Assembly: GCA_036388415.1 (NCBI GenBank)
Contig: DASVRW010000002.1
Coordinates: 1-64,000 of the forward strand
Direction of reading: 5' to 3'
DNA: 64,000 nucleotides
From: Candidatus Saccharimonadales bacterium
GTDB taxonomy: Bacteria; Patescibacteriota; Saccharimonadia; Saccharimonadales; UBA4665
Shown: piece after piece, positions 1-64,000 of the stretch
How the letters are laid out: each line of letters starts with the position of its first letter
Numbering within the stretch: position 1 is the stretch's first letter
Notes under the pieces: generated by a model
What the model was told of the DNA's origin: nothing
Databases searched by the model: none
The model's input: only the letters and a program-made list of their open reading frames with translations
Made by a program: the position numbers and the translations under genes

Positions 1-2543
1 ATCTCTACGTCACCATGAATATTGGTGGTACCACCCAAACAGCTACTCCGTCTTACGACGGTGAAATGAATCCTCGGCTCAGCCTCACCGCTGTGCCGTA
101 TGCCTTCCAGGCAGGACAGTTGGCGCAGTTTAATGGTACGACCAACTTTACGAGCAACCTGACTCTCGCTGCACCAACTGGTGGCAACCAGACCTTTGTG
201 GTGCAGGACCAGGGAGCGGCGGGGACGTATAATTTGTTGACACAGACGCAGGCAAATAGCAATTATCTACAGTTTGCGCCAGCAACTGTCCAGGCTGATG
301 CCAGTACGCGGACAACAATAAATATTAATAAAACGTCATTCGCCCCAATTATAGAATTTTCATATCAGTCAGTTGCTGTATGGAGTGTCGATGCCTTTGG
401 GCGGACAACAATCCGGCCGAGTACCGATAATGGTACTGCGTTTCGGGTATCGTCTCGGACAACCAATATAGATGTCCTGAGTGTCGACACCACTACGGAG
501 CAGGTGCAAGTCAGAAACCTGGTGAGTACTTCGGGTATAACAACCGGTGGTGCGCTGGTGTTTACTGGCACGAGTGGTACTTCTAACTTTGTTACACCGC
601 TTGGCGGCACGGTGCAGACAAAGATTAATATACCGTTACAAAATCCGGGCAATTTCGGCCAGCTTCTCGCTCTCGGCGTGCCAAGCACAGCTAGTGCGAC
701 GGCGCGCGTTATTAATGTATTCGACGCCAGGGCTGCTGGCCATCAGCCAAGTATAGCTGTCACGAGTCCTGACCAAAACCAAATTTTCGGACTCAGCTAT
801 GATGGCTCAAATACCACAGGTTACCTGATGAATAGTGCCGCCAGCATTCGACTGCAAGCAGGTGCAAGCAATATACTGACTGCAACCAGAGATTCTTCAA
901 CCCTAGGTACTGTTACAATCGGTGTAGGCGGTACCAATGCAGGCCGTCTGGAACTGGCTAATGCAACGAATAGCTTTGGCGTGTATCTGCAAGCCGGCGT
1001 TACCGCTGCCAGCTACGCACTGCAACTACCAACTGCCATTGGCGGCGCCGGCCAGTGTCTGACCATAGCATCTGTTGCCAGTACGACGGCGCAGCTCGGC
1101 TATTCTACATGTAATACAGCACCCGGCGTCTCACTACAAGCCAGTACGCCCGGTACTGCCGACACCGGCAATTTCAACATCTCTGGCAGAGGCATTGCCG
1201 CTACGCTACAGGGAACCACTAGTGTGCAGACATCACTGCTTGATACGGTCGGTGCCACTACTCTAAATATAGGTACAACTAATGCAACGCAGATTAATCT
1301 TGGTTCAGCTGTAATAAATACGAGCGTACTAGGTAACCTAGGTGTGGGTACAACAGCGACAAACCGCTTTAACGTCAACACTCCAACCACTGCCGTAACC
1401 GGTGCAGACGCAGTTATTACCGCCAGTTCGGCTACTAATGTCGGTCTTGTGATTCAGACTGCACCCAGCGCCACCAGTAACGCCTTCCAAGTTCGAAGTT
1501 CGGCTGGCGGTGTGCAGGCAGGTATAACTGGCAGTGGTCGCATATTTGCTGCCAGCACCGCACCAGTCGGTAATGCCGTATTGTCTGCATCAACCGGGTC
1601 GGCATCTAACTCGGGCATCGGCATTCTAGGTTCAGCGGGTCAAACTGCTAACCTAATTGACCTTAAAGATGTCAATAGCAACGTGAACGCTTCATTTGGA
1701 CCTCTCGGAAATCAGCTTACTCTCGGCCGGATTGCTGCGAGCGGCACCGTAACACAAGGTCAGATCGTCCTGTCGGACGGCACGACCAGTAATTTTGGGA
1801 TAACTTTACAGTCGGCCGCGCTGACTGCCAGCCGAACGATCATTTTGCCAAATGAAAGCGGCACAATACTGACTGACACGAGCGGTGTAAAATTGCAGGG
1901 ATTTACCCCAGGGACTGCTCAATCAGGTAGCCTCAATATCTCTGGTACGGCGATTGCGGGAACACTACAGGCCGGAACGACTACCAACGGCGTGAGCTTG
2001 TCGGCCACTGGTGTTGTCCTGACAGGTACGGCTCGGAATGCGCAGACAATTTTACTTACGGCTGAATATGCCGGTGCCGTACTAGATGCATCGGGGACAA
2101 ATAACACTGGCTCAATGACAAGCGGTTTCAATATGACGAACCGCATGAATTACTACAAATGGACTACGGCTCAGACTGGTGCGTCGCAGAGTTATGATGT
2201 CGTCACGCAAGTGCCAATACCATCAGACTTTAGTGCCTGGTCGGGCGGTGGGGAACCGTCGATATCTGTCAGCACGTATACGACAAATACGACTAACAGC
2301 AAACTGAGCATTGGAGTTCTTGACACGACCGGTGCCGCCACGAGCTGTGTTGCCGATGGCGGCACACCGACATTTATCACACCTGGTTCGACATCAACAT
2401 GGACTACAATGACACCGTCGTGCGGGACTGGCGGTACGTATACGGCGGGCGGATACATAACGCTCCGCGTGCGCATGACTGCCCAGAGCGGCAGCGTGGC
2501 GCAGGTCGGTAATATCACGCTGAATTATCTTAGTAAGTATTAG
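1..2543 (+). CDS. Giant beta-strand-repeat surface protein, 5' end outside the window
   Basis: The reading frame is open from the first bases of the window (codons for L-Y-V-T precede the first Met at 15), so this is the C-terminal part, at least 846 residues, of a larger protein. Near the start is a segment of the type MNPR-LSLTAVPYAFQAG, which resembles the module seen in phage tail fibres and large bacterial surface proteins. The rest is rich in Thr, Ser, Ala, Gly and Asn, is almost free of Lys, and suggests stacked beta strands. One unit (PGTA-GNFNISG-IAATLQ) recurs about 250 residues later as PGTAQSGSLNISGTAIAGTLQ, so internal duplication is visible. The C-terminal 150 residues look like a compact beta domain with two Cys pairs. 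It probably acts outside the cell in attachment. The exact family is not recognised. Confidence 0.8.
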   Translation, partial: LYVTMNIGGTTQTATPSYDGEMNPRLSLTAVPYAFQAGQLAQFNGTTNFTSNLTLAAPTGGNQTFVVQDQGAAGTYNLLTQTQANSNYLQFAPATVQADASTRTTININKTSFAPIIEFSYQSVAVWSVDAFGRTTIRPSTDNGTAFRVSSRTTNIDVLSVDTTTEQVQVRNLVSTSGITTGGALVFTGTSGTSNFVTPLGGTVQTKINIPLQNPGNFGQLLALGVPSTASATARVINVFDARAAGHQPSIAVTSPDQNQIFGLSYDGSNTTGYLMNSAASIRLQAGASNILTATRDSSTLGTVTIGVGGTNAGRLELANATNSFGVYLQAGVTAASYALQLPTAIGGAGQCLTIASVASTTAQLGYSTCNTAPGVSLQASTPGTADTGNFNISGRGIAATLQGTTSVQTSLLDTVGATTLNIGTTNATQINLGSAVINTSVLGNLGVGTTATNRFNVNTPTTAVTGADAVITASSATNVGLVIQTAPSATSNAFQVRSSAGGVQAGITGSGRIFAASTAPVGNAVLSASTGSASNSGIGILGSAGQTANLIDLKDVNSNVNASFGPLGNQLTLGRIAASGTVTQGQIVLSDGTTSNFGITLQSAALTASRTIILPNESGTILTDTSGVKLQGFTPGTAQSGSLNISGTAIAGTLQAGTTTNGVSLSATGVVLTGTARNAQTILLTAEYAGAVLDASGTNNTGSMTSGFNMTNRMNYYKWTTAQTGASQSYDVVTQVPIPSDFSAWSGGGEPSISVSTYTTNTTNSKLSIGVLDTTGAATSCVADGGTPTFITPGSTSTWTTMTPSCGTGGTYTAGGYITLRVRMTAQSGSVAQVGNITLNYLSKY

Positions 2544-2608
2544 TCACGCGTCAAGCACTGGGCGGAATCTGCATGGACGCGGCTGTACTACATCCGTCAA
2601 AGAGTTTA

Positions 2609-2617
2609 TGCTAAAAT
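2609..2617 (+). promoter_or_regulatory. Possible extended -10 promoter of the kelch-type gene
   Basis: TG-C-TAAAAT lies 28 nt before the ATG at 2646. I see no convincing -35 box, so this is a weak call. It would give the kelch-type gene its own transcript. Confidence 0.4.
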
Positions 2618-2645
2618 ATAGATACATCAGAAACTATACATACAG

Positions 2646-5600
2646 ATGAATACAAACTCGCACGCACGGAAAGTTACAAGGGTACTACAATCCGCTGGCC
2701 GCCACGCCGGCTATATCGGTCATGGCCGCTTGATACGACTCGGCATGGCGTCGCTAATACTTGTGACCGCCTTGGCTCCGGCGGTTATCGAAATACAAAC
2801 GCAGCGCTCGTATCTGCTCGATGCCGCTACTAGGAAGCTAGTCGGTACTACCAATCCAAATTTAGCTGATAAAATCTCCTACGACGCCCAAAACGGCCGG
2901 TGGCAATTCAACAAATCTGCCATCCCAGCTGATACTGGCACGAATCCTGCTTCTAATGTACCGGCTCCGGCGGCAGCTGCACTACAGGCGCAGATGGGCG
3001 GGGGAGGCAGTAAAGATACGAGCTTGTACGCTGTCAATATGCCTGTCGACGGCAAAAAAGGAATTGAATATTACGACGCCAACACTGATCTGTCATTTGG
3101 CCTGGTTCCGCAGTTCGCAGTCGGCCAGGGCATAGAGCGAAACGGGCAACTGATCTACGCCATGCCAGATGGCATGAAAATTGTTTATAGTGCCAAGAAC
3201 AATGGCATGAAGGAAGATATTGTATTGTCGCACAATATCGGCAACGATGTGCAGTTTGCATACAACATGGATTTGCCGGAAACGCTGGAAGCAAAGCTGG
3301 AGGCGGATGGTTCGATAGGCGTATACTCGGCTGACCCTGTGCTGTTTACCAACATTACCTTCGGCAGTGACGACGATCAAGCGAAGGTGGAACACGCCCG
3401 CAAAGTAGCCGCCAAAGACCATATGCTGTTTAATGTACCGGCTCCAGTTATTGTGCAGAGCGGTGACCGTACGCATGCTGCCAGCGCAAGATTTGAGCTC
3501 GACGGGGAAATACTGCACATCCGGGCAAGCGGTATGGACACACTGACATATCCTGTCAGCATAGATCCGACGGTGGTCGTGACCAGCTCCTCGGATTTTA
3601 CGGCTGGCAATAACGAGGGCAATGTCAGCTACCCTGCAGGACAAATTAGTCGTGGCACTCTATCGGGCGGTACGCTCGCGGCCTGGCCGGGCAGTCCGAC
3701 GAGCTACTATACGACGCCAAGAGACGGTAATAACGTTATCGCCTACAACGGCTATATGTATAATCTTACAGGCTACAGTAGTACGTATCTAAATGATGTC
3801 AGGTATGCAGCCATTAACACAAACGGTACTGTTAGTGCAACTTGGAGCGCTGCGACAGACGTACTGACGGCGCGCAGATACGGTAATGCCGTGACGTATA
3901 ACGGCTATATGTACCTCTTGGGAGGCCGGACGGCCAGCGGTGTTACGAATGCAGTCGAGTATGCCAAGATCAATAGTGACGGCACGCTCGGTACCTGGGC
4001 GGCCACTACGAGTTTTGCGACTGGCCGTGAGTTTGCCAGTGCAGATGTCTATAACGGCTATATATACATCAGTGGTGGAAACGACGGTACGAATGCTATG
4101 AGCGACGTGCAGTACGCCCCGCTCAATGCCGATGGTACCGTTGGAACATGGGCAGCAACTACGCCATTGCCTAGTGCGCGACATACCCTCACGACTAGCA
4201 TGTATAACGGCTATATGTATCTCGTCGGAGGAATGACGGACAGTACTACTGGTACGGCGACAACCTATTATGCCCGCGTTAATACCAATGGCACACTTGA
4301 TGCTTGGGCGGCGACCAGCAGTCTGCCAGCTGTTACCTTTAGAAACGGCATTATTGTCAGTGGAGGCTACATCTATACTTTTGGCGGTACATTTGCCCAT
4401 ACTAATACCGTTTACTATGCGCCGCTACTGGCAAATGGCGCAATTGGCAAATGGCAAACGACTAGTAGCTTTCTGACGGGACGACGTGAATCGGCTGCCG
4501 TTGCCTATAATGGCTACGTATATATTGTCGGTGGTATTCATCCTGCAACTGATCAGGCCTGTACGAACGCCGGCGTCAACACCACATATTGTTCGGACAT
4601 ACAATATACGTCAGCCAATGCCTCTGGTGTGCTCGGAAGCTTCAGTAATACTACCGTTCTGCCTACTACACTGACCCGGCTCGGAGGGACTGTATATAAT
4701 GGCTATATATATGCAGTCGGCGGCGCCACGGCCGCTAACTTCGGAAGTTCAACGACGCTTGTTCGGTATGCGCCATTAAATGCCGATGGCAGTATCGGCA
4801 CGTGGACGGTGCAGGGCACGAATAATCTGCCGGTAGCTACTCGCGATGTGACGCTGGTGGCCTACCGGGGAATAATGTATCAAGCGGATCCTGGCGTAAA
4901 CTACATGCGCTACGCGCCAATAAACAGTAATGGTAGTCTGGGAGGGTTTGTCAACGGCGTGCAGTACAAACCTCCGGGTCCAAACCGGTTTTTTGCCGCA
5001 TACGCGGCTTACAACGGCTATATGTACATGTCTGGCGGCTACGATAATACCGCTAGCTTAATCGAATACAAAGATGTGCAATATGCCAGGATCCAATCGG
5101 AAACCAATGGTTCGCTGGTGGAATGGCTGACGCTCGGCGACTTCAAAAATATAGGAATGCGGGCCCATCAAATGGTTGCAATTGGCGGCTATATGTATAT
5201 CATGGGGGGCATAAATGAGATTGATGGCGCAGAAAGACTTGTCTACTTTGCCGCTATCAACGCTGACGGTACGCTAGGCACCTGGAATCTGACCACATCC
5301 ATGTTAATAGACCGGTTTTACTATACTGCCGGTACATATAACGGCTATATATATGCAATTGGCGGCTCAACCGCTATTGGTCAAGCGCTCACGACCGAAT
5401 ATGCCAAACTCAACAGTGACGGCACTATAGGGTCATGGACTAATACTAATAGTTTGATCGCAGCTCGCAATTATCATGGAGGTGGCATATACAATGGCTA
5501 TGTCTATGCATTGGGAGGAACTAATTCTGGAGGCGCACAAATAAATACCACTGAGTACGCCTCACTCAATGCCGGCGGCTCCGGTATGATTGGTGCCTGG

Positions 5601-6971
5601 ACGACGTCGCCAGCTAGTATTACCACGGCACGGTCCGGCCACGGTACAATCGCCTACAAAGGCTATCTCTACGTACTGGGCGGCAAGAACAGTTCTAATG
5701 TTGCGCTGAGCGACGTGCAGTATGCACCTATCAATGGCATGGGAGTTGTCGGCGCTTGGACAACACTCAGCGGGGCGTCGCTACCGGTGGCGCTGTACGG
5801 CGCCGGATTTGCTGTCCGTAACGGCTATATATATGCAGCGCAGGGAACGAGTACATTTGTTGGTGCTAATCCAAGCGCAGGTACAAATGCATCGTATTAC
5901 GCCCGTGTCAACGCTGACGGTACGCTCGGCACCTGGCAGACGGGCACAGCCATGCTGGGAGATGATAATCCGGGCAATGGCCTGCATGACGGCAAACTGG
6001 CGGTATACAAATCATATCTCTACCATATCGGCGGTAGCTCTTGTACCGGTAACTGCCCGACCAGTCGCATCCAGTACGCCTCGATTGGTAGCGACGGCAG
6101 CATTGGCGCCTGGGCAGCGACAACTTCGCTGCCGGTCGCTACCGAGCAGATGCTAGCTTTTGCTGCCAATGGTTATCTCTATTCTATTGGAGGCTTGGAC
6201 GCCGTCGGTACCGTGCTGTCGAGTAGCTCGTTTATCGCCATAAACAGCGATGGCACACTGGACGCTACATGGAAAACGGCGCCGAGGTTGCCACTGGGCC
6301 GGTACGGTACTATTGGCGGCGTATCCAACGGCTATGTCTATGTGTCTGGCGGTTATGTCGGCCTGCCGTCTTCGGCGCTTACCAATATGACGTATTACGC
6401 CGAATTATTGCCCTTTGGCTATATCGGCTCATGGCGCATTTCGCCGTCTGTATTTACGAACCCGCGCCAAAATGCCGGTGGTGCGCTGCACGAGGGCTAC
6501 ATGCATATGACAGGAGGCTCTAATGCGTCAACGCAGTATGCGAGCGTCGAGAGTACTCCATTGTCGTCATCCGCCCGTGTCGCTAAATATTCAAAAGTTA
6601 TTGATCTCGGCGGGGATTATGCCTTGACGTCTCTATCGTACAACGGCTTGCTGGCGGATGGAGATGCCGCGGTGTCTGTGCGTACTGCCAATGGCAGCGG
6701 CGTGTTTGGATCGTCTCAATGGTTGTCAGATGTTGCCGCACAGGGCGCTTTGCCCGTTAACTGTATCAACAACGCTGCTGTGCGATACGTTATGGCAATA
6801 TTTGATATGGATGACAGTCAGGTCAGCTCAGTGATAGATACGACAGTGGCCAACGTTACCGATTTTACGGTGACATACAATCAGACTCGTGCCAGCCCGG
6901 ACATCAGGCTTCGCGGCGGTAAATTCTTCGCAACCGAGATTCAGCAGCCGCTTGATACTTGTAATCTATAG
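2646..6971 (+). CDS. Giant secreted kelch-type beta-propeller protein (1441 aa)
   Basis: A hydrophobic segment at about residues 32-50 follows a basic N-terminus, as in a signal anchor. Residues 60-310 form a leader domain. From about residue 340 to 1290 there are eighteen recognisable units of roughly 50 residues built on a YNGY(M/I/V)Y-x(2-3)-GG core followed by a (Y/F)A-x-(I/L)N-x-(D/N)G-(T/S)-(L/I)G-x-W turn. This is the pattern of kelch-type beta-propeller blades, enough for two or three propellers. A final domain of about 130 residues contains two Cys. There is no LPXTG-like tail and no C-terminal membrane segment, so the protein is released or held by the N-terminal anchor. It lies 100 bp after another giant surface protein. 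A role in adhesion or glycan binding on a host cell is inference. Confidence 0.82.
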   Translation: MNTNSHARKVTRVLQSAGRHAGYIGHGRLIRLGMASLILVTALAPAVIEIQTQRSYLLDAATRKLVGTTNPNLADKISYDAQNGRWQFNKSAIPADTGTNPASNVPAPAAAALQAQMGGGGSKDTSLYAVNMPVDGKKGIEYYDANTDLSFGLVPQFAVGQGIERNGQLIYAMPDGMKIVYSAKNNGMKEDIVLSHNIGNDVQFAYNMDLPETLEAKLEADGSIGVYSADPVLFTNITFGSDDDQAKVEHARKVAAKDHMLFNVPAPVIVQSGDRTHAASARFELDGEILHIRASGMDTLTYPVSIDPTVVVTSSSDFTAGNNEGNVSYPAGQISRGTLSGGTLAAWPGSPTSYYTTPRDGNNVIAYNGYMYNLTGYSSTYLNDVRYAAINTNGTVSATWSAATDVLTARRYGNAVTYNGYMYLLGGRTASGVTNAVEYAKINSDGTLGTWAATTSFATGREFASADVYNGYIYISGGNDGTNAMSDVQYAPLNADGTVGTWAATTPLPSARHTLTTSMYNGYMYLVGGMTDSTTGTATTYYARVNTNGTLDAWAATSSLPAVTFRNGIIVSGGYIYTFGGTFAHTNTVYYAPLLANGAIGKWQTTSSFLTGRRESAAVAYNGYVYIVGGIHPATDQACTNAGVNTTYCSDIQYTSANASGVLGSFSNTTVLPTTLTRLGGTVYNGYIYAVGGATAANFGSSTTLVRYAPLNADGSIGTWTVQGTNNLPVATRDVTLVAYRGIMYQADPGVNYMRYAPINSNGSLGGFVNGVQYKPPGPNRFFAAYAAYNGYMYMSGGYDNTASLIEYKDVQYARIQSETNGSLVEWLTLGDFKNIGMRAHQMVAIGGYMYIMGGINEIDGAERLVYFAAINADGTLGTWNLTTSMLIDRFYYTAGTYNGYIYAIGGSTAIGQALTTEYAKLNSDGTIGSWTNTNSLIAARNYHGGGIYNGYVYALGGTNSGGAQINTTEYASLNAGGSGMIGAWTTSPASITTARSGHGTIAYKGYLYVLGGKNSSNVALSDVQYAPINGMGVVGAWTTLSGASLPVALYGAGFAVRNGYIYAAQGTSTFVGANPSAGTNASYYARVNADGTLGTWQTGTAMLGDDNPGNGLHDGKLAVYKSYLYHIGGSSCTGNCPTSRIQYASIGSDGSIGAWAATTSLPVATEQMLAFAANGYLYSIGGLDAVGTVLSSSSFIAINSDGTLDATWKTAPRLPLGRYGTIGGVSNGYVYVSGGYVGLPSSALTNMTYYAELLPFGYIGSWRISPSVFTNPRQNAGGALHEGYMHMTGGSNASTQYASVESTPLSSSARVAKYSKVIDLGGDYALTSLSYNGLLADGDAAVSVRTANGSGVFGSSQWLSDVAAQGALPVNCINNAAVRYVMAIFDMDDSQVSSVIDTTVANVTDFTVTYNQTRASPDIRLRGGKFFATEIQQPLDTCNL

Positions 6972-7046
6972 GCCGCAGACTGCATCCAAATGCGTAGCCA
7001 TGAAATAGTCGAGATCGCAAAGCCTGCGGCCGCAGCCGATTCTAGA

Positions 7047-7075
7047 TTGGCGCCAAAAATAGCTAATGGTATACT
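7047..7075 (+). promoter_or_regulatory. Promoter of parA-parB
   Basis: TTGGCG at 7047-7052 and TATACT at 7070-7075 are separated by 17 bp, and TG one base before the -10 makes it an extended -10 box. The ATG of parA is at 7095, and GCAGGGA before it is a plausible ribosome binding site. Confidence 0.7.
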
Positions 7076-7094
7076 GTGAATTAAGCAGGGAACT

Positions 7095-7862
7095 ATGACA
7101 CCAAAAATAATCGCAGTTGCAAACCAAAAAGGCGGAGTGGGCAAAACAACCACCGCGGTTAATGTAGCCGCCTATCTGGCAGACAGCAAGCATCCGGTGC
7201 TGCTGGTAGATCTTGATCCACAGGGTAATGCCACCAGCGGCCTGGGGCTCGAAAAGGAAAGCACCGCGACGACCTACGAAGTGCTGCTCGGCTATGCAGA
7301 GCTGGCCGATGGTATCGCCGAAACGCACATAGACGGTCTGTATATCTTGCGGGCAAATCCAAATTTAGCCGCCGCCGAGCTGGAGCTGGGGCCACTCGAA
7401 AAGCGTGAATTCCGGCTGCAGCAAGCATTGCGTACGGCAGCATATGAATATATCGTTATTGATTGTCCACCGGCGCTTGGCCTGCTGACAATCAATGCCC
7501 TCACGGCCTCGACGCACGTATTTATACCAGTACAGACAGAGTATTATGCCCTCGAGGGCTTGGGGCAGTTGCTAGGTACAGTGCAACGAGTCCGCGAAGC
7601 AACGAATCCTCGGCTCGATCTGCTCGGTGTCGTCCTGACGATGTACGACAAGCGCACGTCGCTGTCGGAGCAAGTAAAGGCCGAGATCAAAACGCACTTT
7701 GGAGATAAACTTTTCGCAAGCGTCGTGCCGCGAAATATTCGGCTTGCAGAAGCGCCGAGCTTCGGGAAAACAATTTATGAACACGATAAATGGTCCAAGG
7801 GCGCACGGGCGTACAAACAGGTAGCAAAAGAAGTACAAAAACGAACAGGAGGAATTGGATAA
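7095..7862 (+). CDS. parA: ParA/Soj chromosome partitioning ATPase
   Basis: This is a deviant Walker-type ATPase of 255 residues, the usual length for chromosomal ParA/Soj. The Walker A motif KGGVGKTT is at residues 12-19. The A' motif VDLDPQGN at 38-45 carries the Mg-binding Asp. IDCPPALG near 122 is the Walker B region. Together with ParB it moves the replicated origin region. The stop codon overlaps the parB start in TAATG, so the two are translationally coupled. I found no palindromic parS site in the window, and the origin may lie outside it. Confidence 0.95.
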   Translation: MTPKIIAVANQKGGVGKTTTAVNVAAYLADSKHPVLLVDLDPQGNATSGLGLEKESTATTYEVLLGYAELADGIAETHIDGLYILRANPNLAAAELELGPLEKREFRLQQALRTAAYEYIVIDCPPALGLLTINALTASTHVFIPVQTEYYALEGLGQLLGTVQRVREATNPRLDLLGVVLTMYDKRTSLSEQVKAEIKTHFGDKLFASVVPRNIRLAEAPSFGKTIYEHDKWSKGARAYKQVAKEVQKRTGGIG

Positions 7863-8752
7863 TGGCGCTTGGCAAAATGGGCAAAATGACCGGACTCGGC
7901 AAGGGCTTTGATTCGCTGCTGCCGCAGAACTTCGATACCAGTATATTGCTGACGGACGACGACCGCATACAAAAGGTTGCTATCGCCAAGGTCGTGCCAA
8001 ATGCCAATCAGCCACGGACGCATTTCGATGATGAATTGTTGGCACAACTGGCTGATTCCATTAAACGCTACGGGATCCTACAGCCGCTCGTTGTTACACC
8101 GCTCGGTAGTGGTGAATACAGTATTATTGCCGGCGAACGCCGCTGGCGTGCTTCGCAACTAGCGGGTCTCGAGACGGTGCCGGTCATTGTTCGGACGACC
8201 AAAGAGCTCGAACAGCTCGAAATAGCCCTGATTGAGAATGTCCAGCGGGTTGATCTGTCGCCTATGGAGCAGGCGGTCTCTATCGAGCGGCTGCATCAGC
8301 AGTTCAACATGAATTATGACAAAATTGCCGAGCGCCTGGGCAAAGCGCCATCAACGATTAACAATACCGTCCGATTATTACAATTGCCGGCACCGGCCCG
8401 CGAAGCACTGCAGGACAAGCAGGTATCCGAAGGTCATGCCCGTGCTATTCTAGCGCTCAAGAAGCAGCCTGAGCTGCAGGCGGAACTTCTCCAGTTAATA
8501 CTTGCAGAAGGCTGGTCAGTACGCCAGGCAGAGCGCTTTGTAACCAGTCACAAAGACGGCGTGAAGGACAAAAAATCAGTCAAAGCCCGAGTGGAAACAG
8601 AGACGCCGCAAACCAAACAGTTATCAAAATACATTGGTGCGCCCGTGGCGATACGGCGTACGGCGAAGGGCGGGCGGCTGGAAGTCAGTTTTGCGTCTGA
8701 TGATGAGCTGGATCGACTCATTGAATTGCTTGAAAAACTTCGAAGCGAGTAA
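7862..8752 (+). CDS. parB: ParB/Spo0J partition protein
   Basis: The chosen ATG at 7862 overlaps the parA stop and follows AGGAGGAATTGG, which is a strong ribosome binding site. An in-frame upstream start inside parA was rejected. The 296-residue product has the ParB N-terminal CTPase fold with the box II motif GERRWRA near residue 95, a helix-turn-helix region (DKIAERLGKAPSTINN) near 155-170, and a C-terminal dimerisation segment. Family knowledge says it binds parS and clamps DNA using CTP. The neighbouring minus-strand gene converges on it with a gap of about 60 bp. Confidence 0.93.
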   Translation: MALGKMGKMTGLGKGFDSLLPQNFDTSILLTDDDRIQKVAIAKVVPNANQPRTHFDDELLAQLADSIKRYGILQPLVVTPLGSGEYSIIAGERRWRASQLAGLETVPVIVRTTKELEQLEIALIENVQRVDLSPMEQAVSIERLHQQFNMNYDKIAERLGKAPSTINNTVRLLQLPAPAREALQDKQVSEGHARAILALKKQPELQAELLQLILAEGWSVRQAERFVTSHKDGVKDKKSVKARVETETPQTKQLSKYIGAPVAIRRTAKGGRLEVSFASDDELDRLIELLEKLRSE

Positions 8753-8811
8753 ACGGCGAAAATTGAGAAAGCAGGAGTTTTTTGTTTGCCAGGACGTTCC
8801 TGCTAGATGCC

Positions 8812-10038
8812 TTAGGTTATACGCAGGGTAATTGGATTGCCGTTGTCTTCGTACACATTACCGGTCGTGGAAACATATTTGAAGCCGCTCGACAAGAAGG
8901 TAACTGTTGTATCGCCGCCAGATGCCTTATAGTACTGTCCGCGTCCGAATTTGTTGTTGGTAATAGAACCGATCGTGTTGCCAATTACGTCGCCCTTGGA
9001 AGCCATATTAAGCGTACCGCCGCCGCCGTCGCACCAGTTGGAGTCGAATATCAGGTTCGTTACCGGCCCGACGTTTTGGGTCACCTGCAGGACTGCGTTT
9101 GCGGTCACCGATGGATGGTAAACGTTGTAGCCACCTTGGGCATTTCTGTTGGTCGACGTATACTGGGTATCTCCAACCGTCGTCGAGAAGAAGCCCTGGA
9201 AGTTATTCCAGCGAATATCAGTGTTTGAGTTGCCTTGCAACTGAACACAGTCGTTATGTGTCTTTGATACGGGTGTATCACTGGCGTGATTTGGATCGGG
9301 AGAGTAATACGTCAGATCGTGCACGTAGTTAGCGTACAGCTTCACATTATTTGGAGCGCTTCGACTTGCAATGTTATAGATCCCGAATCCGTCGACGGTG
9401 TGGTAGACATTATTGCGCTGCGCCGTGTAGTCGTGACCGATCATACCATTCCACCAGACGGATGGATGGTCGGGTACCAGCAGGCAATCCTCGACGATGC
9501 AGTTCACGACTGCCGCATTGTTGCAGTCGACTAGCGCGCTGTTGTTGGCCAGCGTCGCATTGCCGCGTACCCGGCATTTGCGTATGGTTATATTTGCCGC
9601 TCGGATGACAATGCGGGCTGGTATGTCGAAGCCGCTGATGGTCACTCCGGCAGTTGCTAGCGTCAGTGTGCCGTTCACAATGGCTCCGAACTGGCCGCCG
9701 TAGGGTGTTAGTGTTATGCCGTATGGAGCATAGCCGGTCGTCGCAGATGACGGCTTGTAGCTCCCAGGTGTGGCTGGAACATAATGAGTAGTAGTAGTGT
9801 CCTGCCCGAATTTGATGGCTTTGTCGCCTGATGCTGCCGTATCAGAGACCACCGTTGCGCCATTTGTGGGTGTTCCGGTGTCCGGCTCGGTACTGACGAA
9901 TGGGGTAGCTGCATAGGATGAAAGCTCGCGGAGTAGTCCGGTAACACCGAATAGCGATACGCATGCTAGCCCAATAACTCCCAAAAATTCTTTGCGGGTT
10001 AGCTCTTTATCAAGTAGTCGTTGTAACTTTTTATTCAT
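8812..10038 (-). CDS. Secreted right-handed beta-helix (pectate-lyase-like) protein
   Basis: The start is placed at the ATG at 10038, giving 408 residues beginning MNKKLQRLLDKELTRKEFLG. That N-terminus, followed by a hydrophobic stretch to about residue 38, is a signal or anchor sequence. It recalls Tat signals (x-R-K-E-F-L) but lacks the twin arginine. Residues 130-370 contain short strands with N-x(2)-I/V-x-N-x repeats (ITIRKCRVRGN, VVNCIVEDC, DIRWNNFQG, NLIFDSNWCDGG), typical of parallel beta-helix proteins related to pectate lyases. No catalytic residues can be assigned, and a carbohydrate-active role is only a possibility. Seven or so Cys residues are unusually many for this window. Confidence 0.75.
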   Translation of the reverse strand: MNKKLQRLLDKELTRKEFLGVIGLACVSLFGVTGLLRELSSYAATPFVSTEPDTGTPTNGATVVSDTAASGDKAIKFGQDTTTTHYVPATPGSYKPSSATTGYAPYGITLTPYGGQFGAIVNGTLTLATAGVTISGFDIPARIVIRAANITIRKCRVRGNATLANNSALVDCNNAAVVNCIVEDCLLVPDHPSVWWNGMIGHDYTAQRNNVYHTVDGFGIYNIASRSAPNNVKLYANYVHDLTYYSPDPNHASDTPVSKTHNDCVQLQGNSNTDIRWNNFQGFFSTTVGDTQYTSTNRNAQGGYNVYHPSVTANAVLQVTQNVGPVTNLIFDSNWCDGGGGTLNMASKGDVIGNTIGSITNNKFGRGQYYKASGGDTTVTFLSSGFKYVSTTGNVYEDNGNPITLRIT

Positions 10039-10190
10039 ACCACTTATGATTAACCTATTAGTATATGCTAACACATTATGTAGCTGGCATACAGCTTAAA
10101 ATATTAACAAGCCTTATGTTTTGACAATTATTGCACAGCGGCCATAATTCAGTATCGTACAAACATTTTCTGTCCCCAGATCGGCCTGAT

Positions 10191-10928
10191 TTAAAACTTT
10201 TGAATCTCACTGAGAGGCAGCAGCCGCAGCGCTAATTTGCCGACGATCTGGTGGGCTTCAATCGGACCGAAGGTACGGGAGTCGAGCGAATCGGGACGGT
10301 TGTCACCGCAGACAAACAGCTGATCTTTGGCTAGAGTAACATCGAGATTATGGGTATCATTCGACTCGTCGATAACTGAGCCATAGCTCATGGTTTTGTC
10401 AGGTTGGAAACCTTCAGGATGTTCGCGGTTATAAACAGTTAGAACGCTATTAGCAAGTACAACTCGTTCGCCTGGCAGGGCGATGACTCGTTTGATGAGT
10501 TGCTTGTCATTTTCCTGCCCAAACTGAGCCAAGCCGCTTTCGACAAAGATGATAACGTCACCGCGGTTGGGAATCCAGCTCTTATGTGTGACTCGGGCCA
10601 CAGTACGGGGTACTTTCCAGACTATCAGGCGGTCATTGTTCATAAGCGTCGTCTCCATGCTTGGGCCTTCGACTTCATATGATTGAAACACCCAGGCGAT
10701 GAGCCCGAAGGCAACCGCCAGCGCGGCCAGCAGTACGCCAATGGTTGAAATAATCTCTCGGACTGTTTCGTGCCGCGACGGTGGAGATACGTATGGCTCT
10801 GGTGCCCCGCCTGAAGTTGGTGCGGGCGAGTACGGAGCGCTACCCGGCATACTATTTGACGAGCCTGGACTCGGTGAGTCTGGAAATTGCGGGCCAGGGA
10901 TATTATCAGGATTTTGTTGTGGATTCAT
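10191..10928 (-). CDS. lepB: Signal peptidase I
   Basis: This 245-residue protein starts with a cytoplasmic Pro/Ser-rich tail of about 55 residues, followed by one membrane segment (about 60-83). The S26 catalytic domain comes next. The nucleophile is in VEGPSMETT (Ser about residue 95) and the general base Lys is in LIKRVIALPGE (about 147). The box E signature GDNRPDSLDSRTFG is near 210. It removes signal peptides from exported proteins, of which several large ones are encoded nearby. The disordered N-terminal tail is longer than in E. coli or Bacillus homologues, and similar Pro-rich tails occur on other membrane proteins in this window. Confidence 0.95.
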   Translation of the reverse strand: MNPQQNPDNIPGPQFPDSPSPGSSNSMPGSAPYSPAPTSGGAPEPYVSPPSRHETVREIISTIGVLLAALAVAFGLIAWVFQSYEVEGPSMETTLMNNDRLIVWKVPRTVARVTHKSWIPNRGDVIIFVESGLAQFGQENDKQLIKRVIALPGERVVLANSVLTVYNREHPEGFQPDKTMSYGSVIDESNDTHNLDVTLAKDQLFVCGDNRPDSLDSRTFGPIEAHQIVGKLALRLLPLSEIQKF

Positions 10929-10936
10929 TCGTGCTC

Positions 10937-10942
10937 ACTATA
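10937..10942 (-). promoter_or_regulatory. -10 box of lepB, leaderless arrangement
   Basis: On the minus strand TATAGT ends 8 nt before the lepB ATG, so transcription would begin at or within a base or two of the start codon. No ribosome binding site fits in that space. Confidence 0.55.
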
Positions 10943-11105
10943 GCGTATTTTGACCGATGATGCACATGTTTTATCCTGTCTGTACCTTGTATATAGTGAG
11001 AAAATTGCTTCAATACTACAATTTAGAAGCAATTAAGCTGACTAAAAAATGTATGCAATAATTTAACTAACTGATGTAAAATGTGACCAAATAATCATAA
11101 GAAGG

Positions 11106-11134
11106 TTTACGGTCATTAGCATTAACGCTATACT
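11106..11134 (+). promoter_or_regulatory. Promoter of the LytR-CpsA-Psr gene
   Basis: TTTACG at 11106-11111 and TATACT at 11129-11134 are spaced by 17 bp. The ATG at 11150 is 15 nt after the -10 box, so the leader is only about 8 nt. Confidence 0.6.
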
Positions 11135-11149
11135 GATTTGGACTGAGTT

Positions 11150-12853
11150 ATGGATATACAACGAACACGCACCCGACCACCTGAGCAAAGCAAAGCAATC
11201 GATGGATTCTTTGTAAATACAAATCACACAAGGCGTGGTCACACAGCCGCACCGCGGGCTGCCGTCCGCACACCACATACCGGTACGACGAATGCCGGGC
11301 AGCGCCGGATCAATGATTTTGGACGGGCAGACGGATTTCATGCCGCACCGCGCCGCTCAGCCGGGAATATGTTCTCTCCAGCACCAACAACATCGCCAAA
11401 GACACAAGCGGCTGCTATGCCGTCGACTGAACCAACTCCCAAGCGCGCTAGCATAGGTCGGCGCAGTCGTTCCAAATCCCGGACGCAGCCCGTCAGTAAG
11501 TTTCGCCGAAGTTTGAAATGGGCTGTTCGTGGCACGGCAGTTGGTCTCGTGGTCCTGCTGGCGGTCGGCGGGTTATTGTTTGGCAAAGGATATTTCAAAC
11601 TCAAAAAGGTATTTGACGGCACTGGCAGTGCAGCTGCGCTGCAGGCTGAAGTTGATCCCTCCTTGCTAAAGGGCGAAGGCGACGGCCGGATCAATGTGTT
11701 AATGATGGGCATTGGCGGCTCGGATCACAGCGGTGGCGACCTAACGGATACCATCATGGTTGCCAGTATTGACCCGGTCAATAATCAGGCGATTTTACTC
11801 AGTATACCGCGTGATCTGTGGACCAAAATGCCAAATAACTTTATCTCGAATTATCAAAAGATCAATGCAGCTTACGAGAGCGGTAAATACAAATATCTCG
11901 GCAAGCAGGACAGCACAAATAGCAACAAAAAGGCGATTGAAGCCGGGTTCCAGGGTGCTGACAGCGTAGTCGAACGGGTGACGGGCGTACCGATTCACTA
12001 TAATGTCCTGGTTGACTTCAAAGCGTTCCGTCAAGCCATCGATACAGTCGGCGGCGTCACCATCAATGCGCCGGAACAACTGTATGACCCAAGTATGGCT
12101 TGGGAAAATAACCGCAGCCCGGTGCTCGCGAAGCTCGGTATCAATAATTTTGACGGCAAGCAAGCGCTGAATTACGTTCGCTCGCGCGAAACCAGCTCTG
12201 ACTTTGCCCGGTCGGAACGCCAGCGCGCAGTGCTAATGGCGCTCAAGGACAAAGTATTGAACAAAGGGACGCTGACTAATCCCGTCAAGCTGTCGCAGCT
12301 GATGAGTGCATTTGGTGATAATGTTCAGACCGATATCAGTCTAAACGACATGACACGTATGGCGACGCTGGCTAAGAAAATTCCGAACAATCAGATTCAG
12401 TCTGTTGGTTTGGCGGACCCGCCCAATAATTTCCTGACAACTGGTACTATCAACGGTTTGTCGGTTGTCCAGCCACGCGCCGGACTGGAAGACTATTCCA
12501 AGATTCAAGCCTTTGTCCGCTCAAAGCTCAAAGACGGCTATATCACCAAAGAAAATGCCAATGTCACTGTACTGAACGGCACCGTTGTGCCAGGTTTGGC
12601 GACAGAGAAGGGCGACGAGCTCAAATCCTATGGCTACAATGTCGGTACCGTCGACAATGCGCCGACACCTGATTACGACAAGACGACAATCATCGACTTT
12701 ACGAACGGTGCCAAAAAGTACACGCTCGGCTATTTGAAGACCCGCTACCACGTCCAGACAGTATCCAAACAGCTTCCGGCCGGAATAGTGCGCGGAAACG
12801 CAGATATTGTTATAATACTAGGACAGGATGCGTCCACTATTACACAAAATTAA
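11150..12853 (+). CDS. LytR-CpsA-Psr (LCP) family cell-wall glycopolymer ligase
   Basis: The protein has 567 residues: a basic, low-complexity cytoplasmic tail of about 120 residues, one membrane segment at about 125-147, and an extracellular LCP domain from about 180 to 390. Typical LCP motifs are present: NVLMMGIGG, GDLTDTIMVASID with the Asp pair, LSIPRDLW, and the arginines in YVRSRETSSDFARSERQR. A C-terminal LytR_C-like domain follows (NVTVLNGTVVPGLA and onward). Known family members transfer undecaprenyl-linked polymers onto peptidoglycan. The next gene starts inside its 3' end, so the two are probably co-translated. The long charged N-terminal tail is atypical. Confidence 0.9.
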   Translation: MDIQRTRTRPPEQSKAIDGFFVNTNHTRRGHTAAPRAAVRTPHTGTTNAGQRRINDFGRADGFHAAPRRSAGNMFSPAPTTSPKTQAAAMPSTEPTPKRASIGRRSRSKSRTQPVSKFRRSLKWAVRGTAVGLVVLLAVGGLLFGKGYFKLKKVFDGTGSAAALQAEVDPSLLKGEGDGRINVLMMGIGGSDHSGGDLTDTIMVASIDPVNNQAILLSIPRDLWTKMPNNFISNYQKINAAYESGKYKYLGKQDSTNSNKKAIEAGFQGADSVVERVTGVPIHYNVLVDFKAFRQAIDTVGGVTINAPEQLYDPSMAWENNRSPVLAKLGINNFDGKQALNYVRSRETSSDFARSERQRAVLMALKDKVLNKGTLTNPVKLSQLMSAFGDNVQTDISLNDMTRMATLAKKIPNNQIQSVGLADPPNNFLTTGTINGLSVVQPRAGLEDYSKIQAFVRSKLKDGYITKENANVTVLNGTVVPGLATEKGDELKSYGYNVGTVDNAPTPDYDKTTIIDFTNGAKKYTLGYLKTRYHVQTVSKQLPAGIVRGNADIVIILGQDASTITQN

Positions 12854-13598
12854 ACCAGCAGCAGGCGTCGCGCCTCTCTTGCACGTCGCTTTTCGTATAG
12901 CATTGCCGATAGCGGTCTTCGTGCTGTCGTCGCTCAGCATTGGAATTTGGTTGCCGCTGCTCGTCATATTCCTCAGTAAATGGCGTATATTTGCCGTCCG
13001 GCCAAGGTTTTGGCTCGCCAATCTGCGGGCTAATGCTGTCGACATCATGGTTGGCATCGCCATTGTCGTAGCCATGGCGCAGACAGACAGCCTGAGTATA
13101 CGGCTGATTTGGGCTGTTGTGTACGGTGTTTGGCTGCTATTTATCAAACCCAAGTCTGGCACGTTGCCAGTATCGATCCAATCGGCGATTGGCCAACTAG
13201 CAGGGCTGATGGCACTGTTTATAGCCTGGCCAGAAGGCCCGCTGCTCGGCCTAGTGCTGGCAACCGGCCTGATCTGCTACCTAGCTGCCCGGCACTTTTT
13301 TGACAGTTATAGTGAGCCGTATGCCAAAATGCTGTCCTATCTGTGGGGATATTTCGGTGCGGCTCTCATGTGGGTGCTCGGGCATCTGCTGGTGGTTTAT
13401 CCGGGCCGCGACGGCCCGATTGCCCAGCCGACGCTGTTTTTGTCTATTATTGGCTATACACTGGGCGCTACGTACTATCTCGAACACTACGACAAATTAT
13501 CACTGACAATACGGCGTGAGCTGATATTTGTATGCGCCGGTGCGATGATCATATTGCTCGCCTCACTGTTTTACGAGGGTCTGCACCTCATTTCTTAA
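12828..13598 (+). CDS. Polytopic membrane protein of unknown function
   Basis: The 256-residue product has about eight hydrophobic segments covering almost the whole chain, with short basic loops. The ATG at 12828 lies 26 bp inside the preceding LCP gene and follows AGGACAGG. I do not recognise the family. The overlap with an LCP ligase gene suggests, without proving, a part in envelope polymer assembly or lipid-linked substrate handling. Confidence 0.75.
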   Translation: MRPLLHKIKPAAGVAPLLHVAFRIALPIAVFVLSSLSIGIWLPLLVIFLSKWRIFAVRPRFWLANLRANAVDIMVGIAIVVAMAQTDSLSIRLIWAVVYGVWLLFIKPKSGTLPVSIQSAIGQLAGLMALFIAWPEGPLLGLVLATGLICYLAARHFFDSYSEPYAKMLSYLWGYFGAALMWVLGHLLVVYPGRDGPIAQPTLFLSIIGYTLGATYYLEHYDKLSLTIRRELIFVCAGAMIILLASLFYEGLHLIS

Positions 13599-13780
13599 AT
13601 CGAAGAAACCGTAGCATGCGGGCAGGGCTACCGATATTCAAATAGCATGCAGGCCACGGCAAGAGTTCAGGTATTTTTCATTAAATATGATTATAATGGT
13701 ATCTATCGTTACGTATATGCTTCACGGCATACGTCTCAATACTTATGTAAAACATGGTCAAATTAATGGGAGGAATCTGT

Positions 13781-15133
13781 ATGGCTGAGGTGCCAACCAC
13801 ATCAACGAACGACGACAATAAAAATGCTGGCTCGGCTAATCCTGAGACTGTAGAGACAGCTGCGACGCACGCGGCCGCTATGGATGCGACACCACCATCG
13901 ACGAATCCTTCGACCGTATCGTCACGCCGCAGCTCGGGTGCACCGAGGAGTGATCGATCGCCAGATAGTCTGCGGCGCTTCAAATTCCTTCTCACCGCGC
14001 TCGTCCTGATAGTCAGTCTAGCGACTGGTTTTCTCGGAGGTTGGCTCGGTGCATCCGGCCGGCAAGACACTGCCATGCTGAATGGGACAACAGCCAGTCA
14101 GCGCAATCTGGCGGCAAGTGAAAGCCAGCTTATATCATCCATCGCCAAGACAGTCGGCCCAAGCGTAGTGTCTGTCAATGTCGTTAGCACGACATCAGCC
14201 GGTCCAACAGATTTCTTTGGATTTTCCGCACCGCCGCGGAGCCAGGAAGCCGCTGGCACCGGTATTATCATATCTTCTGACGGACTTATCATTACCAACC
14301 GGCACGTGGTACCGGCTGGGCTGACAAGCGTTAGCGTGACGCTGTCTGACGGCACTGAGTTCGAAGATGTCAAAGTTGTCGGCCGCACTGGTGAGAGCGA
14401 CAGTCTGGACATAGCCTTCCTGAAAATCTCCGACACCAAAGGCCAAAAGCTTGTCCCGGCCGAAATTGGTGATTCCGGCAAGGTCCAAGTCGGCGATATT
14501 GTCGTCGCTATTGGCAATGCGCTTGGCCAGTTCAATAACACCGTAACCTCTGGAATTATCTCCGGCTTCGGCAGGTCAGTCCAAGCTGGCGACGAATCTG
14601 GTTCATCCGTTGAAAATCTGAATGATCTATTCCAGACCGATGCAGCCATCAATCAGGGCAATTCCGGCGGCCCGCTCGTCAATAGCAGCGGTCAGGTCAT
14701 CGGTATTAATACCGCAGTATCGGGGCAGGGCCAAAACATCGGCTTCGCCATACCGATCAATGATGTGAATGGTCTGATCAAGCAGGTGCTCAAGAATGGA
14801 ACCTTCGAACGGTCATATCTAGGCGTCCGCTATATCCCACTGACACCGGGTGCCGCCAGAGAACTCGACCTTGATGTCACCAGCGGGGCTTATATCGCAC
14901 CGGCCGAGGAAGGCGGCCAGCCGTCAATCATTGAGGGCAGTCCAGCTGACAAAGCTGGACTAAAGGAAAAGGACATCATAACCGCTGTCGATGGAACGAA
15001 GCTTGATCAAAGCCGCAATCTGACGTCACTGGTTGGTCGCAAAGCGGTCGGTGAAACCACTAAGCTGACCGTAATCCGTGACGGTAAGACGATTTCTGTC
15101 AATGTAACGGTCGGCGCAGCTCCGCAGAGTTAG
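13781..15133 (+). CDS. HtrA/DegP-type membrane-anchored serine protease with PDZ domain
   Basis: The start at 13781 was chosen because GGGAGGAATCTGT lies directly before the ATG. An upstream in-frame start has nothing comparable. The 450-residue protein has a cytoplasmic Ser/Thr-rich tail, a membrane segment at about 73-96, a trypsin-like domain and a C-terminal PDZ domain. The triad is visible: His in TNRHVV, Asp in SLDIAFLKI, Ser in GNSGGPL. The PDZ domain covers about 350-440 (SYLGVRY ... GSPADKAGLKEKDII). It would degrade or refold damaged proteins outside the membrane. It converges with prmC, leaving only 14 bp between the two stop codons. Confidence 0.93.
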   Translation: MAEVPTTSTNDDNKNAGSANPETVETAATHAAAMDATPPSTNPSTVSSRRSSGAPRSDRSPDSLRRFKFLLTALVLIVSLATGFLGGWLGASGRQDTAMLNGTTASQRNLAASESQLISSIAKTVGPSVVSVNVVSTTSAGPTDFFGFSAPPRSQEAAGTGIIISSDGLIITNRHVVPAGLTSVSVTLSDGTEFEDVKVVGRTGESDSLDIAFLKISDTKGQKLVPAEIGDSGKVQVGDIVVAIGNALGQFNNTVTSGIISGFGRSVQAGDESGSSVENLNDLFQTDAAINQGNSGGPLVNSSGQVIGINTAVSGQGQNIGFAIPINDVNGLIKQVLKNGTFERSYLGVRYIPLTPGAARELDLDVTSGAYIAPAEEGGQPSIIEGSPADKAGLKEKDIITAVDGTKLDQSRNLTSLVGRKAVGETTKLTVIRDGKTISVNVTVGAAPQS

Positions 15134-15147
15134 GCTACGTGCGTTCT

Positions 15148-15990
15148 TCAGTTGGCTGCAAACACTTGAATAAAGTCATCAGTCATACTGACATCATACC
15201 CGTATCGCGCTGCCAAAACTGACAGCGCCGCATGTTGGGCGGGCAGCGACTCAGTGATAATGTGGTTTGGCTGCCATTCGCGCTGCTGTAGCTGTTTGAA
15301 CAATGCACGGTAGTGATCCAGACCGTCGCTGCCCCCAAAGATAGCCAGCTTTGGTTCTCGCGTTGCTGCCTGATTGATATGAAACGTGTCAGGTACGTAG
15401 GGCAGGTTGCAGAGCAAAACTACTGGATCAGGCCGCTGATTATCAAGTGGTGCAAGCAAATCGCCCGTCAAAAATGTTATCTCAGCCTGCATACGGTCGG
15501 CATTTTGCTGGGCAAGCCTTACGCAGGCCGGGTCGATATCAATTGCCGTTACGTCAGACATTGGCAGCTCCAGCTTGGCGGTGATGGCCAGTGCGCCGGA
15601 ACCAGTGCCAACATCAATAATCGAGACAGGATTTACCGGTAGACTGCAGCCAGTGTAGGCGGCAGCATACAGCTTTTTGAGCACTTCTATGATAGTTTCA
15701 GACTCTGGGCGCGGTTCGAGCGCATTTTTATTAACTTCAAAATCTCGACCGTAAAACTCGGTTTTACCCCTGATGTAGGCTAGTGGTTCGTGCCCGCAGC
15801 GCCGCTTAATTTGTTCGTCGAGTACAGCAATGTGTTCAGCTGTCAGCTCAGTTTCTGGATAAGCCAGTATTGTTGCTCGGTCTGCACTCAGGCAGTCTTC
15901 GAGTAGTACTAGGGCATCCAACCGGGCCGTTTCAATACCAGCGGCACGCAGGCTCGCAGTTGTCGATTTGAGCCAGGCATCTGTCGTCAT
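15148..15990 (-). CDS. prmC: Peptide chain release factor N5-glutamine methyltransferase
   Basis: PrmC methylates the Gln of the GGQ motif in release factors, and prfA follows upstream on the same strand. The 280-residue protein has the PrmC N-terminal helical domain and a Rossmann methyltransferase domain with IDVGTGSGALAI (motif I) near 115. The motif normally written NPPY reads CNLPYVP here, about residue 185: Asn, Pro and Tyr are kept but the first Pro is Leu. Downstream conserved ATREPKLAIFGG-DGLDHYR supports the family. The ATG at 15990 is chosen over one two codons upstream because an extended -10 box (TGG-TAAAAT) ends exactly 7 nt before it. Confidence 0.9.
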   Translation of the reverse strand: MTTDAWLKSTTASLRAAGIETARLDALVLLEDCLSADRATILAYPETELTAEHIAVLDEQIKRRCGHEPLAYIRGKTEFYGRDFEVNKNALEPRPESETIIEVLKKLYAAAYTGCSLPVNPVSIIDVGTGSGALAITAKLELPMSDVTAIDIDPACVRLAQQNADRMQAEITFLTGDLLAPLDNQRPDPVVLLCNLPYVPDTFHINQAATREPKLAIFGGSDGLDHYRALFKQLQQREWQPNHIITESLPAQHAALSVLAARYGYDVSMTDDFIQVFAAN

Positions 15991-15997
15991 TATCATA

Positions 15998-16006
15998 ATT
16001 TTACCA
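15998..16006 (-). promoter_or_regulatory. Extended -10 promoter of prmC, leaderless arrangement
   Basis: The minus strand reads TGG-TAAAAT, with the box ending 7 nt before the ATG at 15990. This separates prmC transcription from prfA and decides the start codon. Confidence 0.5.
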
Positions 16007-16073
16007 TTTAGAGATGGTCCGGTTTAGTTTACTAGTTAAATCGCTAAGACTATTGTGCAGCTCGTACGGCACG

Positions 16074-17132
16074 TTACGCCTCGCCGCTGAGCAGCTCGTG
16101 TTCGTAGGCAAGTAGCTTTTCAATCATGTCGTCAATGTCGCCCGCCAAGGCGGCTGGTATGTTGCTACGGCTGTAACCAATCCGGTGGTCAGTGATGCGA
16201 TCCTGCGGGAAATTGTAGGTCCGGATCTTCTCGCTGCGATCACCTGAGCCGATCAGCTTGTTGCGGGCATCAGACTGCTGCTTTTGTTCCTCTTCAATCT
16301 TTTGGGCCAGCAGGCGGCTGCGCAGCACGCCCATGGCTTTGGCTTTGTTTTTTATTTGTGATTTTTCATCCTGGTTGCTGACGACAAGGCCAGAAGGGAG
16401 GTGGGTGATACGCACCGCCGAGTCAGTGGTATTGACGGACTGGCCGCCGTGGCCACCAGAGCGGTAGACATCGATCCGCAGGTCCTGATCGCGGATCTCA
16501 ATATCGGTTTCTTCGGCCTCTGGCAGTACTGCGACAGTAACTGTGCTAGTGTGGATACGGCCCTGGCTTTCGGTGGTAGGGACACGCTGAACGCGGTGGA
16601 CGCCAGCTTCGAACTTCAACTGTTTGTAGGCCTCGACACCACGCAGTGCGTAGGTGATTTCCTTGTAACCGCCGACTTCGTTGGGACTTTCGGTAATTAA
16701 TTCGATTTTGAAACCATGTACTTCGGCCCAACGGGCGTACATGCGGTACAGTTCGCCGGCAAACAGGCTGGATTCGTCGCCACCAGCGGCGGCCCGTATT
16801 TCCATGATGACGTCACGTTCGTCATTTGGGTCCTTCGGTGTCAATGCTTCAGATAGGCTGGCGTCGTTGTCGGCAATTTGAGCCGTTAGCTCGGCAAGTT
16901 CCAGATTGGCCATCTCGCGCATTTCGGGATCACCCGACTCGTATAATTCCTGGGCCTGAGCGCGCTTACTGCTGAGATCGGCACGCGCGTCGAACAGGCT
17001 GACAATGCGCTCGGCTTCAGCTCGGCGCTTAGCGAGCTTCGGGTAGTTTTTGTCGCTATAAATATCTGGATCCTGCAGCTTGCGCTCCAGTTCAACCAGC
17101 TCAGTGCGGTAAGTTTGTTCTTTTTGTTCCAT
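16074..17132 (-). CDS. prfA: Peptide chain release factor 1
   Basis: RF1 ends translation at UAA and UAG. The 352-residue protein has the helical N-terminal domain, a recognition domain with the tripeptide region [13 protein letters not shown] (P-x-T type, as in RF1), and [23 protein letters not shown] carrying the catalytic GGQ. Length is normal. The gene that modifies it, prmC, lies 83 bp downstream on the same strand. A separate prfB is at 45474, so both release factors are encoded. Confidence 0.97.
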
Positions 17133-17216
17133 CAGTAATTAGTTTACAGGATTAGTCTAGTAGAGATAAATGAATAGTAATCCCAGAGGAGTAGCTGCCC
17201 ATGTGTACGTGGTTTG

Positions 17217-17591
17217 TTATACGGCTTTGCTGGACGCTGCGTGTTCCAGTCGCTTAGCCATGCCGGCCAGCGCAGTCTGAATATCATTGGTTTCTGCCAA
17301 GAGGTCATCGACGGATATTGTCTGATAAATCTGCTGAATTATAAGCAGTAGAGTTTCTACTTCGGCGCAGGCCTGACGTCCGGATAAACAGGCTGCGCGA
17401 AACCCGCTACGACCGCCTTTGGTGCCGCTGGCAATTGTTGTCGGTATGCTAACGGCAGCTTGCTGCAATGTCGCACCGAGTCCAAGACGTTCGGTGGCGG
17501 GCAACTGCGAAGTTAGCTGATAAATATCGACGGCAAGTTGCATGGAACGTTGCCAAATCGGCATGTCTTTGTATGAGGGGGTTGTTGGCAT
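17217..17591 (-). CDS. Four-helix-bundle protein (S23 / Avd-like family)
   Basis: The ATG at 17591 gives a 124-residue protein beginning MPTTPSYKDMPIWQRSMQLA. The pattern YKDMPIWQRSMQLAVDIYQLT, then a second helix (RLGLGATLQQAAVSIPTTIASG), a third with EVETLLLIIQQIYQ and a fourth ending RLEHAASS, matches the four-helix-bundle family. Its members are encoded in 23S rRNA intervening sequences, as solitary genes, or as the Avd accessory protein of diversity-generating retroelements. No rRNA gene or reverse transcriptase is in the window, so it stands alone here. A -10 box TATAGT lies 6 nt upstream of this start. Function unknown. Confidence 0.85.
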   Translation of the reverse strand: MPTTPSYKDMPIWQRSMQLAVDIYQLTSQLPATERLGLGATLQQAAVSIPTTIASGTKGGRSGFRAACLSGRQACAEVETLLLIIQQIYQTISVDDLLAETNDIQTALAGMAKRLEHAASSKAV

Positions 17592-17597
17592 GTCTTC

Positions 17598-17603
17598 ACT
17601 ATA
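17598..17603 (-). promoter_or_regulatory. -10 box before the four-helix-bundle gene
   Basis: TATAGT on the minus strand ends 6 nt before the ATG at 17591, so the mRNA would have almost no leader. This argues against the longer in-frame start 33 nt upstream. Confidence 0.45.
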
Positions 17604-17670
17604 CCTTATTGTCTGCTGATGCAAAATTGCTCACGCTTGAAATAGATGCGATATCGAGAATTGAAACCAG

Positions 17671-18039
17671 TTACTGGGCTTCTGGAGACGGGGCATCAAT
17701 CTTAGTTTGAACCTGGTCGGCAGCCTTGGCAGCCTTGGCTTCAGCACGCTTAGTAAGTTTCTGGGCAGCAGCAGCGCGGCGGTCTTTGGCGGCGGCACCA
17801 GCGGCAGCGCGAGCTTTGAATTTGTCAACGCGTCCTTCGATGTCCACAATTCGCTCTTCGCCAGTAAAATAGGGGTGCGATGTACGTGAAATGTGAACTT
17901 TCACGAGAGGATATTCGACGCCGTCGATGGTAATTTTGTCATCGGCAGCGACAGTTGAACGAGTAATAAAGTTGTCGCCGTTGTTGAGGTCTTGGAAGAC
18001 CACTTGGCGGTAGCTGGTGGGGTGTAATGCTTTTTTCAT
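17671..18039 (-). CDS. rpmE: Ribosomal protein L31 (type B) with C-terminal extension
   Basis: Residues 1-75 match the type B form of large-subunit protein L31 (MKKALHP-YR-VVFQD, SRTSHPYFTG, VDIEGRVDKFKAR) and carry no zinc Cys. The remaining 47 residues form a low-complexity Ala/Lys-rich helix, which makes the protein longer (122 residues) than the usual 80-90. Its own promoter lies just upstream, and a copy of the dispersed inverted repeat separates it from the surface-protein gene behind. Confidence 0.93.
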   Translation of the reverse strand: MKKALHPTSYRQVVFQDLNNGDNFITRSTVAADDKITIDGVEYPLVKVHISRTSHPYFTGEERIVDIEGRVDKFKARAAAGAAAKDRRAAAAQKLTKRAEAKAAKAADQVQTKIDAPSPEAQ

Positions 18040-18049
18040 AATCCAAACA

Positions 18050-18079
18050 ATAGTATCACATCTGTTGCGGAGCCGTCAA
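18050..18079 (-). promoter_or_regulatory. Promoter of rpmE
   Basis: On the minus strand TTGACG (complement of 18074-18079) and TACTAT (complement of 18050-18055) are 18 bp apart. The -10 box ends 10 nt before the rpmE ATG, which leaves a leader of only a few nucleotides. Confidence 0.6.
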
Positions 18080-18099
18080 CGGCAGTTCGCTTGAATTCC

Positions 18100-18208
18100 A
18101 AAACCTACCCATGAGCCTCGTCAACCTGTCCGCCCCTAAAATTTTTTATCTTTAGGATAAAACAATTTTGGGTCTGCCCCGCAGGTTGCCACTCAAGGCA
18201 GAGGTTTT
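18100..18208. repeat. Dispersed inverted repeat, copy 1
   Basis: This copy contains the conserved core found six times in the window: CATGAG, CAACCTG and CCCCTAAAA on the left, TTTTGGG, CAGGTTG and CTCAAG on the right. TTTTATC/GATAAAA closes the apical hairpin. The outer arms are short here (AAAACCT/AGGTTTT). It lies 52 nt after the stop of the minus-strand surface-protein gene and before the rpmE promoter. Confidence 0.9.
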
Positions 18209-18260
18209 AGATCTGACTTACGCCCTTACGCCAAGTGATGCCCGGAATGACCAGTTCAGC

Positions 18261-19997
18261 TTAGGTGTCGCTATTTGGCGGCCGATTTGGCTCACTAGCA
18301 GGCCGTGGCGGTACTGCCGAATAGTCGTTGCTCGGTGCAGGCGGCGCGTATCCACCGGGCTGGCGCGGTGCCAGGCTTTGAGGAGATACCGGGTTCTGGC
18401 TTTGGTTTCTACGAGCCTCGGCTTCTTCGGCCATGCTTCGTAGCACCATTGTTTTGAGCGATTCACCGATGTGGGATGCCTCGACAGGCGCCGCTAGTCC
18501 GGCTGAGCTCTGTACGTCAGATCGGTGCGCTTTGCGCTTAAAAATTTTTGATGTATTCGTAGGACCGGCGGCAGGCAGCAGTGCTCCGTCGCCAGCTCCA
18601 GCAGCGGCCGAGGTTGCGTTATTCAATGGTTGCGGCGGAAAGGCTAGGCGCGCGCCAGGCGTCTGTTTTGGACGCCGCCGCCTTCGCAGCATAACGATGA
18701 TGAGCATGACGGCCAGCAGCAGCCCGGCTAGCCCAGCCCAGATAAACCATGACACGCTACGACTATCAGGTTGCGCAACAGGCTTGTTGGCGCTGACGGC
18801 AGTCAGCTTGTCAGTATTGATGACAGTGCGCAGCGTCACTGGGGAAGTCGACATGGCATCAGCTTCGCTGGCGTCACTGACTGCCGCATTAACTGTTTGT
18901 ACGTAGTCTCGTCCGCTATTGCGGAAGGTCAGTTTGTAGGTACCAGCCGGCACGTCCTTGAATGACATTAAACCATCTTTATCAGAAGTGCTGGATGCTT
19001 TGAGATTGCCCAGCTGTCCTTTGATACCGGCGACTGGTTTGGACTTATCGTTTGCAAACAATACGGCGATGTTAAAGCCCTGAGTCGTAAAGCTGGCCGT
19101 CGTCGATGGTACTGTCTTAGTGTTGTTACTGCGGATGATTTGATAATAATAGGTCGTCCGCGGCGTGAGCCCGGTGAGAAGATGGATCGTATCAGTTCCA
19201 TTGGTGTCGATGTCTGGACTTGTCTGATCTAGGGCAGTCGCACTACGGCTGTAAACGACGTGCACCTTGGTAGCATTGCCAGCCGGGATTTTTAGCTGGA
19301 CGGCCAGCGTACCAGCGGTCACGGCAGCATCGGCATCGGCGCCAGGGTCTGCTGGATTTACCGGCGTCGGAGCTGTCGGTATAGGACGAGGTACGGGCCG
19401 CGTTACCGGACTCGGCGTCGGTGCGGGGGCAGGCGCCGGTGCAGGCGACGGAGCTGGAGCTGGTCTGTTTGCCAGACAGGCAGCTGGCAGCGTCGCCGTT
19501 CCGCCAAAGGTAGCTTTGCTGGTATCGCCGTCCAGGCCACTCGACCGGTTGACGCTGAGCGCCGTATTGGCACCTGGACCGACATTTTCGGCGACACCGG
19601 CAACCGTATAGTTTCCACCCTTAAAGAGGTTTGGCAATTGCGCCCGGAATCCATAGGTACCAGGCTTCGGGTCGCCAGGCTTAAAGCTGTCGATATATTT
19701 GTGGACGTAGAAATCGCGGTAATTCGCCCGGTTTGTCGCTGCTTTACCGGCGACACCACCGGCACTAATCGTGACATTCGGCAGCGCGAGCGAGCCGGCA
19801 TTTGGATCGCTGGCCCAGCCGTAAATTGTCGTGACATTGTTCTCCAGTGCGCAGTAGTCGATAGCACCGTAGGGGTTAATGGTAGCTGCGAAGCTGGCAT
19901 TGAGCATCTTGACGCCGATAAATGCAAACAAGCCCATACCGAGTACTGCGAAGACGATATTGAGTACTGTATGTGACGGTGATATAGATCGAGGCAT
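18261..19997 (-). CDS. Membrane-anchored surface protein with FN3-like and Cna-B-like domains
   Basis: The ATG at 19997 is preferred over a TTG four codons upstream. The 578-residue protein begins with a basic segment and a hydrophobic helix (about 9-32), so the N-terminus is a signal anchor. Residues 35-175 form a first beta domain. A Pro/Ala repeat linker follows at about 180-215. A fibronectin-III-like domain (THVVYSRS ... TPRTTYYYQIIRSN) comes next, then a Cna-B or carboxypeptidase-regulatory-like domain (KPVAGIKGQLGNL ... AGTYKLTF). A second membrane helix (about 420-442) followed by RRRRR leaves a 130-residue cytoplasmic tail rich in Pro and Ser. It is likely displayed at the surface; its partner is unknown. 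Confidence 0.8.
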   Translation of the reverse strand: MPRSISPSHTVLNIVFAVLGMGLFAFIGVKMLNASFAATINPYGAIDYCALENNVTTIYGWASDPNAGSLALPNVTISAGGVAGKAATNRANYRDFYVHKYIDSFKPGDPKPGTYGFRAQLPNLFKGGNYTVAGVAENVGPGANTALSVNRSSGLDGDTSKATFGGTATLPAACLANRPAPAPSPAPAPAPAPTPSPVTRPVPRPIPTAPTPVNPADPGADADAAVTAGTLAVQLKIPAGNATKVHVVYSRSATALDQTSPDIDTNGTDTIHLLTGLTPRTTYYYQIIRSNNTKTVPSTTASFTTQGFNIAVLFANDKSKPVAGIKGQLGNLKASSTSDKDGLMSFKDVPAGTYKLTFRNSGRDYVQTVNAAVSDASEADAMSTSPVTLRTVINTDKLTAVSANKPVAQPDSRSVSWFIWAGLAGLLLAVMLIIVMLRRRRRPKQTPGARLAFPPQPLNNATSAAAGAGDGALLPAAGPTNTSKIFKRKAHRSDVQSSAGLAAPVEASHIGESLKTMVLRSMAEEAEARRNQSQNPVSPQSLAPRQPGGYAPPAPSNDYSAVPPRPASEPNRPPNSDT

Positions 19998-20100
19998 TGG
20001 TGTATACAAAATTTATTATATTTAGGCTAAGGTATATTGCTTATGTTATCTAATAATTAGTATAGCCTACCCATCGATATTTTAAGAAGGGGTAGTGTAC

Positions 20101-20129
20101 TTGTCTGCCGCCGCCGTATCTGTTATAAT
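20101..20129 (+). promoter_or_regulatory. Promoter of rpsB with an approximately 108-nt leader
   Basis: TTGTCT at 20101-20106 and TATAAT at 20124-20129 are spaced by 17 bp, with TG at -15/-14 (extended -10). Transcription from about 20136 leaves a leader of some 108 nt before rpsB. This is exceptional in a window where most leaders are very short, so the leader may hold autoregulatory structure, as known for rpsB in other bacteria. I cannot fold it reliably. Confidence 0.65.
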
Positions 20130-20243
20130 GAGGGTGTAATAACACGAAGCAGGTAGGGATATCGACCTCTTTGTCATCACCCGTGCAGGGTCGGCAAAGC
20201 TCCCACACCGAAGAACAAGGCCGAAGGAAAGGACATATTAATT

Positions 20244-20981
20244 ATGGCTGCAGTACCTGTAGACATCAAGAAATTACTCGAAGCTGGAGCGCACTTTGGT
20301 CACCAGACCAGCCGCTGGCACCCCAAGATGGCGCCGTACATTCACAGCAAACGCGGTACCATTCACATCATTGACCTGGCTCGTACCGTCGAAGGTTTAG
20401 AGCGCGCACTCGACCTTATCAACCGCCTGACATCCGAGGGCAAGCCGATCTTACTCGTCGGCACCAAGCGCCAGAGCAAGGACATCGTCCTCAAGCTTGC
20501 TGAAGACACCAAGCAGCCATTTGTCGTCAACCGCTGGCTCGGCGGCATGCTGACCAACTGGCCAACCATCAGCACCCAGATCAAGCGTCTCAAAGACCTT
20601 GAAACCAAGATGGAATCCGGCGAACTCCAGAGCAAGTATCAAAAGCTCGAAGTCCAGCGTTTCCAGGAAGAGATCGATGACAAGAACTTTATCTACGGCG
20701 GCATCAAGAACATGCCAGCTCGTCCAGGTGCAGTCTTTGTATTCGACATGGTACAAGAAGTAAACGCTGTCCGTGAAGCCCGCAAGCTCGGCGTCCCAAT
20801 CATCGGACTTGTAGACACCAATGCCGATCCGTCACTGGCTGACTACCCGATCCCATGCAACGACGACGCCATCAAAACCGTCGAACTCGTCGCTGACTAC
20901 GTCCGCCAAGCTATTGAAGCCGGCCAAGCAAAGCGCGAGAAAATCGCACCAGCACCTGACAAAGACGCAGTAGCTGCATAA
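20244..20981 (+). CDS. rpsB: Ribosomal protein S2
   Basis: The 245-residue product is a full-length small-subunit protein S2, with KKLLEAGAHFGHQTSRWHPKMAPYI at the start, LVGTKRQ near 75, WLGGMLTNW near 95 and the conserved GVPIIGLVDTNADP near 187. SD-like AAGGAAAGG precedes the ATG. As in most bacteria the tsf gene follows, although here a gap of about 296 bp intervenes. Confidence 0.98.
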   Translation: MAAVPVDIKKLLEAGAHFGHQTSRWHPKMAPYIHSKRGTIHIIDLARTVEGLERALDLINRLTSEGKPILLVGTKRQSKDIVLKLAEDTKQPFVVNRWLGGMLTNWPTISTQIKRLKDLETKMESGELQSKYQKLEVQRFQEEIDDKNFIYGGIKNMPARPGAVFVFDMVQEVNAVREARKLGVPIIGLVDTNADPSLADYPIPCNDDAIKTVELVADYVRQAIEAGQAKREKIAPAPDKDAVAA

Positions 20982-21031
20982 GCAAACACCACGCTAATAG
21001 GCGTAGGTATATAGAAGTAAATGAAGTAATT

Positions 21032-21256
21032 ATGCACAGTCCTAATTTTGAGCGAAGAAGAGTTTTCTCTGTAAAAAGTGAATACGCTGAGGATATCCGG
21101 CAGATGTATGCGAAGGACAAACACCGAGCACTTGTTTCGGTCGACAATACTTCCTGTGACCCCACACATCGCCCATATTTAAACATGGGGCTCGAAGTTA
21201 TACATTATACTCTTGAGGCGCCCGGACCTGCACCCGACAATGTCACCTATATGTAA
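21032..21256 (+). CDS. Possible small ORF between rpsB and tsf
   Basis: A 74-codon open frame fills most of the 296-bp rpsB-tsf gap. Its product (MHSPNFERRRVFSVKSEY...) has no recognisable domain, no membrane segment and only a poor ribosome binding site. TATACT at 21206-21211 inside it could be the tsf promoter, in which case the region is leader DNA and not a gene. I consider coding unlikely but cannot exclude it. Confidence 0.25.
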   Translation: MHSPNFERRRVFSVKSEYAEDIRQMYAKDKHRALVSVDNTSCDPTHRPYLNMGLEVIHYTLEAPGPAPDNVTYM

Positions 21257-21277
21257 ATGTAAACAAGGAATATAACT

Positions 21278-21874
21278 ATGGCAGTAGACATAGCAGAAGT
21301 AAAAAGACTCAAAGATTTAACTGGTGTCGGCTTGACTGACGCCAAAGCAGCCCTCGAGGAAGCAAACGGCGACTTTGATAAAGCGCTTGAAGCCATGCGC
21401 AAAAAGGGTATGACCAAAGCCGACAAGCGCGGTGAGCGTGAAGCCCGCGAAGGCGTCATCGGCAGCTACCTGCACGATAACCGCATCGGTGTGCTCGTCG
21501 AGATCAACTGCGAAACAGATTTTGTTGCCCGCAATGAGATTTTCGCAGCCCTCGTCAAAGACGTTGCCATGCACGTTGCAGCTAGCAATCCACAGTACCT
21601 CAGCTCTGATGAAATCCCAGCTGAAGACCGCGATAAAGCTGCGGCCGAATTCAGCGAAAAGCTGAAGGCAGAAGGCAAGCCGGAAAACATGGTTGGCCAA
21701 ATCGTCGAAGGTCAGCTCAAAAAATATTTCGCAGAACGCTGCCTGCTGGATCAGCCGTTCATCAAGAACCCTGACCTAACCGTTGGCGATTACGTCAAAG
21801 AGCACAATGCCCGTCTCGGCGAGAACATCGTCGTCCGCCGGTTTAGCCGCCTGGCTCTCGGTGAAGTAGCCTAA
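21278..21874 (+). CDS. tsf: Translation elongation factor Ts (short form)
   Basis: EF-Ts exchanges GDP on EF-Tu. The 198-residue protein has the N-terminal UBA-like domain (VKRLKDLTGVGLTDAKAALEEANGD), then GVLVEINCETDFVARNE, the hallmark of the core domain, and the conserved C-terminal VGDYVKEH segment. At 198 residues it is the compact form seen in thermophiles, cyanobacteria and CPR rather than the 280-residue E. coli form. AAGGAATATAACT before the ATG supplies the ribosome binding site. Confidence 0.97.
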   Translation: MAVDIAEVKRLKDLTGVGLTDAKAALEEANGDFDKALEAMRKKGMTKADKRGEREAREGVIGSYLHDNRIGVLVEINCETDFVARNEIFAALVKDVAMHVAASNPQYLSSDEIPAEDRDKAAAEFSEKLKAEGKPENMVGQIVEGQLKKYFAERCLLDQPFIKNPDLTVGDYVKEHNARLGENIVVRRFSRLALGEVA

Positions 21875-21884
21875 GCACGACATC

Positions 21885-21925
21885 TCAAATAATAAACCGC
21901 CGCATACTCGCGGCGGTTTTATTAT
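21885..21925. terminator. Bidirectional intrinsic terminator
   Basis: The stem CCGCCGC/GCGGCGG with a six-base loop is followed by TTTTATTAT on the plus strand and by TTTATTATTT on the minus strand. It serves tsf on one side and the converging hydrolase gene on the other. Confidence 0.9.
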
Positions 21926-21939
21926 GATGCAAGAGCGAA

Positions 21940-22911
21940 CTATGCCGGTAACTGCCGGGATGCAAACGACCTTGCGCCCTTATAGATGTTCAAAATGTTT
22001 GGAAAGCTCGGCTGCCGTGGAACTGCCGCGTAGCCGGGCTGCGGATCCGGATATTGAACATTGGTCCACGCGTCCTGTATCGTTTCAACAATCCGGCTTG
22101 CTTCGCTGCCGTGACTCGGCGCATTGTGGCAGGCGCAGCCTTCATCGATGATATGGTAACCATCTGTGAACGCATGCGACAAATCGCGCTGCCCCATCAA
22201 TTTGTCATTGGCAAAATCAATACCGTATAACGACGTGCCATTTTGTTTCATTTGCTTGAGTGTTGGCGCGATGTGCGCGGTCAGGGCATACAAGCCTTCA
22301 GATGGAATCTGAACCGGATAATTGCGTAGTTTGTCTTTCATGTTTCCGGTGCCACCGCAAGCGGAGCTTTTGGCACGCAGGGCTACCGGTACTATGTCGC
22401 GGCGCCGGAAAAATCCGGACGGAGCCAAGGCTGTTAAACGGCTAATATCAAAGCTCGGCTCGTTTTTGTACAGCTGCGCCGCATCAACCGTACCAAGGCT
22501 GTGAGAAATTATTGATAAGCTATCAACGCCAAATATATGGCAGGCTGCTTGGCCAACAACTTGAGCAGACCGAGCCCGCAGCTGTCGGATAGACATCGGA
22601 TTTGCTTCGCGAATATGAGTCCCAATATCTTTGCGGATGTTTGGGCGAGGAAGGCGCGGTTGTTGCAGTACGATTGCGGCTAGGCCCTGGGTTGCGCTGA
22701 CCAGCTCAGTAGCAAATGGATGAAGTGATTGCGGTTTCGCCATCCAACCTTGCAGCAGCAGGGCGACTGACGTTACGTCAGCCGGATGGCCGCCGGTATA
22801 TACTTTGGCTGCGACTTCAGCTTTTCCAATATCGCATGAAAACGTCGGCTCAAAATCTGAGAGGTGTCCGGTCATTTCTGCCGGAGAGACAGTCGTTCTG
22901 CGAAATTTCAT
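21940..22911 (-). CDS. Alpha/beta-hydrolase fold protein
   Basis: The 323-residue protein shows VALLLQGWMAK (first strand and oxyanion turn) near 50, the nucleophile elbow ISHSLGT near 140, a plausible acid in YGIDFANDKLMG near 232, and a catalytic His in HNAPSHGSE near 268. This order (Ser-Asp-His) fits the alpha/beta-hydrolase superfamily. There is no signal peptide, so it is probably cytoplasmic. A lipase, esterase or acyltransferase role cannot be chosen from sequence. It faces the ribosomal operon and shares a bidirectional terminator with tsf. Confidence 0.8.
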   Translation of the reverse strand: MKFRRTTVSPAEMTGHLSDFEPTFSCDIGKAEVAAKVYTGGHPADVTSVALLLQGWMAKPQSLHPFATELVSATQGLAAIVLQQPRLPRPNIRKDIGTHIREANPMSIRQLRARSAQVVGQAACHIFGVDSLSIISHSLGTVDAAQLYKNEPSFDISRLTALAPSGFFRRRDIVPVALRAKSSACGGTGNMKDKLRNYPVQIPSEGLYALTAHIAPTLKQMKQNGTSLYGIDFANDKLMGQRDLSHAFTDGYHIIDEGCACHNAPSHGSEASRIVETIQDAWTNVQYPDPQPGYAAVPRQPSFPNILNIYKGARSFASRQLPA

Positions 22912-23127
22912 TACGGAATCAGATAATTAAATTTAATTATATTATACATAAAAACTGCGTAAAGTCAACATTGAGCAATCCGGTCAATGTATCAGTGAGA
23001 GCAACAAAGGCAGATAAAATCTTGTCTAACGTAAAAAGGGCAAGGCATTATCAATAGCAACGGCGTAGCTACAGCCAATTTTCGTGTTTTCGTGTAGAAT
23101 AATAGTATAACTTCAAGAGGTATTACC

Positions 23128-23691
23128 GTGGATCCAAATCAGTCCGTCAAAGACGCACAAACCAAATTCAATCAGGCGCTTGAACATTTTCAGGGTAATC
23201 TGAAAAGCTTGCGTACCGGCCGTGCCAGTTCGGCTATGCTTGACGGCGTTGTAGTCGAGGCATATGGTACGCCAATGCCGCTCAACCAGGTCGCAACCGT
23301 GACTGCACCAGAGGCACAACTAATCCAAATTTCGCCGTTTGATCCCAGCAACATCCAGGCGATCGCGACAGCCATACGCAACAATCCGGCGCTCGGTATG
23401 AACCCATCGGACGACGGACGGGTCATTCGGGTTCCGGTACCAGCTCTCACTGAAGATCGCCGGCGCGACATCGTCAAGCAGGTCGGGCAAAAGCAGGAAG
23501 AGTGTATGATCAGCTTGCGCGGTATTCGTCATGATGCGCTTGATACGATTGAAAAGGCCAAAAAATCCAAAGACATTGGCGAAGATGACGCCAAACGGCT
23601 CGAAAAACAGGTTGATGATGCCCTAAACGGCGTCAAGGCGAAAGCTGAAGCTGCGGCCCGGGCCAAAGAAACCGAAATCATGACCGTATAA
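23128..23691 (+). CDS. frr: Ribosome recycling factor
   Basis: RRF splits post-termination ribosomes with EF-G. The 187-residue protein has the standard features: the three-helix bundle, LRTGRASSAMLDGVVVEAYG near 35, ISPFDPSNIQAI near 75, and RVPVPALTEDRRRDIVKQV near 110. Translation begins at a GTG, supported by AAGAGG twelve bases upstream. TAGAAT and TATAAC just before that are candidate -10 boxes. Confidence 0.97.
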   Translation: MDPNQSVKDAQTKFNQALEHFQGNLKSLRTGRASSAMLDGVVVEAYGTPMPLNQVATVTAPEAQLIQISPFDPSNIQAIATAIRNNPALGMNPSDDGRVIRVPVPALTEDRRRDIVKQVGQKQEECMISLRGIRHDALDTIEKAKKSKDIGEDDAKRLEKQVDDALNGVKAKAEAAARAKETEIMTV

Positions 23692-23724
23692 AGCGCTTAT
23701 ATTCATCCGAACTACAGTAAACAT

Positions 23725-23733
23725 TGATATACT
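23725..23733 (+). promoter_or_regulatory. Extended -10 promoter of uppS, leaderless arrangement
   Basis: TG-A-TATACT ends 8 nt before the ATG at 23742. It decides for this ATG over a TTG at 23724, which would lie within the promoter itself. Confidence 0.55.
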
Positions 23734-23741
23734 ACATCCAC

Positions 23742-24491
23742 ATGTCTCATACACCGACCGCTGCCGCACCTGCGGTTACATTGATACGAAAAGGCAATGC
23801 CGCCCAACTGACCGTGCCACGGCATTTGGGCTTAATTCTGGACGGCAATCGTCGCTGGGCCCATGAGCACAATCTGCCGCCAATGGAAGGGCACAAACAA
23901 GGCTATGAAAACCTGCGCACTATATCCGACGCCGCCTTTGCAGAGGGTGTAGAGTATGTGTCGGCTTACGTCTTTTCAACTGAAAACTGGAACCGGACAG
24001 CCGAAGAAGTCAGGTACCTGATGAAATTGCTGCTTTGGGTGCTCAAACACGAAGTTGATAATTTTAACAAACACGGCATACGCCTCCGTACGCTCGGCTC
24101 CAAACTACGTCTCGGCAAGGCTCTCGTCAAAGCCATTCATGAAGCCGAGGTCAAAACTGAAAACAACACCGGTGGAACACTATTGCTGTGCCTCAACTAC
24201 GGCGGCCAGCAGGAAATCGTCGATGCGATGAAACGAATTGTTGAATCCGGCACGCCGGCATCGCAGATCACGCCGGAGCTGATTGCCGAAAATCTGTATG
24301 CCCCGGGCGTACCACCGGTTGATCTGATCATCCGGACATCTGGTGAGCAACGGCTCAGTAATTTTATGCTGTGGGAAGGTGCCTACAGCGAACTGATGTT
24401 CACGCAGACGCACTGGCCGGATTTTGGCACAGCTGAATTACAGGAAATGTTCGTAAAATATAGTAAACTACAGAGAAGATTCGGGAGTTAG
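23742..24491 (+). CDS. uppS: Isoprenyl transferase (undecaprenyl diphosphate synthase type)
   Basis: This enzyme condenses isopentenyl units into the C55 carrier lipid used for wall polymers. The 249-residue protein carries GLILDGNRRWA (catalytic Asp and diphosphate site), EGHKQGYENL, YVFSTENWNR, and the C-terminal DLIIRTSGEQRLSNFMLWEGAYSEL substrate-binding signature. The expected FxxW and RxSGExR motifs are intact. The rseP start follows within 3 bp, so the two form a tight operon. The cdsA and dxr genes that often sit between uppS and rseP are absent. Confidence 0.96.
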   Translation: MSHTPTAAAPAVTLIRKGNAAQLTVPRHLGLILDGNRRWAHEHNLPPMEGHKQGYENLRTISDAAFAEGVEYVSAYVFSTENWNRTAEEVRYLMKLLLWVLKHEVDNFNKHGIRLRTLGSKLRLGKALVKAIHEAEVKTENNTGGTLLLCLNYGGQQEIVDAMKRIVESGTPASQITPELIAENLYAPGVPPVDLIIRTSGEQRLSNFMLWEGAYSELMFTQTHWPDFGTAELQEMFVKYSKLQRRFGS

Positions 24492-24493
24492 AC

Positions 24494-25663
24494 GTGCTGT
24501 TATTAATCGTGGGACTTATATTATTCATTGGCCTGGTTGTCGTACATGAGTTCGGCCACTTCATTATGGCCCGGCGCAATGGTGTCGACATCGAAGAGTT
24601 CGGCATAGGTTTTCCGCCGCGCATCTGGAAAAAGCGTATCAAAAGCCCGAAGGGCGATTATGACTTCACGATAAACCTGTTACCGCTTGGCGGCTTCGTC
24701 CGAATGAAGGGCGAGCATGATAGCGACACAACACACGGGACGTTTGGTGCCGCCTCACTAGCCGCCAAATCCAAGATTATGGTCGCCGGAGTCGTCATGA
24801 ACTTGATCACGGCCTTTTTGCTGCTAACGTTCTTAGCATTAATCGGTATTCCGAAAATTGTCGAAAATCAATTTACCGTGGCAAGCGATACTAAGATCGC
24901 CAGAAGCGAGATCATTATCGGCGGCGTGGAGAAGGGGTCACCGGCTGCCAAAGGCGGTATTCAGCAGGCTGATCATATAGTATCGCTCGGCCAGTCAGGC
25001 CGTGAGCAAAAGATAACATCGTCCAAAGAATTGACGGCTGCAACCAGCAAGAATGCCGGACAGAAAGTCTCAATTACATATACCCGCAAAGGCGAAGTAA
25101 GGCAGGGCACAACGACAATCCGTAGTACCAGCGAAGTCGAAGCCAGCAAAAAAACCGATAATCCCAAAGGCTACCTCGGCGTCTATCCAACGGACTACGT
25201 CATCCAGCGCTCGACTTGGTCGGCACCGATTGTTGGCGCCGGACTCATCAAACAGTTTACTGTCCTGACATTCCAGGGGCTGGGCAATGCGCTCAAGGGG
25301 CTTGGTGGGCTAATTGCCGGTGCGGCGACAGGCAACAGCGAGGCTCGCAGCAACGGCCAGAAAAACGCCTCGGAGCAGGTATCAGGGCCGGTTGGCATCT
25401 TTGTCATTCTACGCGACGGCAGCTCACTCGGCTTCCAGTTTGTGCTGATGATCATTGCAATTATTTCGCTGACGCTGGCCATCATGAACATCCTGCCAAT
25501 TCCGGCGCTTGATGGTGGTCGTTTGTGGCTGACACTAGCTACACGTGGCCTTGGCAGGCCAATTTCACAGGAAAAGGAAGAGCTGATCAATGCCAGCGGC
25601 TTCTTGCTGCTGATGCTGCTCATCGTCCTGATTACGATTGTCGACGTCAAACGTTTCTTCTGA
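24494..25663 (+). CDS. rseP: RseP/SpoIVFB-type intramembrane zinc protease (site-2 protease)
   Basis: The 389-residue protein begins at a GTG. The zinc motif HEFGH is at residues 18-22 in the first membrane helix. A PDZ domain spans about 130-215. The third zinc ligand lies in NILPIPALDGGRL near 337, and more helices follow at the end. Site-2 proteases cleave membrane-embedded substrates such as anti-sigma factors or leftover signal peptides. No anti-sigma gene is visible here, so the substrate is unknown. Confidence 0.95.
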   Translation: MLLLIVGLILFIGLVVVHEFGHFIMARRNGVDIEEFGIGFPPRIWKKRIKSPKGDYDFTINLLPLGGFVRMKGEHDSDTTHGTFGAASLAAKSKIMVAGVVMNLITAFLLLTFLALIGIPKIVENQFTVASDTKIARSEIIIGGVEKGSPAAKGGIQQADHIVSLGQSGREQKITSSKELTAATSKNAGQKVSITYTRKGEVRQGTTTIRSTSEVEASKKTDNPKGYLGVYPTDYVIQRSTWSAPIVGAGLIKQFTVLTFQGLGNALKGLGGLIAGAATGNSEARSNGQKNASEQVSGPVGIFVILRDGSSLGFQFVLMIIAIISLTLAIMNILPIPALDGGRLWLTLATRGLGRPISQEKEELINASGFLLLMLLIVLITIVDVKRFF

Positions 25664-25691
25664 TACCTAAACGACATGATGGATTAACATA

Positions 25692-26483
25692 ATGCAACAA
25701 TCACATCCTTCCGATACATCTGATCCGCGCGCGAACAAACTACCGTGGACGCCAATCGTCGCAGTACTTATAGTGCTCGGAATATATTTCGGATCGATGA
25801 TTATTGGACAGTCGATCGTCAGTATATATCCGGTGCTGCAGGGCTGGTCGGAATCGCAGGCCAACTCCTGGCTGTCCGGATCAGCGGCGATTCAGTTTGG
25901 CTACGTGCTCATTGTCGAAGTTGTGACGCTGCTGCTGCTCTATTTTGTGCTGCGCCGCCGCAAACTTGGCTTCAGGCACCTCGGACTGATCCGGCCGCGC
26001 CTGCATGACCTTGGAGTCGCGCTGATATCCTACCCGCCGTATTTTGTGCTTAATGCTATTGCCACGCTGGCAGCGACGGCACTATTCCAGCTTGATCAAA
26101 CCCAGCAGCAACAGACTGGATTCGAGAACGCCACGAGCGGTACAGACCTAATCCTGACATTTTTTAGCCTAGTCGTATTGCCTCCGATCGTGGAGGAGAT
26201 TGTCATGCGTGGGTACCTGTTCGGCAGCTTGAAATCAGGTATGTCGGTTGTTCGGGCTGCATTGCTGACGAGCGTTATCTTTGCCGTTGCCCACTTGCAG
26301 TTCGGCAGTGGGGCACCGCTGCTGTGGGTTGCCGCCATCGATACCTTCATACTGTCGCTCGTCCTGTGCTATATGCGCCAGAAAACCGGCAGCTTATGGC
26401 CCGGCATCGGCCTGCATGCTCTCAAGAATTTTTTGGCGTTTTTCGTATTGTTCCTGCTGCCGTATATCCGCGCGATGTCATAA
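25692..26483 (+). CDS. CPBP-family intramembrane glutamic protease
   Basis: The 263-residue polytopic protein has about eight hydrophobic segments. It carries the CPBP (Abi/CAAX protease) motifs: EEIVMRGYLFG near 169 (EExxxR), FAVAHLQFG near 200 (His of motif 2) and GLHALKNF near 242 (HxxxN). Family members process prenylated or other membrane proteins, and some give bacteriocin self-immunity. Its place between rseP and proS suggests a housekeeping role. Copy 2 of the dispersed repeat starts 3 nt after the stop codon. Confidence 0.9.
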   Translation: MQQSHPSDTSDPRANKLPWTPIVAVLIVLGIYFGSMIIGQSIVSIYPVLQGWSESQANSWLSGSAAIQFGYVLIVEVVTLLLLYFVLRRRKLGFRHLGLIRPRLHDLGVALISYPPYFVLNAIATLAATALFQLDQTQQQQTGFENATSGTDLILTFFSLVVLPPIVEEIVMRGYLFGSLKSGMSVVRAALLTSVIFAVAHLQFGSGAPLLWVAAIDTFILSLVLCYMRQKTGSLWPGIGLHALKNFLAFFVLFLLPYIRAMS

Positions 26484-26486
26484 GTA

Positions 26487-26615
26487 CCTGAATCTAAAAA
26501 CCTCTCCATGAGCCTCGTCAACCTGTCCGCCCCTAAAATTTTTTATCTTTAGGATAAAACAATTTTGGGTCTGCCCCGCAGGTTGCCACTCAAGGTAGAT
26601 GTTTTTAGATTCAGG
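26487..26615. repeat. Dispersed inverted repeat, copy 2
   Basis: The outer arms CCTGAATCTAAAAAC and GTTTTTAGATTCAGG pair perfectly over 15 bp. Inside is the same core as copy 1, almost base for base. It begins 3 nt after the stop of the CPBP protease gene and ends about 160 bp before proS. Confidence 0.92.
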
Positions 26616-26775
26616 CCAAATTACATAGTCTAATCGCGCCATCTCTGCTACAATATTGGGCAATATGACATTGTCACACTTCGCTTTCGCACCACAGATC
26701 CCGGCTTGCCGGATTATTATGCATAGCTAATTTACAGACGTATTCCACGAATTTAACAGAGAGAAGGTGACGAAC

Positions 26776-28035
26776 ATGAGACTGTCCAATCTATTTACAA
26801 AAACCAGCAAAACCACACCTGGTGATGAAACTTCCCGCAATGCCCAGCTGCTGATACAGGCCGGCTATGTTTACAAGGTAATGGCCGGTGTTTACGCCTA
26901 CACACCGCTCGGTTTGCAGGTACTGGAAAACATCAAGCAGATCGTCCGTGAGGAGATGAACGCCATCGGCGGTCAGGAATTGATTATGAGCAGCCTGCAA
27001 AAGCGCTCAACCTGGGAGGCTACTGGACGCTGGGACGACGAAATGGTCGATGTGTGGTTTAAGTCTAAGTTGAAAGATGGCACCGATGTTGGCTTCGGCT
27101 GGACACACGAGGAGGCTATTATCGAGATGATGAAGCAATATACCGCAAGTTACAAAGACTTTCCGGTAAATGTCTACCAATTCTCTACCAAATTCCGTAA
27201 CGAACTGCGCTCCAAATCCGGCATCATGCGTGGCCGCGAATTTGTGATGAAGGACATGTATTCCTGCAGCCTCGATGCAGAGCAGCATGATGCATTCTAC
27301 CAGGCGACGATAGATGCCTACATGCGTATATATGAGCGACTCGGTATCGGCGACGACACGTACATGACATTTGCCAGTGGCGGGGCATTTACGCAGTTCA
27401 GTCACGAATTTCAAACCGTCTGTGATGCGGGCGAAGATGTCATATATCTCGGCACAGACAAAGACGGTAAGACGATTGCCGTCAATGAAGAAGTCGGCGA
27501 CGATACGACGCTTGCTGGTCTAGGCGTCAAACGGGAAGATCTACGCAAAGTCAAAACTGCCGAAGTCGGCAATATATTCAATTTTGGTACTCAAAAAAGT
27601 GAAGATACCGACTTCTGGTTTACCAATGAACAAGGTGAAAAACAATATGTTCATCTCGGCTCGTATGGCATAGGAATTACGAGGGTGATGGGCGTTATTG
27701 TCGAGAAACTGGCCGATGACCGCGGTCTGGTCTGGCCAGAAGCGGTTGCACCTGCTAAAGTATATCTGGCTCGCCTCGGCGATACCCCGGATGTTACCGA
27801 TGTTGCAGATAACATTTATAGGGAATTGACAACCAAAAACGTTGCTGTATTATACGATGACCGAGACGTTCGCGCCGGAGAAAAATTCGCCGACGCAGAC
27901 CTGCTAGGGATTCCGTATCGAGTAGTGGTCAGTAGCAAAACCGTCGCAGCCGGCACATACGAATGCAAGGCTCGCACGGCACAGGACAGTGAGTACATTA
28001 GCAGACAAGAGCTCATGCAAAAGTTCGGTATGTAG
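26776..28035 (+). CDS. proS: Prolyl-tRNA synthetase, compact form without editing insertion
   Basis: The ATG at 26776 follows GAGAAGGTGA, so it is preferred over a GTG three codons earlier. The 419-residue protein has class II motif 1 (GLQVLENIKQIVREEMNAIG), motif 2 (FRNELRSKSGIMRGREFVMKDMYS) and motif 3 (GSYGIGITRVMGVIVE), then an anticodon-binding domain. Typical bacterial ProRS is about 570 residues and carries a 180-residue INS editing domain between motifs 2 and 3. Here that stretch is only about 100 residues, so INS is missing, as in mitochondrial and alphaproteobacterial forms. Confidence 0.95.
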   Translation: MRLSNLFTKTSKTTPGDETSRNAQLLIQAGYVYKVMAGVYAYTPLGLQVLENIKQIVREEMNAIGGQELIMSSLQKRSTWEATGRWDDEMVDVWFKSKLKDGTDVGFGWTHEEAIIEMMKQYTASYKDFPVNVYQFSTKFRNELRSKSGIMRGREFVMKDMYSCSLDAEQHDAFYQATIDAYMRIYERLGIGDDTYMTFASGGAFTQFSHEFQTVCDAGEDVIYLGTDKDGKTIAVNEEVGDDTTLAGLGVKREDLRKVKTAEVGNIFNFGTQKSEDTDFWFTNEQGEKQYVHLGSYGIGITRVMGVIVEKLADDRGLVWPEAVAPAKVYLARLGDTPDVTDVADNIYRELTTKNVAVLYDDRDVRAGEKFADADLLGIPYRVVVSSKTVAAGTYECKARTAQDSEYISRQELMQKFGM

Positions 28036-28133
28036 AAAACTGTCAGGTATATCCAAGCCTCCGACGCCACATTATGAATTTGTATTAATATCACCGACTG
28101 CAAGATAGTCGATAGAAAGAAAAGGGGAGAGAC

Positions 28134-28604
28134 ATGAAAAAATTGTTTCATCTGACAGAAGAGGGAGTAAACGAACTGAAGGCTGAGCTGGCACGATTGA
28201 TCGCTGCCCGCTCTGAGGTCGCGGAGCATATCAAAACCGCCCGCGAATTTGGTGACCTTTCAGAAAATGCCGAATATCAGGTCGCACGGCAAGAGCAAGA
28301 GCGCAACGAAGCGCGTATTAGCGAAATCGAGCACATTGTCGGTAATGTTGAAATTATCCAAGCCACCAAGGGCGGAACCAAAGTTCGTTTGGGTTCAAAG
28401 GTTACACTCGAAGCGATTAGTGCGCACAGCAAATCTGCCAAGGCATTTCAGGTTGTTGGCACTGTTGAAGCTGACCCGCTGGAAGGCAAAATCTCCGATG
28501 AGTCACCAATTGGCAAAGCACTGATGGGCAAAAAACTTGGCGAAGAAGTCGAGATCAAAACGCCTGCTGAAACAGCTGTTTACAAAATCGCGACTATTGG
28601 CTAA
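28134..28604 (+). CDS. greA: Transcription elongation factor GreA
   Basis: GreA rescues backtracked RNA polymerase by stimulating transcript cleavage. The 156-residue protein has the N-terminal coiled coil with the acidic tip (AREFGDLSENAEYQVARQEQ, with the key Asp and Glu) and the C-terminal FKBP-like domain (VEADPLEGKISDESPIGKALMGKKLGEEVEI). Length is normal. AAAGGGGAGAG before the ATG is one of the better ribosome binding sites in the window. Confidence 0.97.
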   Translation: MKKLFHLTEEGVNELKAELARLIAARSEVAEHIKTAREFGDLSENAEYQVARQEQERNEARISEIEHIVGNVEIIQATKGGTKVRLGSKVTLEAISAHSKSAKAFQVVGTVEADPLEGKISDESPIGKALMGKKLGEEVEIKTPAETAVYKIATIG

Positions 28605-28621
28605 ACCCAGATAATAATTCC

Positions 28622-28720
28622 AGCGAGCCCGTTCACGCGCGGAGGGTACGTCGCCTGAGCTGCTAGTGTATAGCATCTCCGCGACATACCGCACCGGCTC
28701 CACTTCGGCTAAGGCTTGCT
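28622..28720. ncRNA. Candidate structured element between greA and lysS
   Basis: This 183-bp gap holds a nested inverted structure. AGCGAGCC (28622-28629) pairs with GGCTTGCT (28713-28720). GGTACGTCGC (28645-28654) pairs with GCGACATACC (28681-28690) with one mismatch. GAG-x-TGCTA (28657-28665) pairs with TAGCA-x-CTC around the loop GTGTA. There is no T-run, so it is not a standard terminator. It matches no RNA family I know, and its transcription strand is unclear. Confidence 0.4.
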
Positions 28721-28787
28721 ATAGTCGTCTGGATTTAACCGAACCAAGCTGTACGAATGAGCAAAACTTGCGTATTATTACTACAAC

Positions 28788-30311
28788 ATGGCAACACTCA
28801 AAGAACTCCGTGACGAACGGCTGCGAAAATTAGATGATCTGCGCACGCTCGGTATAAACCCGTATCCAGCGGAATCTGGTAGGACGCATGATACGCAGCA
28901 TATCCAGGTAGAATTCGAAAAGCTGGAAGGCAGTGATGTTACAACGGTTGGTCGTATACTCAGCATCCGCAAATTCGGAAAAATTGCTTTTATTGTTATT
29001 GAAGACGACGGCGATGAAATCCAGCTCGTTTGGAGATATGATGTTGATGTAAAGGCTGACCGCTCGAATAGCGAGCTGTTGCTTACAGATATAGCACTGC
29101 TGGATGCTGGTGATTTTGTTGAAGCAATGGGAATGGTTATGCGTACGCAAACAGGAGAGAATTCTGTTGAGATCAAACGGTTGCGTCTCCTGACGAAATC
29201 CCTGCGCCCGATGCCGACGCGGCAAGAGGGATTTACGAACAAGGAAGAGCGTCTGCGCCGTCGCTACGTTGATATGACTGTAAATCCGGAGATTCGCCAA
29301 CGTTTTATACGGCGCAGTAAATTCTGGCAAGCGACACGTAATTTCTTGAATCAGAATGGGTTTTTGGAAGTTAATACCCCCGTGCTGGAACATACCACTG
29401 GTGGTGCCGACGCTAATCCGTTCGTCACGCACATGGACGCGCTTGACCAGGATTTTTATCTGCGGATCAGCCACGAATTGCCGCTGAAGCGGCTGCTCGG
29501 CGCTGGCTTCGAGCGGGTCTATGACATCGGACCGCGCTTCCGGAATGAGAACTATTCTGACGAGCATCTGCCGGAGCATGTCGCCATGGAGTGGTACGCC
29601 GCTTATTGGAACTGGCGGGACGGTATGAAATATATGACTGAACTATATCGCCATGTCCTGCAAACTACCTTTGGTACACTACAATTTACACTTAAAGATA
29701 AGCAGGGCAATCCGATGGAGGTTGACCTAGCTAAAGATTGGGAGGAATGGGATTATGTGGAAACTATTGAAAGTCGCTATGGTATTAATCCCTTGGATTG
29801 TACGATTGAACAAGTTAAGAAAGCGCTCGCGGACAACAGGCTAGAGGTAGAAAAAACCGAAAACATTGCCCGTGGCATCGACAAGCTCTGGAAAAACATC
29901 CGCAAAGATGTCGTCGGTCCGATCTGGCTTGTGAATACGCCGCTCTATATCAGTCCACTTGCCAAGATAAACCCTGATCGGCCACAGACAACACAGCGCT
30001 TCCAGGCAGTTGTGGCGGGCAGCGAGCTGTGCAATGGCTTTAGTGAGCTGAATGACCCACAGGAACAATTACAGCGGTTTGTAGAGCAGCAACAGATGCG
30101 GGCGGCTGGCGACAGCGAGGCCATGATGCTCGACATCGATTACGTTGAGATGTTGGAATACGGTATGCCGCCCGCCTGCGGTCTCGGCTTTAGCGAGCGC
30201 GTCTTCTGGATATTCGAAGGCGTCACCGCCCGTGAGGGCGTACCATTTCCACAGCTGCGCTCTGAAATCGACGAAGTAACGAAGACGATTTATCCCGATT
30301 TGAAATTTTGA
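28788..30311 (+). CDS. lysS: Lysyl-tRNA synthetase, class II
   Basis: The 507-residue protein has the N-terminal OB fold (about 50-150, VTTVGRILSIRKFGKIAFIVIED) and a class II catalytic core. The core shows RRRYVDMTVNPEIRQRF, motif 2 in RVYDIGPRFRNENYSDEHLPEHVAMEWY, and motif 3 near the end in GLGFSERVFWIFEG. Motif 3 normally reads GxGxGIDRxxM, so the usual Gly-Ile-Asp-Arg is changed to Ser-Glu-Arg here while the arginine is kept. It converges with the next minus-strand gene, leaving 3 bp between stops. Confidence 0.94.
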   Translation: MATLKELRDERLRKLDDLRTLGINPYPAESGRTHDTQHIQVEFEKLEGSDVTTVGRILSIRKFGKIAFIVIEDDGDEIQLVWRYDVDVKADRSNSELLLTDIALLDAGDFVEAMGMVMRTQTGENSVEIKRLRLLTKSLRPMPTRQEGFTNKEERLRRRYVDMTVNPEIRQRFIRRSKFWQATRNFLNQNGFLEVNTPVLEHTTGGADANPFVTHMDALDQDFYLRISHELPLKRLLGAGFERVYDIGPRFRNENYSDEHLPEHVAMEWYAAYWNWRDGMKYMTELYRHVLQTTFGTLQFTLKDKQGNPMEVDLAKDWEEWDYVETIESRYGINPLDCTIEQVKKALADNRLEVEKTENIARGIDKLWKNIRKDVVGPIWLVNTPLYISPLAKINPDRPQTTQRFQAVVAGSELCNGFSELNDPQEQLQRFVEQQQMRAAGDSEAMMLDIDYVEMLEYGMPPACGLGFSERVFWIFEGVTAREGVPFPQLRSEIDEVTKTIYPDLKF

Positions 30312-30314
30312 TAC

Positions 30315-30836
30315 TTACTCAGTCGCTATGGCTTGTTGCAGATAATGACGGACGCAGCCTGCGCCGATTGCCAATACTTGTCTATAGCCTCCTTGGTCGC
30401 GGGAGTCGTTAGCATGTTCTCTCAAATCAGGCACTTCTTGTACGATGTCCAAAAGAGAGTTGAGGTGGGAATCGAGAACATAACTTATCTGATAGGCTTC
30501 AGGTACTCCCAGTTCAAGGGCTCGCTCGGCGCCGGTTAATAAACTCCGCGAGTCTACTTCGTGATAGTAGCCAGTCTCATGATAGGCCGCCATGCCAAAC
30601 GCCGCTCCCATTCGAAGTGCTCTTGAAGGCCATAAACCCTCGTGCGATGCCGCATTAAGTGTTTCGCCTAGTGATGACACATAGCGTGCAAGCGGTCTCT
30701 GGGATGCCAGTAAAATAGATAGACCTTCCTTGGCAACGGGCATGACGCCGAGCTCCAATACCTTTCCGACTATTACTTCTTCTGCCTCGGCAGTTACTTG
30801 TGGCGGAGTTGTTTCAGCGATCCATATGTTGTTCAT
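30315..30836 (-). CDS. Hypothetical protein (173 aa)
   Basis: The protein is mainly helical and acidic, with no signal peptide, membrane segment or familiar motif. I do not recognise it. It sits in an accessory stretch between lysS and a secreted protein gene. Its stop lies 3 bp from the lysS stop with no terminator between, so antisense transcripts of both are likely. Confidence 0.65.
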   Translation of the reverse strand: MNNIWIAETTPPQVTAEAEEVIVGKVLELGVMPVAKEGLSILLASQRPLARYVSSLGETLNAASHEGLWPSRALRMGAAFGMAAYHETGYYHEVDSRSLLTGAERALELGVPEAYQISYVLDSHLNSLLDIVQEVPDLREHANDSRDQGGYRQVLAIGAGCVRHYLQQAIATE

Positions 30837-30907
30837 AATTTAGTTGATTAAGAATTGATAGTATTGTTTTACGCCAAAAATCTGACTAATGCAAGCTTCT
30901 TTATAAC

Positions 30908-30953
30908 GAATAAATATAAATACCCTCCACAAACACAAAATCGTGGAGGGTAT
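30908..30953 (-). terminator. Intrinsic terminator of the DUF11-like gene
   Basis: An 11-bp stem (ATACCCTCCAC/GTGGAGGGTAT) with a 12-base loop is followed on the minus strand by TTATATTTATT. It lies 31 bp after the stop of the minus-strand secreted protein gene. Confidence 0.85.
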
Positions 30954-30983
30954 TGCTGACCAAAAGATTCAAAATGAAAAACT

Positions 30984-31697
30984 TTAAGCAGACAAAGCGC
31001 GCTTGGTGCGGATCAGAAAGCCGACATATCCGGCGACGCTGGCTACGGCAGCGATAAGTGACGTAGATGCAGGGATGCCGACGCTCGGAAGTACTTCTGG
31101 CTGTGCGACAATCTCGGCCGCACCGTTACCGGCAGGCTGCACGGGCGCTGGAGGTGTAGGCGTTACGACGGCTGGCGGTGTAACGACAGCGGGGACTGAT
31201 ACTTTGACAAGGGCGTCGTCACAACCTCTTTGCGGGTTGTCCTTGACGACGCTGTCAGCAGTAAAGCAGGCTTTGTTCAGGATTACGGCACCGTCAGTCG
31301 TGGACGTTACCTTGACCTGGTAGTGGATGCTCTTGGACTGGCCGGGCAAGATGGTACCCATTTCTTCTTTGAGCTCACGGGTGCTCGTATTTGTAACTAA
31401 GACGACGCCGGCTGGCAGAGTGTCGGTAACAGTCGTGTAGGCCAGATCGTTGTAGTTGTTGGTTGCAGGAGCAGCAACGTTGCTGACGACGATGACGTAG
31501 TTGAGGACGTCACCGGGCTTGGCGGCAATGGCAGTTTCAGCCTTGTCAGCCGGCAGTACTGCGCCGTTAGCAGACACGTTTTGGACTGATTTTGTAATCA
31601 TTCCTTTAGGGTGCCAAGCGTAGACAGGTGCTACGATTGATCCGGCTACGAGAACGCTTAGGGCGCTTGCTGCGCTAAAAGATATAAGTTTATTCAT
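30984..31697 (-). CDS. Secreted DUF11-like protein with C-terminal membrane anchor
   Basis: The ATG at 31697 follows AGAGGTGATTCTG and is preferred over the GTG three codons earlier. The 237-residue protein has a signal peptide cleaved after about residue 28 (VAPVYA-WHP). A DUF11-type beta domain follows (KPGDVLNYVIVVSNVA ... VTDTLPAGVVLVTNTS, GQSKSIHYQVKVTS). Then come a Pro/Val linker and a tail of the form LPSVG, a hydrophobic helix, and RTKR. The tail has the layout of a sortase signal but not a canonical LPXTG motif. It is probably a surface or stalk protein. Confidence 0.82.
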   Translation of the reverse strand: MNKLISFSAASALSVLVAGSIVAPVYAWHPKGMITKSVQNVSANGAVLPADKAETAIAAKPGDVLNYVIVVSNVAAPATNNYNDLAYTTVTDTLPAGVVLVTNTSTRELKEEMGTILPGQSKSIHYQVKVTSTTDGAVILNKACFTADSVVKDNPQRGCDDALVKVSVPAVVTPPAVVTPTPPAPVQPAGNGAAEIVAQPEVLPSVGIPASTSLIAAVASVAGYVGFLIRTKRALSA

Positions 31698-31904
31698 CAG
31701 AATCACCTCTTTCTTTGAGGGCTCTCACACGCCTCAAAACTTATCAACCTATACATATTACCATAATAATGTAAATATGTCAATAAAGTAGTATAAATTT
31801 AGTATCACGTAGTAAATATATTGTTCAAATGGCCCATGAGTCGCATACTATTTCGTTCTAACACCCCTGAGCGGTATACTCATATATGAAAGAGGAGCAA
31901 GACT

Positions 31905-32207
31905 ATGAAAGCAATCTGGAACGACCAAATCATCGCTGACGCACCGAAGGAAGATCTCATATACATCGAAGGAAACTGGTATTTTCCGCCCGCGAGCGTC
32001 AATCAGGAATTTCTGCGCAAGAGCGACACGCCGTATACCTGTCCATGGAAAGGTGAGTGTCAGTATTACGATGTCGGTGCGGCAGAGCAATGGAGTGGTG
32101 ACAATGCCTGGAGCTACCCAGAACCCTATCCATCGGCCTTTGAACGCGTCAAAAAAGATTTCTCGGGTTATGTGGCGTTTTGGCGTGACGTGACTGTTAG
32201 TGAATAG
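31905..32207 (+). CDS. DUF427 family protein
   Basis: The 100-residue protein matches the DUF427 family: MKAIWNDQIIAD at the start, the YIEGNWYFPPASV strand, TPYTCPWKGECQYYDV and the closing AWSYPEPYPSAFERVKKDFSGYVAFW. Members are small beta-tent proteins of unknown biochemistry. TATACT at 31875-31880 and the strong site GAGGAG before the ATG support expression. It is followed 78 bp later by another small gene. Confidence 0.9.
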   Translation: MKAIWNDQIIADAPKEDLIYIEGNWYFPPASVNQEFLRKSDTPYTCPWKGECQYYDVGAAEQWSGDNAWSYPEPYPSAFERVKKDFSGYVAFWRDVTVSE

Positions 32208-32284
32208 CGTTGCGGTGCACTAGCATGTCTTGCTTATTAGGATAAGTATACACCGCTAAACATGGGTGCTAATGGAGGCAACAA

Positions 32285-32518
32285 ATGAGTTATGAATCTG
32301 AATTACCATTACAGGCTGAAATTATAGACACTACAAACACGGTGCTGGGCGGGATGGTCCACGAAATATGTGGCTCAGGTTATGACAGCCTGGTCACTGC
32401 GCCGATACCCGGCCCAAATGACATACCTGAGATACCGGCGCATCGCCGGGCGCTCGAAACGCGTACCATATCAGGCTTTGGCGCTGTCGCTCGCCGAACT
32501 GGCTTGCGCGAGGATTAG
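32285..32518 (+). CDS. Small hypothetical protein (77 aa)
   Basis: A clear ribosome binding site (GGAGGCAACAA) precedes the ATG, which is the main reason to call it. The product is acidic in the first half with an arginine-rich end and no recognised domain. Its last 48 bp overlap the 3' end of the converging regulator gene, so the tails of the two are read from both strands. Confidence 0.55.
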   Translation: MSYESELPLQAEIIDTTNTVLGGMVHEICGSGYDSLVTAPIPGPNDIPEIPAHRRALETRTISGFGAVARRTGLRED

Positions 32519-33268
32519 TTGCCAGACATGGCGCTGCTGCGTGGCAATCGCTTTATTTATAACTTCCAGACCGTAGACTTGGCCATGCTGCGATAGAAAA
32601 TAGGCAACGACATCATCGTAGATCACCATACTATGAGTCAGTGGCAATGGCGTTCCATGAATAGTTTGAATGTTCCAGTTTTCCGGTACTGCGCCGCAGC
32701 TGCCATTGAGCCAAGTTGTGGATGTGGCTGCACCATCAGTTAGCCAGTCAAAATGCAGTTTAGTATCGTTGATGGCTGCAACCCAACCAATGTAAAAAGC
32801 CTTGTCGGCAGGCATGTGCATGTCTGTCTGCATGGTTCCCAGTACGGCGCTCCGCGCTTTGGTTATATTCCACAGAATCTGCTGCAGTCCAGTGTCGCCT
32901 TGATATGTCTGCGCCCGTACACCGGCCGTGCTGATGCTGTTACGGGCTAGGACTTGCTCTACCATCTGCAGCTCATCCTGAAGGCTGCGGAGCTCTTCGG
33001 CGCGCTTCTCTATCAGTATACGCAGATTTGCTACTGGAGCGGGCTTGAGAATAGCCCGTTTGTGCTGTGTTTCAACCTCCAGGAGGCCGCTCTCCATAAG
33101 CTGGTCTATCAAGCGGTAAATACGTGTCCGTTCTACGTGGGAACTGCGCGAAAGCTCGGAAATCGTCTGTGGGCCATATGTATGCAGGGCGTAGTACAAG
33201 TCGGCTATTTCCGCTTCTAAGCCAAGCTTGGCAAGGTAGGTTCGAATTGCGATCAGTGTTGTTTCCAT
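32471..33268 (-). CDS. TrmB-type transcriptional regulator
   Basis: The ATG at 33268 gives 265 residues. Residues 5-75 form a winged helix (ISELSRSSHVERTRIYRLIDQLMESGLLEVE), followed by a coiled-coil helix (about 80-115), the layout of TrmB-family regulators. The C-terminal 150 residues look like the PLD-like sensor half of that family (YQGDTGLQQILWNITKARSAVLGTM). The gene is divergent from msrA, and three spaced palindromes with a TTGTGC half-site lie in front of its promoter. It therefore probably controls itself and perhaps msrA. The ligand is unknown. Confidence 0.85.
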   Translation of the reverse strand: METTLIAIRTYLAKLGLEAEIADLYYALHTYGPQTISELSRSSHVERTRIYRLIDQLMESGLLEVETQHKRAILKPAPVANLRILIEKRAEELRSLQDELQMVEQVLARNSISTAGVRAQTYQGDTGLQQILWNITKARSAVLGTMQTDMHMPADKAFYIGWVAAINDTKLHFDWLTDGAATSTTWLNGSCGAVPENWNIQTIHGTPLPLTHSMVIYDDVVAYFLSQHGQVYGLEVINKAIATQQRHVWQLILAQASSASDSAKA

Positions 33269-33285
33269 AGAGCTAGTGTATAATG

Positions 33286-33359
33286 TGTGCACTTTTTGCA
33301 CAACTGTTATTCTTGTTTGTGCACAGGCCTAAATAGTATTGTGCATACTTGCGCACAAT
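33286..33359. promoter_or_regulatory. Array of three palindromic operators between the regulator gene and msrA
   Basis: Site 1 (33286-33302) is TGTGCA-N5-TGCACA, site 2 (33318-33325) is TGTGCACA, and site 3 (33338-33359) is ATTGTGC-N8-GCACAAT. Their centres are 27 to 28 bp apart. Site 1 lies immediately upstream of TACACT (minus strand, 33275-33280), the likely -10 box of the regulator gene. Confidence 0.65.
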
Positions 33360-33420
33360 TGCATATATTAACGTAATGTATGGAGTGCAAAAATATTTCA
33401 CTTTTGCTGACAAACGGGTC

Positions 33421-33429
33421 TGGTACACT
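33421..33429 (+). promoter_or_regulatory. Extended -10 promoter of msrA, leaderless arrangement
   Basis: TG-G-TACACT ends 7 nt before the ATG at 33437. The operator array ends about 60 bp upstream. Confidence 0.5.
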
Positions 33430-33436
33430 GGTGAGT

Positions 33437-33919
33437 ATGGAACAAATTATCTTTGCAGCAGGTTGCTTTTGGGGTGTTGAGTATTACTTCGATCAGGTAC
33501 CTGGCGTTATATCCGTCACCTCCGGCTATACTGGCGGCATCATCGAGAATCCCACGTACGAAGAAGTCTGCACGCATACGACTGGCCACGCCGAAGCCGT
33601 GCTGATTGAATTCGATCCCGACATCGTCCCGCTCACGACGCTTGCCAAGCACTTCTTCCGCATGCACGACCCAACCCAGTTGAACCGCCAGGGGCCGGAT
33701 ATCGGCGACAGCTACCGCTCGGCAGTCTTTTATTTCCAGGACGAGCAGCGCGAACAAATAGAGCGCATCCGTGATGAAGCTCAGACCAGGCTGAAACAAC
33801 CGATCGTAACGGTTATTGAGCAGGCCGGCCCGTTCTATCCAGCCGAAGGCTATCATCAAAAGTTTGCGGAACGAACGGGCAGGGGCATGTGCCATATACC
33901 GTACCAACCTATCGCCTAA
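33437..33919 (+). CDS. msrA: Peptide methionine sulfoxide reductase MsrA
   Basis: MsrA reduces methionine-S-sulfoxide in proteins. The ATG at 33437 places the signature AAGCFWG at residues 7-13 (catalytic Cys 10), as in other MsrA proteins. An in-frame upstream start was rejected because it would put the promoter inside the gene. The 160-residue protein has GYTGG, GHAEAVLIEFDP, RQGPDIGDSYRSAVF and a C-terminal AEGYHQKF motif. It is complete but lacks an obvious C-terminal resolving Cys pair; one Cys is present near the end (GMCHIPY). Confidence 0.95.
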   Translation: MEQIIFAAGCFWGVEYYFDQVPGVISVTSGYTGGIIENPTYEEVCTHTTGHAEAVLIEFDPDIVPLTTLAKHFFRMHDPTQLNRQGPDIGDSYRSAVFYFQDEQREQIERIRDEAQTRLKQPIVTVIEQAGPFYPAEGYHQKFAERTGRGMCHIPYQPIA

Positions 33920-33935
33920 GAATTATTTTATCCGG

Positions 33936-33941
33936 TATACT
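33936..33941 (+). promoter_or_regulatory. -10 box of the HAD phosphatase gene, leaderless arrangement
   Basis: TATACT ends 8 nt before the ATG at 33950. Confidence 0.5.
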
Positions 33942-33949
33942 ACAACTAA

Positions 33950-34573
33950 ATGGCAGCAATAATATTCGATTTTGATGGGACGATCGCCGATAGCTTTGAT
34001 GTTATCGTCGAAATCTTTGAACATTTAACAAGTCGCTCCGAAAAACTCAGTGAGCGGCAACTGACAGAGCTGCGCGGCTACCCAGTGGCTGTCGTTGCCA
34101 AACGGCTCAATGTCTCTTGGTGGCGGGCGCCGTGGCTACTGCTGCGTGGCCGGCATCTGATGGGACAGCGTATTCATGACATTCCAGTGTTTGCCGGTAT
34201 GCCCAAGGTTATCGAGCAGCTCCACGCCGAAGGCCACGAAGTCTTCATACTCAGCAGCAACAGCACGCGCAATGTCAAAAAGTTCATGAAGCAACACCAT
34301 CTGTATAAATATTTTGTCGAAATACAGGGAAGTCACGGGCTGTCCGGCAAAGCTCGTCTGCTACGAAGAATGGTCGAGCGAAACAATTTGGAGATTAAGG
34401 ACTGCGTGTACGTCGGTGATGAAACGCGTGACGTTATCGCCTCACAGGCTGTCGGTATGCGGGTCATCGCCGTCAGCTGGGGATTCGCCCAGCGTGAATT
34501 CCTGGAAAGTCTGCACCCGACAGCCATGGCCGACAAGCCGCAGGACATTATAACGATCCTTGAAGATTTGTAG
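33950..34573 (+). CDS. HAD-superfamily phosphatase
   Basis: The 207-residue protein carries HAD motif I at the N-terminus (IIFDFDGTIADS), motif II ILSSNST near 100, a Lys in SGKARLLRR near 138, and motif III VYVGDETRDVIAS near 157. The four-helix cap lies between residues 15 and 85. This layout is typical of phosphoglycolate-phosphatase-like enzymes. The substrate cannot be told from sequence. Confidence 0.9.
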   Translation: MAAIIFDFDGTIADSFDVIVEIFEHLTSRSEKLSERQLTELRGYPVAVVAKRLNVSWWRAPWLLLRGRHLMGQRIHDIPVFAGMPKVIEQLHAEGHEVFILSSNSTRNVKKFMKQHHLYKYFVEIQGSHGLSGKARLLRRMVERNNLEIKDCVYVGDETRDVIASQAVGMRVIAVSWGFAQREFLESLHPTAMADKPQDIITILEDL

Positions 34574-34648
34574 CGCTGGAGCTTAGCGATGAGAGACGGC
34601 ACGGTCGGTTCGCTGGCCGGATCCAGTATAATCATCTAAACTGTAGAT

Positions 34649-35932
34649 ATGGATAAAACAGAGGTAGTAGTAATCGACAAACTTGTGCACGGCGGCCAGG
34701 GCCTGGCGACGCTGGCTGATGGACGGAAAATATTTGTCTGGAACGCGCTACCAGGCGAAAAGGTCAATGTGCGGATTATTAAGACCAAAAAATCATATGC
34801 CGAAGGCATTGCCGAGGAAATACTCGAGCCGTCAGCTGAACGCGTTGAGCCATCAGAACAAAATTATTTGGCAACGTCGCCGTGGCAAATGATGACCTAC
34901 GAAGCCGAAAATACTTACAAACAACAAATCGTCGAGGAACTGTTTGCTCATGAGAAAGTCACGCTGCCCGGCGTCGGCACAACCGTGCACGATGACCGGC
35001 AATGGCACTACCGCAGCAAAATGGAATACAGCTTCTGGGGTGATGACGACGGCCTGCATCTGGCGCTGCACCAGCGCGGCAGTCATGGCAAACAAATCGT
35101 GCAGGGCAGCAAGCTGGCAATGCCGACCATCGACGCCGCCGCAAATGCTATTTGTGCGCAGCTGAATACACTAAACAACGGCAAGGGCGCACGGGCAGGC
35201 GACCTGAAAACAATTATTATTCGCTGCGATCAGCGTGGCAATGCCGTCGGCGCGCTGTATACGAAGCTTGATACCTTCAAAGAGCTCACGCTGCCAGCAG
35301 AACTCCAGGGACTGCGCGTCTACCATTCCAACCCGAAGAGTCCGGCGTCGGTGCCGACGCGGCTCATATACGAGCTTGGCAACTGTCTGCTGCACGACAC
35401 ACTGCACGACACGCAGTTCGTCTACGATGTCGACTCATTTTTCCAGGTGAACCTGCCGGTATTTGAAAAGGCACTGACTGTCATCAAAAACTACGTTGAC
35501 GACGGCGCGCTGACAGATATGTACGCCGGTGTCGGTTCGATCGGCCTGAGCATAGCCAGCAATCAGGTGACACTGGTAGAGCTCGATCCGGCAAGTGCGC
35601 GCATGGCAGCGCAAAATGCCAGCGACAACGCGCTCGCCAGCGGACTGACTGCTCAAGTTATCGAAGCTTCAACAGAAAAAGCGCTGGAATACATAACCGC
35701 CGACAGCCCAGTAATCTTTGACCCGCCGCGCGCCGGGCTCCATGACAAGGTGGTTGCAGCCGTTTTGTCGGTACTGCCACCTAAGATCATATATCTGAGC
35801 TGCAATCCGGCCACTCACGCCCGCGACCTGGCGAAGCTCCAAGCTGCCTACAAAATAGAACATTTTGAAATCTTTAACTTTTTCCCGCGGACGCCGCATA
35901 TCGAGACGCTGGCGATACTAAAGCTCAAATAG
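34649..35932 (+). CDS. TrmA/RlmCD-type RNA uridine-C5 methyltransferase
   Basis: The 427-residue protein starts with a TRAM domain (residues 1-58), then a central domain and a Rossmann methyltransferase domain. The methyltransferase has MYAGVGSIGLSIA (motif I), IFDPPRAGLH (motif IV) and YLSCNPATHARDL with the catalytic Cys near 388. The cysteines that bind a 4Fe-4S cluster in RlmD are not there: the matching stretch reads YLATSPWQMMTYEAE. The target is therefore either 23S rRNA or tRNA uridine. A TATAAT box 16 nt upstream gives a leader of about 10 nt. Confidence 0.9.
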   Translation: MDKTEVVVIDKLVHGGQGLATLADGRKIFVWNALPGEKVNVRIIKTKKSYAEGIAEEILEPSAERVEPSEQNYLATSPWQMMTYEAENTYKQQIVEELFAHEKVTLPGVGTTVHDDRQWHYRSKMEYSFWGDDDGLHLALHQRGSHGKQIVQGSKLAMPTIDAAANAICAQLNTLNNGKGARAGDLKTIIIRCDQRGNAVGALYTKLDTFKELTLPAELQGLRVYHSNPKSPASVPTRLIYELGNCLLHDTLHDTQFVYDVDSFFQVNLPVFEKALTVIKNYVDDGALTDMYAGVGSIGLSIASNQVTLVELDPASARMAAQNASDNALASGLTAQVIEASTEKALEYITADSPVIFDPPRAGLHDKVVAAVLSVLPPKIIYLSCNPATHARDLAKLQAAYKIEHFEIFNFFPRTPHIETLAILKLK

Positions 35933-36011
35933 TATATAGTGCTTGTGCTTAAGTAACTTCGGCGATATGCTACAGGTAAGCATAACTACTTAACTGAAAG
36001 GTACCGACCCC

Positions 36012-36968
36012 ATGGACCGAGATTTTAGTAATATCCCGCATTCCGATTACACGCCACCGACAGGCGGGCCAGTGCCGCAGGCTAGCGGTCGTCCAGATTG
36101 GCAGCGGGAAGCAGTGGCTGACGCGTATGGAACAGCCCAAGAGACTACGGCCAGCCCACAGCCACAACAGCAGCCGTACGTCGGCCCCCAGGCAGCTTAT
36201 GACTTTGCAACGCCGCCACCAGCCCCGGCTCTAGTATCTTCGCCGGCCCAGGACAGTTCTGCGCCAGCACCGGCTTATCAACCTGCGGTGAGCCAGGCAG
36301 GATGGAGTGCTGATGCTCAGCCTGTCAGCCCGGCCCAACCACCCGTCTACGGCGCTACCGCAGCCAGCATGACTGATCATGGATTCGGACAGTCTAAACA
36401 GTCTTGGCGGCCATCTATCAAGAGCAAGCCATGGTCTAACCAGACACTGGCGACGCCGCCCAATGGTTACTCGTCTGATACTATGCCGGCAGACATTCCG
36501 TCCCAACCTGTCGAACCGCAAGCTGTCGTTGAAGTTGTCAGCCCTCGTGGTGTGGAATACGCCATGATGACCCTAACACTGTGGATCGGCGCGCTGGCGC
36601 TGCTGGCCTTGCTGCTGACAGGTATCAATGTTGGTGCCAATTTTGAGGCCCTCGGCTTCCCGCTGGCGGTGTTAATCATCTCGCTGCCAGTCTTCAGCTG
36701 GTTTTTTCTACGGCTCAAACAGGCCGAGCTGACTCAGCCGGCGCTCAAGCTTGATCCTTCCAAGCGCCGCTTCACACAGTTTACTCAGGTCGCGGCTTTC
36801 GGCACCTGTCTTTTGACTCTGATCGCGTTCGTGTACTTCCTGATGCTCAAAGTCAGCGGCTCAGCGGACGTGTCTCTGTTCAAAGCAATTCTCGACGTGG
36901 TCGCTATCCTGGCTGTCGCCGGTGGCATACTGGCATACTACTGGAATGACGAACGGCAAGGAAAGTAG
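36012..36968 (+). CDS. Membrane protein with long Pro/Gln-rich cytoplasmic tail
   Basis: The first 180 residues are low-complexity, rich in Pro, Gln, Ala and Ser. Then come four hydrophobic segments between about 190 and 310. AAAGG before the ATG is a fair ribosome binding site. I do not recognise a family. The following exported-protein gene starts 6 bp after the stop codon, so the two form an operon and may work together. Low-complexity tails of this kind recur on lepB, the LCP protein and the gene at 44590. Confidence 0.72.
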   Translation: MDRDFSNIPHSDYTPPTGGPVPQASGRPDWQREAVADAYGTAQETTASPQPQQQPYVGPQAAYDFATPPPAPALVSSPAQDSSAPAPAYQPAVSQAGWSADAQPVSPAQPPVYGATAASMTDHGFGQSKQSWRPSIKSKPWSNQTLATPPNGYSSDTMPADIPSQPVEPQAVVEVVSPRGVEYAMMTLTLWIGALALLALLLTGINVGANFEALGFPLAVLIISLPVFSWFFLRLKQAELTQPALKLDPSKRRFTQFTQVAAFGTCLLTLIAFVYFLMLKVSGSADVSLFKAILDVVAILAVAGGILAYYWNDERQGK

Positions 36969-36974
36969 ACGGCA

Positions 36975-37562
36975 ATGCGTACGAGCCTGTTCAAATATCA
37001 GGTAGGCCTGGCGGCACTGGGCGGCCTGGTATTGATTGCCCTGATTATCGCGCTGGCCCAAGCGGCTGGCACCCGCAGTGATAAGCTGACAGAAACCAAA
37101 TCCCAGGAGATTGCCAATAAGCTCAATGACTATACGGGCCAAAAAAATGAAGTCCCGGCAGACCTGGCAACCGCCGGTGTCAAAGATGTTCCCGCGACCA
37201 TTACGTATAAAAAACTGTCTGACACCCGCTATACGTTCTGCGCAACGTATAAAGCGGCGAGTGACAATAGCTTTACAGTCGGCATTACCGACGTATTAAG
37301 CGGCGGTGCATTGTCAGGCACTGGGTCGGATACTAGTTTCGACGAGTCATTTGCGAGTACCGAATCGGAAGGATTGTATATTTACAGCCACAAAAAGGGT
37401 GAAAATTGCCAGACTGTCAAAATATACGATCCAGGTGCAAGTACTGCCGACCCAGACATCGGCAGTCTGGATAGCTGTGAATATAATTTTAGCGTATCGG
37501 ACGCCGACAACCAGGCATATTACGACTGTCTGAGCAGGTCTAGCCAGACACGCTTCAACTGA
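36975..37562 (+). CDS. Exported protein with N-terminal membrane anchor (195 aa)
   Basis: Residues 8-30 form a single hydrophobic helix, and the rest is a Ser/Asp/Thr-rich extracellular domain with about four Cys (FCATYK, ENCQTVK, DSCEYNF, YDCLSRS), possibly in disulfides. The size and layout resemble pseudopilins, but the helix lacks the prepilin cleavage motif with Glu at position 5. It follows the preceding membrane protein gene by 6 bp. Function unknown. Confidence 0.7.
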   Translation: MRTSLFKYQVGLAALGGLVLIALIIALAQAAGTRSDKLTETKSQEIANKLNDYTGQKNEVPADLATAGVKDVPATITYKKLSDTRYTFCATYKAASDNSFTVGITDVLSGGALSGTGSDTSFDESFASTESEGLYIYSHKKGENCQTVKIYDPGASTADPDIGSLDSCEYNFSVSDADNQAYYDCLSRSSQTRFN

Positions 37563-37587
37563 TATCCGGCATTGTCCGCGCCCGGCC

Positions 37588-37596
37588 TGCTACAAT
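37588..37596 (+). promoter_or_regulatory. Extended -10 promoter of the nuclease gene, leaderless arrangement
   Basis: TG-C-TACAAT ends 7 nt before the ATG at 37604. Confidence 0.5.
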
Positions 37597-37603
37597 AGTA
37601 CTA

Positions 37604-38395
37604 ATGGCAAATAATTACTGGAGAGAACGCAGTCAGCCGTATAAGCCTGGCCAAACAGCGCCGTTCAAGGTGTCGCGCAGCAAGATTGAGCTGTTCATGC
37701 AATGTCCGCGCTGCTTCTGGCTCGACGTCCGGCTCAAGATTACCCGGCCGAGCAGTCCGCCGTTCAACATCAACAAAGCGATCGATGAACTTTTCAAAAA
37801 GGAATTCGACAGCTACCGGCTAAAGGCCGAGCCGCATCCCATCATGCTGGAGTATTCGCTGCAGGCAATACCGTTTGCGCACGACAAACTCGGGCAGTGG
37901 CGCGAAAATTTCGTTGGCGTCATTGCTCAGCACGAACCGACGAATCTGCATGTTTTCGGGGCAGTTGACGACCTATGGGTCGGTCCGGACGGCAAGGTGA
38001 TTGTCGTCGACTACAAGGCTACCAGCAAAGACAAAGACGTCAGCATCGACAGCGACTGGCAAATGAGCTACAAGCGGCAGCTGGAAGTATATCAGTGGTT
38101 ACTGCGGCGTAATGGACTCGACGTGTCCGACACGGGCTACTTCGTATACACCAACGGCCGTATGGACGGCGAAGGATTTTATAACAAGCTTGAGTTCAAA
38201 ACCAAGCTGATACCGTATACCGGCAGCGATATCTGGGTAGAGCCCACGCTAAAACGCATGAAAGCCTGCATGGACAGTGACACTATGCCGCCAGTCGGCG
38301 ACCACATCATGGGCGGCGAATGTGAATTCTGCGCCTATGCCCGCGAGCGCGCCAAACTGACGATCCAGGCTTTGCAAAATAACAAATCCTCGTAA
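37604..38395 (+). CDS. PD-(D/E)XK nuclease with probable 4Fe-4S cluster (Cas4/RecB-like)
   Basis: The 263-residue protein has the RecB-family nuclease core: FGAVDDLWV (Asp of motif II) near 115, VIVVDYKAT (motif III, D-x-K) near 130, and YKRQLEVYQWLL (QxxxY motif) near 153. Four Cys are placed as in Cas4 and AddB: CPRC at about 31-34 and ECEFC near the end. They would hold an iron-sulfur cluster that pins the two ends of the chain together. No cas gene or CRISPR array is nearby, so a general repair or recombination role is more likely than adaptation. Confidence 0.88.
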   Translation: MANNYWRERSQPYKPGQTAPFKVSRSKIELFMQCPRCFWLDVRLKITRPSSPPFNINKAIDELFKKEFDSYRLKAEPHPIMLEYSLQAIPFAHDKLGQWRENFVGVIAQHEPTNLHVFGAVDDLWVGPDGKVIVVDYKATSKDKDVSIDSDWQMSYKRQLEVYQWLLRRNGLDVSDTGYFVYTNGRMDGEGFYNKLEFKTKLIPYTGSDIWVEPTLKRMKACMDSDTMPPVGDHIMGGECEFCAYARERAKLTIQALQNNKSS

Positions 38396-38441
38396 AAATG
38401 CCAAAAATCTTTCATCAGCACTGAAGCAGTCCAAAATAGCG

Positions 38442-38447
38442 TACAAT
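38442..38447 (+). promoter_or_regulatory. -10 box of serS, leaderless arrangement
   Basis: TACAAT ends 7 nt before the serS ATG at 38455, with no room for a ribosome binding site. Confidence 0.5.
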
Positions 38448-38454
38448 TATATGC

Positions 38455-39807
38455 ATGCTAGACATCCAATTCATCCGCGACAATCCTGACCTGGTCACAG
38501 AAAAATCCCAGCAAAAGGGCTACAAAGTTAATATCGGCCAATTGCTGGAGTTGGACACCCAGCGCCGCACCCGCCTGACGCAGGTCGAAGAGCTGCGCGC
38601 CCGGCGCAATACGTTGTCTGGGCAGATGAAGGGCGGCAAGCCATCTCCGGAGCAGCTGGAGCAGGGTAAACAACTCAAAGAAGAGATCAGTAGCCTCGAA
38701 GCTGAAATCGGTCCGCTTGAAGAGCAGTACGACGCACTACTGAAGGCAGTTCCGAATATGCCGTTGGATGACGTACCAGTCGGCGCCAGCGAAGACGACA
38801 ATGTTGTCGCCAAGCAAGCCGGCGAGCCGTTTGCGTATGATTTCACGCCCAAACATCACCACGAGATTGCCGAACCGAAGGACCTGATCGACAAGGAACG
38901 GGCCGCTAAAATATCGGGCAGCCGCTTCGCCTACATCAAAGGTGATCTCGTCCGGCTGCAGTTCGCGGTTATCCAGTTTGTCATGGAAACACTCGGCGAC
39001 GAGACGATTCTGCAAAAACTGATCGAAGACAACCATCTCAGTGTCGTCGCCAAGCCGTTCACGCCTGTATTACCTCCAGCTATGCTGCGTACCGAACCAT
39101 ATGTCGCCAGTGCACGCCTGAACGCCGCTGAAGTCACGTACAAGCTCGACGGCGACGATCTGTGGCTCAATGCCTCGGCTGAGCACACCCTCTGCACGAT
39201 GTACTGGAATGAAATACTACCAGAGGCTATGCTGCCCATCCGCTACATTGGCTATAGCACTAGCTTCCGCCGCGAAGCAGGGACGTACGGCAAGGATACC
39301 GAAGGCATCATCCGTATGCACCAGTTTGATAAGCTAGAGATGGAAGTCTTCAGTACTGCCGAAACCGGACTTGACGAGCATAAACTGCTGATTGCAATTC
39401 AGGAATATCTGCTGCAACAAATCGGCCTGCCGTACCGTGTGCTCCAGAAGTGCACCTTCGACATCGGCAAGCCGAATGCTCGTGGCGTGGACATTGACTG
39501 CTGGTTCCCGGGGCAAAGCGCCTACCGCGAAACGCATACCGCCGACTATATGACGGATTATCAGGCCCGTGACCTGAAGATCCGCGTCCGCCGGTCGCAA
39601 ACCTCGAAGGGAGAGACTATTAATGGCATCGAACAAGCACCGCAAACATCTGACGGCGCTGTAGAACTGGTACACACCAACGATGCGACTGCATTTGCGC
39701 TCGGCCGTATTCTAGCGGCCATCATGGAAAATTATCAGACAGCTGATGGACATGTCATCGTCCCGGAAGTTCTTCGTCCGTATATGGGCGGCCGCGAACA
39801 ACTCTAG
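38455..39807 (+). CDS. serS: Seryl-tRNA synthetase
   Basis: The enzyme charges tRNA-Ser. The 450-residue protein has the N-terminal long coiled-coil arm (about 25-105) that grips the tRNA, then the class II core. Motif 2 is at IRYIGYSTSFRREAGTYGKDTEGIIRMHQFDKLEME. Motif 3 is at HTNDATAFALGRILAAIMENYQTADGHVIVPEVLRPYM, matching the SerRS ending. It is about 25 residues longer than E. coli SerRS. Copy 3 of the dispersed repeat follows 20 nt after the stop. Confidence 0.96.
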   Translation: MLDIQFIRDNPDLVTEKSQQKGYKVNIGQLLELDTQRRTRLTQVEELRARRNTLSGQMKGGKPSPEQLEQGKQLKEEISSLEAEIGPLEEQYDALLKAVPNMPLDDVPVGASEDDNVVAKQAGEPFAYDFTPKHHHEIAEPKDLIDKERAAKISGSRFAYIKGDLVRLQFAVIQFVMETLGDETILQKLIEDNHLSVVAKPFTPVLPPAMLRTEPYVASARLNAAEVTYKLDGDDLWLNASAEHTLCTMYWNEILPEAMLPIRYIGYSTSFRREAGTYGKDTEGIIRMHQFDKLEMEVFSTAETGLDEHKLLIAIQEYLLQQIGLPYRVLQKCTFDIGKPNARGVDIDCWFPGQSAYRETHTADYMTDYQARDLKIRVRRSQTSKGETINGIEQAPQTSDGAVELVHTNDATAFALGRILAAIMENYQTADGHVIVPEVLRPYMGGREQL

Positions 39808-39827
39808 CCGAGGATTGGTAGTAAGTA

Positions 39828-39961
39828 AACCTGGATCTCAAAACCTTTGCCTTGAGTGGCAACCTGCGGGGCGGCCCCAAAATTATTTTATCCCTAAAGA
39901 TAAAAAATTTTAGGGGCGGACAGGTTGACGAGGCTCATGGGGAGGTTTTGAGATCCAGGTT
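39828..39961. repeat. Dispersed inverted repeat, copy 3 (reverse orientation)
   Basis: The longest copy. The 19-bp outer arms AACCTGGATCTCAAAACCT and AGGTTTTGAGATCCAGGTT are perfectly complementary. The core runs in the opposite direction to copies 1, 2, 4 and 6. It fills the gap between serS and hpf. Confidence 0.92.
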
Positions 39962-40027
39962 ATGTAAGAATTCAGCTAACGCACTTTTAGACGCGAGAGT
40001 ACAATAATAGCTAGGAGGATAACAATA

Positions 40028-40408
40028 ATGATTCAAAAATTTGATATCACCAGTGTCCATATGACTATCGATGACAAATTGCACAGATATCTGAGCAAAA
40101 AAATAGGTACGCTTGACCGCTATATTCCGCGGGCTGGCCGCGAGAGCGCGCACGCCGAAGTCCGGCTCAAAGAAAACACATCTCTCAAAAACAACAGTCA
40201 GAAAAACGCTTGCACCTGTGAAGTAACGCTGCATTTACCGCATGAGGTCATCAATGTGTCTGAAAGCACTATCAATATGTATGCAGCCATCGATATCGTT
40301 GAAGCTAAGCTTAAACACCAGATAGACAAGTACAAGCAGCTGCATGCGTCCGGTGCGCTGCATCGCCGGCTGGCAAATCGCTTTATGCGAAAAACAGCTG
40401 TCCAGTAA
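40028..40408 (+). CDS. hpf: Ribosome hibernation promoting factor (short form)
   Basis: HPF binds the 30S subunit and silences ribosomes in resting cells. The 126-residue protein has the RaiA/HPF fold pattern: KFDITSVHMTIDDKLHRYLSKKIGTLDRYI, a middle strand, and NMYAAIDIVEAKLKHQIDKYKQ near 85. The dimerising C-terminal domain of long HPF is absent. CTAGGAGGATAACAATA before the ATG is the strongest ribosome binding site seen here. The hpf-secA neighbourhood is widespread in bacteria. Confidence 0.93.
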   Translation: MIQKFDITSVHMTIDDKLHRYLSKKIGTLDRYIPRAGRESAHAEVRLKENTSLKNNSQKNACTCEVTLHLPHEVINVSESTINMYAAIDIVEAKLKHQIDKYKQLHASGALHRRLANRFMRKTAVQ

Positions 40409-40511
40409 CCGCCTGAAATGACTGTAGGCAAAATTACGTTCGATTTTCCCTGTGATTCAGGTTACAATATAGCCTGACTAATCCACCACTTGACGACAGA
40501 GGGAGACGCGC

Positions 40512-43118
40512 GTGAATATTGTATTCAAAAAGATGTTGGGCGATCCGCAGGCCAGGACCGTTAAGCGGCTGCGCAAGCGAGTCAAAGACGTAAATGCACT
40601 TGCAGACAAATACAAAAAAATGGATGACAAAAAGCTACAGCAGCAAACTGCAGTCCTCAAAAAGCGTCTGCGCACAGAATCACTCGACAAGATTTTGCCG
40701 GATGCTTTTGCAGTCGTCCGTGAAGCTGCCAGCCGGACGCTTGGCCAGCGCCATTTCGACGTTCAGCTGATTGGCGGCCTGGTGCTGCACGAGGGCAATG
40801 TCGCTGAAATGAAAACCGGAGAGGGTAAGACACTGACGTCGACAGCGCCCATTTACTTGAACGCCCTGACCGAAAAAGGTGTTCACGTCGTCACCGTCAA
40901 TGATTATCTGGCGCAGCGTGATGCCGGCTGGATGAGCCAGGTATTCTATTTCCTCGGGCAGAGTACCGGGGTTATCCTGGCTGACCACTCGTATATTTAT
41001 GATCCTGAATACGTCAACGAAGATCATGAAGACGAACGTTTCCGCCATTTGAAGCCTTGCACCCGCCGTGAAGCTTACGAAGCTGACATTACGTACGGCA
41101 CCAACAACGAATTTGGTTTTGACTACTTGCGTGACAACATGGTCCGCGAAACCGATCAGCTACGCCAGCGCGACTTGCACTATGCGATCGTCGACGAAGT
41201 TGACTCCATCCTGATCGATGAGGCCCGGACGCCGCTGATTATCTCAGCGCCATCAGTGACAAGCGGTAATGCCTACGCCCAGTTCAGTAAGGTAGTTCGC
41301 CAGCTCGAAAAGGACAAACATTACGAAACTGATGAAAAGCGTAAAACAGTCATCCTGACTGATGATGGTGTCGAAAAAATCGAAAAAGCTCTTGGTATCG
41401 ACGGCCTGTACGGTGCCGAAAATATCCGTACGATTTATCACTTGCAGCAGGCACTCCGCGCCCAGGCGCTCTTCAAGCGAGACAAAGACTACGTTGTTAC
41501 CAAAGACGGGGAAATTGTTATCGTCGATGAGTTTACCGGACGATTGCTGGCTGGCCGCCGCTACAACGAAGGTCTTCACCAGGCTATCGAAGCCAAGGAA
41601 GGTGTCGAAGTCCAGCAGGAATCAATGACGCTGGCTACAATCTCTTTCCAAAACTATTTCCGTCTGTACGAAAAACTTGGCGGTATGACCGGTACGGCTC
41701 TCACGGAAGCCGAAGAATTCCATCAGATTTATAAGCTGGATGTCGTGGACGTACCATCCAACCGTCCAATGGCACGTATCGACCGTGCTGACCGGATATA
41801 TCGTACCGAGCAGGGCAAGTTCAAGGCCATTGCCCGCGAACTGAAAATGCTGCATCAAAAAGGCCAGCCGGTGCTGGTTGGAACCGTCTCTATTGAGAAA
41901 AACGAATTGTTATCTCAGCTATTAACCAAAGCCAACATTCCGCACCAGGTGCTGAACGCCAAGAATAATGAGCGTGAAGCCAAGATCGTAGCTCACGCCG
42001 GTGAAAAAGGCGCCGTTACACTGGCAACCAACATTGCTGGTCGTGGTACCGACATCGTGCTCGGCGAGGGTGTCAAAGACCTAGGCGGTTTGTTCGTACT
42101 CGGATCTGAGCGACACGAATCTCGCCGTATCGACAACCAGCTGCGTGGCCGTTCCGGCCGACAAGGTGATCCAGGTCTGACGCAGTTTTTCGTCAGTACC
42201 GAAGATGACCTGATGCGTATATTCGGTGGCGACCGCATTTCCGGCATTATGAACCGGCTTAATGTCGACGACGACACGCCGATCGAAAACCGGCTGATCA
42301 GCAAAAGCCTCGAGGGAGCACAGAAAAAGGTTGAAGGCTTCCACTTTGACTCCCGTAAAAACGTCGTGCAGTATGACGACGTTATGAACAAGCACCGCCG
42401 GGCAACTTATGCCATGCGCCGCGAAATCCTGATACAGCCGAACATACAGAAGCGTATCAATGTCTATATTGAGGACGAAGTCCGGATGCTGGCGAACTCG
42501 CCGCTGCTGACCAGCGATGATTTCGAAGATGTTATCCGAGAAGTATTTCCATTTGACGAAGCGACGCTTGACAGGCTATTCGATAGTGAAACGACCAAGT
42601 TCCAACAGGTCTTGCTGACCGAAGCTAAAGAACTGTACGCCAGCCGCGAAGTTGGCCTGACTGCCGATATTATGCGCAAAATCGAGCGCGATATCTATCT
42701 GCAGATTCTGGATAATTTGTGGATGCAGCATCTCGAGAATATGGACCACCTGCGCGAGGGTATCCACTGGATGAGCGTCGGACAGCAGGATCCGCTGGTC
42801 GAGTACCGCCGCCGTGGCCAACTGCTGTTTGAAGACATGCAAAACCAAATGAGACACGAAGTAATCCGTAGTCTGTTCCACGTCGAACTTGTCGATGAGT
42901 CAGTGCTCAACCGTCCGGTAGAAACCGAGCTCACCCGTGCCGCCCGCGGTTCCGTCAGTAACGCCAACCAGCTGTCAGAAGCCGGCGAAGAGTTTGAAGA
43001 AGCCGATTTCATAAGCAAAAAAGCTGCCCAGGCAGAACTAAAACAATCCGCTGATAAGCGTAAAAAAGTCCGCAAGGCAGAACGCCAGCGTAAAACACAA
43101 GGCCGAAAGCGCAAATAA
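40512..43118 (+). CDS. secA: Protein translocase ATPase SecA
   Basis: SecA drives preproteins through SecYEG. The 868-residue protein begins at GTG after GAGGGAGA. The Walker A motif MKTGEGKT is at about 99-106, the DEAD-box-like VDEVDSILIDEARTPLI near 220, and RGTDIVLGEG and LRGRSGRQGDPG form the second ATPase domain at 500-550. The scaffold helix (LWMQHLENMDHLREGIHW) is near 740. The tail is Lys/Arg-rich (KKVRKAERQRKTQGRKRK) and lacks the usual zinc-binding Cys cluster, so the SecB/ribosome contact of other bacteria is missing. Confidence 0.98.
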   Translation: MNIVFKKMLGDPQARTVKRLRKRVKDVNALADKYKKMDDKKLQQQTAVLKKRLRTESLDKILPDAFAVVREAASRTLGQRHFDVQLIGGLVLHEGNVAEMKTGEGKTLTSTAPIYLNALTEKGVHVVTVNDYLAQRDAGWMSQVFYFLGQSTGVILADHSYIYDPEYVNEDHEDERFRHLKPCTRREAYEADITYGTNNEFGFDYLRDNMVRETDQLRQRDLHYAIVDEVDSILIDEARTPLIISAPSVTSGNAYAQFSKVVRQLEKDKHYETDEKRKTVILTDDGVEKIEKALGIDGLYGAENIRTIYHLQQALRAQALFKRDKDYVVTKDGEIVIVDEFTGRLLAGRRYNEGLHQAIEAKEGVEVQQESMTLATISFQNYFRLYEKLGGMTGTALTEAEEFHQIYKLDVVDVPSNRPMARIDRADRIYRTEQGKFKAIARELKMLHQKGQPVLVGTVSIEKNELLSQLLTKANIPHQVLNAKNNEREAKIVAHAGEKGAVTLATNIAGRGTDIVLGEGVKDLGGLFVLGSERHESRRIDNQLRGRSGRQGDPGLTQFFVSTEDDLMRIFGGDRISGIMNRLNVDDDTPIENRLISKSLEGAQKKVEGFHFDSRKNVVQYDDVMNKHRRATYAMRREILIQPNIQKRINVYIEDEVRMLANSPLLTSDDFEDVIREVFPFDEATLDRLFDSETTKFQQVLLTEAKELYASREVGLTADIMRKIERDIYLQILDNLWMQHLENMDHLREGIHWMSVGQQDPLVEYRRRGQLLFEDMQNQMRHEVIRSLFHVELVDESVLNRPVETELTRAARGSVSNANQLSEAGEEFEEADFISKKAAQAELKQSADKRKKVRKAERQRKTQGRKRK

Positions 43119-43208
43119 TGCGACTGGGCATAAACGTGAGCAACGTATGACAAGCTCGCGCTACGCTGCAAATTGTTCTACCGAACTGAAGGAAAGGGTA
43201 ATAGAGCT

Positions 43209-44501
43209 ATGAAACACACCGTTTCCGAACTGATTTTGCACAATGGGATGCGTGGATTGATTATACATATTCCAGATGCCCAAGTAATGACGTACGAGCT
43301 CAATTTTCGGGCCGGTGAATATCTGGTCGACGAGCAAATCTGGGAAGTGCCGCATTTGATGGAGCATATTTTGCTCGGTGCGAATACACGGTACCCACGG
43401 GCTCGGGATTTTCAAGCTGAAATCGAAAAAAACGGTGCCTACAGCAATGCATCGACCAGCGTCTATGACATTACCTACGAAGCCGAATGTGCCGATTTTG
43501 AGTGGGAACGGGTACTTGAGCTGCTTATCCTATCAATTACCGAGCCGCTGTTCCTCAAAGAAGAATTTCAGGCTGAATTCGGCAATGTCCGCGAAGAGCT
43601 GACCGCTCGTGCCAACAATCATTTCCGTCACCTCAGCCTCGCTCTGCGGCAGAGTTATGGCTTTCTGGCCAAAACCGACCAGGAACGCCTTCGACTTATG
43701 AAAAACGTCAAACTGAAAAATATTAAGGCACACTACGAATCTACGCACACCAGCTCGAATATGCGCTTTGTCATCGGCGGCAACATCACACCCAAGCGCC
43801 GCGAGGCTATCGAGCAACACTTTGGAAGTATTGGACTGCCAAAAGGGGACAGCCGGATCGATCTGCCCGATGAACGGCCACAGCGTCTGGAGCGGCCACT
43901 CTACATTCATAATGCGACGGTCAAAAATATGTATTTCTACATTGATACCTTTATGCGCAGGCGACTAACTGAACCAGAACAAGATGCCCTCAATCTGTCG
44001 AATACCATCCTGACCGAAACACTCCATTCAAAAATACTTGGTACGGCCCGTGAGCGAGGGTTGGTATACGGTATGAGTTCCGGCATTGGACAGGCCAAGC
44101 TGAACAGTAACTGGTGGTTTGGGGCGCAAGTATCACCGAAGAATGCAACCGCCTTGTTCGATATTGTCGTCAGTGAACTGGAAAAAATCTTTGCTGGCGA
44201 CCTTGATAAGACTGATATCGAAGCGGCTCAACAGTACTCGCTGGGACGATTCCAGCGCGGCGCCCAGACCGTCAGCGGCACGACTAATGGCTATAGCGGC
44301 CGCTATTTCTTTGACGAGGAAATCGATGATTATTATCAGGTGCCGAAGCGAATCAAAGCCGTTACCAAAGAGGCGATTGTCGATGTTGCCCGCGAGCTGT
44401 TCAAAGAAGACGTGCGCGGATTCGGCGTGCTCGGCAACTGCGGCGAAGACTATGCCACCGGGCTGCAGGAACACATAGATCATCTTTGGTCTTTCCGCTA
44501 A
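43209..44501 (+). CDS. M16-family zinc peptidase
   Basis: The start at 43209 follows GAAAGGGTAATAGAGCT; a TTG twelve codons earlier was rejected. The 430-residue protein carries the inverted zinc motif HLMEH at residues 49-53, with a downstream Glu in FGNVREELTAR near 125 as third ligand. The C-terminal half keeps RERGLVYGMSSGIGQ, the usual M16 substrate-binding R-x-x-x-L-x-Y. It is similar in size to processing-peptidase-like single-chain enzymes. No signal peptide is seen, so it acts in the cytoplasm or at the membrane face. Confidence 0.92.
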   Translation: MKHTVSELILHNGMRGLIIHIPDAQVMTYELNFRAGEYLVDEQIWEVPHLMEHILLGANTRYPRARDFQAEIEKNGAYSNASTSVYDITYEAECADFEWERVLELLILSITEPLFLKEEFQAEFGNVREELTARANNHFRHLSLALRQSYGFLAKTDQERLRLMKNVKLKNIKAHYESTHTSSNMRFVIGGNITPKRREAIEQHFGSIGLPKGDSRIDLPDERPQRLERPLYIHNATVKNMYFYIDTFMRRRLTEPEQDALNLSNTILTETLHSKILGTARERGLVYGMSSGIGQAKLNSNWWFGAQVSPKNATALFDIVVSELEKIFAGDLDKTDIEAAQQYSLGRFQRGAQTVSGTTNGYSGRYFFDEEIDDYYQVPKRIKAVTKEAIVDVARELFKEDVRGFGVLGNCGEDYATGLQEHIDHLWSFR

Positions 44502-44574
44502 GCTGCCGACGTGTCCATTCATGCAGTAATTTTTTCTGCTTCAGGTTAAATAGCATATTTAGGCATAAGCAGCT

Positions 44575-44580
44575 TATAAT
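44575..44580 (+). promoter_or_regulatory. -10 box of the Pro-rich membrane protein gene, near-leaderless
   Basis: TATAAT ends 9 nt before the ATG at 44590. Confidence 0.5.
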
Positions 44581-44589
44581 AGATATATC

Positions 44590-45408
44590 ATGGTCGACAC
44601 AACTAATCCGCCGCTGCAACCTGGTCAGCAATCTGCTGTACCATTGACTCGCGCCGCTACAGCAACGATGCGTAGTGTTCGGCCAGGCGTGCCCGGGCAG
44701 GAGGCGACAGGTACAGTCATTCGACAAAAGCTTATTCCGATTGGCGAAGAAACAATTCAAATCGTCCCGCACCCGACGACAAATCGCTTTCCATGGTCTC
44801 CCGTTGAAAATCCAAAAGTTCAAGTATTCCAAACTGTCATAGAGGTTGAACCAGGCGCTACGCCGGTACCACCGCCATCGTTACCTGTCGCCAGTGTACC
44901 GATTCCGGAACCACTGCCAAGTCCCACGCCAGTCGTACCGCCTGCGCCGCCGCCAGTTCCAGATCCGACGCTGCCTGCCGTTACGCAACCAAAGCCCGCT
45001 GTTATGCCAAGTGCCGCCCCAGTGCCGCCCCGGCCAGCACTAGCCGTTCGACCTGTCTCACCGGCGCCAGCATCTCTTTCCGACATAACTCCTATGACCC
45101 AAACGGTTGATATACCGATCAGCCATCCGGTCAGCGAGCCGGTCGCGTCAGTAATGCCCGCGCCCACCCAACCGCAGGCAGCAGAACGCACGATCGAAAA
45201 GAGCAAGCAGAATCGAACTGAGCATATTTATAGCGAATACACCCGTAAGGTCTGGCACGTGTTCCGGCCAAACATAATCATCGCCCACGCACTGTTCGTG
45301 GTAGTACTGTTACTCATTGGCGGCGTCGTTTGGGCCTGGCTGCAAAGCGGCGCTTCGACGGATATGATGACGTATCCATTTATCAAAAATTTCCTCAGCG
45401 CCGAATAA
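44590..45408 (+). CDS. Pro-rich protein with C-terminal membrane helix
   Basis: The 272-residue chain has an N-terminal region of about 80 residues without clear motif. A Pro/Val/Ala-rich section follows (about 85-200, with P-x-P-x-P runs), then a charged helix (about 205-225). One hydrophobic helix (about 235-255) ends 18 residues before the C-terminus. It is a tail-anchored layout with most of the chain in the cytoplasm. I do not recognise it. It lies directly upstream of prfB. Confidence 0.68.
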   Translation: MVDTTNPPLQPGQQSAVPLTRAATATMRSVRPGVPGQEATGTVIRQKLIPIGEETIQIVPHPTTNRFPWSPVENPKVQVFQTVIEVEPGATPVPPPSLPVASVPIPEPLPSPTPVVPPAPPPVPDPTLPAVTQPKPAVMPSAAPVPPRPALAVRPVSPAPASLSDITPMTQTVDIPISHPVSEPVASVMPAPTQPQAAERTIEKSKQNRTEHIYSEYTRKVWHVFRPNIIIAHALFVVVLLLIGGVVWAWLQSGASTDMMTYPFIKNFLSAE

Positions 45409-45457
45409 TCTAAAGAACTGAATAACACTCGCATAGCCGCGGTCCGAGACTGGCAAC

Positions 45458-45466
45458 TGGTATAAT
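45458..45466 (+). promoter_or_regulatory. Extended -10 promoter of prfB, leaderless arrangement
   Basis: TG-G-TATAAT ends 7 nt before the ATG at 45474. An earlier ATG at 45465 overlaps the box itself and cannot be in the transcript. Confidence 0.55.
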
Positions 45467-45473
45467 GTTACAG

Positions 45474-46556
45474 ATGCAAGACCTACACAATCAGGCCCAA
45501 GAACTCTCACGGGATATTACTGCCTCCGCTGAACGTATGCACATAACAGAGCTGGCAGCGCGGCGCACGGAGCTGCAACTGGCGAGCGAACAAGCTGACT
45601 TCTGGTCTGACAACGACCGGGCGCAGTCCACTATGAAAGAAATTTCCAAGCTGGAAGTCCGCGTCACGCCTTGGCTGACATTACAGCAGGGTGCGGCTGA
45701 TCTGCTGGAAATGATCGAACTCGGCGACGAAACCCTGGCTGCCGACTTGCAGCAGCAACTCGATGAATTACGCACAGCCTACGCGGATTTGAAGGAAGAA
45801 CTCAAACTGGCCGGACCATACGACGATTATGATGCGATTCTCAGCATTCATGCCGGCGCCGGTGGCACTGACGCCCAAGATTGGGCCGCTATGCTGTTGC
45901 GCATGTATGTCCGTTACGGCGAGAAAAACAAATGGAGTATCCAGACAATTGATGAATCAAGCGGTGACGAAGCCGGTATCAAAAGTGTGACACTCGAGCT
46001 GAGCGGCGCGTTTGCATTCGGCAAACTAAAGAGCGAGAACGGCGTCCATCGTCTGGTGCGCCTCAGCCCATTTAATGCTGAATCCCGCGAGACGAGCTTT
46101 GCCAAAGTCGAAATAATGCCCAAGATCGACACGCCGGACGATGTCGACATCGACGAAAAAGACCTGCGGATTGATGTCTACCGCAGTGGCGGCAAGGGCG
46201 GTCAGTCGGTCAATACAACAGATAGCGCCGTTCGTATTACGCACCAGCCGACGGGTATTGTCGTGGCAATCCAAAACGAACGCAGCCAATTACAAAACCG
46301 GGAGACGGCTATGACAATCCTGCGCTCGCGGCTTGCCCAGCTACAGATGGAACAACACGCTGCCGATATCCGCGAACTCAAAGGTCCGAATGAGCAAGCT
46401 GCCTGGGGCAATCAAATCCGTTCCTATGTGCTGCACCCTTACAAACAAGTCAAAGATCTGCGCTCGCGCTACGAAACCAGCGACATCGACGGCGTGCTGG
46501 CCGGAGACCTCGATGCTCTCGTCAATGCCTACCTCGAGCACACGCTCAGTTCGTAG
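45474..46556 (+). CDS. prfB: Peptide chain release factor 2
   Basis: RF2 reads UAA and UGA. The 360-residue protein contains VRLSPFNAESRETSFA (SPF recognition tripeptide) near 200 and [26 protein letters not shown] with the catalytic GGQ near 240. The frame is continuous from the start: the programmed +1 frameshift (CUU UGA) common near codon 25 of prfB is absent. An intact SPF motif supports UGA as a stop codon in this organism. Copy 4 of the dispersed repeat begins 3 nt after the stop. Confidence 0.97.
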   Translation: MQDLHNQAQELSRDITASAERMHITELAARRTELQLASEQADFWSDNDRAQSTMKEISKLEVRVTPWLTLQQGAADLLEMIELGDETLAADLQQQLDELRTAYADLKEELKLAGPYDDYDAILSIHAGAGGTDAQDWAAMLLRMYVRYGEKNKWSIQTIDESSGDEAGIKSVTLELSGAFAFGKLKSENGVHRLVRLSPFNAESRETSFAKVEIMPKIDTPDDVDIDEKDLRIDVYRSGGKGGQSVNTTDSAVRITHQPTGIVVAIQNERSQLQNRETAMTILRSRLAQLQMEQHAADIRELKGPNEQAAWGNQIRSYVLHPYKQVKDLRSRYETSDIDGVLAGDLDALVNAYLEHTLSS

Positions 46557-46559
46557 CTC

Positions 46560-46678
46560 ATCTCAAAACCTACCCATGAGCCTCGTCAACCTGTCCGCCC
46601 CTAAAATTTTTTATCTTAGGATAAAACAATTCTAAGGGCCGCCCCGCAGGTTGCCACTCAAGGCGGAGGTTTTGAGAT
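46560..46678. repeat. Dispersed inverted repeat, copy 4
   Basis: The outer arms ATCTCAAAACCT and AGGTTTTGAGAT pair over 12 bp. The right flank continues TCAGAACTCA, which is the complement of the left flank of copy 5 (TGAGTTCTGA), so these two copies share extra sequence beyond the arms. Confidence 0.9.
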
Positions 46679-46728
46679 TCAGAACTCAATCATTTGACTT
46701 CTTTTAGACAAAGCGTGCATCATGAGAT

Positions 46729-47499
46729 ATGAATAGAGAGCAGGGAACAATTCGGCAGCTTCCGGAAATTAAAGATCAGGACGCCAATGAATTGTTCGCT
46801 CGCCTGGTGTCGAACGAAGCATGGACACCACAAGATCAAATCCGCATTACCGAAGCCTTTTGTCTGGCTGCCAAGCTGCATATCGACGACACGCACCGTG
46901 CCAAACCCTATGTTTATCATGTTCTCCGTGTTGCAAACCGTCTGGCCAGTCCGGACCACCTTGATCGGCCGGATGCCGACCTGGTGATTGCAGCTCTGCT
47001 GCATGACTGCGTTGAAGACCATGCCGAAAGACTGATCGAGCTGTTGCCGCGTGATGTGCAGCTGTCAGAGCCGCTCGGCAGAATTCCGCTGCAGCAGACT
47101 GTTGGTCATCAGGCCGTAGCCCTGATCTATATTGCTAGAGGGTTTGGCCAAAACGTCGCGAGTTTAGTCGGTATTGTCACTAACCCGCCAGATATGTACC
47201 GCGGCCTGACCGGCGCCGCAAAGACCGACCGATACGCCGAAAAAGTCGCTGAGGTTATTGTGCACCACGATGCCTGGTTCCTGAAATTCGCTGACTTTAT
47301 TGATAACGCAGTCGGCATTATCCACTCCGTTGGCGAAGACCCGGTCAAGATAGAATACCGTAAAGCGAAATATCTGCCCGTCATCGCTATATTGGAGGCC
47401 CGCTTTTACGAACCTGACATACAAGCCATGCTCAGCCCGGCAGCCCGTCAATACGCCTACAACAAATTAAACCGCGCCAAAGTCGTTCTGGCTGCTTAG
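46729..47499 (+). CDS. HD-domain phosphohydrolase (RelA/SpoT hydrolase-like)
   Basis: The 256-residue protein has the HD pattern of the RelA/SpoT hydrolase family: the His in KPYVYHVLRVANRL near 65, IAALLHDCVEDH near 90 (HD pair and a following ED), and LKFADFIDNAVGI near 190, the equivalent of the KxADRxxN motif. There is no synthetase or TGS domain. By length and motifs it could be a small alarmone hydrolase (MESH1-like), but the match is not tight and another nucleotide substrate is possible. Confidence 0.75.
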   Translation: MNREQGTIRQLPEIKDQDANELFARLVSNEAWTPQDQIRITEAFCLAAKLHIDDTHRAKPYVYHVLRVANRLASPDHLDRPDADLVIAALLHDCVEDHAERLIELLPRDVQLSEPLGRIPLQQTVGHQAVALIYIARGFGQNVASLVGIVTNPPDMYRGLTGAAKTDRYAEKVAEVIVHHDAWFLKFADFIDNAVGIIHSVGEDPVKIEYRKAKYLPVIAILEARFYEPDIQAMLSPAARQYAYNKLNRAKVVLAA

Positions 47500-47547
47500 C
47501 GACACATCTCTATCGCCGAAAAGCTTCATCATAGTTTAAGTTCGATT

Positions 47548-47556
47548 TGCTATACT
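47548..47556 (+). promoter_or_regulatory. Extended -10 promoter of ftsE-ftsX, leaderless arrangement
   Basis: TG-C-TATACT ends 7 nt before the ftsE ATG at 47564. Confidence 0.55.
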
Positions 47557-47563
47557 AAGAGTA

Positions 47564-48433
47564 ATGATTTTGCTTGATCGGGTAACCAAGACATATGGGA
47601 AGGGTACAGTGCCGTCGCTCGACCGCATTAGCCTTCATGTTGAACCAAAAGAGTTTGTTATCGTCGTCGGCCAGAGCGGTGCCGGCAAAACAACACTACT
47701 CCGGCTGCTTACCCGCGAGGAGCGACCCTCTAGCGGTAAGATTATCATCGGCGGCGTTGATTATGACAAATTGCGCGACCGCGACATACCGCTGCTGCGC
47801 CGCAAGATCGGGGTGGTTTTCCAGGATTTCAAGCTGCTCCCTAACAAAACCGTTTTCGAAAACGTCGCTTTCGCGCTCGAAATCGTCGGTATGGGCAAGC
47901 GTGAAATCCAACACACCGTGCCGCGCGTGCTCGACATCGTCAATCTTAAGGGCAAGGAAAAGAACATGCCGCTCGAACTATCCGGTGGTGAACGCCAGCG
48001 GGTAGCCATCGCCCGTGCTATCGTCCGTCAACCTAAGATATTGATTGCTGACGAACCGACTGGCAACCTCGACCCCAAGCACGCCTGGGATGTCATCAAA
48101 ATCCTGGAAAAGGTCAATCATTATGGAACGACTGTGCTGTTGACGACGCACAATATGGAGATCGTCAACCGTCTGAAGCGCCGCGTCGTCACCATGGAAC
48201 ATGGCCGGATCGCCAGTGACCGGGCTAGCAGCGGCTCGTCGGTTTCCGGTAATCGTCAACCGAACCAGGCACAGGCGCGCTCGCAGCAGACCCAGCCGCA
48301 GTCTCAGCAGGCAAGCGACCGGCAATCCGCTGCCCGGACGTCAGGTCAGCAAGGACAACAGACTCAGCAATCAGGGCAGCCGTCCAAATCCCAGGATGTG
48401 AACCGCTTATCGAGTGAGCGTTTTCGCCGATGA
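47564..48433 (+). CDS. ftsE: Cell-division ABC transporter ATPase FtsE
   Basis: Residues 1-225 are a normal FtsE: VGQSGAGKTTLL (Walker A) near 36, FQDFKLLPNKTVFENV (Q-loop) near 86, LSGGERQRVAIARA (signature) near 139, ILIADEPTGNLDP (Walker B) near 160. With FtsX it transmits a cytoplasmic ATP signal to a peptidoglycan hydrolase outside. Unusually, about 65 Gln/Ser-rich residues follow, suggesting a disordered tail. The stop overlaps the ftsX start in ATGA. Confidence 0.96.
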   Translation: MILLDRVTKTYGKGTVPSLDRISLHVEPKEFVIVVGQSGAGKTTLLRLLTREERPSSGKIIIGGVDYDKLRDRDIPLLRRKIGVVFQDFKLLPNKTVFENVAFALEIVGMGKREIQHTVPRVLDIVNLKGKEKNMPLELSGGERQRVAIARAIVRQPKILIADEPTGNLDPKHAWDVIKILEKVNHYGTTVLLTTHNMEIVNRLKRRVVTMEHGRIASDRASSGSSVSGNRQPNQAQARSQQTQPQSQQASDRQSAARTSGQQGQQTQQSGQPSKSQDVNRLSSERFRR

Positions 48434-49374
48434 AACGTAAATACATAACATTTTGGCGCATCGTCCATGCTGGTGTTGTCAATTTCATCCGTAATGCCAC
48501 ACTGGCTATTGCCGCCATGGCAGTTATGGTTGTGACGCTGACCATCGTGCTATTTTCGATCGTCGCCAACGCCACATTTACCAATACCATCCAGCAAATT
48601 ACCGACAAGATAGACATATCGGTGTTCCTGCAGGATACCGTTACGCCGCAGCAAACAGATAAGCTGGTACGCGAGCTGAAGGCATTACCCAATGTCAAAT
48701 CTGTCGAATACCTCAGCAAAGACGAGGCCGCTCAGCGGTTTATCAAAGAAACACCAGGCAATGCCAGCTTGCTATCGTCCGCCAGTCTGAGCAGCAACCC
48801 GATTCCGGCAACTATCCGAGTCAAACCGCGCGACCTCAACCAGCTCGACAGTATTAGAAATTATCTGAGCACCGCACCCAACAAAGCATTGCAGACTGAG
48901 CGCTCACCGTCATATTCTGGCGACCGCAAAGAAGCTATCGATAACATCACCCATGCTACCAATATTTTGCGCCGGGTCGGTGTGATCGGAGTTGTCGTCT
49001 TCGCGATTATCTCCGCGCTGATCATATTTAATACAATTCAGATGGCAATATTCAACCGCCGTGACGAGATTACCATCGAACGGTTACTCGGGGCGGGTTC
49101 GTGGTTCATCCGCGGGCCGTTTATCGTAGAAAGCATCATCTACGGTATTTTATCGGCTGTCATTTCATTGTTACTGATCCATTCGATATTCGTCGCCGCC
49201 AGCTCGGCGCTGCAGGCCAGCAGCCTCGGTCTGCTCGACATTGCATACGCGCATGATTATTTCAATGAACATTTTCTCTTGCTCTTGCTACTCCAGCTTG
49301 CCGTCGGTATACTGATAGGTGCTGCTTCATCTGTCATTGCCACGCAGCGCTATCTCAAATTTAAAACGAAATAA
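48430..49374 (+). CDS. ftsX: Cell-division ABC transporter permease FtsX
   Basis: The 314-residue protein has the FtsX layout: one N-terminal helix (about 22-48), an extracellular domain (about 50-175) with ISVFLQDTVTPQQ and VEYLSKDEAAQRF, then three helices (about 185-310). NTIQMAIFNRRDEITIERLLGAGSWFIRGPFIVE is the conserved FtsX loop. It should couple to the CHAP hydrolase encoded next. Confidence 0.95.
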   Translation: MKRKYITFWRIVHAGVVNFIRNATLAIAAMAVMVVTLTIVLFSIVANATFTNTIQQITDKIDISVFLQDTVTPQQTDKLVRELKALPNVKSVEYLSKDEAAQRFIKETPGNASLLSSASLSSNPIPATIRVKPRDLNQLDSIRNYLSTAPNKALQTERSPSYSGDRKEAIDNITHATNILRRVGVIGVVVFAIISALIIFNTIQMAIFNRRDEITIERLLGAGSWFIRGPFIVESIIYGILSAVISLLLIHSIFVAASSALQASSLGLLDIAYAHDYFNEHFLLLLLLQLAVGILIGAASSVIATQRYLKFKTK

Positions 49375-49736
49375 ACACGGCCGTCCTCACTGGAGGCGCC
49401 ACTCGCCCAACAACGAAACAGCAACGAACATGTATGTATCGCCGGCTTTCGGTCCGACAAACTAATCGGCCAACTGATCGAATGAACTGACCGGCCAAGA
49501 TAGTATACACAGTAGTACAACGGGGGTAGTAACGGGGTATAAGGTTAGCGTAGTTGTACGATGCCGCCATGCCGATACACCGGTAACACTAAGAGAGGGT
49601 ATTTACAAAGCACATGCGGTATGATATATTGAATTTGTCTCTCATAAAATCAAAAGACAAAACCAAAAACAACCAAAAAGTCTCGCAACCCCGGTCAAAT
49701 AGTACCGGTAGCGGGCCAGCAAACAAGACAAAAACA
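49375..49736 (+). other. 362-bp gap before the CHAP hydrolase gene
   Basis: Apart from the promoter at its 3' end I see no gene here. GTACAAC near 49514 and GTTGTAC near 49554 form an inverted pair around G-rich sequence (GGGGGTAGTAACGGGG). About 100 nt of it would be transcribed as leader. In other bacteria, hydrolase genes of this type are often under a c-di-AMP riboswitch; I could not match that consensus with confidence. Confidence 0.4.
49602..49630 (+). promoter_or_regulatory. Promoter of the CHAP hydrolase gene with an approximately 100-nt leader
   Basis: TTTACA at 49602-49607 and TATATT at 49625-49630 are separated by 17 bp. Transcription from about 49637 excludes the in-frame start at 49614 and leaves a leader of some 100 nt to the ATG at 49737. 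Confidence 0.55.
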
Positions 49737-50915
49737 ATGCACATACAAAAACAATTTACCTCTCGTATATTGAGCCGCACGACCGTTGTGGCTATTGTCG
49801 CTGTCATAGCAATCACGGGCGTAGCCGTACCAATCGTACAGGCCGACCAGTATGACGATCAAATTCGAGCCCTGCGCGATCAGAATGCTCAAGCGGGCAG
49901 TGCCGTTAACGACCTGCAGTCACAGGCCAACAGTTATCAAGATGCCATCAATCAATTACAAGTTCAGATAAATGGTATTCAGGCGCAAATTGCCACCAAT
50001 CAAGCAGAGCAGGCACGACTGGTAGCCGACATTGCCGACAAGCAAATCCAGCTCGATGCGCAGCGCGCTGTCCTGGCTGCTGACATCAAGTCCATGTATG
50101 TCGACGGCCAGATGAGTCCGATTGAAATGCTGGCAACCAGCAAAAACCTCAGTGATTACGTTGATAAAGAAGAGTATCGTAACCGCGCTCAGACAGCTAT
50201 CCAGGATACGATGACAAAAATTACCAAACTCCAGAGCACGCTCAAAGGCCAAAAAGAACAAGTTGAGCAGCTACTGGCCACGCAAAAAGCCCAAGAAGCA
50301 CAGATTGCAGCCGATCAAGCCCAGCAAAGCCAAATGCTGGCCTACACTGAAGCCCAAAAGAACGCCTTCAATCAGCAAATCGCTGCCAACAGCTCGAAAA
50401 TTTCTGATTTGAAAAAACAGCAGGCCATTGAAAACGCCCGTAAGTTCGGCAGTAGCGCTGGTATGGTAGGCGGTGGTGGATATCCTTGGGGCAATGCACC
50501 ATGTCTGCACACCGGGCAAGTCACCGGATACTGTTCTGATTATGATTGGGCTGTCAATGGATCTATATGGAACCCAAGCACCGGCGGCTACGGCTACCGT
50601 AACTGTACTGACTGGGTAGCTTGGCGCGCTGGTGCACCCGGCGGCCTTGGCCACGCAAATACTTGGGCTGTACGAAGCGAGGGAGTGCGCTATGTGGGTA
50701 CGACTCCTCACGCTGGAGATGCGGCAGTTGACGAGACGGGCAAGTACGGACATGTCATGTACATCGAGGCAGCTGATGCCAATAGTATCACCGTCAGCGA
50801 CTACAACCGACTTGGCGACGGCCTGTACCGCATGTCTACATTGACCCGCGTCGGTGACGGCGCTTACCGCAGTTCAACAGGCGTAACCAGCTACCTCCGG
50901 TTCGTCAGCTTTTAA
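49737..50915 (+). CDS. PcsB-like peptidoglycan hydrolase (coiled coil plus CHAP domain)
   Basis: The ATG at 49737 puts a signal peptide (VVAIVAVIAITGVAVPIVQA) at the N-terminus; the longer frame would bury it. The 392-residue protein has a coiled coil at about 38-235, rich in Gln and Ala, then a CHAP domain. That domain has the catalytic Cys in YGYRNCTDWVAWRAG near 290 and His in GKYGHVMYIEA near 342. In PcsB and RipC-type proteins the coiled coil docks on FtsX and holds the hydrolase inactive. The position right after ftsE-ftsX fits that model closely. It would cut septal peptidoglycan outside the membrane. Confidence 0.93.
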   Translation: MHIQKQFTSRILSRTTVVAIVAVIAITGVAVPIVQADQYDDQIRALRDQNAQAGSAVNDLQSQANSYQDAINQLQVQINGIQAQIATNQAEQARLVADIADKQIQLDAQRAVLAADIKSMYVDGQMSPIEMLATSKNLSDYVDKEEYRNRAQTAIQDTMTKITKLQSTLKGQKEQVEQLLATQKAQEAQIAADQAQQSQMLAYTEAQKNAFNQQIAANSSKISDLKKQQAIENARKFGSSAGMVGGGGYPWGNAPCLHTGQVTGYCSDYDWAVNGSIWNPSTGGYGYRNCTDWVAWRAGAPGGLGHANTWAVRSEGVRYVGTTPHAGDAAVDETGKYGHVMYIEAADANSITVSDYNRLGDGLYRMSTLTRVGDGAYRSSTGVTSYLRFVSF

Positions 50916-50992
50916 TGCCCGATTCTTATCTCGTTACATCTGTTTCATTATGAAAAGCACAACGGTCTTTTCAGATAAGTATAAGAGTTGTT

Positions 50993-51001
50993 TGCTATAC
51001 T
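50993..51001 (+). promoter_or_regulatory. Extended -10 promoter of the S41 protease gene, leaderless arrangement
   Basis: TG-C-TATACT ends 8 nt before the ATG at 51010. Confidence 0.55.
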
Positions 51002-51009
51002 AGATCGTA

Positions 51010-52257
51010 ATGGTACAACTCAAAGAGCGAAAAAGAGGGCTGTTCACGCGTCCCTGGATGATCCTGCTGTTACTGGTCGGGGCGTTTGGTCTAGGCAATG
51101 CTATTGGTACTGGCCGGCTTGATTTGCAGGGCGGTACTTCGAATTTCAAATCTGTGTCCGGCTTGCCTGAAAATCTTGATTATAAAAACGTTGAAGATCT
51201 GTACGACACGCTGCGTACCAATTACGACGGCAAACTGACTGAAGAGCAGATTCAAACTGGTCTCAAAAAGGGCCTGGCTGAAGCTACTGGTGATCCGTAC
51301 ACCGAATACTTTACCGCTGCCAAGGCCAGCGAATTTCTGGATCAGCTGAATAACTCGTTCAGTGGCATCGGCGCAGAGCTCGGTAAAGACAAAGACGACA
51401 ACATTATCATCGTTTCACCGATTGCAGGCTTTCCGGCTGAAAAGGCTGGGCTAAAGCCGCAGGATATCATATCGACGATCAACGAGACAACAACACGAAA
51501 TATGTCGATTGACGACGCCGTCAGCAAGATACGCGGCGAAAAGGGCACCAAGGTCACATTGCAGGTGGTGCGCAATAAGTCGGAGCCGCTGTCGTTCACC
51601 ATCACCCGCGACACTATCAAGATCGAAAGCGTCAAAACGGAAATGCTGGACAACAATATCGGCTATGTCCGCATCAGTACGTTTGCCGAGGACACCAGCG
51701 ATTTGATGCAGAAGGCCGCTACTGAGTTTAAGGACAAAAACGTCAAAGGAATTGTGCTCGATATGCGTGGTAACCCCGGCGGACTGCTCGATGCATCAGT
51801 AAATGTATCTGGCCAATGGCTGCCAAACGGCAAAACCATATTGCAGGAAAAGCGCGGCGGTAAAGTCGTCGTCAAGACCTATAGCTCATCCGGCCCGGCA
51901 ACACTGGACGGCATACCGACTGTCGTGCTGCTCGACCAAGGCAGCGCCTCGGCCTCAGAAATCACCGCCGGAGCGCTGAAGGACAACAAAGCAGCCTATA
52001 TCATCGGTGAAAAGAGCTACGGCAAGGGTGTCGTCCAGCAAACGCTGTGTGTGCAAGGCTACCGCCAGGATAACGGCGGCTGCAGCGCCGATATGTTGAA
52101 GGTGACGGTTGCCAGCTGGTACCGCCCGAATGGCCAAAACATCAACAACCAGGGTATCAAGCCAGACAAAGAAGTCAAACTCGACGAAGCCGTTGTTGAG
52201 GCCGGCGGCGACAACCAGAAGCAGGCCGCCATCGACTATCTGCTGTCCAATCGATAA
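51010..52257 (+). CDS. S41-family C-terminal processing protease (CtpA-like)
   Basis: The 415-residue protein has one N-terminal membrane helix (about 15-35), the N-terminal cap, a PDZ domain (about 115-205, SFSGIGAELGKD ... GFPAEKAGLKPQD) and the S41 core. The catalytic Ser is in DQGSASASEITAGAL near 315 and the Lys in GEKSYGKGVVQ near 340. GIVLDMRGNPGGLLDASV is the hallmark strand. CtpA-type proteases are known in other bacteria to limit peptidoglycan hydrolases, which suits the preceding gene. Confidence 0.94.
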   Translation: MVQLKERKRGLFTRPWMILLLLVGAFGLGNAIGTGRLDLQGGTSNFKSVSGLPENLDYKNVEDLYDTLRTNYDGKLTEEQIQTGLKKGLAEATGDPYTEYFTAAKASEFLDQLNNSFSGIGAELGKDKDDNIIIVSPIAGFPAEKAGLKPQDIISTINETTTRNMSIDDAVSKIRGEKGTKVTLQVVRNKSEPLSFTITRDTIKIESVKTEMLDNNIGYVRISTFAEDTSDLMQKAATEFKDKNVKGIVLDMRGNPGGLLDASVNVSGQWLPNGKTILQEKRGGKVVVKTYSSSGPATLDGIPTVVLLDQGSASASEITAGALKDNKAAYIIGEKSYGKGVVQQTLCVQGYRQDNGGCSADMLKVTVASWYRPNGQNINNQGIKPDKEVKLDEAVVEAGGDNQKQAAIDYLLSNR

Positions 52258-52356
52258 TCCGGCTGACTGTCGCGGCTGAAGTGTTTTGAATTGTAGTTGT
52301 CTGCTACGTGGTATAGAATAATCATTTACTATCTATATAGACGTAGAGGCAAACTT

Positions 52357-52983
52357 ATGGCACAACGCTCAGTTGTTGGCAGTATCGTACGATCGGCGCT
52401 ACCGGAATCACAGTTGATTGCAGACCGTGAATTTGTGGCACTTACGCTGAAATATAGCCGGGAAGATGAGCTGATAAACTGGGGCGATTTGATCGATCAT
52501 GCCGTAGCGTCTCTACTGCAGCCGAATCAAAAGATAACCACATACCAGACAGTAAAACATCTCGGCTGCATGACCGTGTCGATTGAAAATTCTATGCCAG
52601 TCGAGGCTGTCGACCATGAAAACGACGTCAGGCTGGCCGCCTGTGAAAGTGATCTAATTGGGATTCATCTGGGCCCAGCAAAAGGTGTGCACGACGTCCA
52701 GCGCAGTCTAGCGCAAGCGGCTGATTATATTAAAACTCACGAAAGCTTTTATGATCGGCCATATGTCGTCGGGACTACCTACGAGGAGGTCGGGGCGGCA
52801 GCTACTAGATTTGGCTTTATTCCTATGGAGCTGGCCGGATCTATCGATCCGGATTTCGAAGCAGCCTTAGCGGTCGACCACCGGGCGTATCTGGCGATCA
52901 ACGGCAAACCAGTCCATGCGCCCGAGCTCGTCGTAACCTATCTACCGACTGAAGAATTTATTGATAGATTTGAAACGAAATAA
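52357..52983 (+). CDS. Hypothetical protein (208 aa)
   Basis: The ATG at 52357 follows GTAGAGGCAAACTT and is preferred over an in-frame start 60 nt upstream. The protein is soluble and mixed alpha/beta. The segment YVVGTTYEEVGAAATRFGFIPM resembles the end of an acetyltransferase fold, but the acetyl-CoA loop is not visible. I do not assign a family. Copy 5 of the dispersed repeat begins 7 nt after the stop. Confidence 0.65.
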   Translation: MAQRSVVGSIVRSALPESQLIADREFVALTLKYSREDELINWGDLIDHAVASLLQPNQKITTYQTVKHLGCMTVSIENSMPVEAVDHENDVRLAACESDLIGIHLGPAKGVHDVQRSLAQAADYIKTHESFYDRPYVVGTTYEEVGAAATRFGFIPMELAGSIDPDFEAALAVDHRAYLAINGKPVHAPELVVTYLPTEEFIDRFETK

Positions 52984-52990
52984 GCTGAGT

Positions 52991-53119
52991 TCTGAATCTC
53001 AAAACCTCCGTCTTGAGTGGCAACCTGCGGGGTGGCCCTTAGAATTGTTTTATCCTAAGATAAAAATTGATAGGGGCGGACAGGTTGACGAGGCTCATGG
53101 GCAGGTTTTGAAATTCAGA
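52991..53119. repeat. Dispersed inverted repeat, copy 5 (reverse orientation)
   Basis: The outer arms TCTGAATCTCAAAACCT and AGGTTTTGAAATTCAGA pair at 16 of 17 positions. The core is in reverse orientation like copy 3. It sits in the gap before pyrG. Confidence 0.9.
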
Positions 53120-53219
53120 TTACAATAAGTTGTCACCTGCGTGTCGCAGAATGCGGATTTTGGTCTAATTTGTTGATCCATGCTACTATTTAACTATAAA
53201 TAAGGGGAAGGTGAGAAGC

Positions 53220-54842
53220 GTGGCGACAAAGCCGACGAAGTATATCTTTGTAACTGGTGGTGTGCTTTCCGGGCTCGGCAAGGGTATCACCGCCGCTTCT
53301 ATCGGAAATCTCTTGAAGGCCCGCGGGCTGAAGGTCAACATACAGAAGTGTGACCCGTATCTAAATGTCGATGCCGGGACGCTCAATCCCCGCGAACATG
53401 GCGAATGCTTCGTTACCAAAGACGGCGCTGAGACAGATCTGGACCTGGGGCACTATGAACGCTTCCTGGACGAGGAACTGACGCAGTCCAGCAGCCTGAT
53501 GAGCGGCCGCGTCCTACTGAAGGTAATCGAAGATGAACGTGCCGGTAAATACCAGGGACGCAGCGTGCAGATCATTCCACAGGTCACTCAGGCTATCCAG
53601 GGCGAGATAATCAAAGCTGGCAAAGGCTATGACGTGCATATCGTCGAAATCGGCGGTACCGTCGGTGATTATGAATCACTGAGTTTTATCGAAGCTATCC
53701 GCGAACTCGGTATGAAGGTGGGCCTGGCCAACTGCCTGTACGTCCATGTGGTGTACTTGCCGTACCTGAACACCAGCAAAGAGATCAAAACCAAACCGGC
53801 TCAAAACTCATTCCGCGAAATTCGTGGGCTTGGAATCAGTCCGGATATTTTGGTTGCCCGCAGCGAAGAACCGGCCCCTGTCAGTGTCAAATCAAAACTC
53901 AGTTTATACTGCGGTGTCTCCGAAGAGGCGATTGCGCTGCTGCCAAACGCCAAGAGTATATATGAAGTACCCCTGACACTGGAAGACACTGGTATTACCG
54001 ACGTCCTTTGCCGCCGGCTCGCACTAAGCACCGGCCATCCTGACGGCCATTTGGCTGCCTGGCGCGAAATGACAGCTCGGGCGACAGGCGAGCGAACGCA
54101 CAGTGTCAAAGTTGGCGTTATCGCCAAATACCTCGATAATCAGGACACTTACATGTCCGTGTTTGAGGCGCTGCGCTCAGCTGCCTGGGCCAACGACGCC
54201 AACATCACTATTGACTGGATTGATGCTGAAGCGCTCGGTAAGTCTGCCGATGTATCCAAGAAGCTGGCGGCGTATGACGGCGTGGTCGTGCCTGGTGGCT
54301 TTGGCAGCCGCGGTGTCGATGGCAAGATCAAAGCCGCGCAGTATGCGCTGACCAACAAATTACCGTACCTCGGGCTGTGTTATGGCCTGCATATGGCAGT
54401 TATTGCCGCCGCCCGTAACGCTGGCCTGAGAGACGCTAACACGACTGAGGTCGACCCGGATACCAAGCATGCAGTTATCGGCACTATGGACGGCCAGAAG
54501 GGCAAGGAAAACACCGGCGGCACGATGCGCCTTGGTAATTATAACTGCGACCTGGCAGCGGGCAGCATGGCGGCGACAATCTATGGAGCTAAGCACATTG
54601 TCGAGCGGCATCGCCACCGGTATGAATGTGCTGCGAAGTACCAGGATCAATATGAGTCATGGGGTATTCGCGCCAGCGGTATCAATCCCGACAATAAACT
54701 GGTAGAAATTATCGAAGCCGATCCGGCGCTTAAACATCCATTTTTCATGGCCAGTCAGTTTCATCCGGAGTTCAAGTCCCGGCCGACAAGGCCGCATCCG
54801 ATGTTTGATGGCTTCATTCGCTGCTTGCTCGGTACGGACTGA
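53220..54842 (+). CDS. pyrG: CTP synthase
   Basis: The enzyme makes CTP from UTP with Gln as nitrogen donor. The 540-residue protein has the N-terminal synthetase domain (KYIFVTGGVLSGLGKGITAASIGNLLKARG at the start, then KCDPYLNVDAGTL) and a class I glutamine amidotransferase domain. The latter has VPGGFGSRG near 360, LGLCYGLHMAV with the catalytic Cys near 385, and the His/Glu pair in SQFHPEFKSRP near 515. The GTG at 53220 was chosen because AAGGGGAAGGTGAG precedes it. Confidence 0.97.
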   Translation: MATKPTKYIFVTGGVLSGLGKGITAASIGNLLKARGLKVNIQKCDPYLNVDAGTLNPREHGECFVTKDGAETDLDLGHYERFLDEELTQSSSLMSGRVLLKVIEDERAGKYQGRSVQIIPQVTQAIQGEIIKAGKGYDVHIVEIGGTVGDYESLSFIEAIRELGMKVGLANCLYVHVVYLPYLNTSKEIKTKPAQNSFREIRGLGISPDILVARSEEPAPVSVKSKLSLYCGVSEEAIALLPNAKSIYEVPLTLEDTGITDVLCRRLALSTGHPDGHLAAWREMTARATGERTHSVKVGVIAKYLDNQDTYMSVFEALRSAAWANDANITIDWIDAEALGKSADVSKKLAAYDGVVVPGGFGSRGVDGKIKAAQYALTNKLPYLGLCYGLHMAVIAAARNAGLRDANTTEVDPDTKHAVIGTMDGQKGKENTGGTMRLGNYNCDLAAGSMAATIYGAKHIVERHRHRYECAAKYQDQYESWGIRASGINPDNKLVEIIEADPALKHPFFMASQFHPEFKSRPTRPHPMFDGFIRCLLGTD

Positions 54843-54878
54843 TTGCATTATAGGCATAAATAGGATAATCTCGGCAGT

Positions 54879-55289
54879 ATGGATACTACACAAAATCAGG
54901 ATTTTACTTCACCAATGCACCCTAAGCGTATTCTACTCGTCGAAGACGACGATGCGCTTGCCAATGTCTATCTTGTACGCCTGCAAGCCGAAGGCTTCGA
55001 TGTACGCCGTGTCGCCAACGGGGAGGATGCCCTCGCAACTGCGCTGAGCTATAGCCCGAATTTGGTGCTCCTCGATGTGATGATGCCCAAGGTCAGCGGC
55101 TTCGACGTGCTCGACATACTGCGTAACACGCCCGAAACGCGCAACCTGAAAATCGTCATGCTGACTGCGCTGAGCCAGGAAAGCGACCAGGCCCGCGCCA
55201 AAAGCCTCGGCGTCGACGAATACCTTGTCAAATCACAGGTTGTTATCGCTGATGTCGTTGACCGCATCAAGCAACAGTTAGTTAGTTAG
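54879..55289 (+). CDS. Single-domain response regulator (receiver only)
   Basis: The 136-residue protein is a CheY-like receiver with all key residues: the acid cluster VEDDD at 21-25, the phosphoacceptor in LLDVMMP at Asp 66, Thr 96 in MLTALS, and Lys 118 in YLVKSQ. There is no output domain, so it must act by protein contact. No kinase gene is adjacent. GATAAT ends 9 nt before the ATG. The stop codon lies within a GTTA repeat. Confidence 0.93.
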   Translation: MDTTQNQDFTSPMHPKRILLVEDDDALANVYLVRLQAEGFDVRRVANGEDALATALSYSPNLVLLDVMMPKVSGFDVLDILRNTPETRNLKIVMLTALSQESDQARAKSLGVDEYLVKSQVVIADVVDRIKQQLVS

Positions 55290-55304
55290 TTAGTTAGTTA
55301 GTTA
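55277..55304. repeat. Tetranucleotide microsatellite (GTTA)x7 across the stop codon
   Basis: Seven perfect GTTA units begin in the last codons of the response regulator gene and run 15 bp past its stop. Because the array contains TAG in all three frames, gain or loss of a unit changes only the last one to three residues. Confidence 0.9.
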
Positions 55305-55320
55305 GGCTGTACGTTATAAA

Positions 55321-55355
55321 ATATAAAACCCGCGAGATAATCGCGGGTTTTATAT
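55321..55355. terminator. Bidirectional intrinsic terminator
   Basis: A perfect 15-bp stem (ATATAAAACCCGCGA and its complement) around the loop GATAA, with A/T runs on both sides. It ends the pyrG-side transcripts and the converging rpmA operon. Confidence 0.9.
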
Positions 55356-55410
55356 GTAATCGATGCTTTAAGTTAAGTCGCTACCAAAATGTACGAGTTT
55401 AGTAGATGTG

Positions 55411-55683
55411 CTATACGACGGTAACTTCGGTGCGGCGGATGCTGCGGCCGGTGAAGCTGCGGACTTTGCGGCTTTGGAAGGCGACAACGCCGTCACGGGC
55501 GGCGTGAATCGTGAAGTTGCGGCTCAGTTTGGTGCCGTCTCCAGCACGCTTGGTCAGGCCGATCTGGCGGACGATGATTTGTCCGGTGTAGACCTTTTGG
55601 CCACCTGAAACCTTGACGCCTAAACGCTGGCCGGGTGAGTCTCTGGTATTTTTGGCGGTACCGCCAGCTTTCACGTGTGACAT
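55411..55683 (-). CDS. rpmA: Ribosomal protein L27
   Basis: The 90-residue protein matches L27 of the large subunit: MSHVKAGGTAKNTRDSPGQRLGVKVSGGQKV, then GQIIVRQIG and the closing DGVVAFQSRKVR. The N-terminal tail lacks the peptide extension that some Firmicutes cleave. It follows the Trm11-like gene by 13 bp on the same strand, so they share a transcript. Confidence 0.94.
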   Translation of the reverse strand: MSHVKAGGTAKNTRDSPGQRLGVKVSGGQKVYTGQIIVRQIGLTKRAGDGTKLSRNFTIHAARDGVVAFQSRKVRSFTGRSIRRTEVTVV

Positions 55684-55696
55684 GGAATAACCTCTT

Positions 55697-56923
55697 TTAC
55701 TTCTTTTCTAAAATGAGTAGTTCGCGGGCGGTGACTTGGTCTTCGCGGTAGTAGATCAAATCATCATGCCGGACGTGCTCAAAACTTATACGATTGTACC
55801 CCAGTTCTGCCAGTGAGTCAAGGAGCCTCAGGTGTTTGAACTGCCCGTGGCGGACTTGCCAGGCAGGCACTGCTAGGCAGAGGCGAGTGCCGGGCTGAAT
55901 TTGGGCATAGAGATTGCGCAAAAATTTGGTAATGATGAGATTACATTCGCCGATGGTCTGCTGCAGTATCTCAGGATTCGGCAGTTCGGTGAACGGTCGT
56001 CCGAGGTAGGTTTCGCAGGCCACGATATTGAATATTGGCTGCCAGGTGTGCTCGGTAGCGTCAGCGACTTCGCAGAACACCGGCTGATTTGTTACGTTAT
56101 ACGTATGGCTCAGCCATTCCAGGTTAGTCTGGGTGTATTCAATCATACGCGGCTCCAGGTCGGTCCCGTAGATATCGTAGCCCATCAAGCGAGCTTCCTG
56201 CAGGACGACGCCCGTACCGCAGAATGGATCGAGGATGCAGGCGGCGAGGGCCTGTTTGTTGGTGGGGTGGTTTGGGTCTACGACAGCTCCCGTGGGGATG
56301 ATGTGTTTGCCAGCCAGATTGATAATAATCTGTGCCAGTTTCGGCGGCAGCATGCCGACCCGGGCATCGCGTTTCGGTCTATCGCGGTCGCGTACGGTGT
56401 AGCTGTCGATATCCTGGACGTGTACCGTCTGGGCTATGATGGTTTGCTGGCCGCTGCGCACGATGACGAGTTCCCAGCCAGTTGGGCCGGTTAGATCATT
56501 GTGCAGCACGGAGGCGCTATTGAGTTCAATATCTTTGTTTGGTACCAACCGCACGGAGCGGCCGGATTTTTTGATGACTTTTTTGAGGCTAAGGCCTGTC
56601 GCCAACATGCTCTGTGTGTTGATACGAATGCCGTAGGCGCTCAGGCCGAGCTGCACTTTGCCCTCTGGTACATACTGCAAATGATCCGTGATAGTACGCA
56701 GTAAATATTTTTCTATATCGCCCCACGAGGTCGTGTTGAGAATGTTTAAGACTCGGCAGTGCTTGATGCTGCCGCCGAGACGGGCAAAATTAACATCGCC
56801 CGGCTCGACATCGAGTAGGGCGGCCGTTGATTCGACCCGGTGTACCGCAGTAGCACCGTACAGACTTTCTAGCTCCGCAATTCCAAGTGCCGGCTGTCGT
56901 CCAAGTATAAATAAGCTCTGCAT
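55697..56923 (-). CDS. Trm11-like tRNA guanosine methyltransferase
   Basis: The 408-residue protein has an N-terminal THUMP-like half (about 1-170) and a Rossmann methyltransferase half with ILDPFCGTGVVLQEARLMGYDIYGTDLEPRMIEYT (motif I and acidic loop) near 230. This arrangement is that of archaeal TrmG10/Trm11 enzymes, which make N2-methylguanosine at position 10 of tRNA. The catalytic motif, usually DPPYG, reads ACETYLGRPF here, so Asp-Pro-Pro is replaced. A DNA or rRNA target is an alternative. Confidence 0.8.
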   Translation of the reverse strand: MQSLFILGRQPALGIAELESLYGATAVHRVESTAALLDVEPGDVNFARLGGSIKHCRVLNILNTTSWGDIEKYLLRTITDHLQYVPEGKVQLGLSAYGIRINTQSMLATGLSLKKVIKKSGRSVRLVPNKDIELNSASVLHNDLTGPTGWELVIVRSGQQTIIAQTVHVQDIDSYTVRDRDRPKRDARVGMLPPKLAQIIINLAGKHIIPTGAVVDPNHPTNKQALAACILDPFCGTGVVLQEARLMGYDIYGTDLEPRMIEYTQTNLEWLSHTYNVTNQPVFCEVADATEHTWQPIFNIVACETYLGRPFTELPNPEILQQTIGECNLIITKFLRNLYAQIQPGTRLCLAVPAWQVRHGQFKHLRLLDSLAELGYNRISFEHVRHDDLIYYREDQVTARELLILEKK

Positions 56924-57022
56924 TACCTATGTAGTATACGGCATTATGGCCCATCTATGGACTGGGCGGTATTCATGAAACGGATTTAAACATAGATTCA
57001 GGAATGGTTCGCATATTTCGCG

Positions 57023-57028
57023 TATACT
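57023..57028 (+). promoter_or_regulatory. -10 box of the flippase-like gene, short leader
   Basis: TATACT ends 10 nt before the ATG at 57039. Confidence 0.5.
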
Positions 57029-57038
57029 GCATAGTATT

Positions 57039-58097
57039 ATGCCGACGACCGATGCCGCCCCAGCCAACTTTTTTGTACGGCGCTGGAAACTTATTTTAAA
57101 TATTGTCACCGTGATCGCGCTGCTTGTGCTGGTGTATGCTATTCGGGATCAGCTTGTTGAGACGATTGCCAATTTGAAGTACGTCAATTTGTGGATATTA
57201 CTGCTGATTATCCCGATTGAAGCACTCAATTATCATTCACAGGTCAAGCTGTATCAGCAGCTGTTTGCCATCGTTGGCAACAAATTATCCTACAAATTTT
57301 TGTTCAAAGCGTCTCTCGAGCTAAATTTTGTCAATCACGTGTTTCCGAGCGGTGGCGTATCTGGGATATCCTACTTCGGTCTTCGTCTCAAAAACGGGCA
57401 GGATATTACCGCTAGTAAGGCGACGCTGGTGCAGGTTATGAAAGTTGCCCTAGTCGTTCTGACATTCGAAGTGCTGCTGGTACTCGGTCTGATAATACTT
57501 GCTGCAGCCGGGAAGGCGAGCAATCTGACCATGTTTGTAACTGGATCATTGTCAACGATGCTGGTACTCGGGACCATGGCGTTTAGCTATATTATCGGCA
57601 GTAAACGTCGTATAAATAGGTTCTTTGGTGCCTTTACTAATATCGTCAATCGTTTGATTCAAATTGTCCGGCCTCGGCATCCGGAAACGATCAATGTCGA
57701 ACGGGCGCGTGATGCATTTGATGATCTGCATGAAAACTATTTATTGTTTAGAACTCATTACAACGAGCTTCGTTGGCCGGCATTCTGGGCGCTCATGACC
57801 AGCGTGACTGAGCTGGCAGCGCTATATGTCGTCTACATTGCATTCGGGGAATACGTTAATGTCGGCGCCGTCATTTTGGCATATGCCGTAGCGAACTTTG
57901 CCGGGCTTGTTTCAGTCCTGCCAGGCGGTGTTGGCATTTACGAGGCGCTGATGACGGCAGTACTGTCGGCTGGCGGCGTTCCGGCCGCCACAAGTCTGCC
58001 GGTGACGGTTATGTACCGAGTTATCAATACGCTCATCCAGGTACCGCCAGGCTATTATTTTTATCACAAAGCACTCCACGAAAAGGCACCAGGCTAA
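57039..58097 (+). CDS. Lysylphosphatidylglycerol synthase TM-region / flippase-like membrane protein
   Basis: The 352-residue protein has about eight hydrophobic segments and the family signature near the end (AVANFAGLVSVLPGGVGIYEALMTAVLS), with NHVFPSGGVSGISYFGLRL near 100. This is the membrane half of MprF/AglD-type proteins (UPF0104). No lysyl-transferase domain is attached, so a lipid flippase or glycolipid role is likelier. It precedes xseA by 3 bp. Confidence 0.88.
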   Translation: MPTTDAAPANFFVRRWKLILNIVTVIALLVLVYAIRDQLVETIANLKYVNLWILLLIIPIEALNYHSQVKLYQQLFAIVGNKLSYKFLFKASLELNFVNHVFPSGGVSGISYFGLRLKNGQDITASKATLVQVMKVALVVLTFEVLLVLGLIILAAAGKASNLTMFVTGSLSTMLVLGTMAFSYIIGSKRRINRFFGAFTNIVNRLIQIVRPRHPETINVERARDAFDDLHENYLLFRTHYNELRWPAFWALMTSVTELAALYVVYIAFGEYVNVGAVILAYAVANFAGLVSVLPGGVGIYEALMTAVLSAGGVPAATSLPVTVMYRVINTLIQVPPGYYFYHKALHEKAPG

Positions 58098-58100
58098 TGC

Positions 58101-59264
58101 ATGTTTGATGATTTGCCGGACGTGAGCGTGACGGTCAGCGAATTTGTTGACTTGTTAAATGAAACCTATGAATTTGCTTTCCCGAGTATTGTTATCAGCG
58201 GTGAGCTGGCCAATCTGCGGATCAGCAAAAACAAATGGCTGTATTTTGACTTAAAAGACGATGGCGCCAGCGTCAAGTTTTTTGGAAATGTTCATCAGCT
58301 GCCCGGCCCGCTGGAAGACGGCATGCTGCTCAATGTCCGCGGGACGCCGCACATGCACGAACTGTACGGCTTCAGCGTTAATGTGCAGTTCATACAGCCA
58401 GCTGGCAAAGGCTCGATTCGCCGTGCGGCGGAGCTGCTGCAGGCAAAGCTGCAGGCCGAAGGCTTGTTTGACGACAGCCGCAAGCGGTCGCTGCCATATC
58501 CACCGCGGCGCATCGGCCTGATTACTTCAGCCCAGTCAGCGGCTTATGCCGATTTTATAAAAATTTTGGGAGCCCGCTGGGGTGGGCTTGCTATCGAGCT
58601 GATTGACGTGCAGGTACAGGGTGAGGCAGCGCCAGCACAGATCATAGCTGCGATTGATACCTTCAATGAAACTGCCGATCCGCCGGAAATACTCGTGATG
58701 ATCCGAGGCGGTGGCAGTGCTGATGATTTAGCGACCTGGAGTCACGAGCATGTTACCAGGGCAGTCGCTGGCAGCCGGGTGCCGACGCTCGTGGCTATTG
58801 GTCACGAAATTGATACAAGCCTGGCTGAACTGGCGGCTGACAGCCGTGCCAGCACTCCAAGTAACGCCGCCGAGCTGCTGACACCGGATAAAAAAGTAGT
58901 GCTCCAAACCCTCTCTACGTTATCGGAAGAGCTGTATGACGCGGTGCAAGATCGTATACACGATGAACGGACAGCGCATGAACATATTTTGGGGGATCTT
59001 ACCCGAGCCATCACTGGCAGGCTGCAGTGGCACCGAGACCAGCTGGACAGCACTCGCGCGTTGCTTGCAGTACTCAGCCCGGACGCCGCGCTGAAGCGCG
59101 GCTACGCTATCGTACGCGACGCTCGCCACAAGGCGCTGCAGACGACGAGCAGCTCAGATCTGCCGGCGGTCGGTGATATAGTACATATAGAATTACTGCA
59201 CTCGCAGTTAAGCGCGGCAATAACCAGTGTTCAGACACTGCAACGAACAGGAGAAACGAAATGA
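58101..59264 (+). CDS. xseA: Exodeoxyribonuclease VII large subunit
   Basis: The 387-residue protein has the N-terminal OB fold (ISGELANLRISKNKWLYFDLKD) and the catalytic region RIGLITSAQSAAYADF near 137. MIRGGGSADDLATW (R-G-G-G-S motif) is near 200 and VAIGHEIDTSLAELAADSRASTPSNAAEL near 235. It is shorter than the 450-residue E. coli protein, mainly in the coiled-coil part. With XseB it degrades single-stranded DNA to short pieces. The stop overlaps the xseB start (ATGA). Confidence 0.96.
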   Translation: MFDDLPDVSVTVSEFVDLLNETYEFAFPSIVISGELANLRISKNKWLYFDLKDDGASVKFFGNVHQLPGPLEDGMLLNVRGTPHMHELYGFSVNVQFIQPAGKGSIRRAAELLQAKLQAEGLFDDSRKRSLPYPPRRIGLITSAQSAAYADFIKILGARWGGLAIELIDVQVQGEAAPAQIIAAIDTFNETADPPEILVMIRGGGSADDLATWSHEHVTRAVAGSRVPTLVAIGHEIDTSLAELAADSRASTPSNAAELLTPDKKVVLQTLSTLSEELYDAVQDRIHDERTAHEHILGDLTRAITGRLQWHRDQLDSTRALLAVLSPDAALKRGYAIVRDARHKALQTTSSSDLPAVGDIVHIELLHSQLSAAITSVQTLQRTGETK

Positions 59265-59512
59265 CCAAATCACGCACAGCTCCCGCATCAGATGCGAGCC
59301 AGCCCGACTACACGGAGCTGAGCCAAGAACTCGCCGTTGTCATGGAAAAGCTCGAACAGGGCGGGTTAGACGTTGATGCTGCGGTGGCTTGCTACGACCG
59401 CGGACTGCAAATCGTTGCGCTACTCGAAGCACATTTGTTACATGCCGAAAACCGCGTCAGCGAACTGAAGGCAACGCTCGGTGATCTCGATGACGCAAGC
59501 GAAGAAGAGTAG
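59261..59512 (+). CDS. xseB: Exodeoxyribonuclease VII small subunit
   Basis: The 83-residue protein has the helical XseB pattern: YTELSQELAVVMEKLEQGGLDVDAAVACYDRGLQIVALLEAHLLHAENRV. Several copies bind the coiled coil of XseA. It is translationally coupled to xseA by the ATGA overlap. Confidence 0.95.
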   Translation: MTKSRTAPASDASQPDYTELSQELAVVMEKLEQGGLDVDAAVACYDRGLQIVALLEAHLLHAENRVSELKATLGDLDDASEEE

Positions 59513-59520
59513 GGCGCCGT

Positions 59521-60009
59521 ATGCAGTTGATACTAATCGTCGGTGGTTTGCTGGCATTTTGTTTTGGTTTTGTGCTGCTGTACGGCGCACCGTATTTGCC
59601 GACGCTCAGCAAACAGGTCGAAACAGCTCTTGACCTAGTAGATCTGCAGCCTGGCGACACGCTGCTTGAGCTGGGCTGCGGTGACGGTAAGATACTCATA
59701 GCCGCTGCCGCCAGAGGCTGGAATGTAGTCGGCTATGAATTGAATCCTCTGCTGGCGCTGATCGCTTGGCTGCGTACCCGTCGCTACCACAAACAGGTGC
59801 GAATCGTTTGTGGTAACTTCTGGAGCCGCGAATGGCCGGAAGCCCAGGGAATATTTGTATTTTTACTTGATAAATATATGGTGCGGCTGGATACAAAAAT
59901 TGCGCAACTACCGACGCGTCCAATCAAACTTGTCAGCTTTGCGTTCCAAATCCCAAACAAGACACCTGCAACCAGCCGGAGCGGCGTATATCTCTATGAA
60001 TATAAATAA
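59521..60009 (+). CDS. Membrane-anchored class I methyltransferase
   Basis: The 162-residue protein starts with one hydrophobic helix (about 3-22), then a short SAM-binding Rossmann core with LLELGCGDGKILIAAAARGWNVVGYELNP (motif I and the acidic loop) near 50. The chain is too short for an additional substrate domain. It lies 8 bp after xseB and ends 3 nt before copy 6 of the dispersed repeat. The substrate is unknown; similar small anchored methyltransferases are common as solitary genes. Confidence 0.82.
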   Translation: MQLILIVGGLLAFCFGFVLLYGAPYLPTLSKQVETALDLVDLQPGDTLLELGCGDGKILIAAAARGWNVVGYELNPLLALIAWLRTRRYHKQVRIVCGNFWSREWPEAQGIFVFLLDKYMVRLDTKIAQLPTRPIKLVSFAFQIPNKTPATSRSGVYLYEYK

Positions 60010-60012
60010 ATC

Positions 60013-60116
60013 TGCATTTCAAAATCTCCCCATGAGTCTCGTCAACCTGTCCGCCCCTAAAATAATTTTGGGGCCGCCCCGCAGGTTGCCACTCAAGGTG
60101 GAGATTTTCAAATGCA
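60013..60116. repeat. Dispersed inverted repeat, copy 6 (apical deletion)
   Basis: The shortest copy. The outer arms TGCATTTCAAAATCTCC and GGAGATTTTCAAATGCA pair at 16 of 17 positions. The 25 or so bases of the apical hairpin are missing, so CCCCTAAAATAATTTTGGGG closes it directly. Confidence 0.9.
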
Positions 60117-60129
60117 AATTAAGTCAGAC

Positions 60130-60158
60130 TTGCACGCGAGCAATAAGTCGTTTACCAT
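60130..60158 (+). promoter_or_regulatory. Promoter of the gene at 60166, leaderless arrangement
   Basis: TTGCAC at 60130-60135 and TACCAT at 60153-60158 are 17 bp apart, and the box ends 7 nt before the ATG at 60166. The in-frame ATG at 60112 lies inside copy 6 and upstream of this promoter. Confidence 0.45.
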
Positions 60159-60165
60159 TAGCAAT

Positions 60166-60849
60166 ATGATACGGGCAACCTTCGGACCAGGCAACAGAGG
60201 TGAAATTAATGTGCTTTTACTGCCATTGATTCTGCTGAGTGTATTCTTCGTAGCCAGCGCCGGCTTCGCTATATGGGCGTATGGTGGCCGGCAGGATTAC
60301 AAAAATAATACGGAACAGAAAATCGCCAGCGCCGTTAAAACAGCCAAGCAGCAAGAGGGAATCGTAAAGGACAAGCAACATGCCGAAGCCGACAAGCAGC
60401 CGCTGAAAACGTATACCGGACCCGATCAGTTCGGCAGTGTAAAAGTCTCGTTTCCCAAGACCTGGAGTGCTTATGTTAACGCCAGCGGAAGTGGCGCCCA
60501 GCCGCTTGACGGATACTTTAATCCTGGAGTCGTCCCGAGCTTGAGTGATCAAGCTTCTATCTTTGCCCTTCGTGTCCAGATCGTCAATCAACCATACGCC
60601 GCAGTTATTGCTGGACTAAATACTGCGGTTACTGCTAAGCAGCTGACCGCAACACCGTACGCCTTTCCGCAGGTACCAAATGTCATTGGTACCAAATTCG
60701 ACGGTACAATCAATCAAAGCCGGAAAATCACTGGCAGTATGATCGTAGTACCGCTGCGCGACAAGACATTGCAGGTCTGGAACGAGAGTTCAGTCACGAG
60801 TGCTGATTTTACTACCTATATTCTCCCGAATATTACTTTTTCTCCTTGA
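60166..60849 (+). CDS. Membrane-anchored extracytoplasmic protein (227 aa)
   Basis: After a basic N-terminus (MIRATFGPGNRGE) one hydrophobic helix spans about 16-40. A charged linker (KQQEGIVKDKQHAEADKQ) and a beta-rich domain of about 150 residues (FGSVKVSFPKTWSAYVNASG ... YILPNITF) follow. This layout suggests an anchored surface or periplasm-like protein. No family is recognised. The start was decided by the promoter next to it. Confidence 0.68.
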   Translation: MIRATFGPGNRGEINVLLLPLILLSVFFVASAGFAIWAYGGRQDYKNNTEQKIASAVKTAKQQEGIVKDKQHAEADKQPLKTYTGPDQFGSVKVSFPKTWSAYVNASGSGAQPLDGYFNPGVVPSLSDQASIFALRVQIVNQPYAAVIAGLNTAVTAKQLTATPYAFPQVPNVIGTKFDGTINQSRKITGSMIVVPLRDKTLQVWNESSVTSADFTTYILPNITFSP

Positions 60850-60999
60850 ACCCGCCGGTTTTCGAACGTTGAAGCGTGGAAGTTGAACATAAATTTACAG
60901 CTAAGTAGTGAAGAATTGAATAAATTTTGTGGTTACTTCGCGGTACAGCGTGATCGAGGTGCTATACTACTCTGTAGTAAGTAAGCGAGGGGTACGCTG

Positions 61000-61734
61000 G
61001 TGACTGAATCGACTCTGGCAGAGCAAAAGCAAGCATTGGTGCAATCCGAACAGCTGTTTTTGTCACTGGCAGAACAAATGAAATTACCGCTGCTCCAAAT
61101 CTTAAAACAGGCTGAACTCGGCGTACTCATCGGCAATGCCACCGAACATCTGCAGCAGGTACAGGTAAACGCAGATGTTGCGCTGAAGCTGATTGACGGA
61201 TATTTGCTCAGCATGCGGCTAGCGGCCGAAGAGTCGTATGACATTGAACAGGAATCGGTATCAATATCATCAGTGCTGTACGACACAGCGCATCAACTAC
61301 ATCCGATTGCCAAGTTGTACGGTGTTAGCCTGGAGCTGTCGCTAGGCGGCAAGTACGGGCCGGTGACAGCCCACCGCGAAGGTTTGCAGAGCGCCCTCGT
61401 GACGCTCGGGTACGCACTGATCGAGGCGCTGCCAGCAACCAATACGCCGCAGCTCAAACTGGAGCTGGCAGCGCACCGCTGTCGCTACGGCATTGTGGCC
61501 GGGCTGTATGCAGATGTTGACCGGCTGACTGCCGAAGCCTTGCGCCAGGGGAGGCGGTTGGTTGGTGATACGCGTCAGCCACTGCCAGCGCTCAGCCACT
61601 GCGGCGGCGCCGGCGTATTTGTCGCCGACGCCATACTCAACGCCATTGGCGCCCGGCTCAAAGTTTCTCACCATAACCGCCGTTCCGGGCTGGGCACGGT
61701 CCTTCAGGCAAATCCTCAGTTACAATTAATATAA
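61000..61734 (+). CDS. Degenerate histidine-kinase-like protein
   Basis: The GTG at 61000 follows GCGAGGGGTACGCTG. Residues 10-75 form a HisKA-like helical hairpin. In FLSLAEQMKLPLLQI the conserved H-E-L-R-x-P-L reads E-Q-M-K-L-P-L, so the phosphoacceptor His is Glu 25. The C-terminal half keeps only a trace of an ATPase fold (GGAGVFVADAILNAIGARLKVSHHN in place of the G2 box), and no N-box Asn is seen. It is probably a pseudokinase that binds partners. The receiver-like gene follows by 2 bp. Confidence 0.72.
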   Translation: MTESTLAEQKQALVQSEQLFLSLAEQMKLPLLQILKQAELGVLIGNATEHLQQVQVNADVALKLIDGYLLSMRLAAEESYDIEQESVSISSVLYDTAHQLHPIAKLYGVSLELSLGGKYGPVTAHREGLQSALVTLGYALIEALPATNTPQLKLELAAHRCRYGIVAGLYADVDRLTAEALRQGRRLVGDTRQPLPALSHCGGAGVFVADAILNAIGARLKVSHHNRRSGLGTVLQANPQLQLI

Positions 61735-61736
61735 TT

Positions 61737-62129
61737 ATGGCAGACATACTATTACTCGAACCAGATGCTATTCTCGCTAATTTGTATATGCAGGCCTTTA
61801 GTTTTTCTGGACATACCGTGCGGCGGACGGTCAGTGCACAAGATGCAGTGTTTCAAGTCGATGAGAGTATGCCAAATGTTATAATCGTTGAACTGCAGCT
61901 TGTAGCGCATAGCGGTATCGAATTTTTGTATGAACTGCGCTCCTATCATGAGTGGCAGCATATCCCGGTTTTGATCCACAGCTGTATTCCGCCAACTGAA
62001 TTTAGCGACAGTACGAGTCTGCTGCGCGACAAGCTGGGCGTAAAGGAGTATTTATACAAGCCGCATACCAGTATGCAAAAACTACTGCGCTCAATTACGG
62101 ATATCAGCCCGGCAGCAATAACGGCGTAG
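61737..62129 (+). CDS. Degenerate receiver-domain protein
   Basis: The 130-residue protein has the receiver fold: LLLEPDAILANLYMQ at the start, IIVELQL near 50, VLIHSC near 80 and EYLYKP near 106. The acidic pocket keeps Asp 10, and Lys 108 is present. The phosphoacceptor Asp, however, is Glu 52, which can mimic the phosphorylated state in other receivers. With the degenerate kinase gene 2 bp upstream it makes a matched pair in which both phosphosites have changed to Glu. Confidence 0.8.
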   Translation: MADILLLEPDAILANLYMQAFSFSGHTVRRTVSAQDAVFQVDESMPNVIIVELQLVAHSGIEFLYELRSYHEWQHIPVLIHSCIPPTEFSDSTSLLRDKLGVKEYLYKPHTSMQKLLRSITDISPAAITA

Positions 62130-62143
62130 CTTCTAAAGAAATT

Positions 62144-62836
62144 ATGAAACAAATCAACACCCAGGCCGTCGTACTCAACCGCACGGAATACGGCGAAGCT
62201 GACCGCATCCTGACGCTACTCACGCCCGACCATGGCAAGCTAAGTCTTATAGCCAAAGGCGTGCGTAAAATAAAATCGAAGTTAGCTGGCGGCATTGAGC
62301 TGTTCAGTGTCAGCGACATATCGTATATACAGGGCAGGGGTACGGTCGGCACGCTTGTCTCGACGAGGCTCATACGGCATTACGGCGCCATTGTCACCGA
62401 CGTCAACCGGACGATGCTGGGCTACGAGCTGATTCGCCAGCTCCACAAAGCTACAGAGGACGAACCAGAGCTGGAATATTTCGAACTGATCGAACAGGCC
62501 TTTGCGGCACTCGACGATGTCTCGATTGACCTACATCTCATAAAAATGTGGTTTCTCATGCAGTTGTTGCGCATCGATGGACATACCCCCAATTTGCAGA
62601 CTGATAGTACGGGTGACAAACTGCGCGCGGATCAAAAGTATACGTTCAGTTACGATGACATGGGTTTCGCTGCCCAGCCGGATGCTCAGTTTGGTGCCGA
62701 TCATATAAAGTTCCTGCGCGTTGGTTTCGCCGGCAACAAGCCGGCAGTTATACAGAAAATTACAGGTGGTCCGCAGCTGCTGGCCGATCTAACGCCGCTG
62801 CTCCAAACTATGGCAACAACATATATCCGGCTGTAG
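62144..62836 (+). CDS. recO: DNA repair protein RecO
   Basis: The 230-residue protein has the N-terminal OB fold (TQAVVLNRTEYGEADRILTLLTPDHGKLSLIAKGVRKIKSKLAGG) and the helical C-terminal domain typical of RecO. RecO loads RecA onto SSB-coated DNA with RecR. The zinc-binding Cys of many RecO proteins are absent, as in E. coli. It lies 14 bp after the receiver gene. Confidence 0.93.
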   Translation: MKQINTQAVVLNRTEYGEADRILTLLTPDHGKLSLIAKGVRKIKSKLAGGIELFSVSDISYIQGRGTVGTLVSTRLIRHYGAIVTDVNRTMLGYELIRQLHKATEDEPELEYFELIEQAFAALDDVSIDLHLIKMWFLMQLLRIDGHTPNLQTDSTGDKLRADQKYTFSYDDMGFAAQPDAQFGADHIKFLRVGFAGNKPAVIQKITGGPQLLADLTPLLQTMATTYIRL

Positions 62837-62881
62837 CGGTGCATGGATAATTACGATTTAAGGTACGGCCGCGTACGACAA

Positions 62882-63094
62882 TCAGTCGACAAAATCAGAT
62901 TTTTGATCACCGATTGGTCCTGAAAAAAAGGCACGAGTATTTTGTTCGTACTCATCGCTGACAGACATAGTTCTGGTTTCGACCGCTGTGTTGGAAAGAG
63001 CAATTGCACCAAGCTCAACCGTACGGAAACGGTCTGCTTCCCGTAATGCCTCTGGTAATCCTTCAGCAAGTCCAGCAGTATTGAATTGTCCCAT
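62882..63094 (-). CDS. Small hypothetical protein (70 aa)
   Basis: TAGGGAGACCTACT before the ATG is a good ribosome binding site on the minus strand. The product is acidic and hydrophilic with no membrane segment and no familiar motif. A second overlapping frame on this strand is less convincing. The 257 bp from here to the glyS start are A/T-rich and show no other gene. Confidence 0.5.
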   Translation of the reverse strand: MGQFNTAGLAEGLPEALREADRFRTVELGAIALSNTAVETRTMSVSDEYEQNTRAFFSGPIGDQKSDFVD

Positions 63095-63335
63095 AGTAGG
63101 TCTCCCTATTTACATTATTATAAAATTATATCGTGGCATGGTAAAATTTTCAAGCTCCTTACGCTTAAAAGAGGTGTAAAAATTACTAAATTACGAATAT
63201 TTATATATTTCTACGTGCCCTAACCATGTCAAAGTCTATAGTCGATTGCGCTGCTCGACAGTACTATTATTTGCAGAATTCGAATCTGTATTTGATTATC
63301 GTTCTCCGCTGCTAGGCGAACGGGGACGGGGAGGT

Positions 63336-63341
63336 TATAAT
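63336..63341 (+). promoter_or_regulatory. -10 box before the glycyl-tRNA synthetase gene
   Basis: TATAAT ends 10 nt before the ATG at 63352. No good -35 box is seen. Confidence 0.45.
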
Positions 63342-63351
63342 CAAGGACATT

Positions 63352-64000
63352 ATGAGTGAAGTAAAATTAGAAGATATTGTCAGTTTGTGTAAGCGGCGCG
63401 GGTTTATATATCCGGGCTCCGACGTCTACGGCGGTCTTAGCGGCACGTGGGACTATGGACCTCTCGGCGTTGCGCTTAAGCGTAATATTATGCAGCTGTG
63501 GTGGAAAATGTTTGTTGATGACGCCGAAAATATGTACGGTGTCGATGCGGCAATCCTGATGAATCAGAAAGTATGGCAAGCAAGTGGGCATGTCGATACA
63601 TTTACCGATCCGCTCGTCGAATGTTCGAACTGCAAGGGCCGCTTCCGCGCTGACAAAATCGATACCAGCAAATGCCCGACGTGCGGCAAAACTGGAACGT
63701 TTGGTCCTGAAAAACAGTTCAACATGATGTTCAAAACGAGCGTGGGACCAGTCAGTGACGAGAATTCGATAAGTTATCTCCGTCCAGAAACTGCCCAAGG
63801 TATATTCACGAACTTCAAAAACGTTGTTGATAGTTTGTATCCTGATATGCCATTCGGTATTGCGCAACAGGGTAAGGCGTTTCGAAATGAAATCAGTCCG
63901 CGTGATTTTATATTCCGCTCGCGTGAATTTGAACAGATGGAGATTGAATATTTTGTACATCCTGATAATTGGGAATCGGCTTTTGAAGAATGGATAGCTA
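63352..64000 (+). CDS. glyS: Glycyl-tRNA synthetase, dimeric type, 3' end outside the window
   Basis: The frame is open from the ATG at 63352 to the window end (216 codons). SLCKRRGFIYPGSDVYGGLSGTWDYGPLGVALKRNI is the typical start of the single-chain (alpha2) GlyRS of archaea, eukaryotes and many bacteria. A zinc-binding insert follows (CSNCKGRF ... CPTCGKTG), then SYLRPETAQGIFTNFKNV and motif 2 in GIAQQGKAFRNEISPRDFIFRSREFEQMEIEYF. It is not the alpha2-beta2 form of E. coli. Confidence 0.95.
   Translation, partial: MSEVKLEDIVSLCKRRGFIYPGSDVYGGLSGTWDYGPLGVALKRNIMQLWWKMFVDDAENMYGVDAAILMNQKVWQASGHVDTFTDPLVECSNCKGRFRADKIDTSKCPTCGKTGTFGPEKQFNMMFKTSVGPVSDENSISYLRPETAQGIFTNFKNVVDSLYPDMPFGIAQQGKAFRNEISPRDFIFRSREFEQMEIEYFVHPDNWESAFEEWIA

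Follow-up and report, generated by a model that had tools for sequence, protein, structure and literature searches.

The window, by which we mean the whole analysed stretch of 64 kb at the start of contig C2 (1,100,649 bp) of a 1.14-Mb genome in two contigs, begins with two large genes in tandem, A and K. Together with a third gene, C, which follows K in most related loci, we are inclined to read them as encoding a membrane-anchored adhesion apparatus of the cell surface, whose most likely function is attachment to a host. In its favour are the order of the genes, an architecture that is conserved, the probable anchoring of K, and glycan-type domains in several A proteins. K contains 18 kelch blades, which most likely form three six-bladed propellers. 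The features are as follows.

3..2543, + strand: gene A, its C-terminal 846 codons, fibre-like and probably secreted; the frame runs off the contig start and the 5' end is on contig C1
57..110, + strand: GEMNPRLSLTAVPYA module of A, common to its paralogue and to some relatives' A proteins (motif reading)
1926..2537, + strand: beta domain at the C-terminus of A, conserved (alignment A5; A5 profile)
2646..6971, + strand: gene K, probably membrane-anchored kelch protein of 1441 aa (ORF, kelch families, blade reading)
2742..2795, + strand: hydrophobic stretch of K (aa 33-50) behind a basic N-terminus, perhaps a membrane anchor that is not cleaved (hydropathy; non-cleavage judged by eye)
2796..3632, + strand: N-terminal domain of K, aa 51-329, conserved and supersandwich-like in the model (alignments A4/A7; AF2; structure comparison)
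3633..3734, + strand: N-terminal half blade (closing strand) preceding blade 1, aa 330-363 (sequence GTLSGGTLAAW... read)
3735..4622, + strand: putative propeller 1, blades 1-6, aa 364-659 (model superposes on KLHL12/KEAP1 kelch domains)
4623..5579, + strand: putative propeller 2, blades 7-12, about aa 660-978 (blade register; by elimination between propellers 1 and 3)
5580..6569, + strand: putative propeller 3, blades 13-18, about aa 979-1308 (model superposes on NS1-BP kelch)
6570..6968, + strand: C-terminal beta-rich tail of K ending in an RLR-G-K-F...QPLDT motif (motif; low model confidence)
7095..7862, + strand: parA, immediately 3' of K, a neighbour outside the system (AAA_31 E 2.3e-56, CbiA E 7.1e-30)
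7790..8752, + strand: parB, a neighbour (ParB_N E 1.3e-33)
8812..10074, - strand, and L040:4095-5165, 5171-6208, 6678-7628 and L041:13308-14708: proteins of the 'AATPxVxxEPExG' type (by eye)

The two ORFs (846 and 1441 aa, separated by 102 nt) add up to 2287 aa, in agreement with the more than 2,280 residues that a preliminary description gave for a tandem of giant proteins, although A is cut by the contig start and, as judged from its paralogue, lacks about 129 codons. The same description counted about eighteen kelch-type blades in K. We recognise 17 blades with a motif, one of them degenerate, and a degenerate eighteenth, and the kelch assignment is supported by Kelch_1 (E 4e-19, 68.2 bits against a cut-off of 20.1) and by the KLHDC2-type kelch family (E 2.9e-30, 105.7 bits against a cut-off of 50). 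The kelch part was also matched by one PHROG that has no assigned function (E 6.9e-15). The 14-mer that had been seen to recur in the blades at the DNA level, AACGGCTATATGTA, codes for the N-G-Y-M-Y core of the blade and is present in four exact copies, and in 10 copies within two mismatches compared to 0.39 expected. K also has a hydrophobic segment close to its N-terminus, and by hydropathy such a segment is found within the first 150 aa in 59 of 62 K proteins. K is thus probably anchored in the membrane and probably faces outward, which is the form in which the earlier assumption of secreted or surface proteins can be kept. The tail motif was found by pattern in 38 of 54 K proteins and by eye in four more. 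Some K genes are considerably longer (1850-2600 aa; L057, L058, L067, L071-L073, and others) and contain insertions of about 300 aa in blade 1, sometimes in a later blade, that are partly glycine-rich; in the two long proteins that were scanned Pfam named kelch families only.

The grouping of the 18 blades into three propellers is based on the AlphaFold model, the six-blade periodicity, the existence of six-blade kelch proteins in related genomes, and the blade counts of the homologues. In the AF2 model of K 250-1441 (pLDDT 76, pTM 0.63), residues 119-410 (K 368-659) superpose on the KLHL12 and KEAP1 kelch domains with Z about 34 and rmsd 1.7-2.0, and residues 739-1059 (K 988-1308) on the kelch domain of NS1-BP with Z 36.8 and rmsd 2.2 over 281 residues. 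Structure prediction, which had been suggested as a check on the blades, therefore yields the closed six-bladed fold for two of the three thirds of K, as a predicted model. The middle propeller has no separate match among the 50 structural matches listed, and the borders between the propellers are not clean in the model because many matches span model residues from about 346 to 1035 while only about 265 residues are aligned. These unclean borders, and the lack of any linker at blades 6/7 or 12/13, would be compatible with 18 blades that close as one giant ring or as two nine-bladed rings, and the sequence alone would permit such rings. We nevertheless consider them highly improbable, because the model fits six-bladed domains over two separate thirds, and because index-specific blade profiles, built from the 39 relatives in which the program itself called 18 blades, resemble each other most at offsets 6 and 12 (p=0.0007 by permutation, with seven offset sets tested) but show no excess likeness at offset 9 (p=0.94). 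The period of six appears only in these index-specific profiles, whereas blade identity within single proteins is nearly flat across offsets in the window K and the 39 relatives. Against larger rings stand also the 12-blade members of the family and the other kelch frames examined in related genomes, five of seven of which have exactly six blades (two of the five run off their stretch). One of the remaining frames (3344 aa) has blade groups of 6, 6, 6, 6, and 5 with linkers between them, and the other, its start cut by a contig end, has 17 blades. Three six-bladed propellers thus remain the most likely arrangement.

It had been proposed that recombination between the short DNA repeats could change the number of blades. 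Our comparison, which is one between species, contradicts this. It comprises 62 K-type ORFs with the N-terminal domain, namely the window and 61 fetched stretches that are a chosen subset of the profile matches, and contains near-copies (L088/L089 and L073/L075). Nine of the 62 ORFs were left out as incomplete, eight because they run off the stretch (one of which still shows 18 blades) and one because it is truncated. Among the 53 complete genes, the window included, 48 have 18 blades, four have 12, and one has 17. The program itself called 18 blades in 39 of the 48, and the other nine (the window, L104, L076, L080, L086, L097, L048, L049, and L090) were raised from 17 after reading the sequence, the added blade being degenerate in L048 and L049. 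Some relatives have gaps of about 115 aa, each of which was counted as one blade plus an insertion, by reading in L088 and L095 and by analogy in the others. Within the genus of the window, seven complete K genes, including both copies of this genome, have 18 blades and one has 12. On the K tree a minimum of two changes between 12 and 18 is needed if the 17-blade gene is counted with the 18s.

For a blade number that varies by recombination one could point to the short repeats in the window K, whose longest exact internal repeat has 19 nt, and to the exact internal repeats of 62-114 nt that are present in seven of the 62 K genes, the longest of them in the 17-blade member. Of these seven genes two are incomplete, one is the 17-blade gene, and four are complete with repeats of 62-104 nt and still have 18 (L042, L094) or 12 blades (L098, L105). 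As all but one of the 53 complete genes have 18 or 12 blades, and the tree needs only two changes, we give very little credence to a variable number. The four repeat-rich genes indicate that homogenisation of the blades is compatible with a number that remains a multiple of six, and the retention of 18 or 12 blades despite homogenisation of the DNA in some genes would suggest that selection acts on the propeller as a whole. The sole departure, L047:4636-9228, has some nearly identical blades and a 114-nt exact repeat; its 17 blades might reflect a recent duplication or loss of a blade, or a collapse or artefact of the assembly. The preliminary description had named a constant blade number combined with a lack of surface exposure as evidence against its own reading. 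The number is indeed nearly constant between species, but the sequence does not point to a lack of surface exposure.

The N-terminal domain of K belongs to no Pfam or NCBIfam family, and the scan of 15 relatives gave only chance-level Pfam matches apart from the attached kelch start. When the profile of these relatives was compared to the sequences of the PDB, the best 60 of 95 matched sequences were aligned best in the kelch part, which begins at profile position 322. The domain was modelled with AF2 from 60 sequences (pLDDT 86, pTM 0.82). The best structural matches of the model are two lysosomal membrane proteins with Z 11.9 and 11.1, the top one being GLMP (6nyq, rmsd 3.7 over 181), and 3mwx is matched with Z 10.6 and rmsd 3.3 over 170. 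The lysosomal proteins are followed by lyases, hydrolases, and mutarotases at Z 9-11, with rmsd mostly 3-5 A and at most 13% identity. In a Foldseek search the model had no match below E 0.001, the best being E 1.8e-3. The modelled domain therefore weakly resembles the supersandwich domains of carbohydrate enzymes, which is a likeness in fold and not membership. Across the 60 domains seven charged residues are nearly invariant (D105, K150, E151, D152, D205, K218, and D268 in aligned window numbering), and these could be either catalytic or structural. A phage origin of K was considered but found no support, the domain having no match in 50,697 phage records or in viral contigs, which are incomplete libraries.

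The N-terminal domain of K is present in 66 of the 294 genomes that were sampled from the order, and a sample of 286 genomes from the phylum gave 14 matches to it, the window's own genome being included in both. Seven of the 14 matches are strong and come from the same order or class, and the other seven, outside the class, are weak (E 1.7e-7 to 1.5e-4). All seven related loci with named records derive from Saccharibacteria or Saccharimonadia MAGs, which bears out the Saccharibacteria setting in which the genes had been placed. Present in less than a quarter of the genomes sampled from the order, the N-terminal domain is not a universal attachment factor.

The C-terminal domain of A (A5 profile) has a similar spread, with 74 of 294 genomes of the order, the own one included. 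It has no Pfam match in the window member, and among 15 members the best Pfam match reaches no more than E 0.013. The GEMNPRLSLTAVPYA motif is present in six of 15 listed A sequences, a set in which many lack their start. The tail-fibre-like module that had been assigned to A was a label given by appearance, and searches of Pfam, PHROGs, and NCBIfam, which are incomplete libraries, found no tail-fibre family in the window A. The A paralogue reached 17.9 bits against a cut-off of 300 in NCBIfam, which we take as chance. A hydrophobic N-terminal segment was found in 25 of the 27 A proteins examined. Of ten A-type proteins from fetched loci that were scanned singly, five have CBM_4_9 above the curated cut-off, among them the A protein of a second A-K-C set in the window's genome, and one more has it below. 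The window A and its paralogue contain no recognised carbohydrate-binding domain, and the window A has no Pfam match at all. The A protein of another genome (G004, L042:14481-19337) contains six FG-GAP stretches (E 1.4e-48), so that the partner of K probably has a propeller of another kind there. The kelch regions of L107, L109, L111, and L050 lie in giant proteins of fibre-like appearance; a reading of these as A-K fusions was abandoned, since their frames gave no match to the A5 profile and none in a phmmer search with the A paralogue.

The missing start of A can be traced to the other contig. The end of contig C1 carries an A paralogue (C1:36039-39584, 1181 aa, corresponding to L040:14301-17846), a gene of the GH71 family, and finally the beginning of A. 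Over 162 nt this contig end shares 93.2% identity with the start of the paralogue, and over 237 nt the start of the window shares 83.1% identity with an inner part of the paralogue. From the alignment of both contig ends to the paralogue, about 256 nt of A are absent between the contigs, and the break of the assembly would accordingly fall inside a repeated gene, between similar copies of A. Because a 16S rRNA gene is found at the end of contig C2, and a 23S followed by a 5S rRNA gene at the beginning of contig C1, the two contigs probably close one circle, and we infer the gene order A2 - GH71 - A - K - parA - parB. The GH71 protein (L040:17912-19513, E 3.3e-33) has, by eye, a signal-like N-terminus. 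GH71 is an alpha-1,3-glucanase family, and a gene of this kind with a copy of A on either side may be a clue to the targeted glycan. Beyond parA and parB, a signal peptidase I gene is encoded on the opposite strand. The 'AATPxVxxEPExG' module, which follows a hydrophobic segment, is by eye common to several secreted-looking proteins that constitute a multi-copy family of this genome.

The neighbours of K include A, C, parAB, and others. In 43 of 62 loci K is preceded on its own strand by an A-type gene (A5 profile) at a distance of at most 6 kb, and in 36 of these by one within 200 nt; by a rough estimate, a single A at a random position of a 0.9-Mb genome would be found there in well under 1% of cases. 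C follows K in 31 of the 62 loci, all of which have A, and is thus present at 31 of the 43 loci with A and K, the window locus not being among them. These co-occurrence counts are not fully independent, as the profiles of A and C were built from genes adjoining K. At 19 of the 62 loci K has no A found, and several of these stretches end soon upstream. The K tree contains one clade of 38 K proteins (support 100/98) that are all linked to A and that include every K with C. The window K stands outside this clade and lacks C, but is placed beside an A-linked K (91/89). C itself has no Pfam match better than E 0.025 and contains a hydrophobic segment in 33 of 37 proteins matched by the profile. The linkage of parA, present at eight of 62 K loci, was rejected as a defining feature. 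Around the second A-K-C set of the genome we noticed a weak match to a WxL-interacting protein upstream (E 0.0016) and, downstream, genes of LytR_C type (E 5.8e-4, below cut-off) and of FtsA/PilM type (L039:2315-5637, 14113-15204).

Saccharibacteria are monoderm. In the mechanism that we propose, K would be a surface protein anchored in the membrane by its N-terminus, exposing a supersandwich-like domain and then three directly joined six-bladed kelch propellers. A, encoded just upstream, would be its long, secreted, fibre-like partner, and C, where it follows K, a third protein with a single membrane pass. We infer that the proteins are outside the cell and that they act together on a ligand of the host; A, K, and C would bind glycans or proteins of host or neighbouring cells. 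What they bind would depend on the propeller faces that are exposed and on the exchangeable binding domains of A, and not on the number of blades. It had been suggested that beta-propellers and fibre-like proteins mediate host attachment; the kelch propellers stand and attachment is the most likely function, but the tail-fibre part was a resemblance only. In a more specific and clearly more tentative version, to which we would give less than even confidence, A-K(-C) is a so far undescribed host-recognition apparatus of Saccharibacteria that consists of the fibre A, the triple propeller K, and the membrane adaptor C, and whose host range is tuned by exchanging binding modules or propeller faces on a fixed scaffold of three times six blades.

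Kelch propellers include enzymes, and they can also be internal scaffolds. K could therefore be a surface enzyme acting on polysaccharides of the host or the environment, similar to galactose oxidase, NanM, or a glycoside hydrolase, with A holding it to the substrate. The resemblance of the N-terminal domain model to domains of lyases, hydrolases, and mutarotases, and the GH71 gene between two copies of A, would agree with this, and the nearly invariant charged residues raise its probability slightly and lower that of adhesion slightly. However, the structural matches lie at 3-5 A rmsd with at most 13% identity, and the galactose-oxidase model Kelch_4 of Pfam reaches only E 0.15 in the window K (5.8e-4 in L071, also below cut-off), so that an enzyme seems unlikely to us. 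A structural role at the surface without host recognition, as a coat, in the cohesion of flocs or cells, or as a scaffold of the envelope, has a small but real chance. K is large, repetitive, and constant in its architecture, and one of the named relatives comes from a labscale reactor, but the patchy occurrence in the order would be unusual for a structural coat. The adhesion apparatus, which we still favour over both, has to accommodate that the two best structural matches of the N-terminal domain are lysosomal membrane proteins and not carbohydrate enzymes. Apart from type IV pili, little is established about the means by which episymbiotic Patescibacteria select a host and stay attached to it, and a conserved gene pair with a fixed and recognisable architecture provides specific genes to delete, express, and image.

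In the literature on kelch, beta-propeller, giant, or adhesin proteins of Saccharibacteria, Patescibacteria, and CPR none of the best-matching titles describes an A-K pair, nor is the pair named in the available text of three related studies (PMC10633639, PMC12206443, PMC8080830). In Ca. Southlakia epibionticum, proteins of the envelope that bear VCBS, dockerin, and Fn3 domains, and are thus of a glycan-binding type, are reported to be essential (PMC10633639), which speaks for the adhesion reading. The CPR predator Vampirococcus lugosii has giant membrane proteins that were proposed to act in host recognition; these are also very large and at the surface, but differ in their domains (WD40, PKD, and others), and the available part of the report mentions no A-K pair (PMC8080830). 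PilX2 of Nanosynbacter lyticus TM7x is a pilin with a beta-propeller that is needed for full host binding and is a proposed adhesin (PMC12206443). According to the text available to us, PilX2 is a minor pilin with one seven-bladed propeller of the RCC1 type, whereas K has another N-terminal domain and 18 kelch blades; K is composed of six-blade units, and an assignment to the seven-bladed propellers of PilY1/PilX2 type was discarded. A gene of the PilM/FtsA type is found near the second set in our genome. Mycoplasma genitalium P110/P140, in the accessible part of its description, works alike, as a pair of large adhesins in a membrane-anchored complex that binds host glycans (PMC6203739). It belongs to another organism, and the likeness to A-K would be one of function and is not drawn from sequence. 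Its propeller is reportedly of another type than kelch. The N-terminal domain of K weakly resembles, in the model, galactose mutarotase-like and GH and PL supersandwich domains in overall fold, at the distances given above. K is closest to the kelch beta-propellers of KEAP1/KLHL and NS1-BP (PF01344, PF24681) in the motif of the blades, in the six blades, and in the closing strand, which is apparently N-terminal. Unlike these, K would have three propellers fused behind a membrane anchor and a domain outside Pfam, in the setting of a bacterial surface.

Follow-up and report, generated by a model that had tools for sequence, protein, structure and literature searches.

Two adjacent genes near the end of the window (the whole 64,000-nucleotide stretch analyzed, from a Candidatus Saccharibacteria) encode a histidine kinase homolog, P0001, and a receiver homolog, P0002, that descend from a normal two-component system. 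The ancestral operon was composed of a membrane protein, a sensor kinase, a canonical receiver and recO, and one large Saccharibacterial clade of about 112 sequences, hereafter the derived clade, lost the kinase His and ATP site together with the receiver Asp and metal site. On balance, and with moderate confidence, we regard the pair as a former two-component system in which phosphotransfer was lost on both sides and the protein architecture was kept, the receiver serving as an adaptor and the pseudokinase as its partner or scaffold.

Identity of the two proteins

The genes mem245, P0001, P0002 and recO form an operon-like run on the plus strand in the last 3 kb of the window (Table 1). Checking of the open reading frames placed a GTG start at 61000 and a TAA stop at 61732-61734 for P0001, and ATG starts at 61737 and 62144 for P0002 and recO, respectively.

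Table 1. Coordinates of the pseudokinase–pseudo-receiver locus and of its diagnostic residues
Feature	Position	Strand	Remark
mem245	60112..60849	+	Conserved single-pass membrane protein, directly upstream of the pair; candidate input partner
P0001 pseudo-histidine kinase, 244 aa	61000..61734	+	Soluble core of a kinase; no sensor or membrane segment
Glu25 codon, phospho-accepting His site of P0001	61072..61074	+	Alignment with H-E-L-K-x-P orthologues
Eroded N box, P0001 residues 131-146	61390..61437	+	ATP-binding Asn absent
Remnant G2 box GAGVFVA, P0001 residues 203-209	61606..61626	+	GLGLYIA in H-D members
Gln240, P0001 C-terminal tail xQLxL	61717..61719	+	Common to functional and dead forms
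P0002 pseudo-receiver, 130 aa	61737..62129	+	Receiver domain only
Pro9 codon, P0002, replaces second metal-binding acid (DD2)	61761..61763	+	
Glu52 codon, phospho-Asp site of P0002	61890..61892	+	
P0002 residues 58-73, helix 3, HxGIEFLYExRSYxxW	61908..61955	+	Most conserved receiver segment; proposed output surface
Lys108 codon, P0002, conserved receiver Lys	62058..62060	+	Retained
recO	62144..62836	+	Directly downstream of P0002, same strand; Pfam RecO_N match

P0001 gave no kinase family match against Pfam, and HisKA matched just one of its 69 homologues. Its kinase identity was established by other means, namely by orthologues occupying the same operon slot, which match HisKA and HATPase_c, by the fold and by alignment of the anchor motif. 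The AlphaFold2 model (69-homologue alignment, pLDDT 86) showed a helical hairpin and an alpha/beta domain with HK853 as the best PDB match (E 1.5e-9), followed by RetS, CpxA and DivL, and the sequence profile of P0001 matched ShkA (6qrj) and DivL in the PDB. Within the H-E-L-K-x-P-L anchor, Glu25 aligns on the His without a gap. A register shift by one, placing Glu25 at His+1, was excluded, as the K-x-P-L anchors align gap-free and Gln26 occupies His+1.

Glu occupies position 25 in 160 of the 188 derived-clade pairs, far beyond chance. The N-box Asn is present in 17/17 members that keep His and Asp (H-D members) and in 0/98 of the main derived clade, where the G1 Asp is retained in two rows and the G2 box survives as a remnant only. 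Gln240 of the C-terminal tail is found in 129 of the 130 loci read in the order and in 189/189 derived-clade pairs. P0001 lacks the phospho-accepting His and intact N, G1 and G2 boxes of a canonical kinase, and shows the fold, the descent and the lost phosphotransfer residues of a pseudo-histidine kinase. The sequence predicts a protein without ATP binding or kinase activity.

P0002 barely passes the Pfam Response_reg model (30.6 bits versus a cut-off of 30.2). Its AlphaFold2 model (72-homologue alignment, pLDDT 95) is a (beta-alpha)5 receiver, for which FrzS was the best PDB match, with RR468 and DivK also matching. Neither the phospho-Asp, replaced by Glu52, nor the acidic metal pair, which reads E8-P9, is present; the profile-recognized domain with D and DD2 lost and Ser82 and Lys108 kept identifies a pseudo-receiver. 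Kinase fold, receiver fold and gene adjacency are all present in the pair. These results bear out the preliminary description of this DNA, which had proposed two neighboring genes with retained kinase and receiver folds, eroded ATP-binding boxes and Glu at both phosphosites; the loss of the metal site comes in addition.

Across the derived clade (n = 187), position 52 is Glu in 170 and Asp in 13 sequences, and Lys108 is kept in 182/189 pairs. Among the 98 rows of the main derived clade, DD2 is Pro in 91, position 52 is Glu in 91 and Lys108 is present in 92; DD2 is Asp in all 17 H-D members. The Glu lock is not universal: in family f37, position 52 has mostly reverted to Asp without recovery of the metal site, and Ala, Ser or Asn is found there in a few genomes. 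Coupling analysis placed E52-K108 and E8-K108 among the 20 strongest couplings within the receiver. The helix-3 segment has a mean entropy of 0.80 bits versus 2.2-3.2 for helices 1, 2, 4 and 5. The nine orthologues of P0003, the other receiver of the window, likewise vary least in helix 3, so its conservation does not point specifically to a new role.

P0003 (54879-55289) is the canonical receiver-only protein that had been noted at 54879, and P0001 is the sole kinase-like open reading frame in the window. It lies just downstream of pyrG, as do its counterparts at loci L163, L167, L168 and L176, and receivers of this type were also found at L162, L169, L171 and L173. Since the pyrG arrangement recurs across other genera and families, P0003 is a conserved orphan receiver and not a local oddity. 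An opposite-strand open reading frame conserved in this neighborhood (55697-56923) carries the SAM-methyltransferase motif DPFCGTG and looks like a Trm11/TrmG10-type RNA methyltransferase.

Ancestry of the operon and joint loss of the phosphosites

We searched 198 genomes of the order with P0001, found relatives in 144 and read 130 loci. The receiver adjoins the kinase in 129 of the 130, recO follows immediately on the same strand in 126 of those 129, and mem245 lies directly upstream of the kinase in 124/130; the gene order membrane protein, kinase, receiver, recO is fixed across the order. Synteny is alike in members with and without the His (the H-D and Glu-Glu groups), and these members are therefore orthologues, as the Gln240 tail supports. 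Common synteny and this tail rule out that the H-D members are unrelated paralogues. No viral relatives of the pair were found, which together with the syntenic chromosomal operon rules out a mobile or viral origin.

The membrane protein mem245 had no relative in Pfam, NCBIfam or the PDB. Its motifs are RQDYKNN, at the juxtamembrane position, and YPKTW, and it is also encoded, without the pair, in further classes of the phylum. In one genome of genus g16 (G162, L165 10241-15562), it is set apart from the kinase by an insertion of about 5 kb, and it is likewise absent directly upstream at two further loci of that genus (L009, L011). Two tandem mem245-like frames precede the kinase at L260 (1307-3050), and at a locus of family f38 (L291) mem245 and recO flank a canonical receiver, no kinase being found among them.

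Outside the order (families f41, f43 and f45-f47), the slot by recO holds a sensor kinase of 657-1133 aa and a canonical receiver, and mem245 stands beside nearly all of these full-length kinase loci. The full-length kinases end in ...IAKQLPLL or a close variant, and the single one scanned contains GAF, PAS, HisKA and HATPase_c domains. In the outgroup family f39, the sensor-less kinase keeps the His and lacks the N-box Asn; at L277 and L278 the receiver Asp is also kept, and this kinase is possibly a Spo0B/ChpT-like phosphotransferase representing an intermediate stage. A tree rooted on the full-length kinases recovered the derived clade (111 rows) at an SH-aLRT of 100, with a Ser/Glu member of family f13 as its weakly supported sister. 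Two outgroup rows seemingly without His on the tree (L307, L310) were domain-trimming artefacts, as both show SHELRTP. Because of the outgroup-rooted tree and the full-length outgroup kinases, we conclude that the sensor region was lost first and the phospho-chemistry later on both sides. Relatives with intact His and Asp, which the preliminary description had regarded as counter-evidence, do exist (about 46 sensor-less and 10 full-length loci), but they are ancestral on the rooted tree and the derived clade stands. Conservation of Glu at both sites in relatives, a check that it proposed, is borne out by the counts given above and by the Glu-Glu state of 20 families.

Among the first 129 pairs, 79 are Glu-Glu, 17 His-Asp and seven Asp-Asp, with few of any other state. 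Scoring was extended to 162 pairs by adding loci from family f35 and one outgroup family: 46 have the His and a canonical receiver (two acids, Asp and Lys), 114 have lost both and two are discordant, so that the kinase His and the receiver phosphosite are kept or lost together in 160/162. An intact sensor-less His kinase with an Asp receiver occurs in seven families, six in the order and one outgroup, and no family has both this and the Glu-Glu state. There were at least three separate losses of the phosphosites. Single genomes of f35 lost the site anew, with Gln/Ser (L271), Arg/Glu (L273), and Arg and Asp with DD2 lost (L276). An independent-pairs test found about three contrasts in the same direction and none in the opposite, the roughly five changes per side being too few for significance. 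Inside the derived clade, L119 has a kinase with H and no N box beside a Glu receiver; its relatives have Asp, and the H could have arisen from Asp by a single base change. In genome G050 (L176), the kinase gene is lost and a Glu-type receiver is kept between mem245 and recO.

Maintenance of the pair and possible modes of action

Within the genus, non-synonymous divergence (pN) of the kinase is no higher than that of recO (0.06-0.18 versus 0.17-0.24), with synonymous sites saturated, so that the kinase is the better conserved of the two. Residues L19, E39, A132, L187 and G230 of the kinase and P9, H58, E62, W73, L100 and Y107 of the receiver are near-invariant only in the derived clade. This purifying selection and the clade-specific invariants show that the pair has a maintained function and is not decaying. 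That the genes are decaying relics held in place by operon structure, through translational coupling to recO, is very improbable: the loss of kinase signal at the Pfam level, the median gap of 2 nt between kinase stop and receiver start in derived-clade pairs and the one genome without a kinase would fit such relics, but the purifying selection, the roughly 110 derived loci whose frames remain open and intact, the new invariants and the universal Gln240 would not.

A change from His to Glu takes two base changes. Since Glu outnumbers one-step replacements despite this two-base path, the data suggest that Glu was favored by selection at the kinase His site. Glu52 is more constrained than Glu25 in derived-clade pairs, and because of this and of the G050 receiver that outlived its kinase, the functional member of the pair appears to be the receiver.

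With the His, the Asp and the metal acid gone, the pair is unable to run the usual reaction. In the adaptor reading that we favor, the receiver would serve, independently of phosphate, as an adaptor of constitutive shape, held in an active-like form by a Glu52-Lys108 contact, which is plausible because Lys108 and Ser/Thr82 remain and the E52-K108 coupling is strong. The conserved helix-3 face (H58-W73) would bind a partner, and the pseudokinase may be the binding partner or scaffold of the receiver, as DivL is. It may also relay input from the upstream membrane protein through binding, not catalysis, with control exerted through expression level and complex formation. Of the top 40 kinase–receiver couplings, 10% fall at the expected interface versus a 5% baseline, a weak excess, and the kinase–receiver distance correlation given recO and xseA has a partial rank value of 0.34; neither is strong enough to prove binding. 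In a phosphotransfer pose the two Glu residues would face and repel each other, which counts against the favored reading. A more specific version, in which binding of the pseudokinase gates a Glu-locked receiver, the membrane protein supplies the input and the pair was converted as a unit across at least 20 families, strikes us as rather unlikely.

One alternative is that the receiver is phosphomimetic, permanently on and sequestered by the pseudokinase, giving a phosphate-free on/off switch gated by binding, along the lines of the preliminary description. The frequencies of Glu52 and Lys108 fit this proposal, as does the recurrence of the D to E change in f13 and, separately, in one f35 genome, and Glu at the phospho-Asp site partly activates many, though not all, response regulators (PMC12632262). 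However, most f37 receivers have Asp but no DD2 acid, a few genomes have Ala, Asn or Ser at the site, and one genome has the receiver without the pseudokinase, so we consider the switch doubtful. Alternatively, the pair could modulate intact two-component systems in the style of DivL and CckA, by mixed kinase dimers or by docking competition from the pseudo-receiver. The 1.14 Mb genome would offer targets, with 10 receiver matches beyond P0002 and P0003 and more than 12 kinase matches, and the profile matches to ShkA and DivL and the model matches to DivL and RetS point the same way; DivL itself has no kinase or phosphatase activity and works by binding (PMC4211667). Against modulation, P0001 lacks PAS or any other domain specific to a partner, the pair is not accompanied by a conserved second kinase gene, and receiver helix 1, the kinase-docking helix, is variable (2.57 bits), leaving it improbable as well.

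Relation to known systems

Reported frequencies of loss are 0.9% for the His among HisKA domains and 2.0% for the Asp among receivers (PMC12632262), and the commonest residue at the lost Asp of pseudo-receivers is Glu (Bourret et al. 2025, PMC12632262). Pseudo-receivers and pseudo-histidine kinases have been known as separate cases, and the working mechanism of pseudo-receivers is regarded as an open question (PMC12632262). With the present assignments, two conserved Saccharibacterial genes have identities, the kinase among them being invisible to family models.

The pair resembles DivL-DivK of Caulobacter in its replaced His site, weak ATP site and receiver-only partner, as well as in the PDB matches. 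DivL, however, has Tyr at the His site and PAS domains, and it binds phosphorylated DivK, whose Asp is kept, whereas the present pair has Glu, a receiver that is dead too, no PAS or sensor domain, and genes that lie together by recO. HK853 and RR468 are a natural kinase–receiver pair; the folds of both proteins are alike, but the present pair is without His, Asp, ATP site or metal site. FrzS, the top PDB match of P0002, is similarly a receiver fold without the phosphosite and metal acid, and it binds its partner through the alpha3-beta4-alpha4 face (PMC12632262). FrzS is not paired with a pseudokinase, and P0002 differs in being a stand-alone receiver whose helix 3 is lineage-specific. In CmrRST of Clostridioides difficile, a pseudo-receiver is likewise encoded within a two-component operon (PMC12632262), but CmrS and CmrR are described as normal, and CmrT is no lone receiver: it belongs to the OmpR family of regulators and carries an output domain. 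The phosphotransferases Spo0B and ChpT, with a degenerate ATPase domain, keep a phosphorylatable His where P0001 has Glu25.

In the open-access literature, we found neither a cognate pair that had lost both sites nor this Saccharibacterial operon. One slot displays a series from full sensor kinase with working receiver, through stripped kinase with working receiver, to dead pair and lone receiver, and loss on one side accompanies loss on the other, so that the way in which phosphate-free two-component proteins arose can be tested directly here. Each protein is of a known kind, a pseudo-histidine kinase and a pseudo-receiver, and it is their joint conversion with a visible ancestral series that is new.
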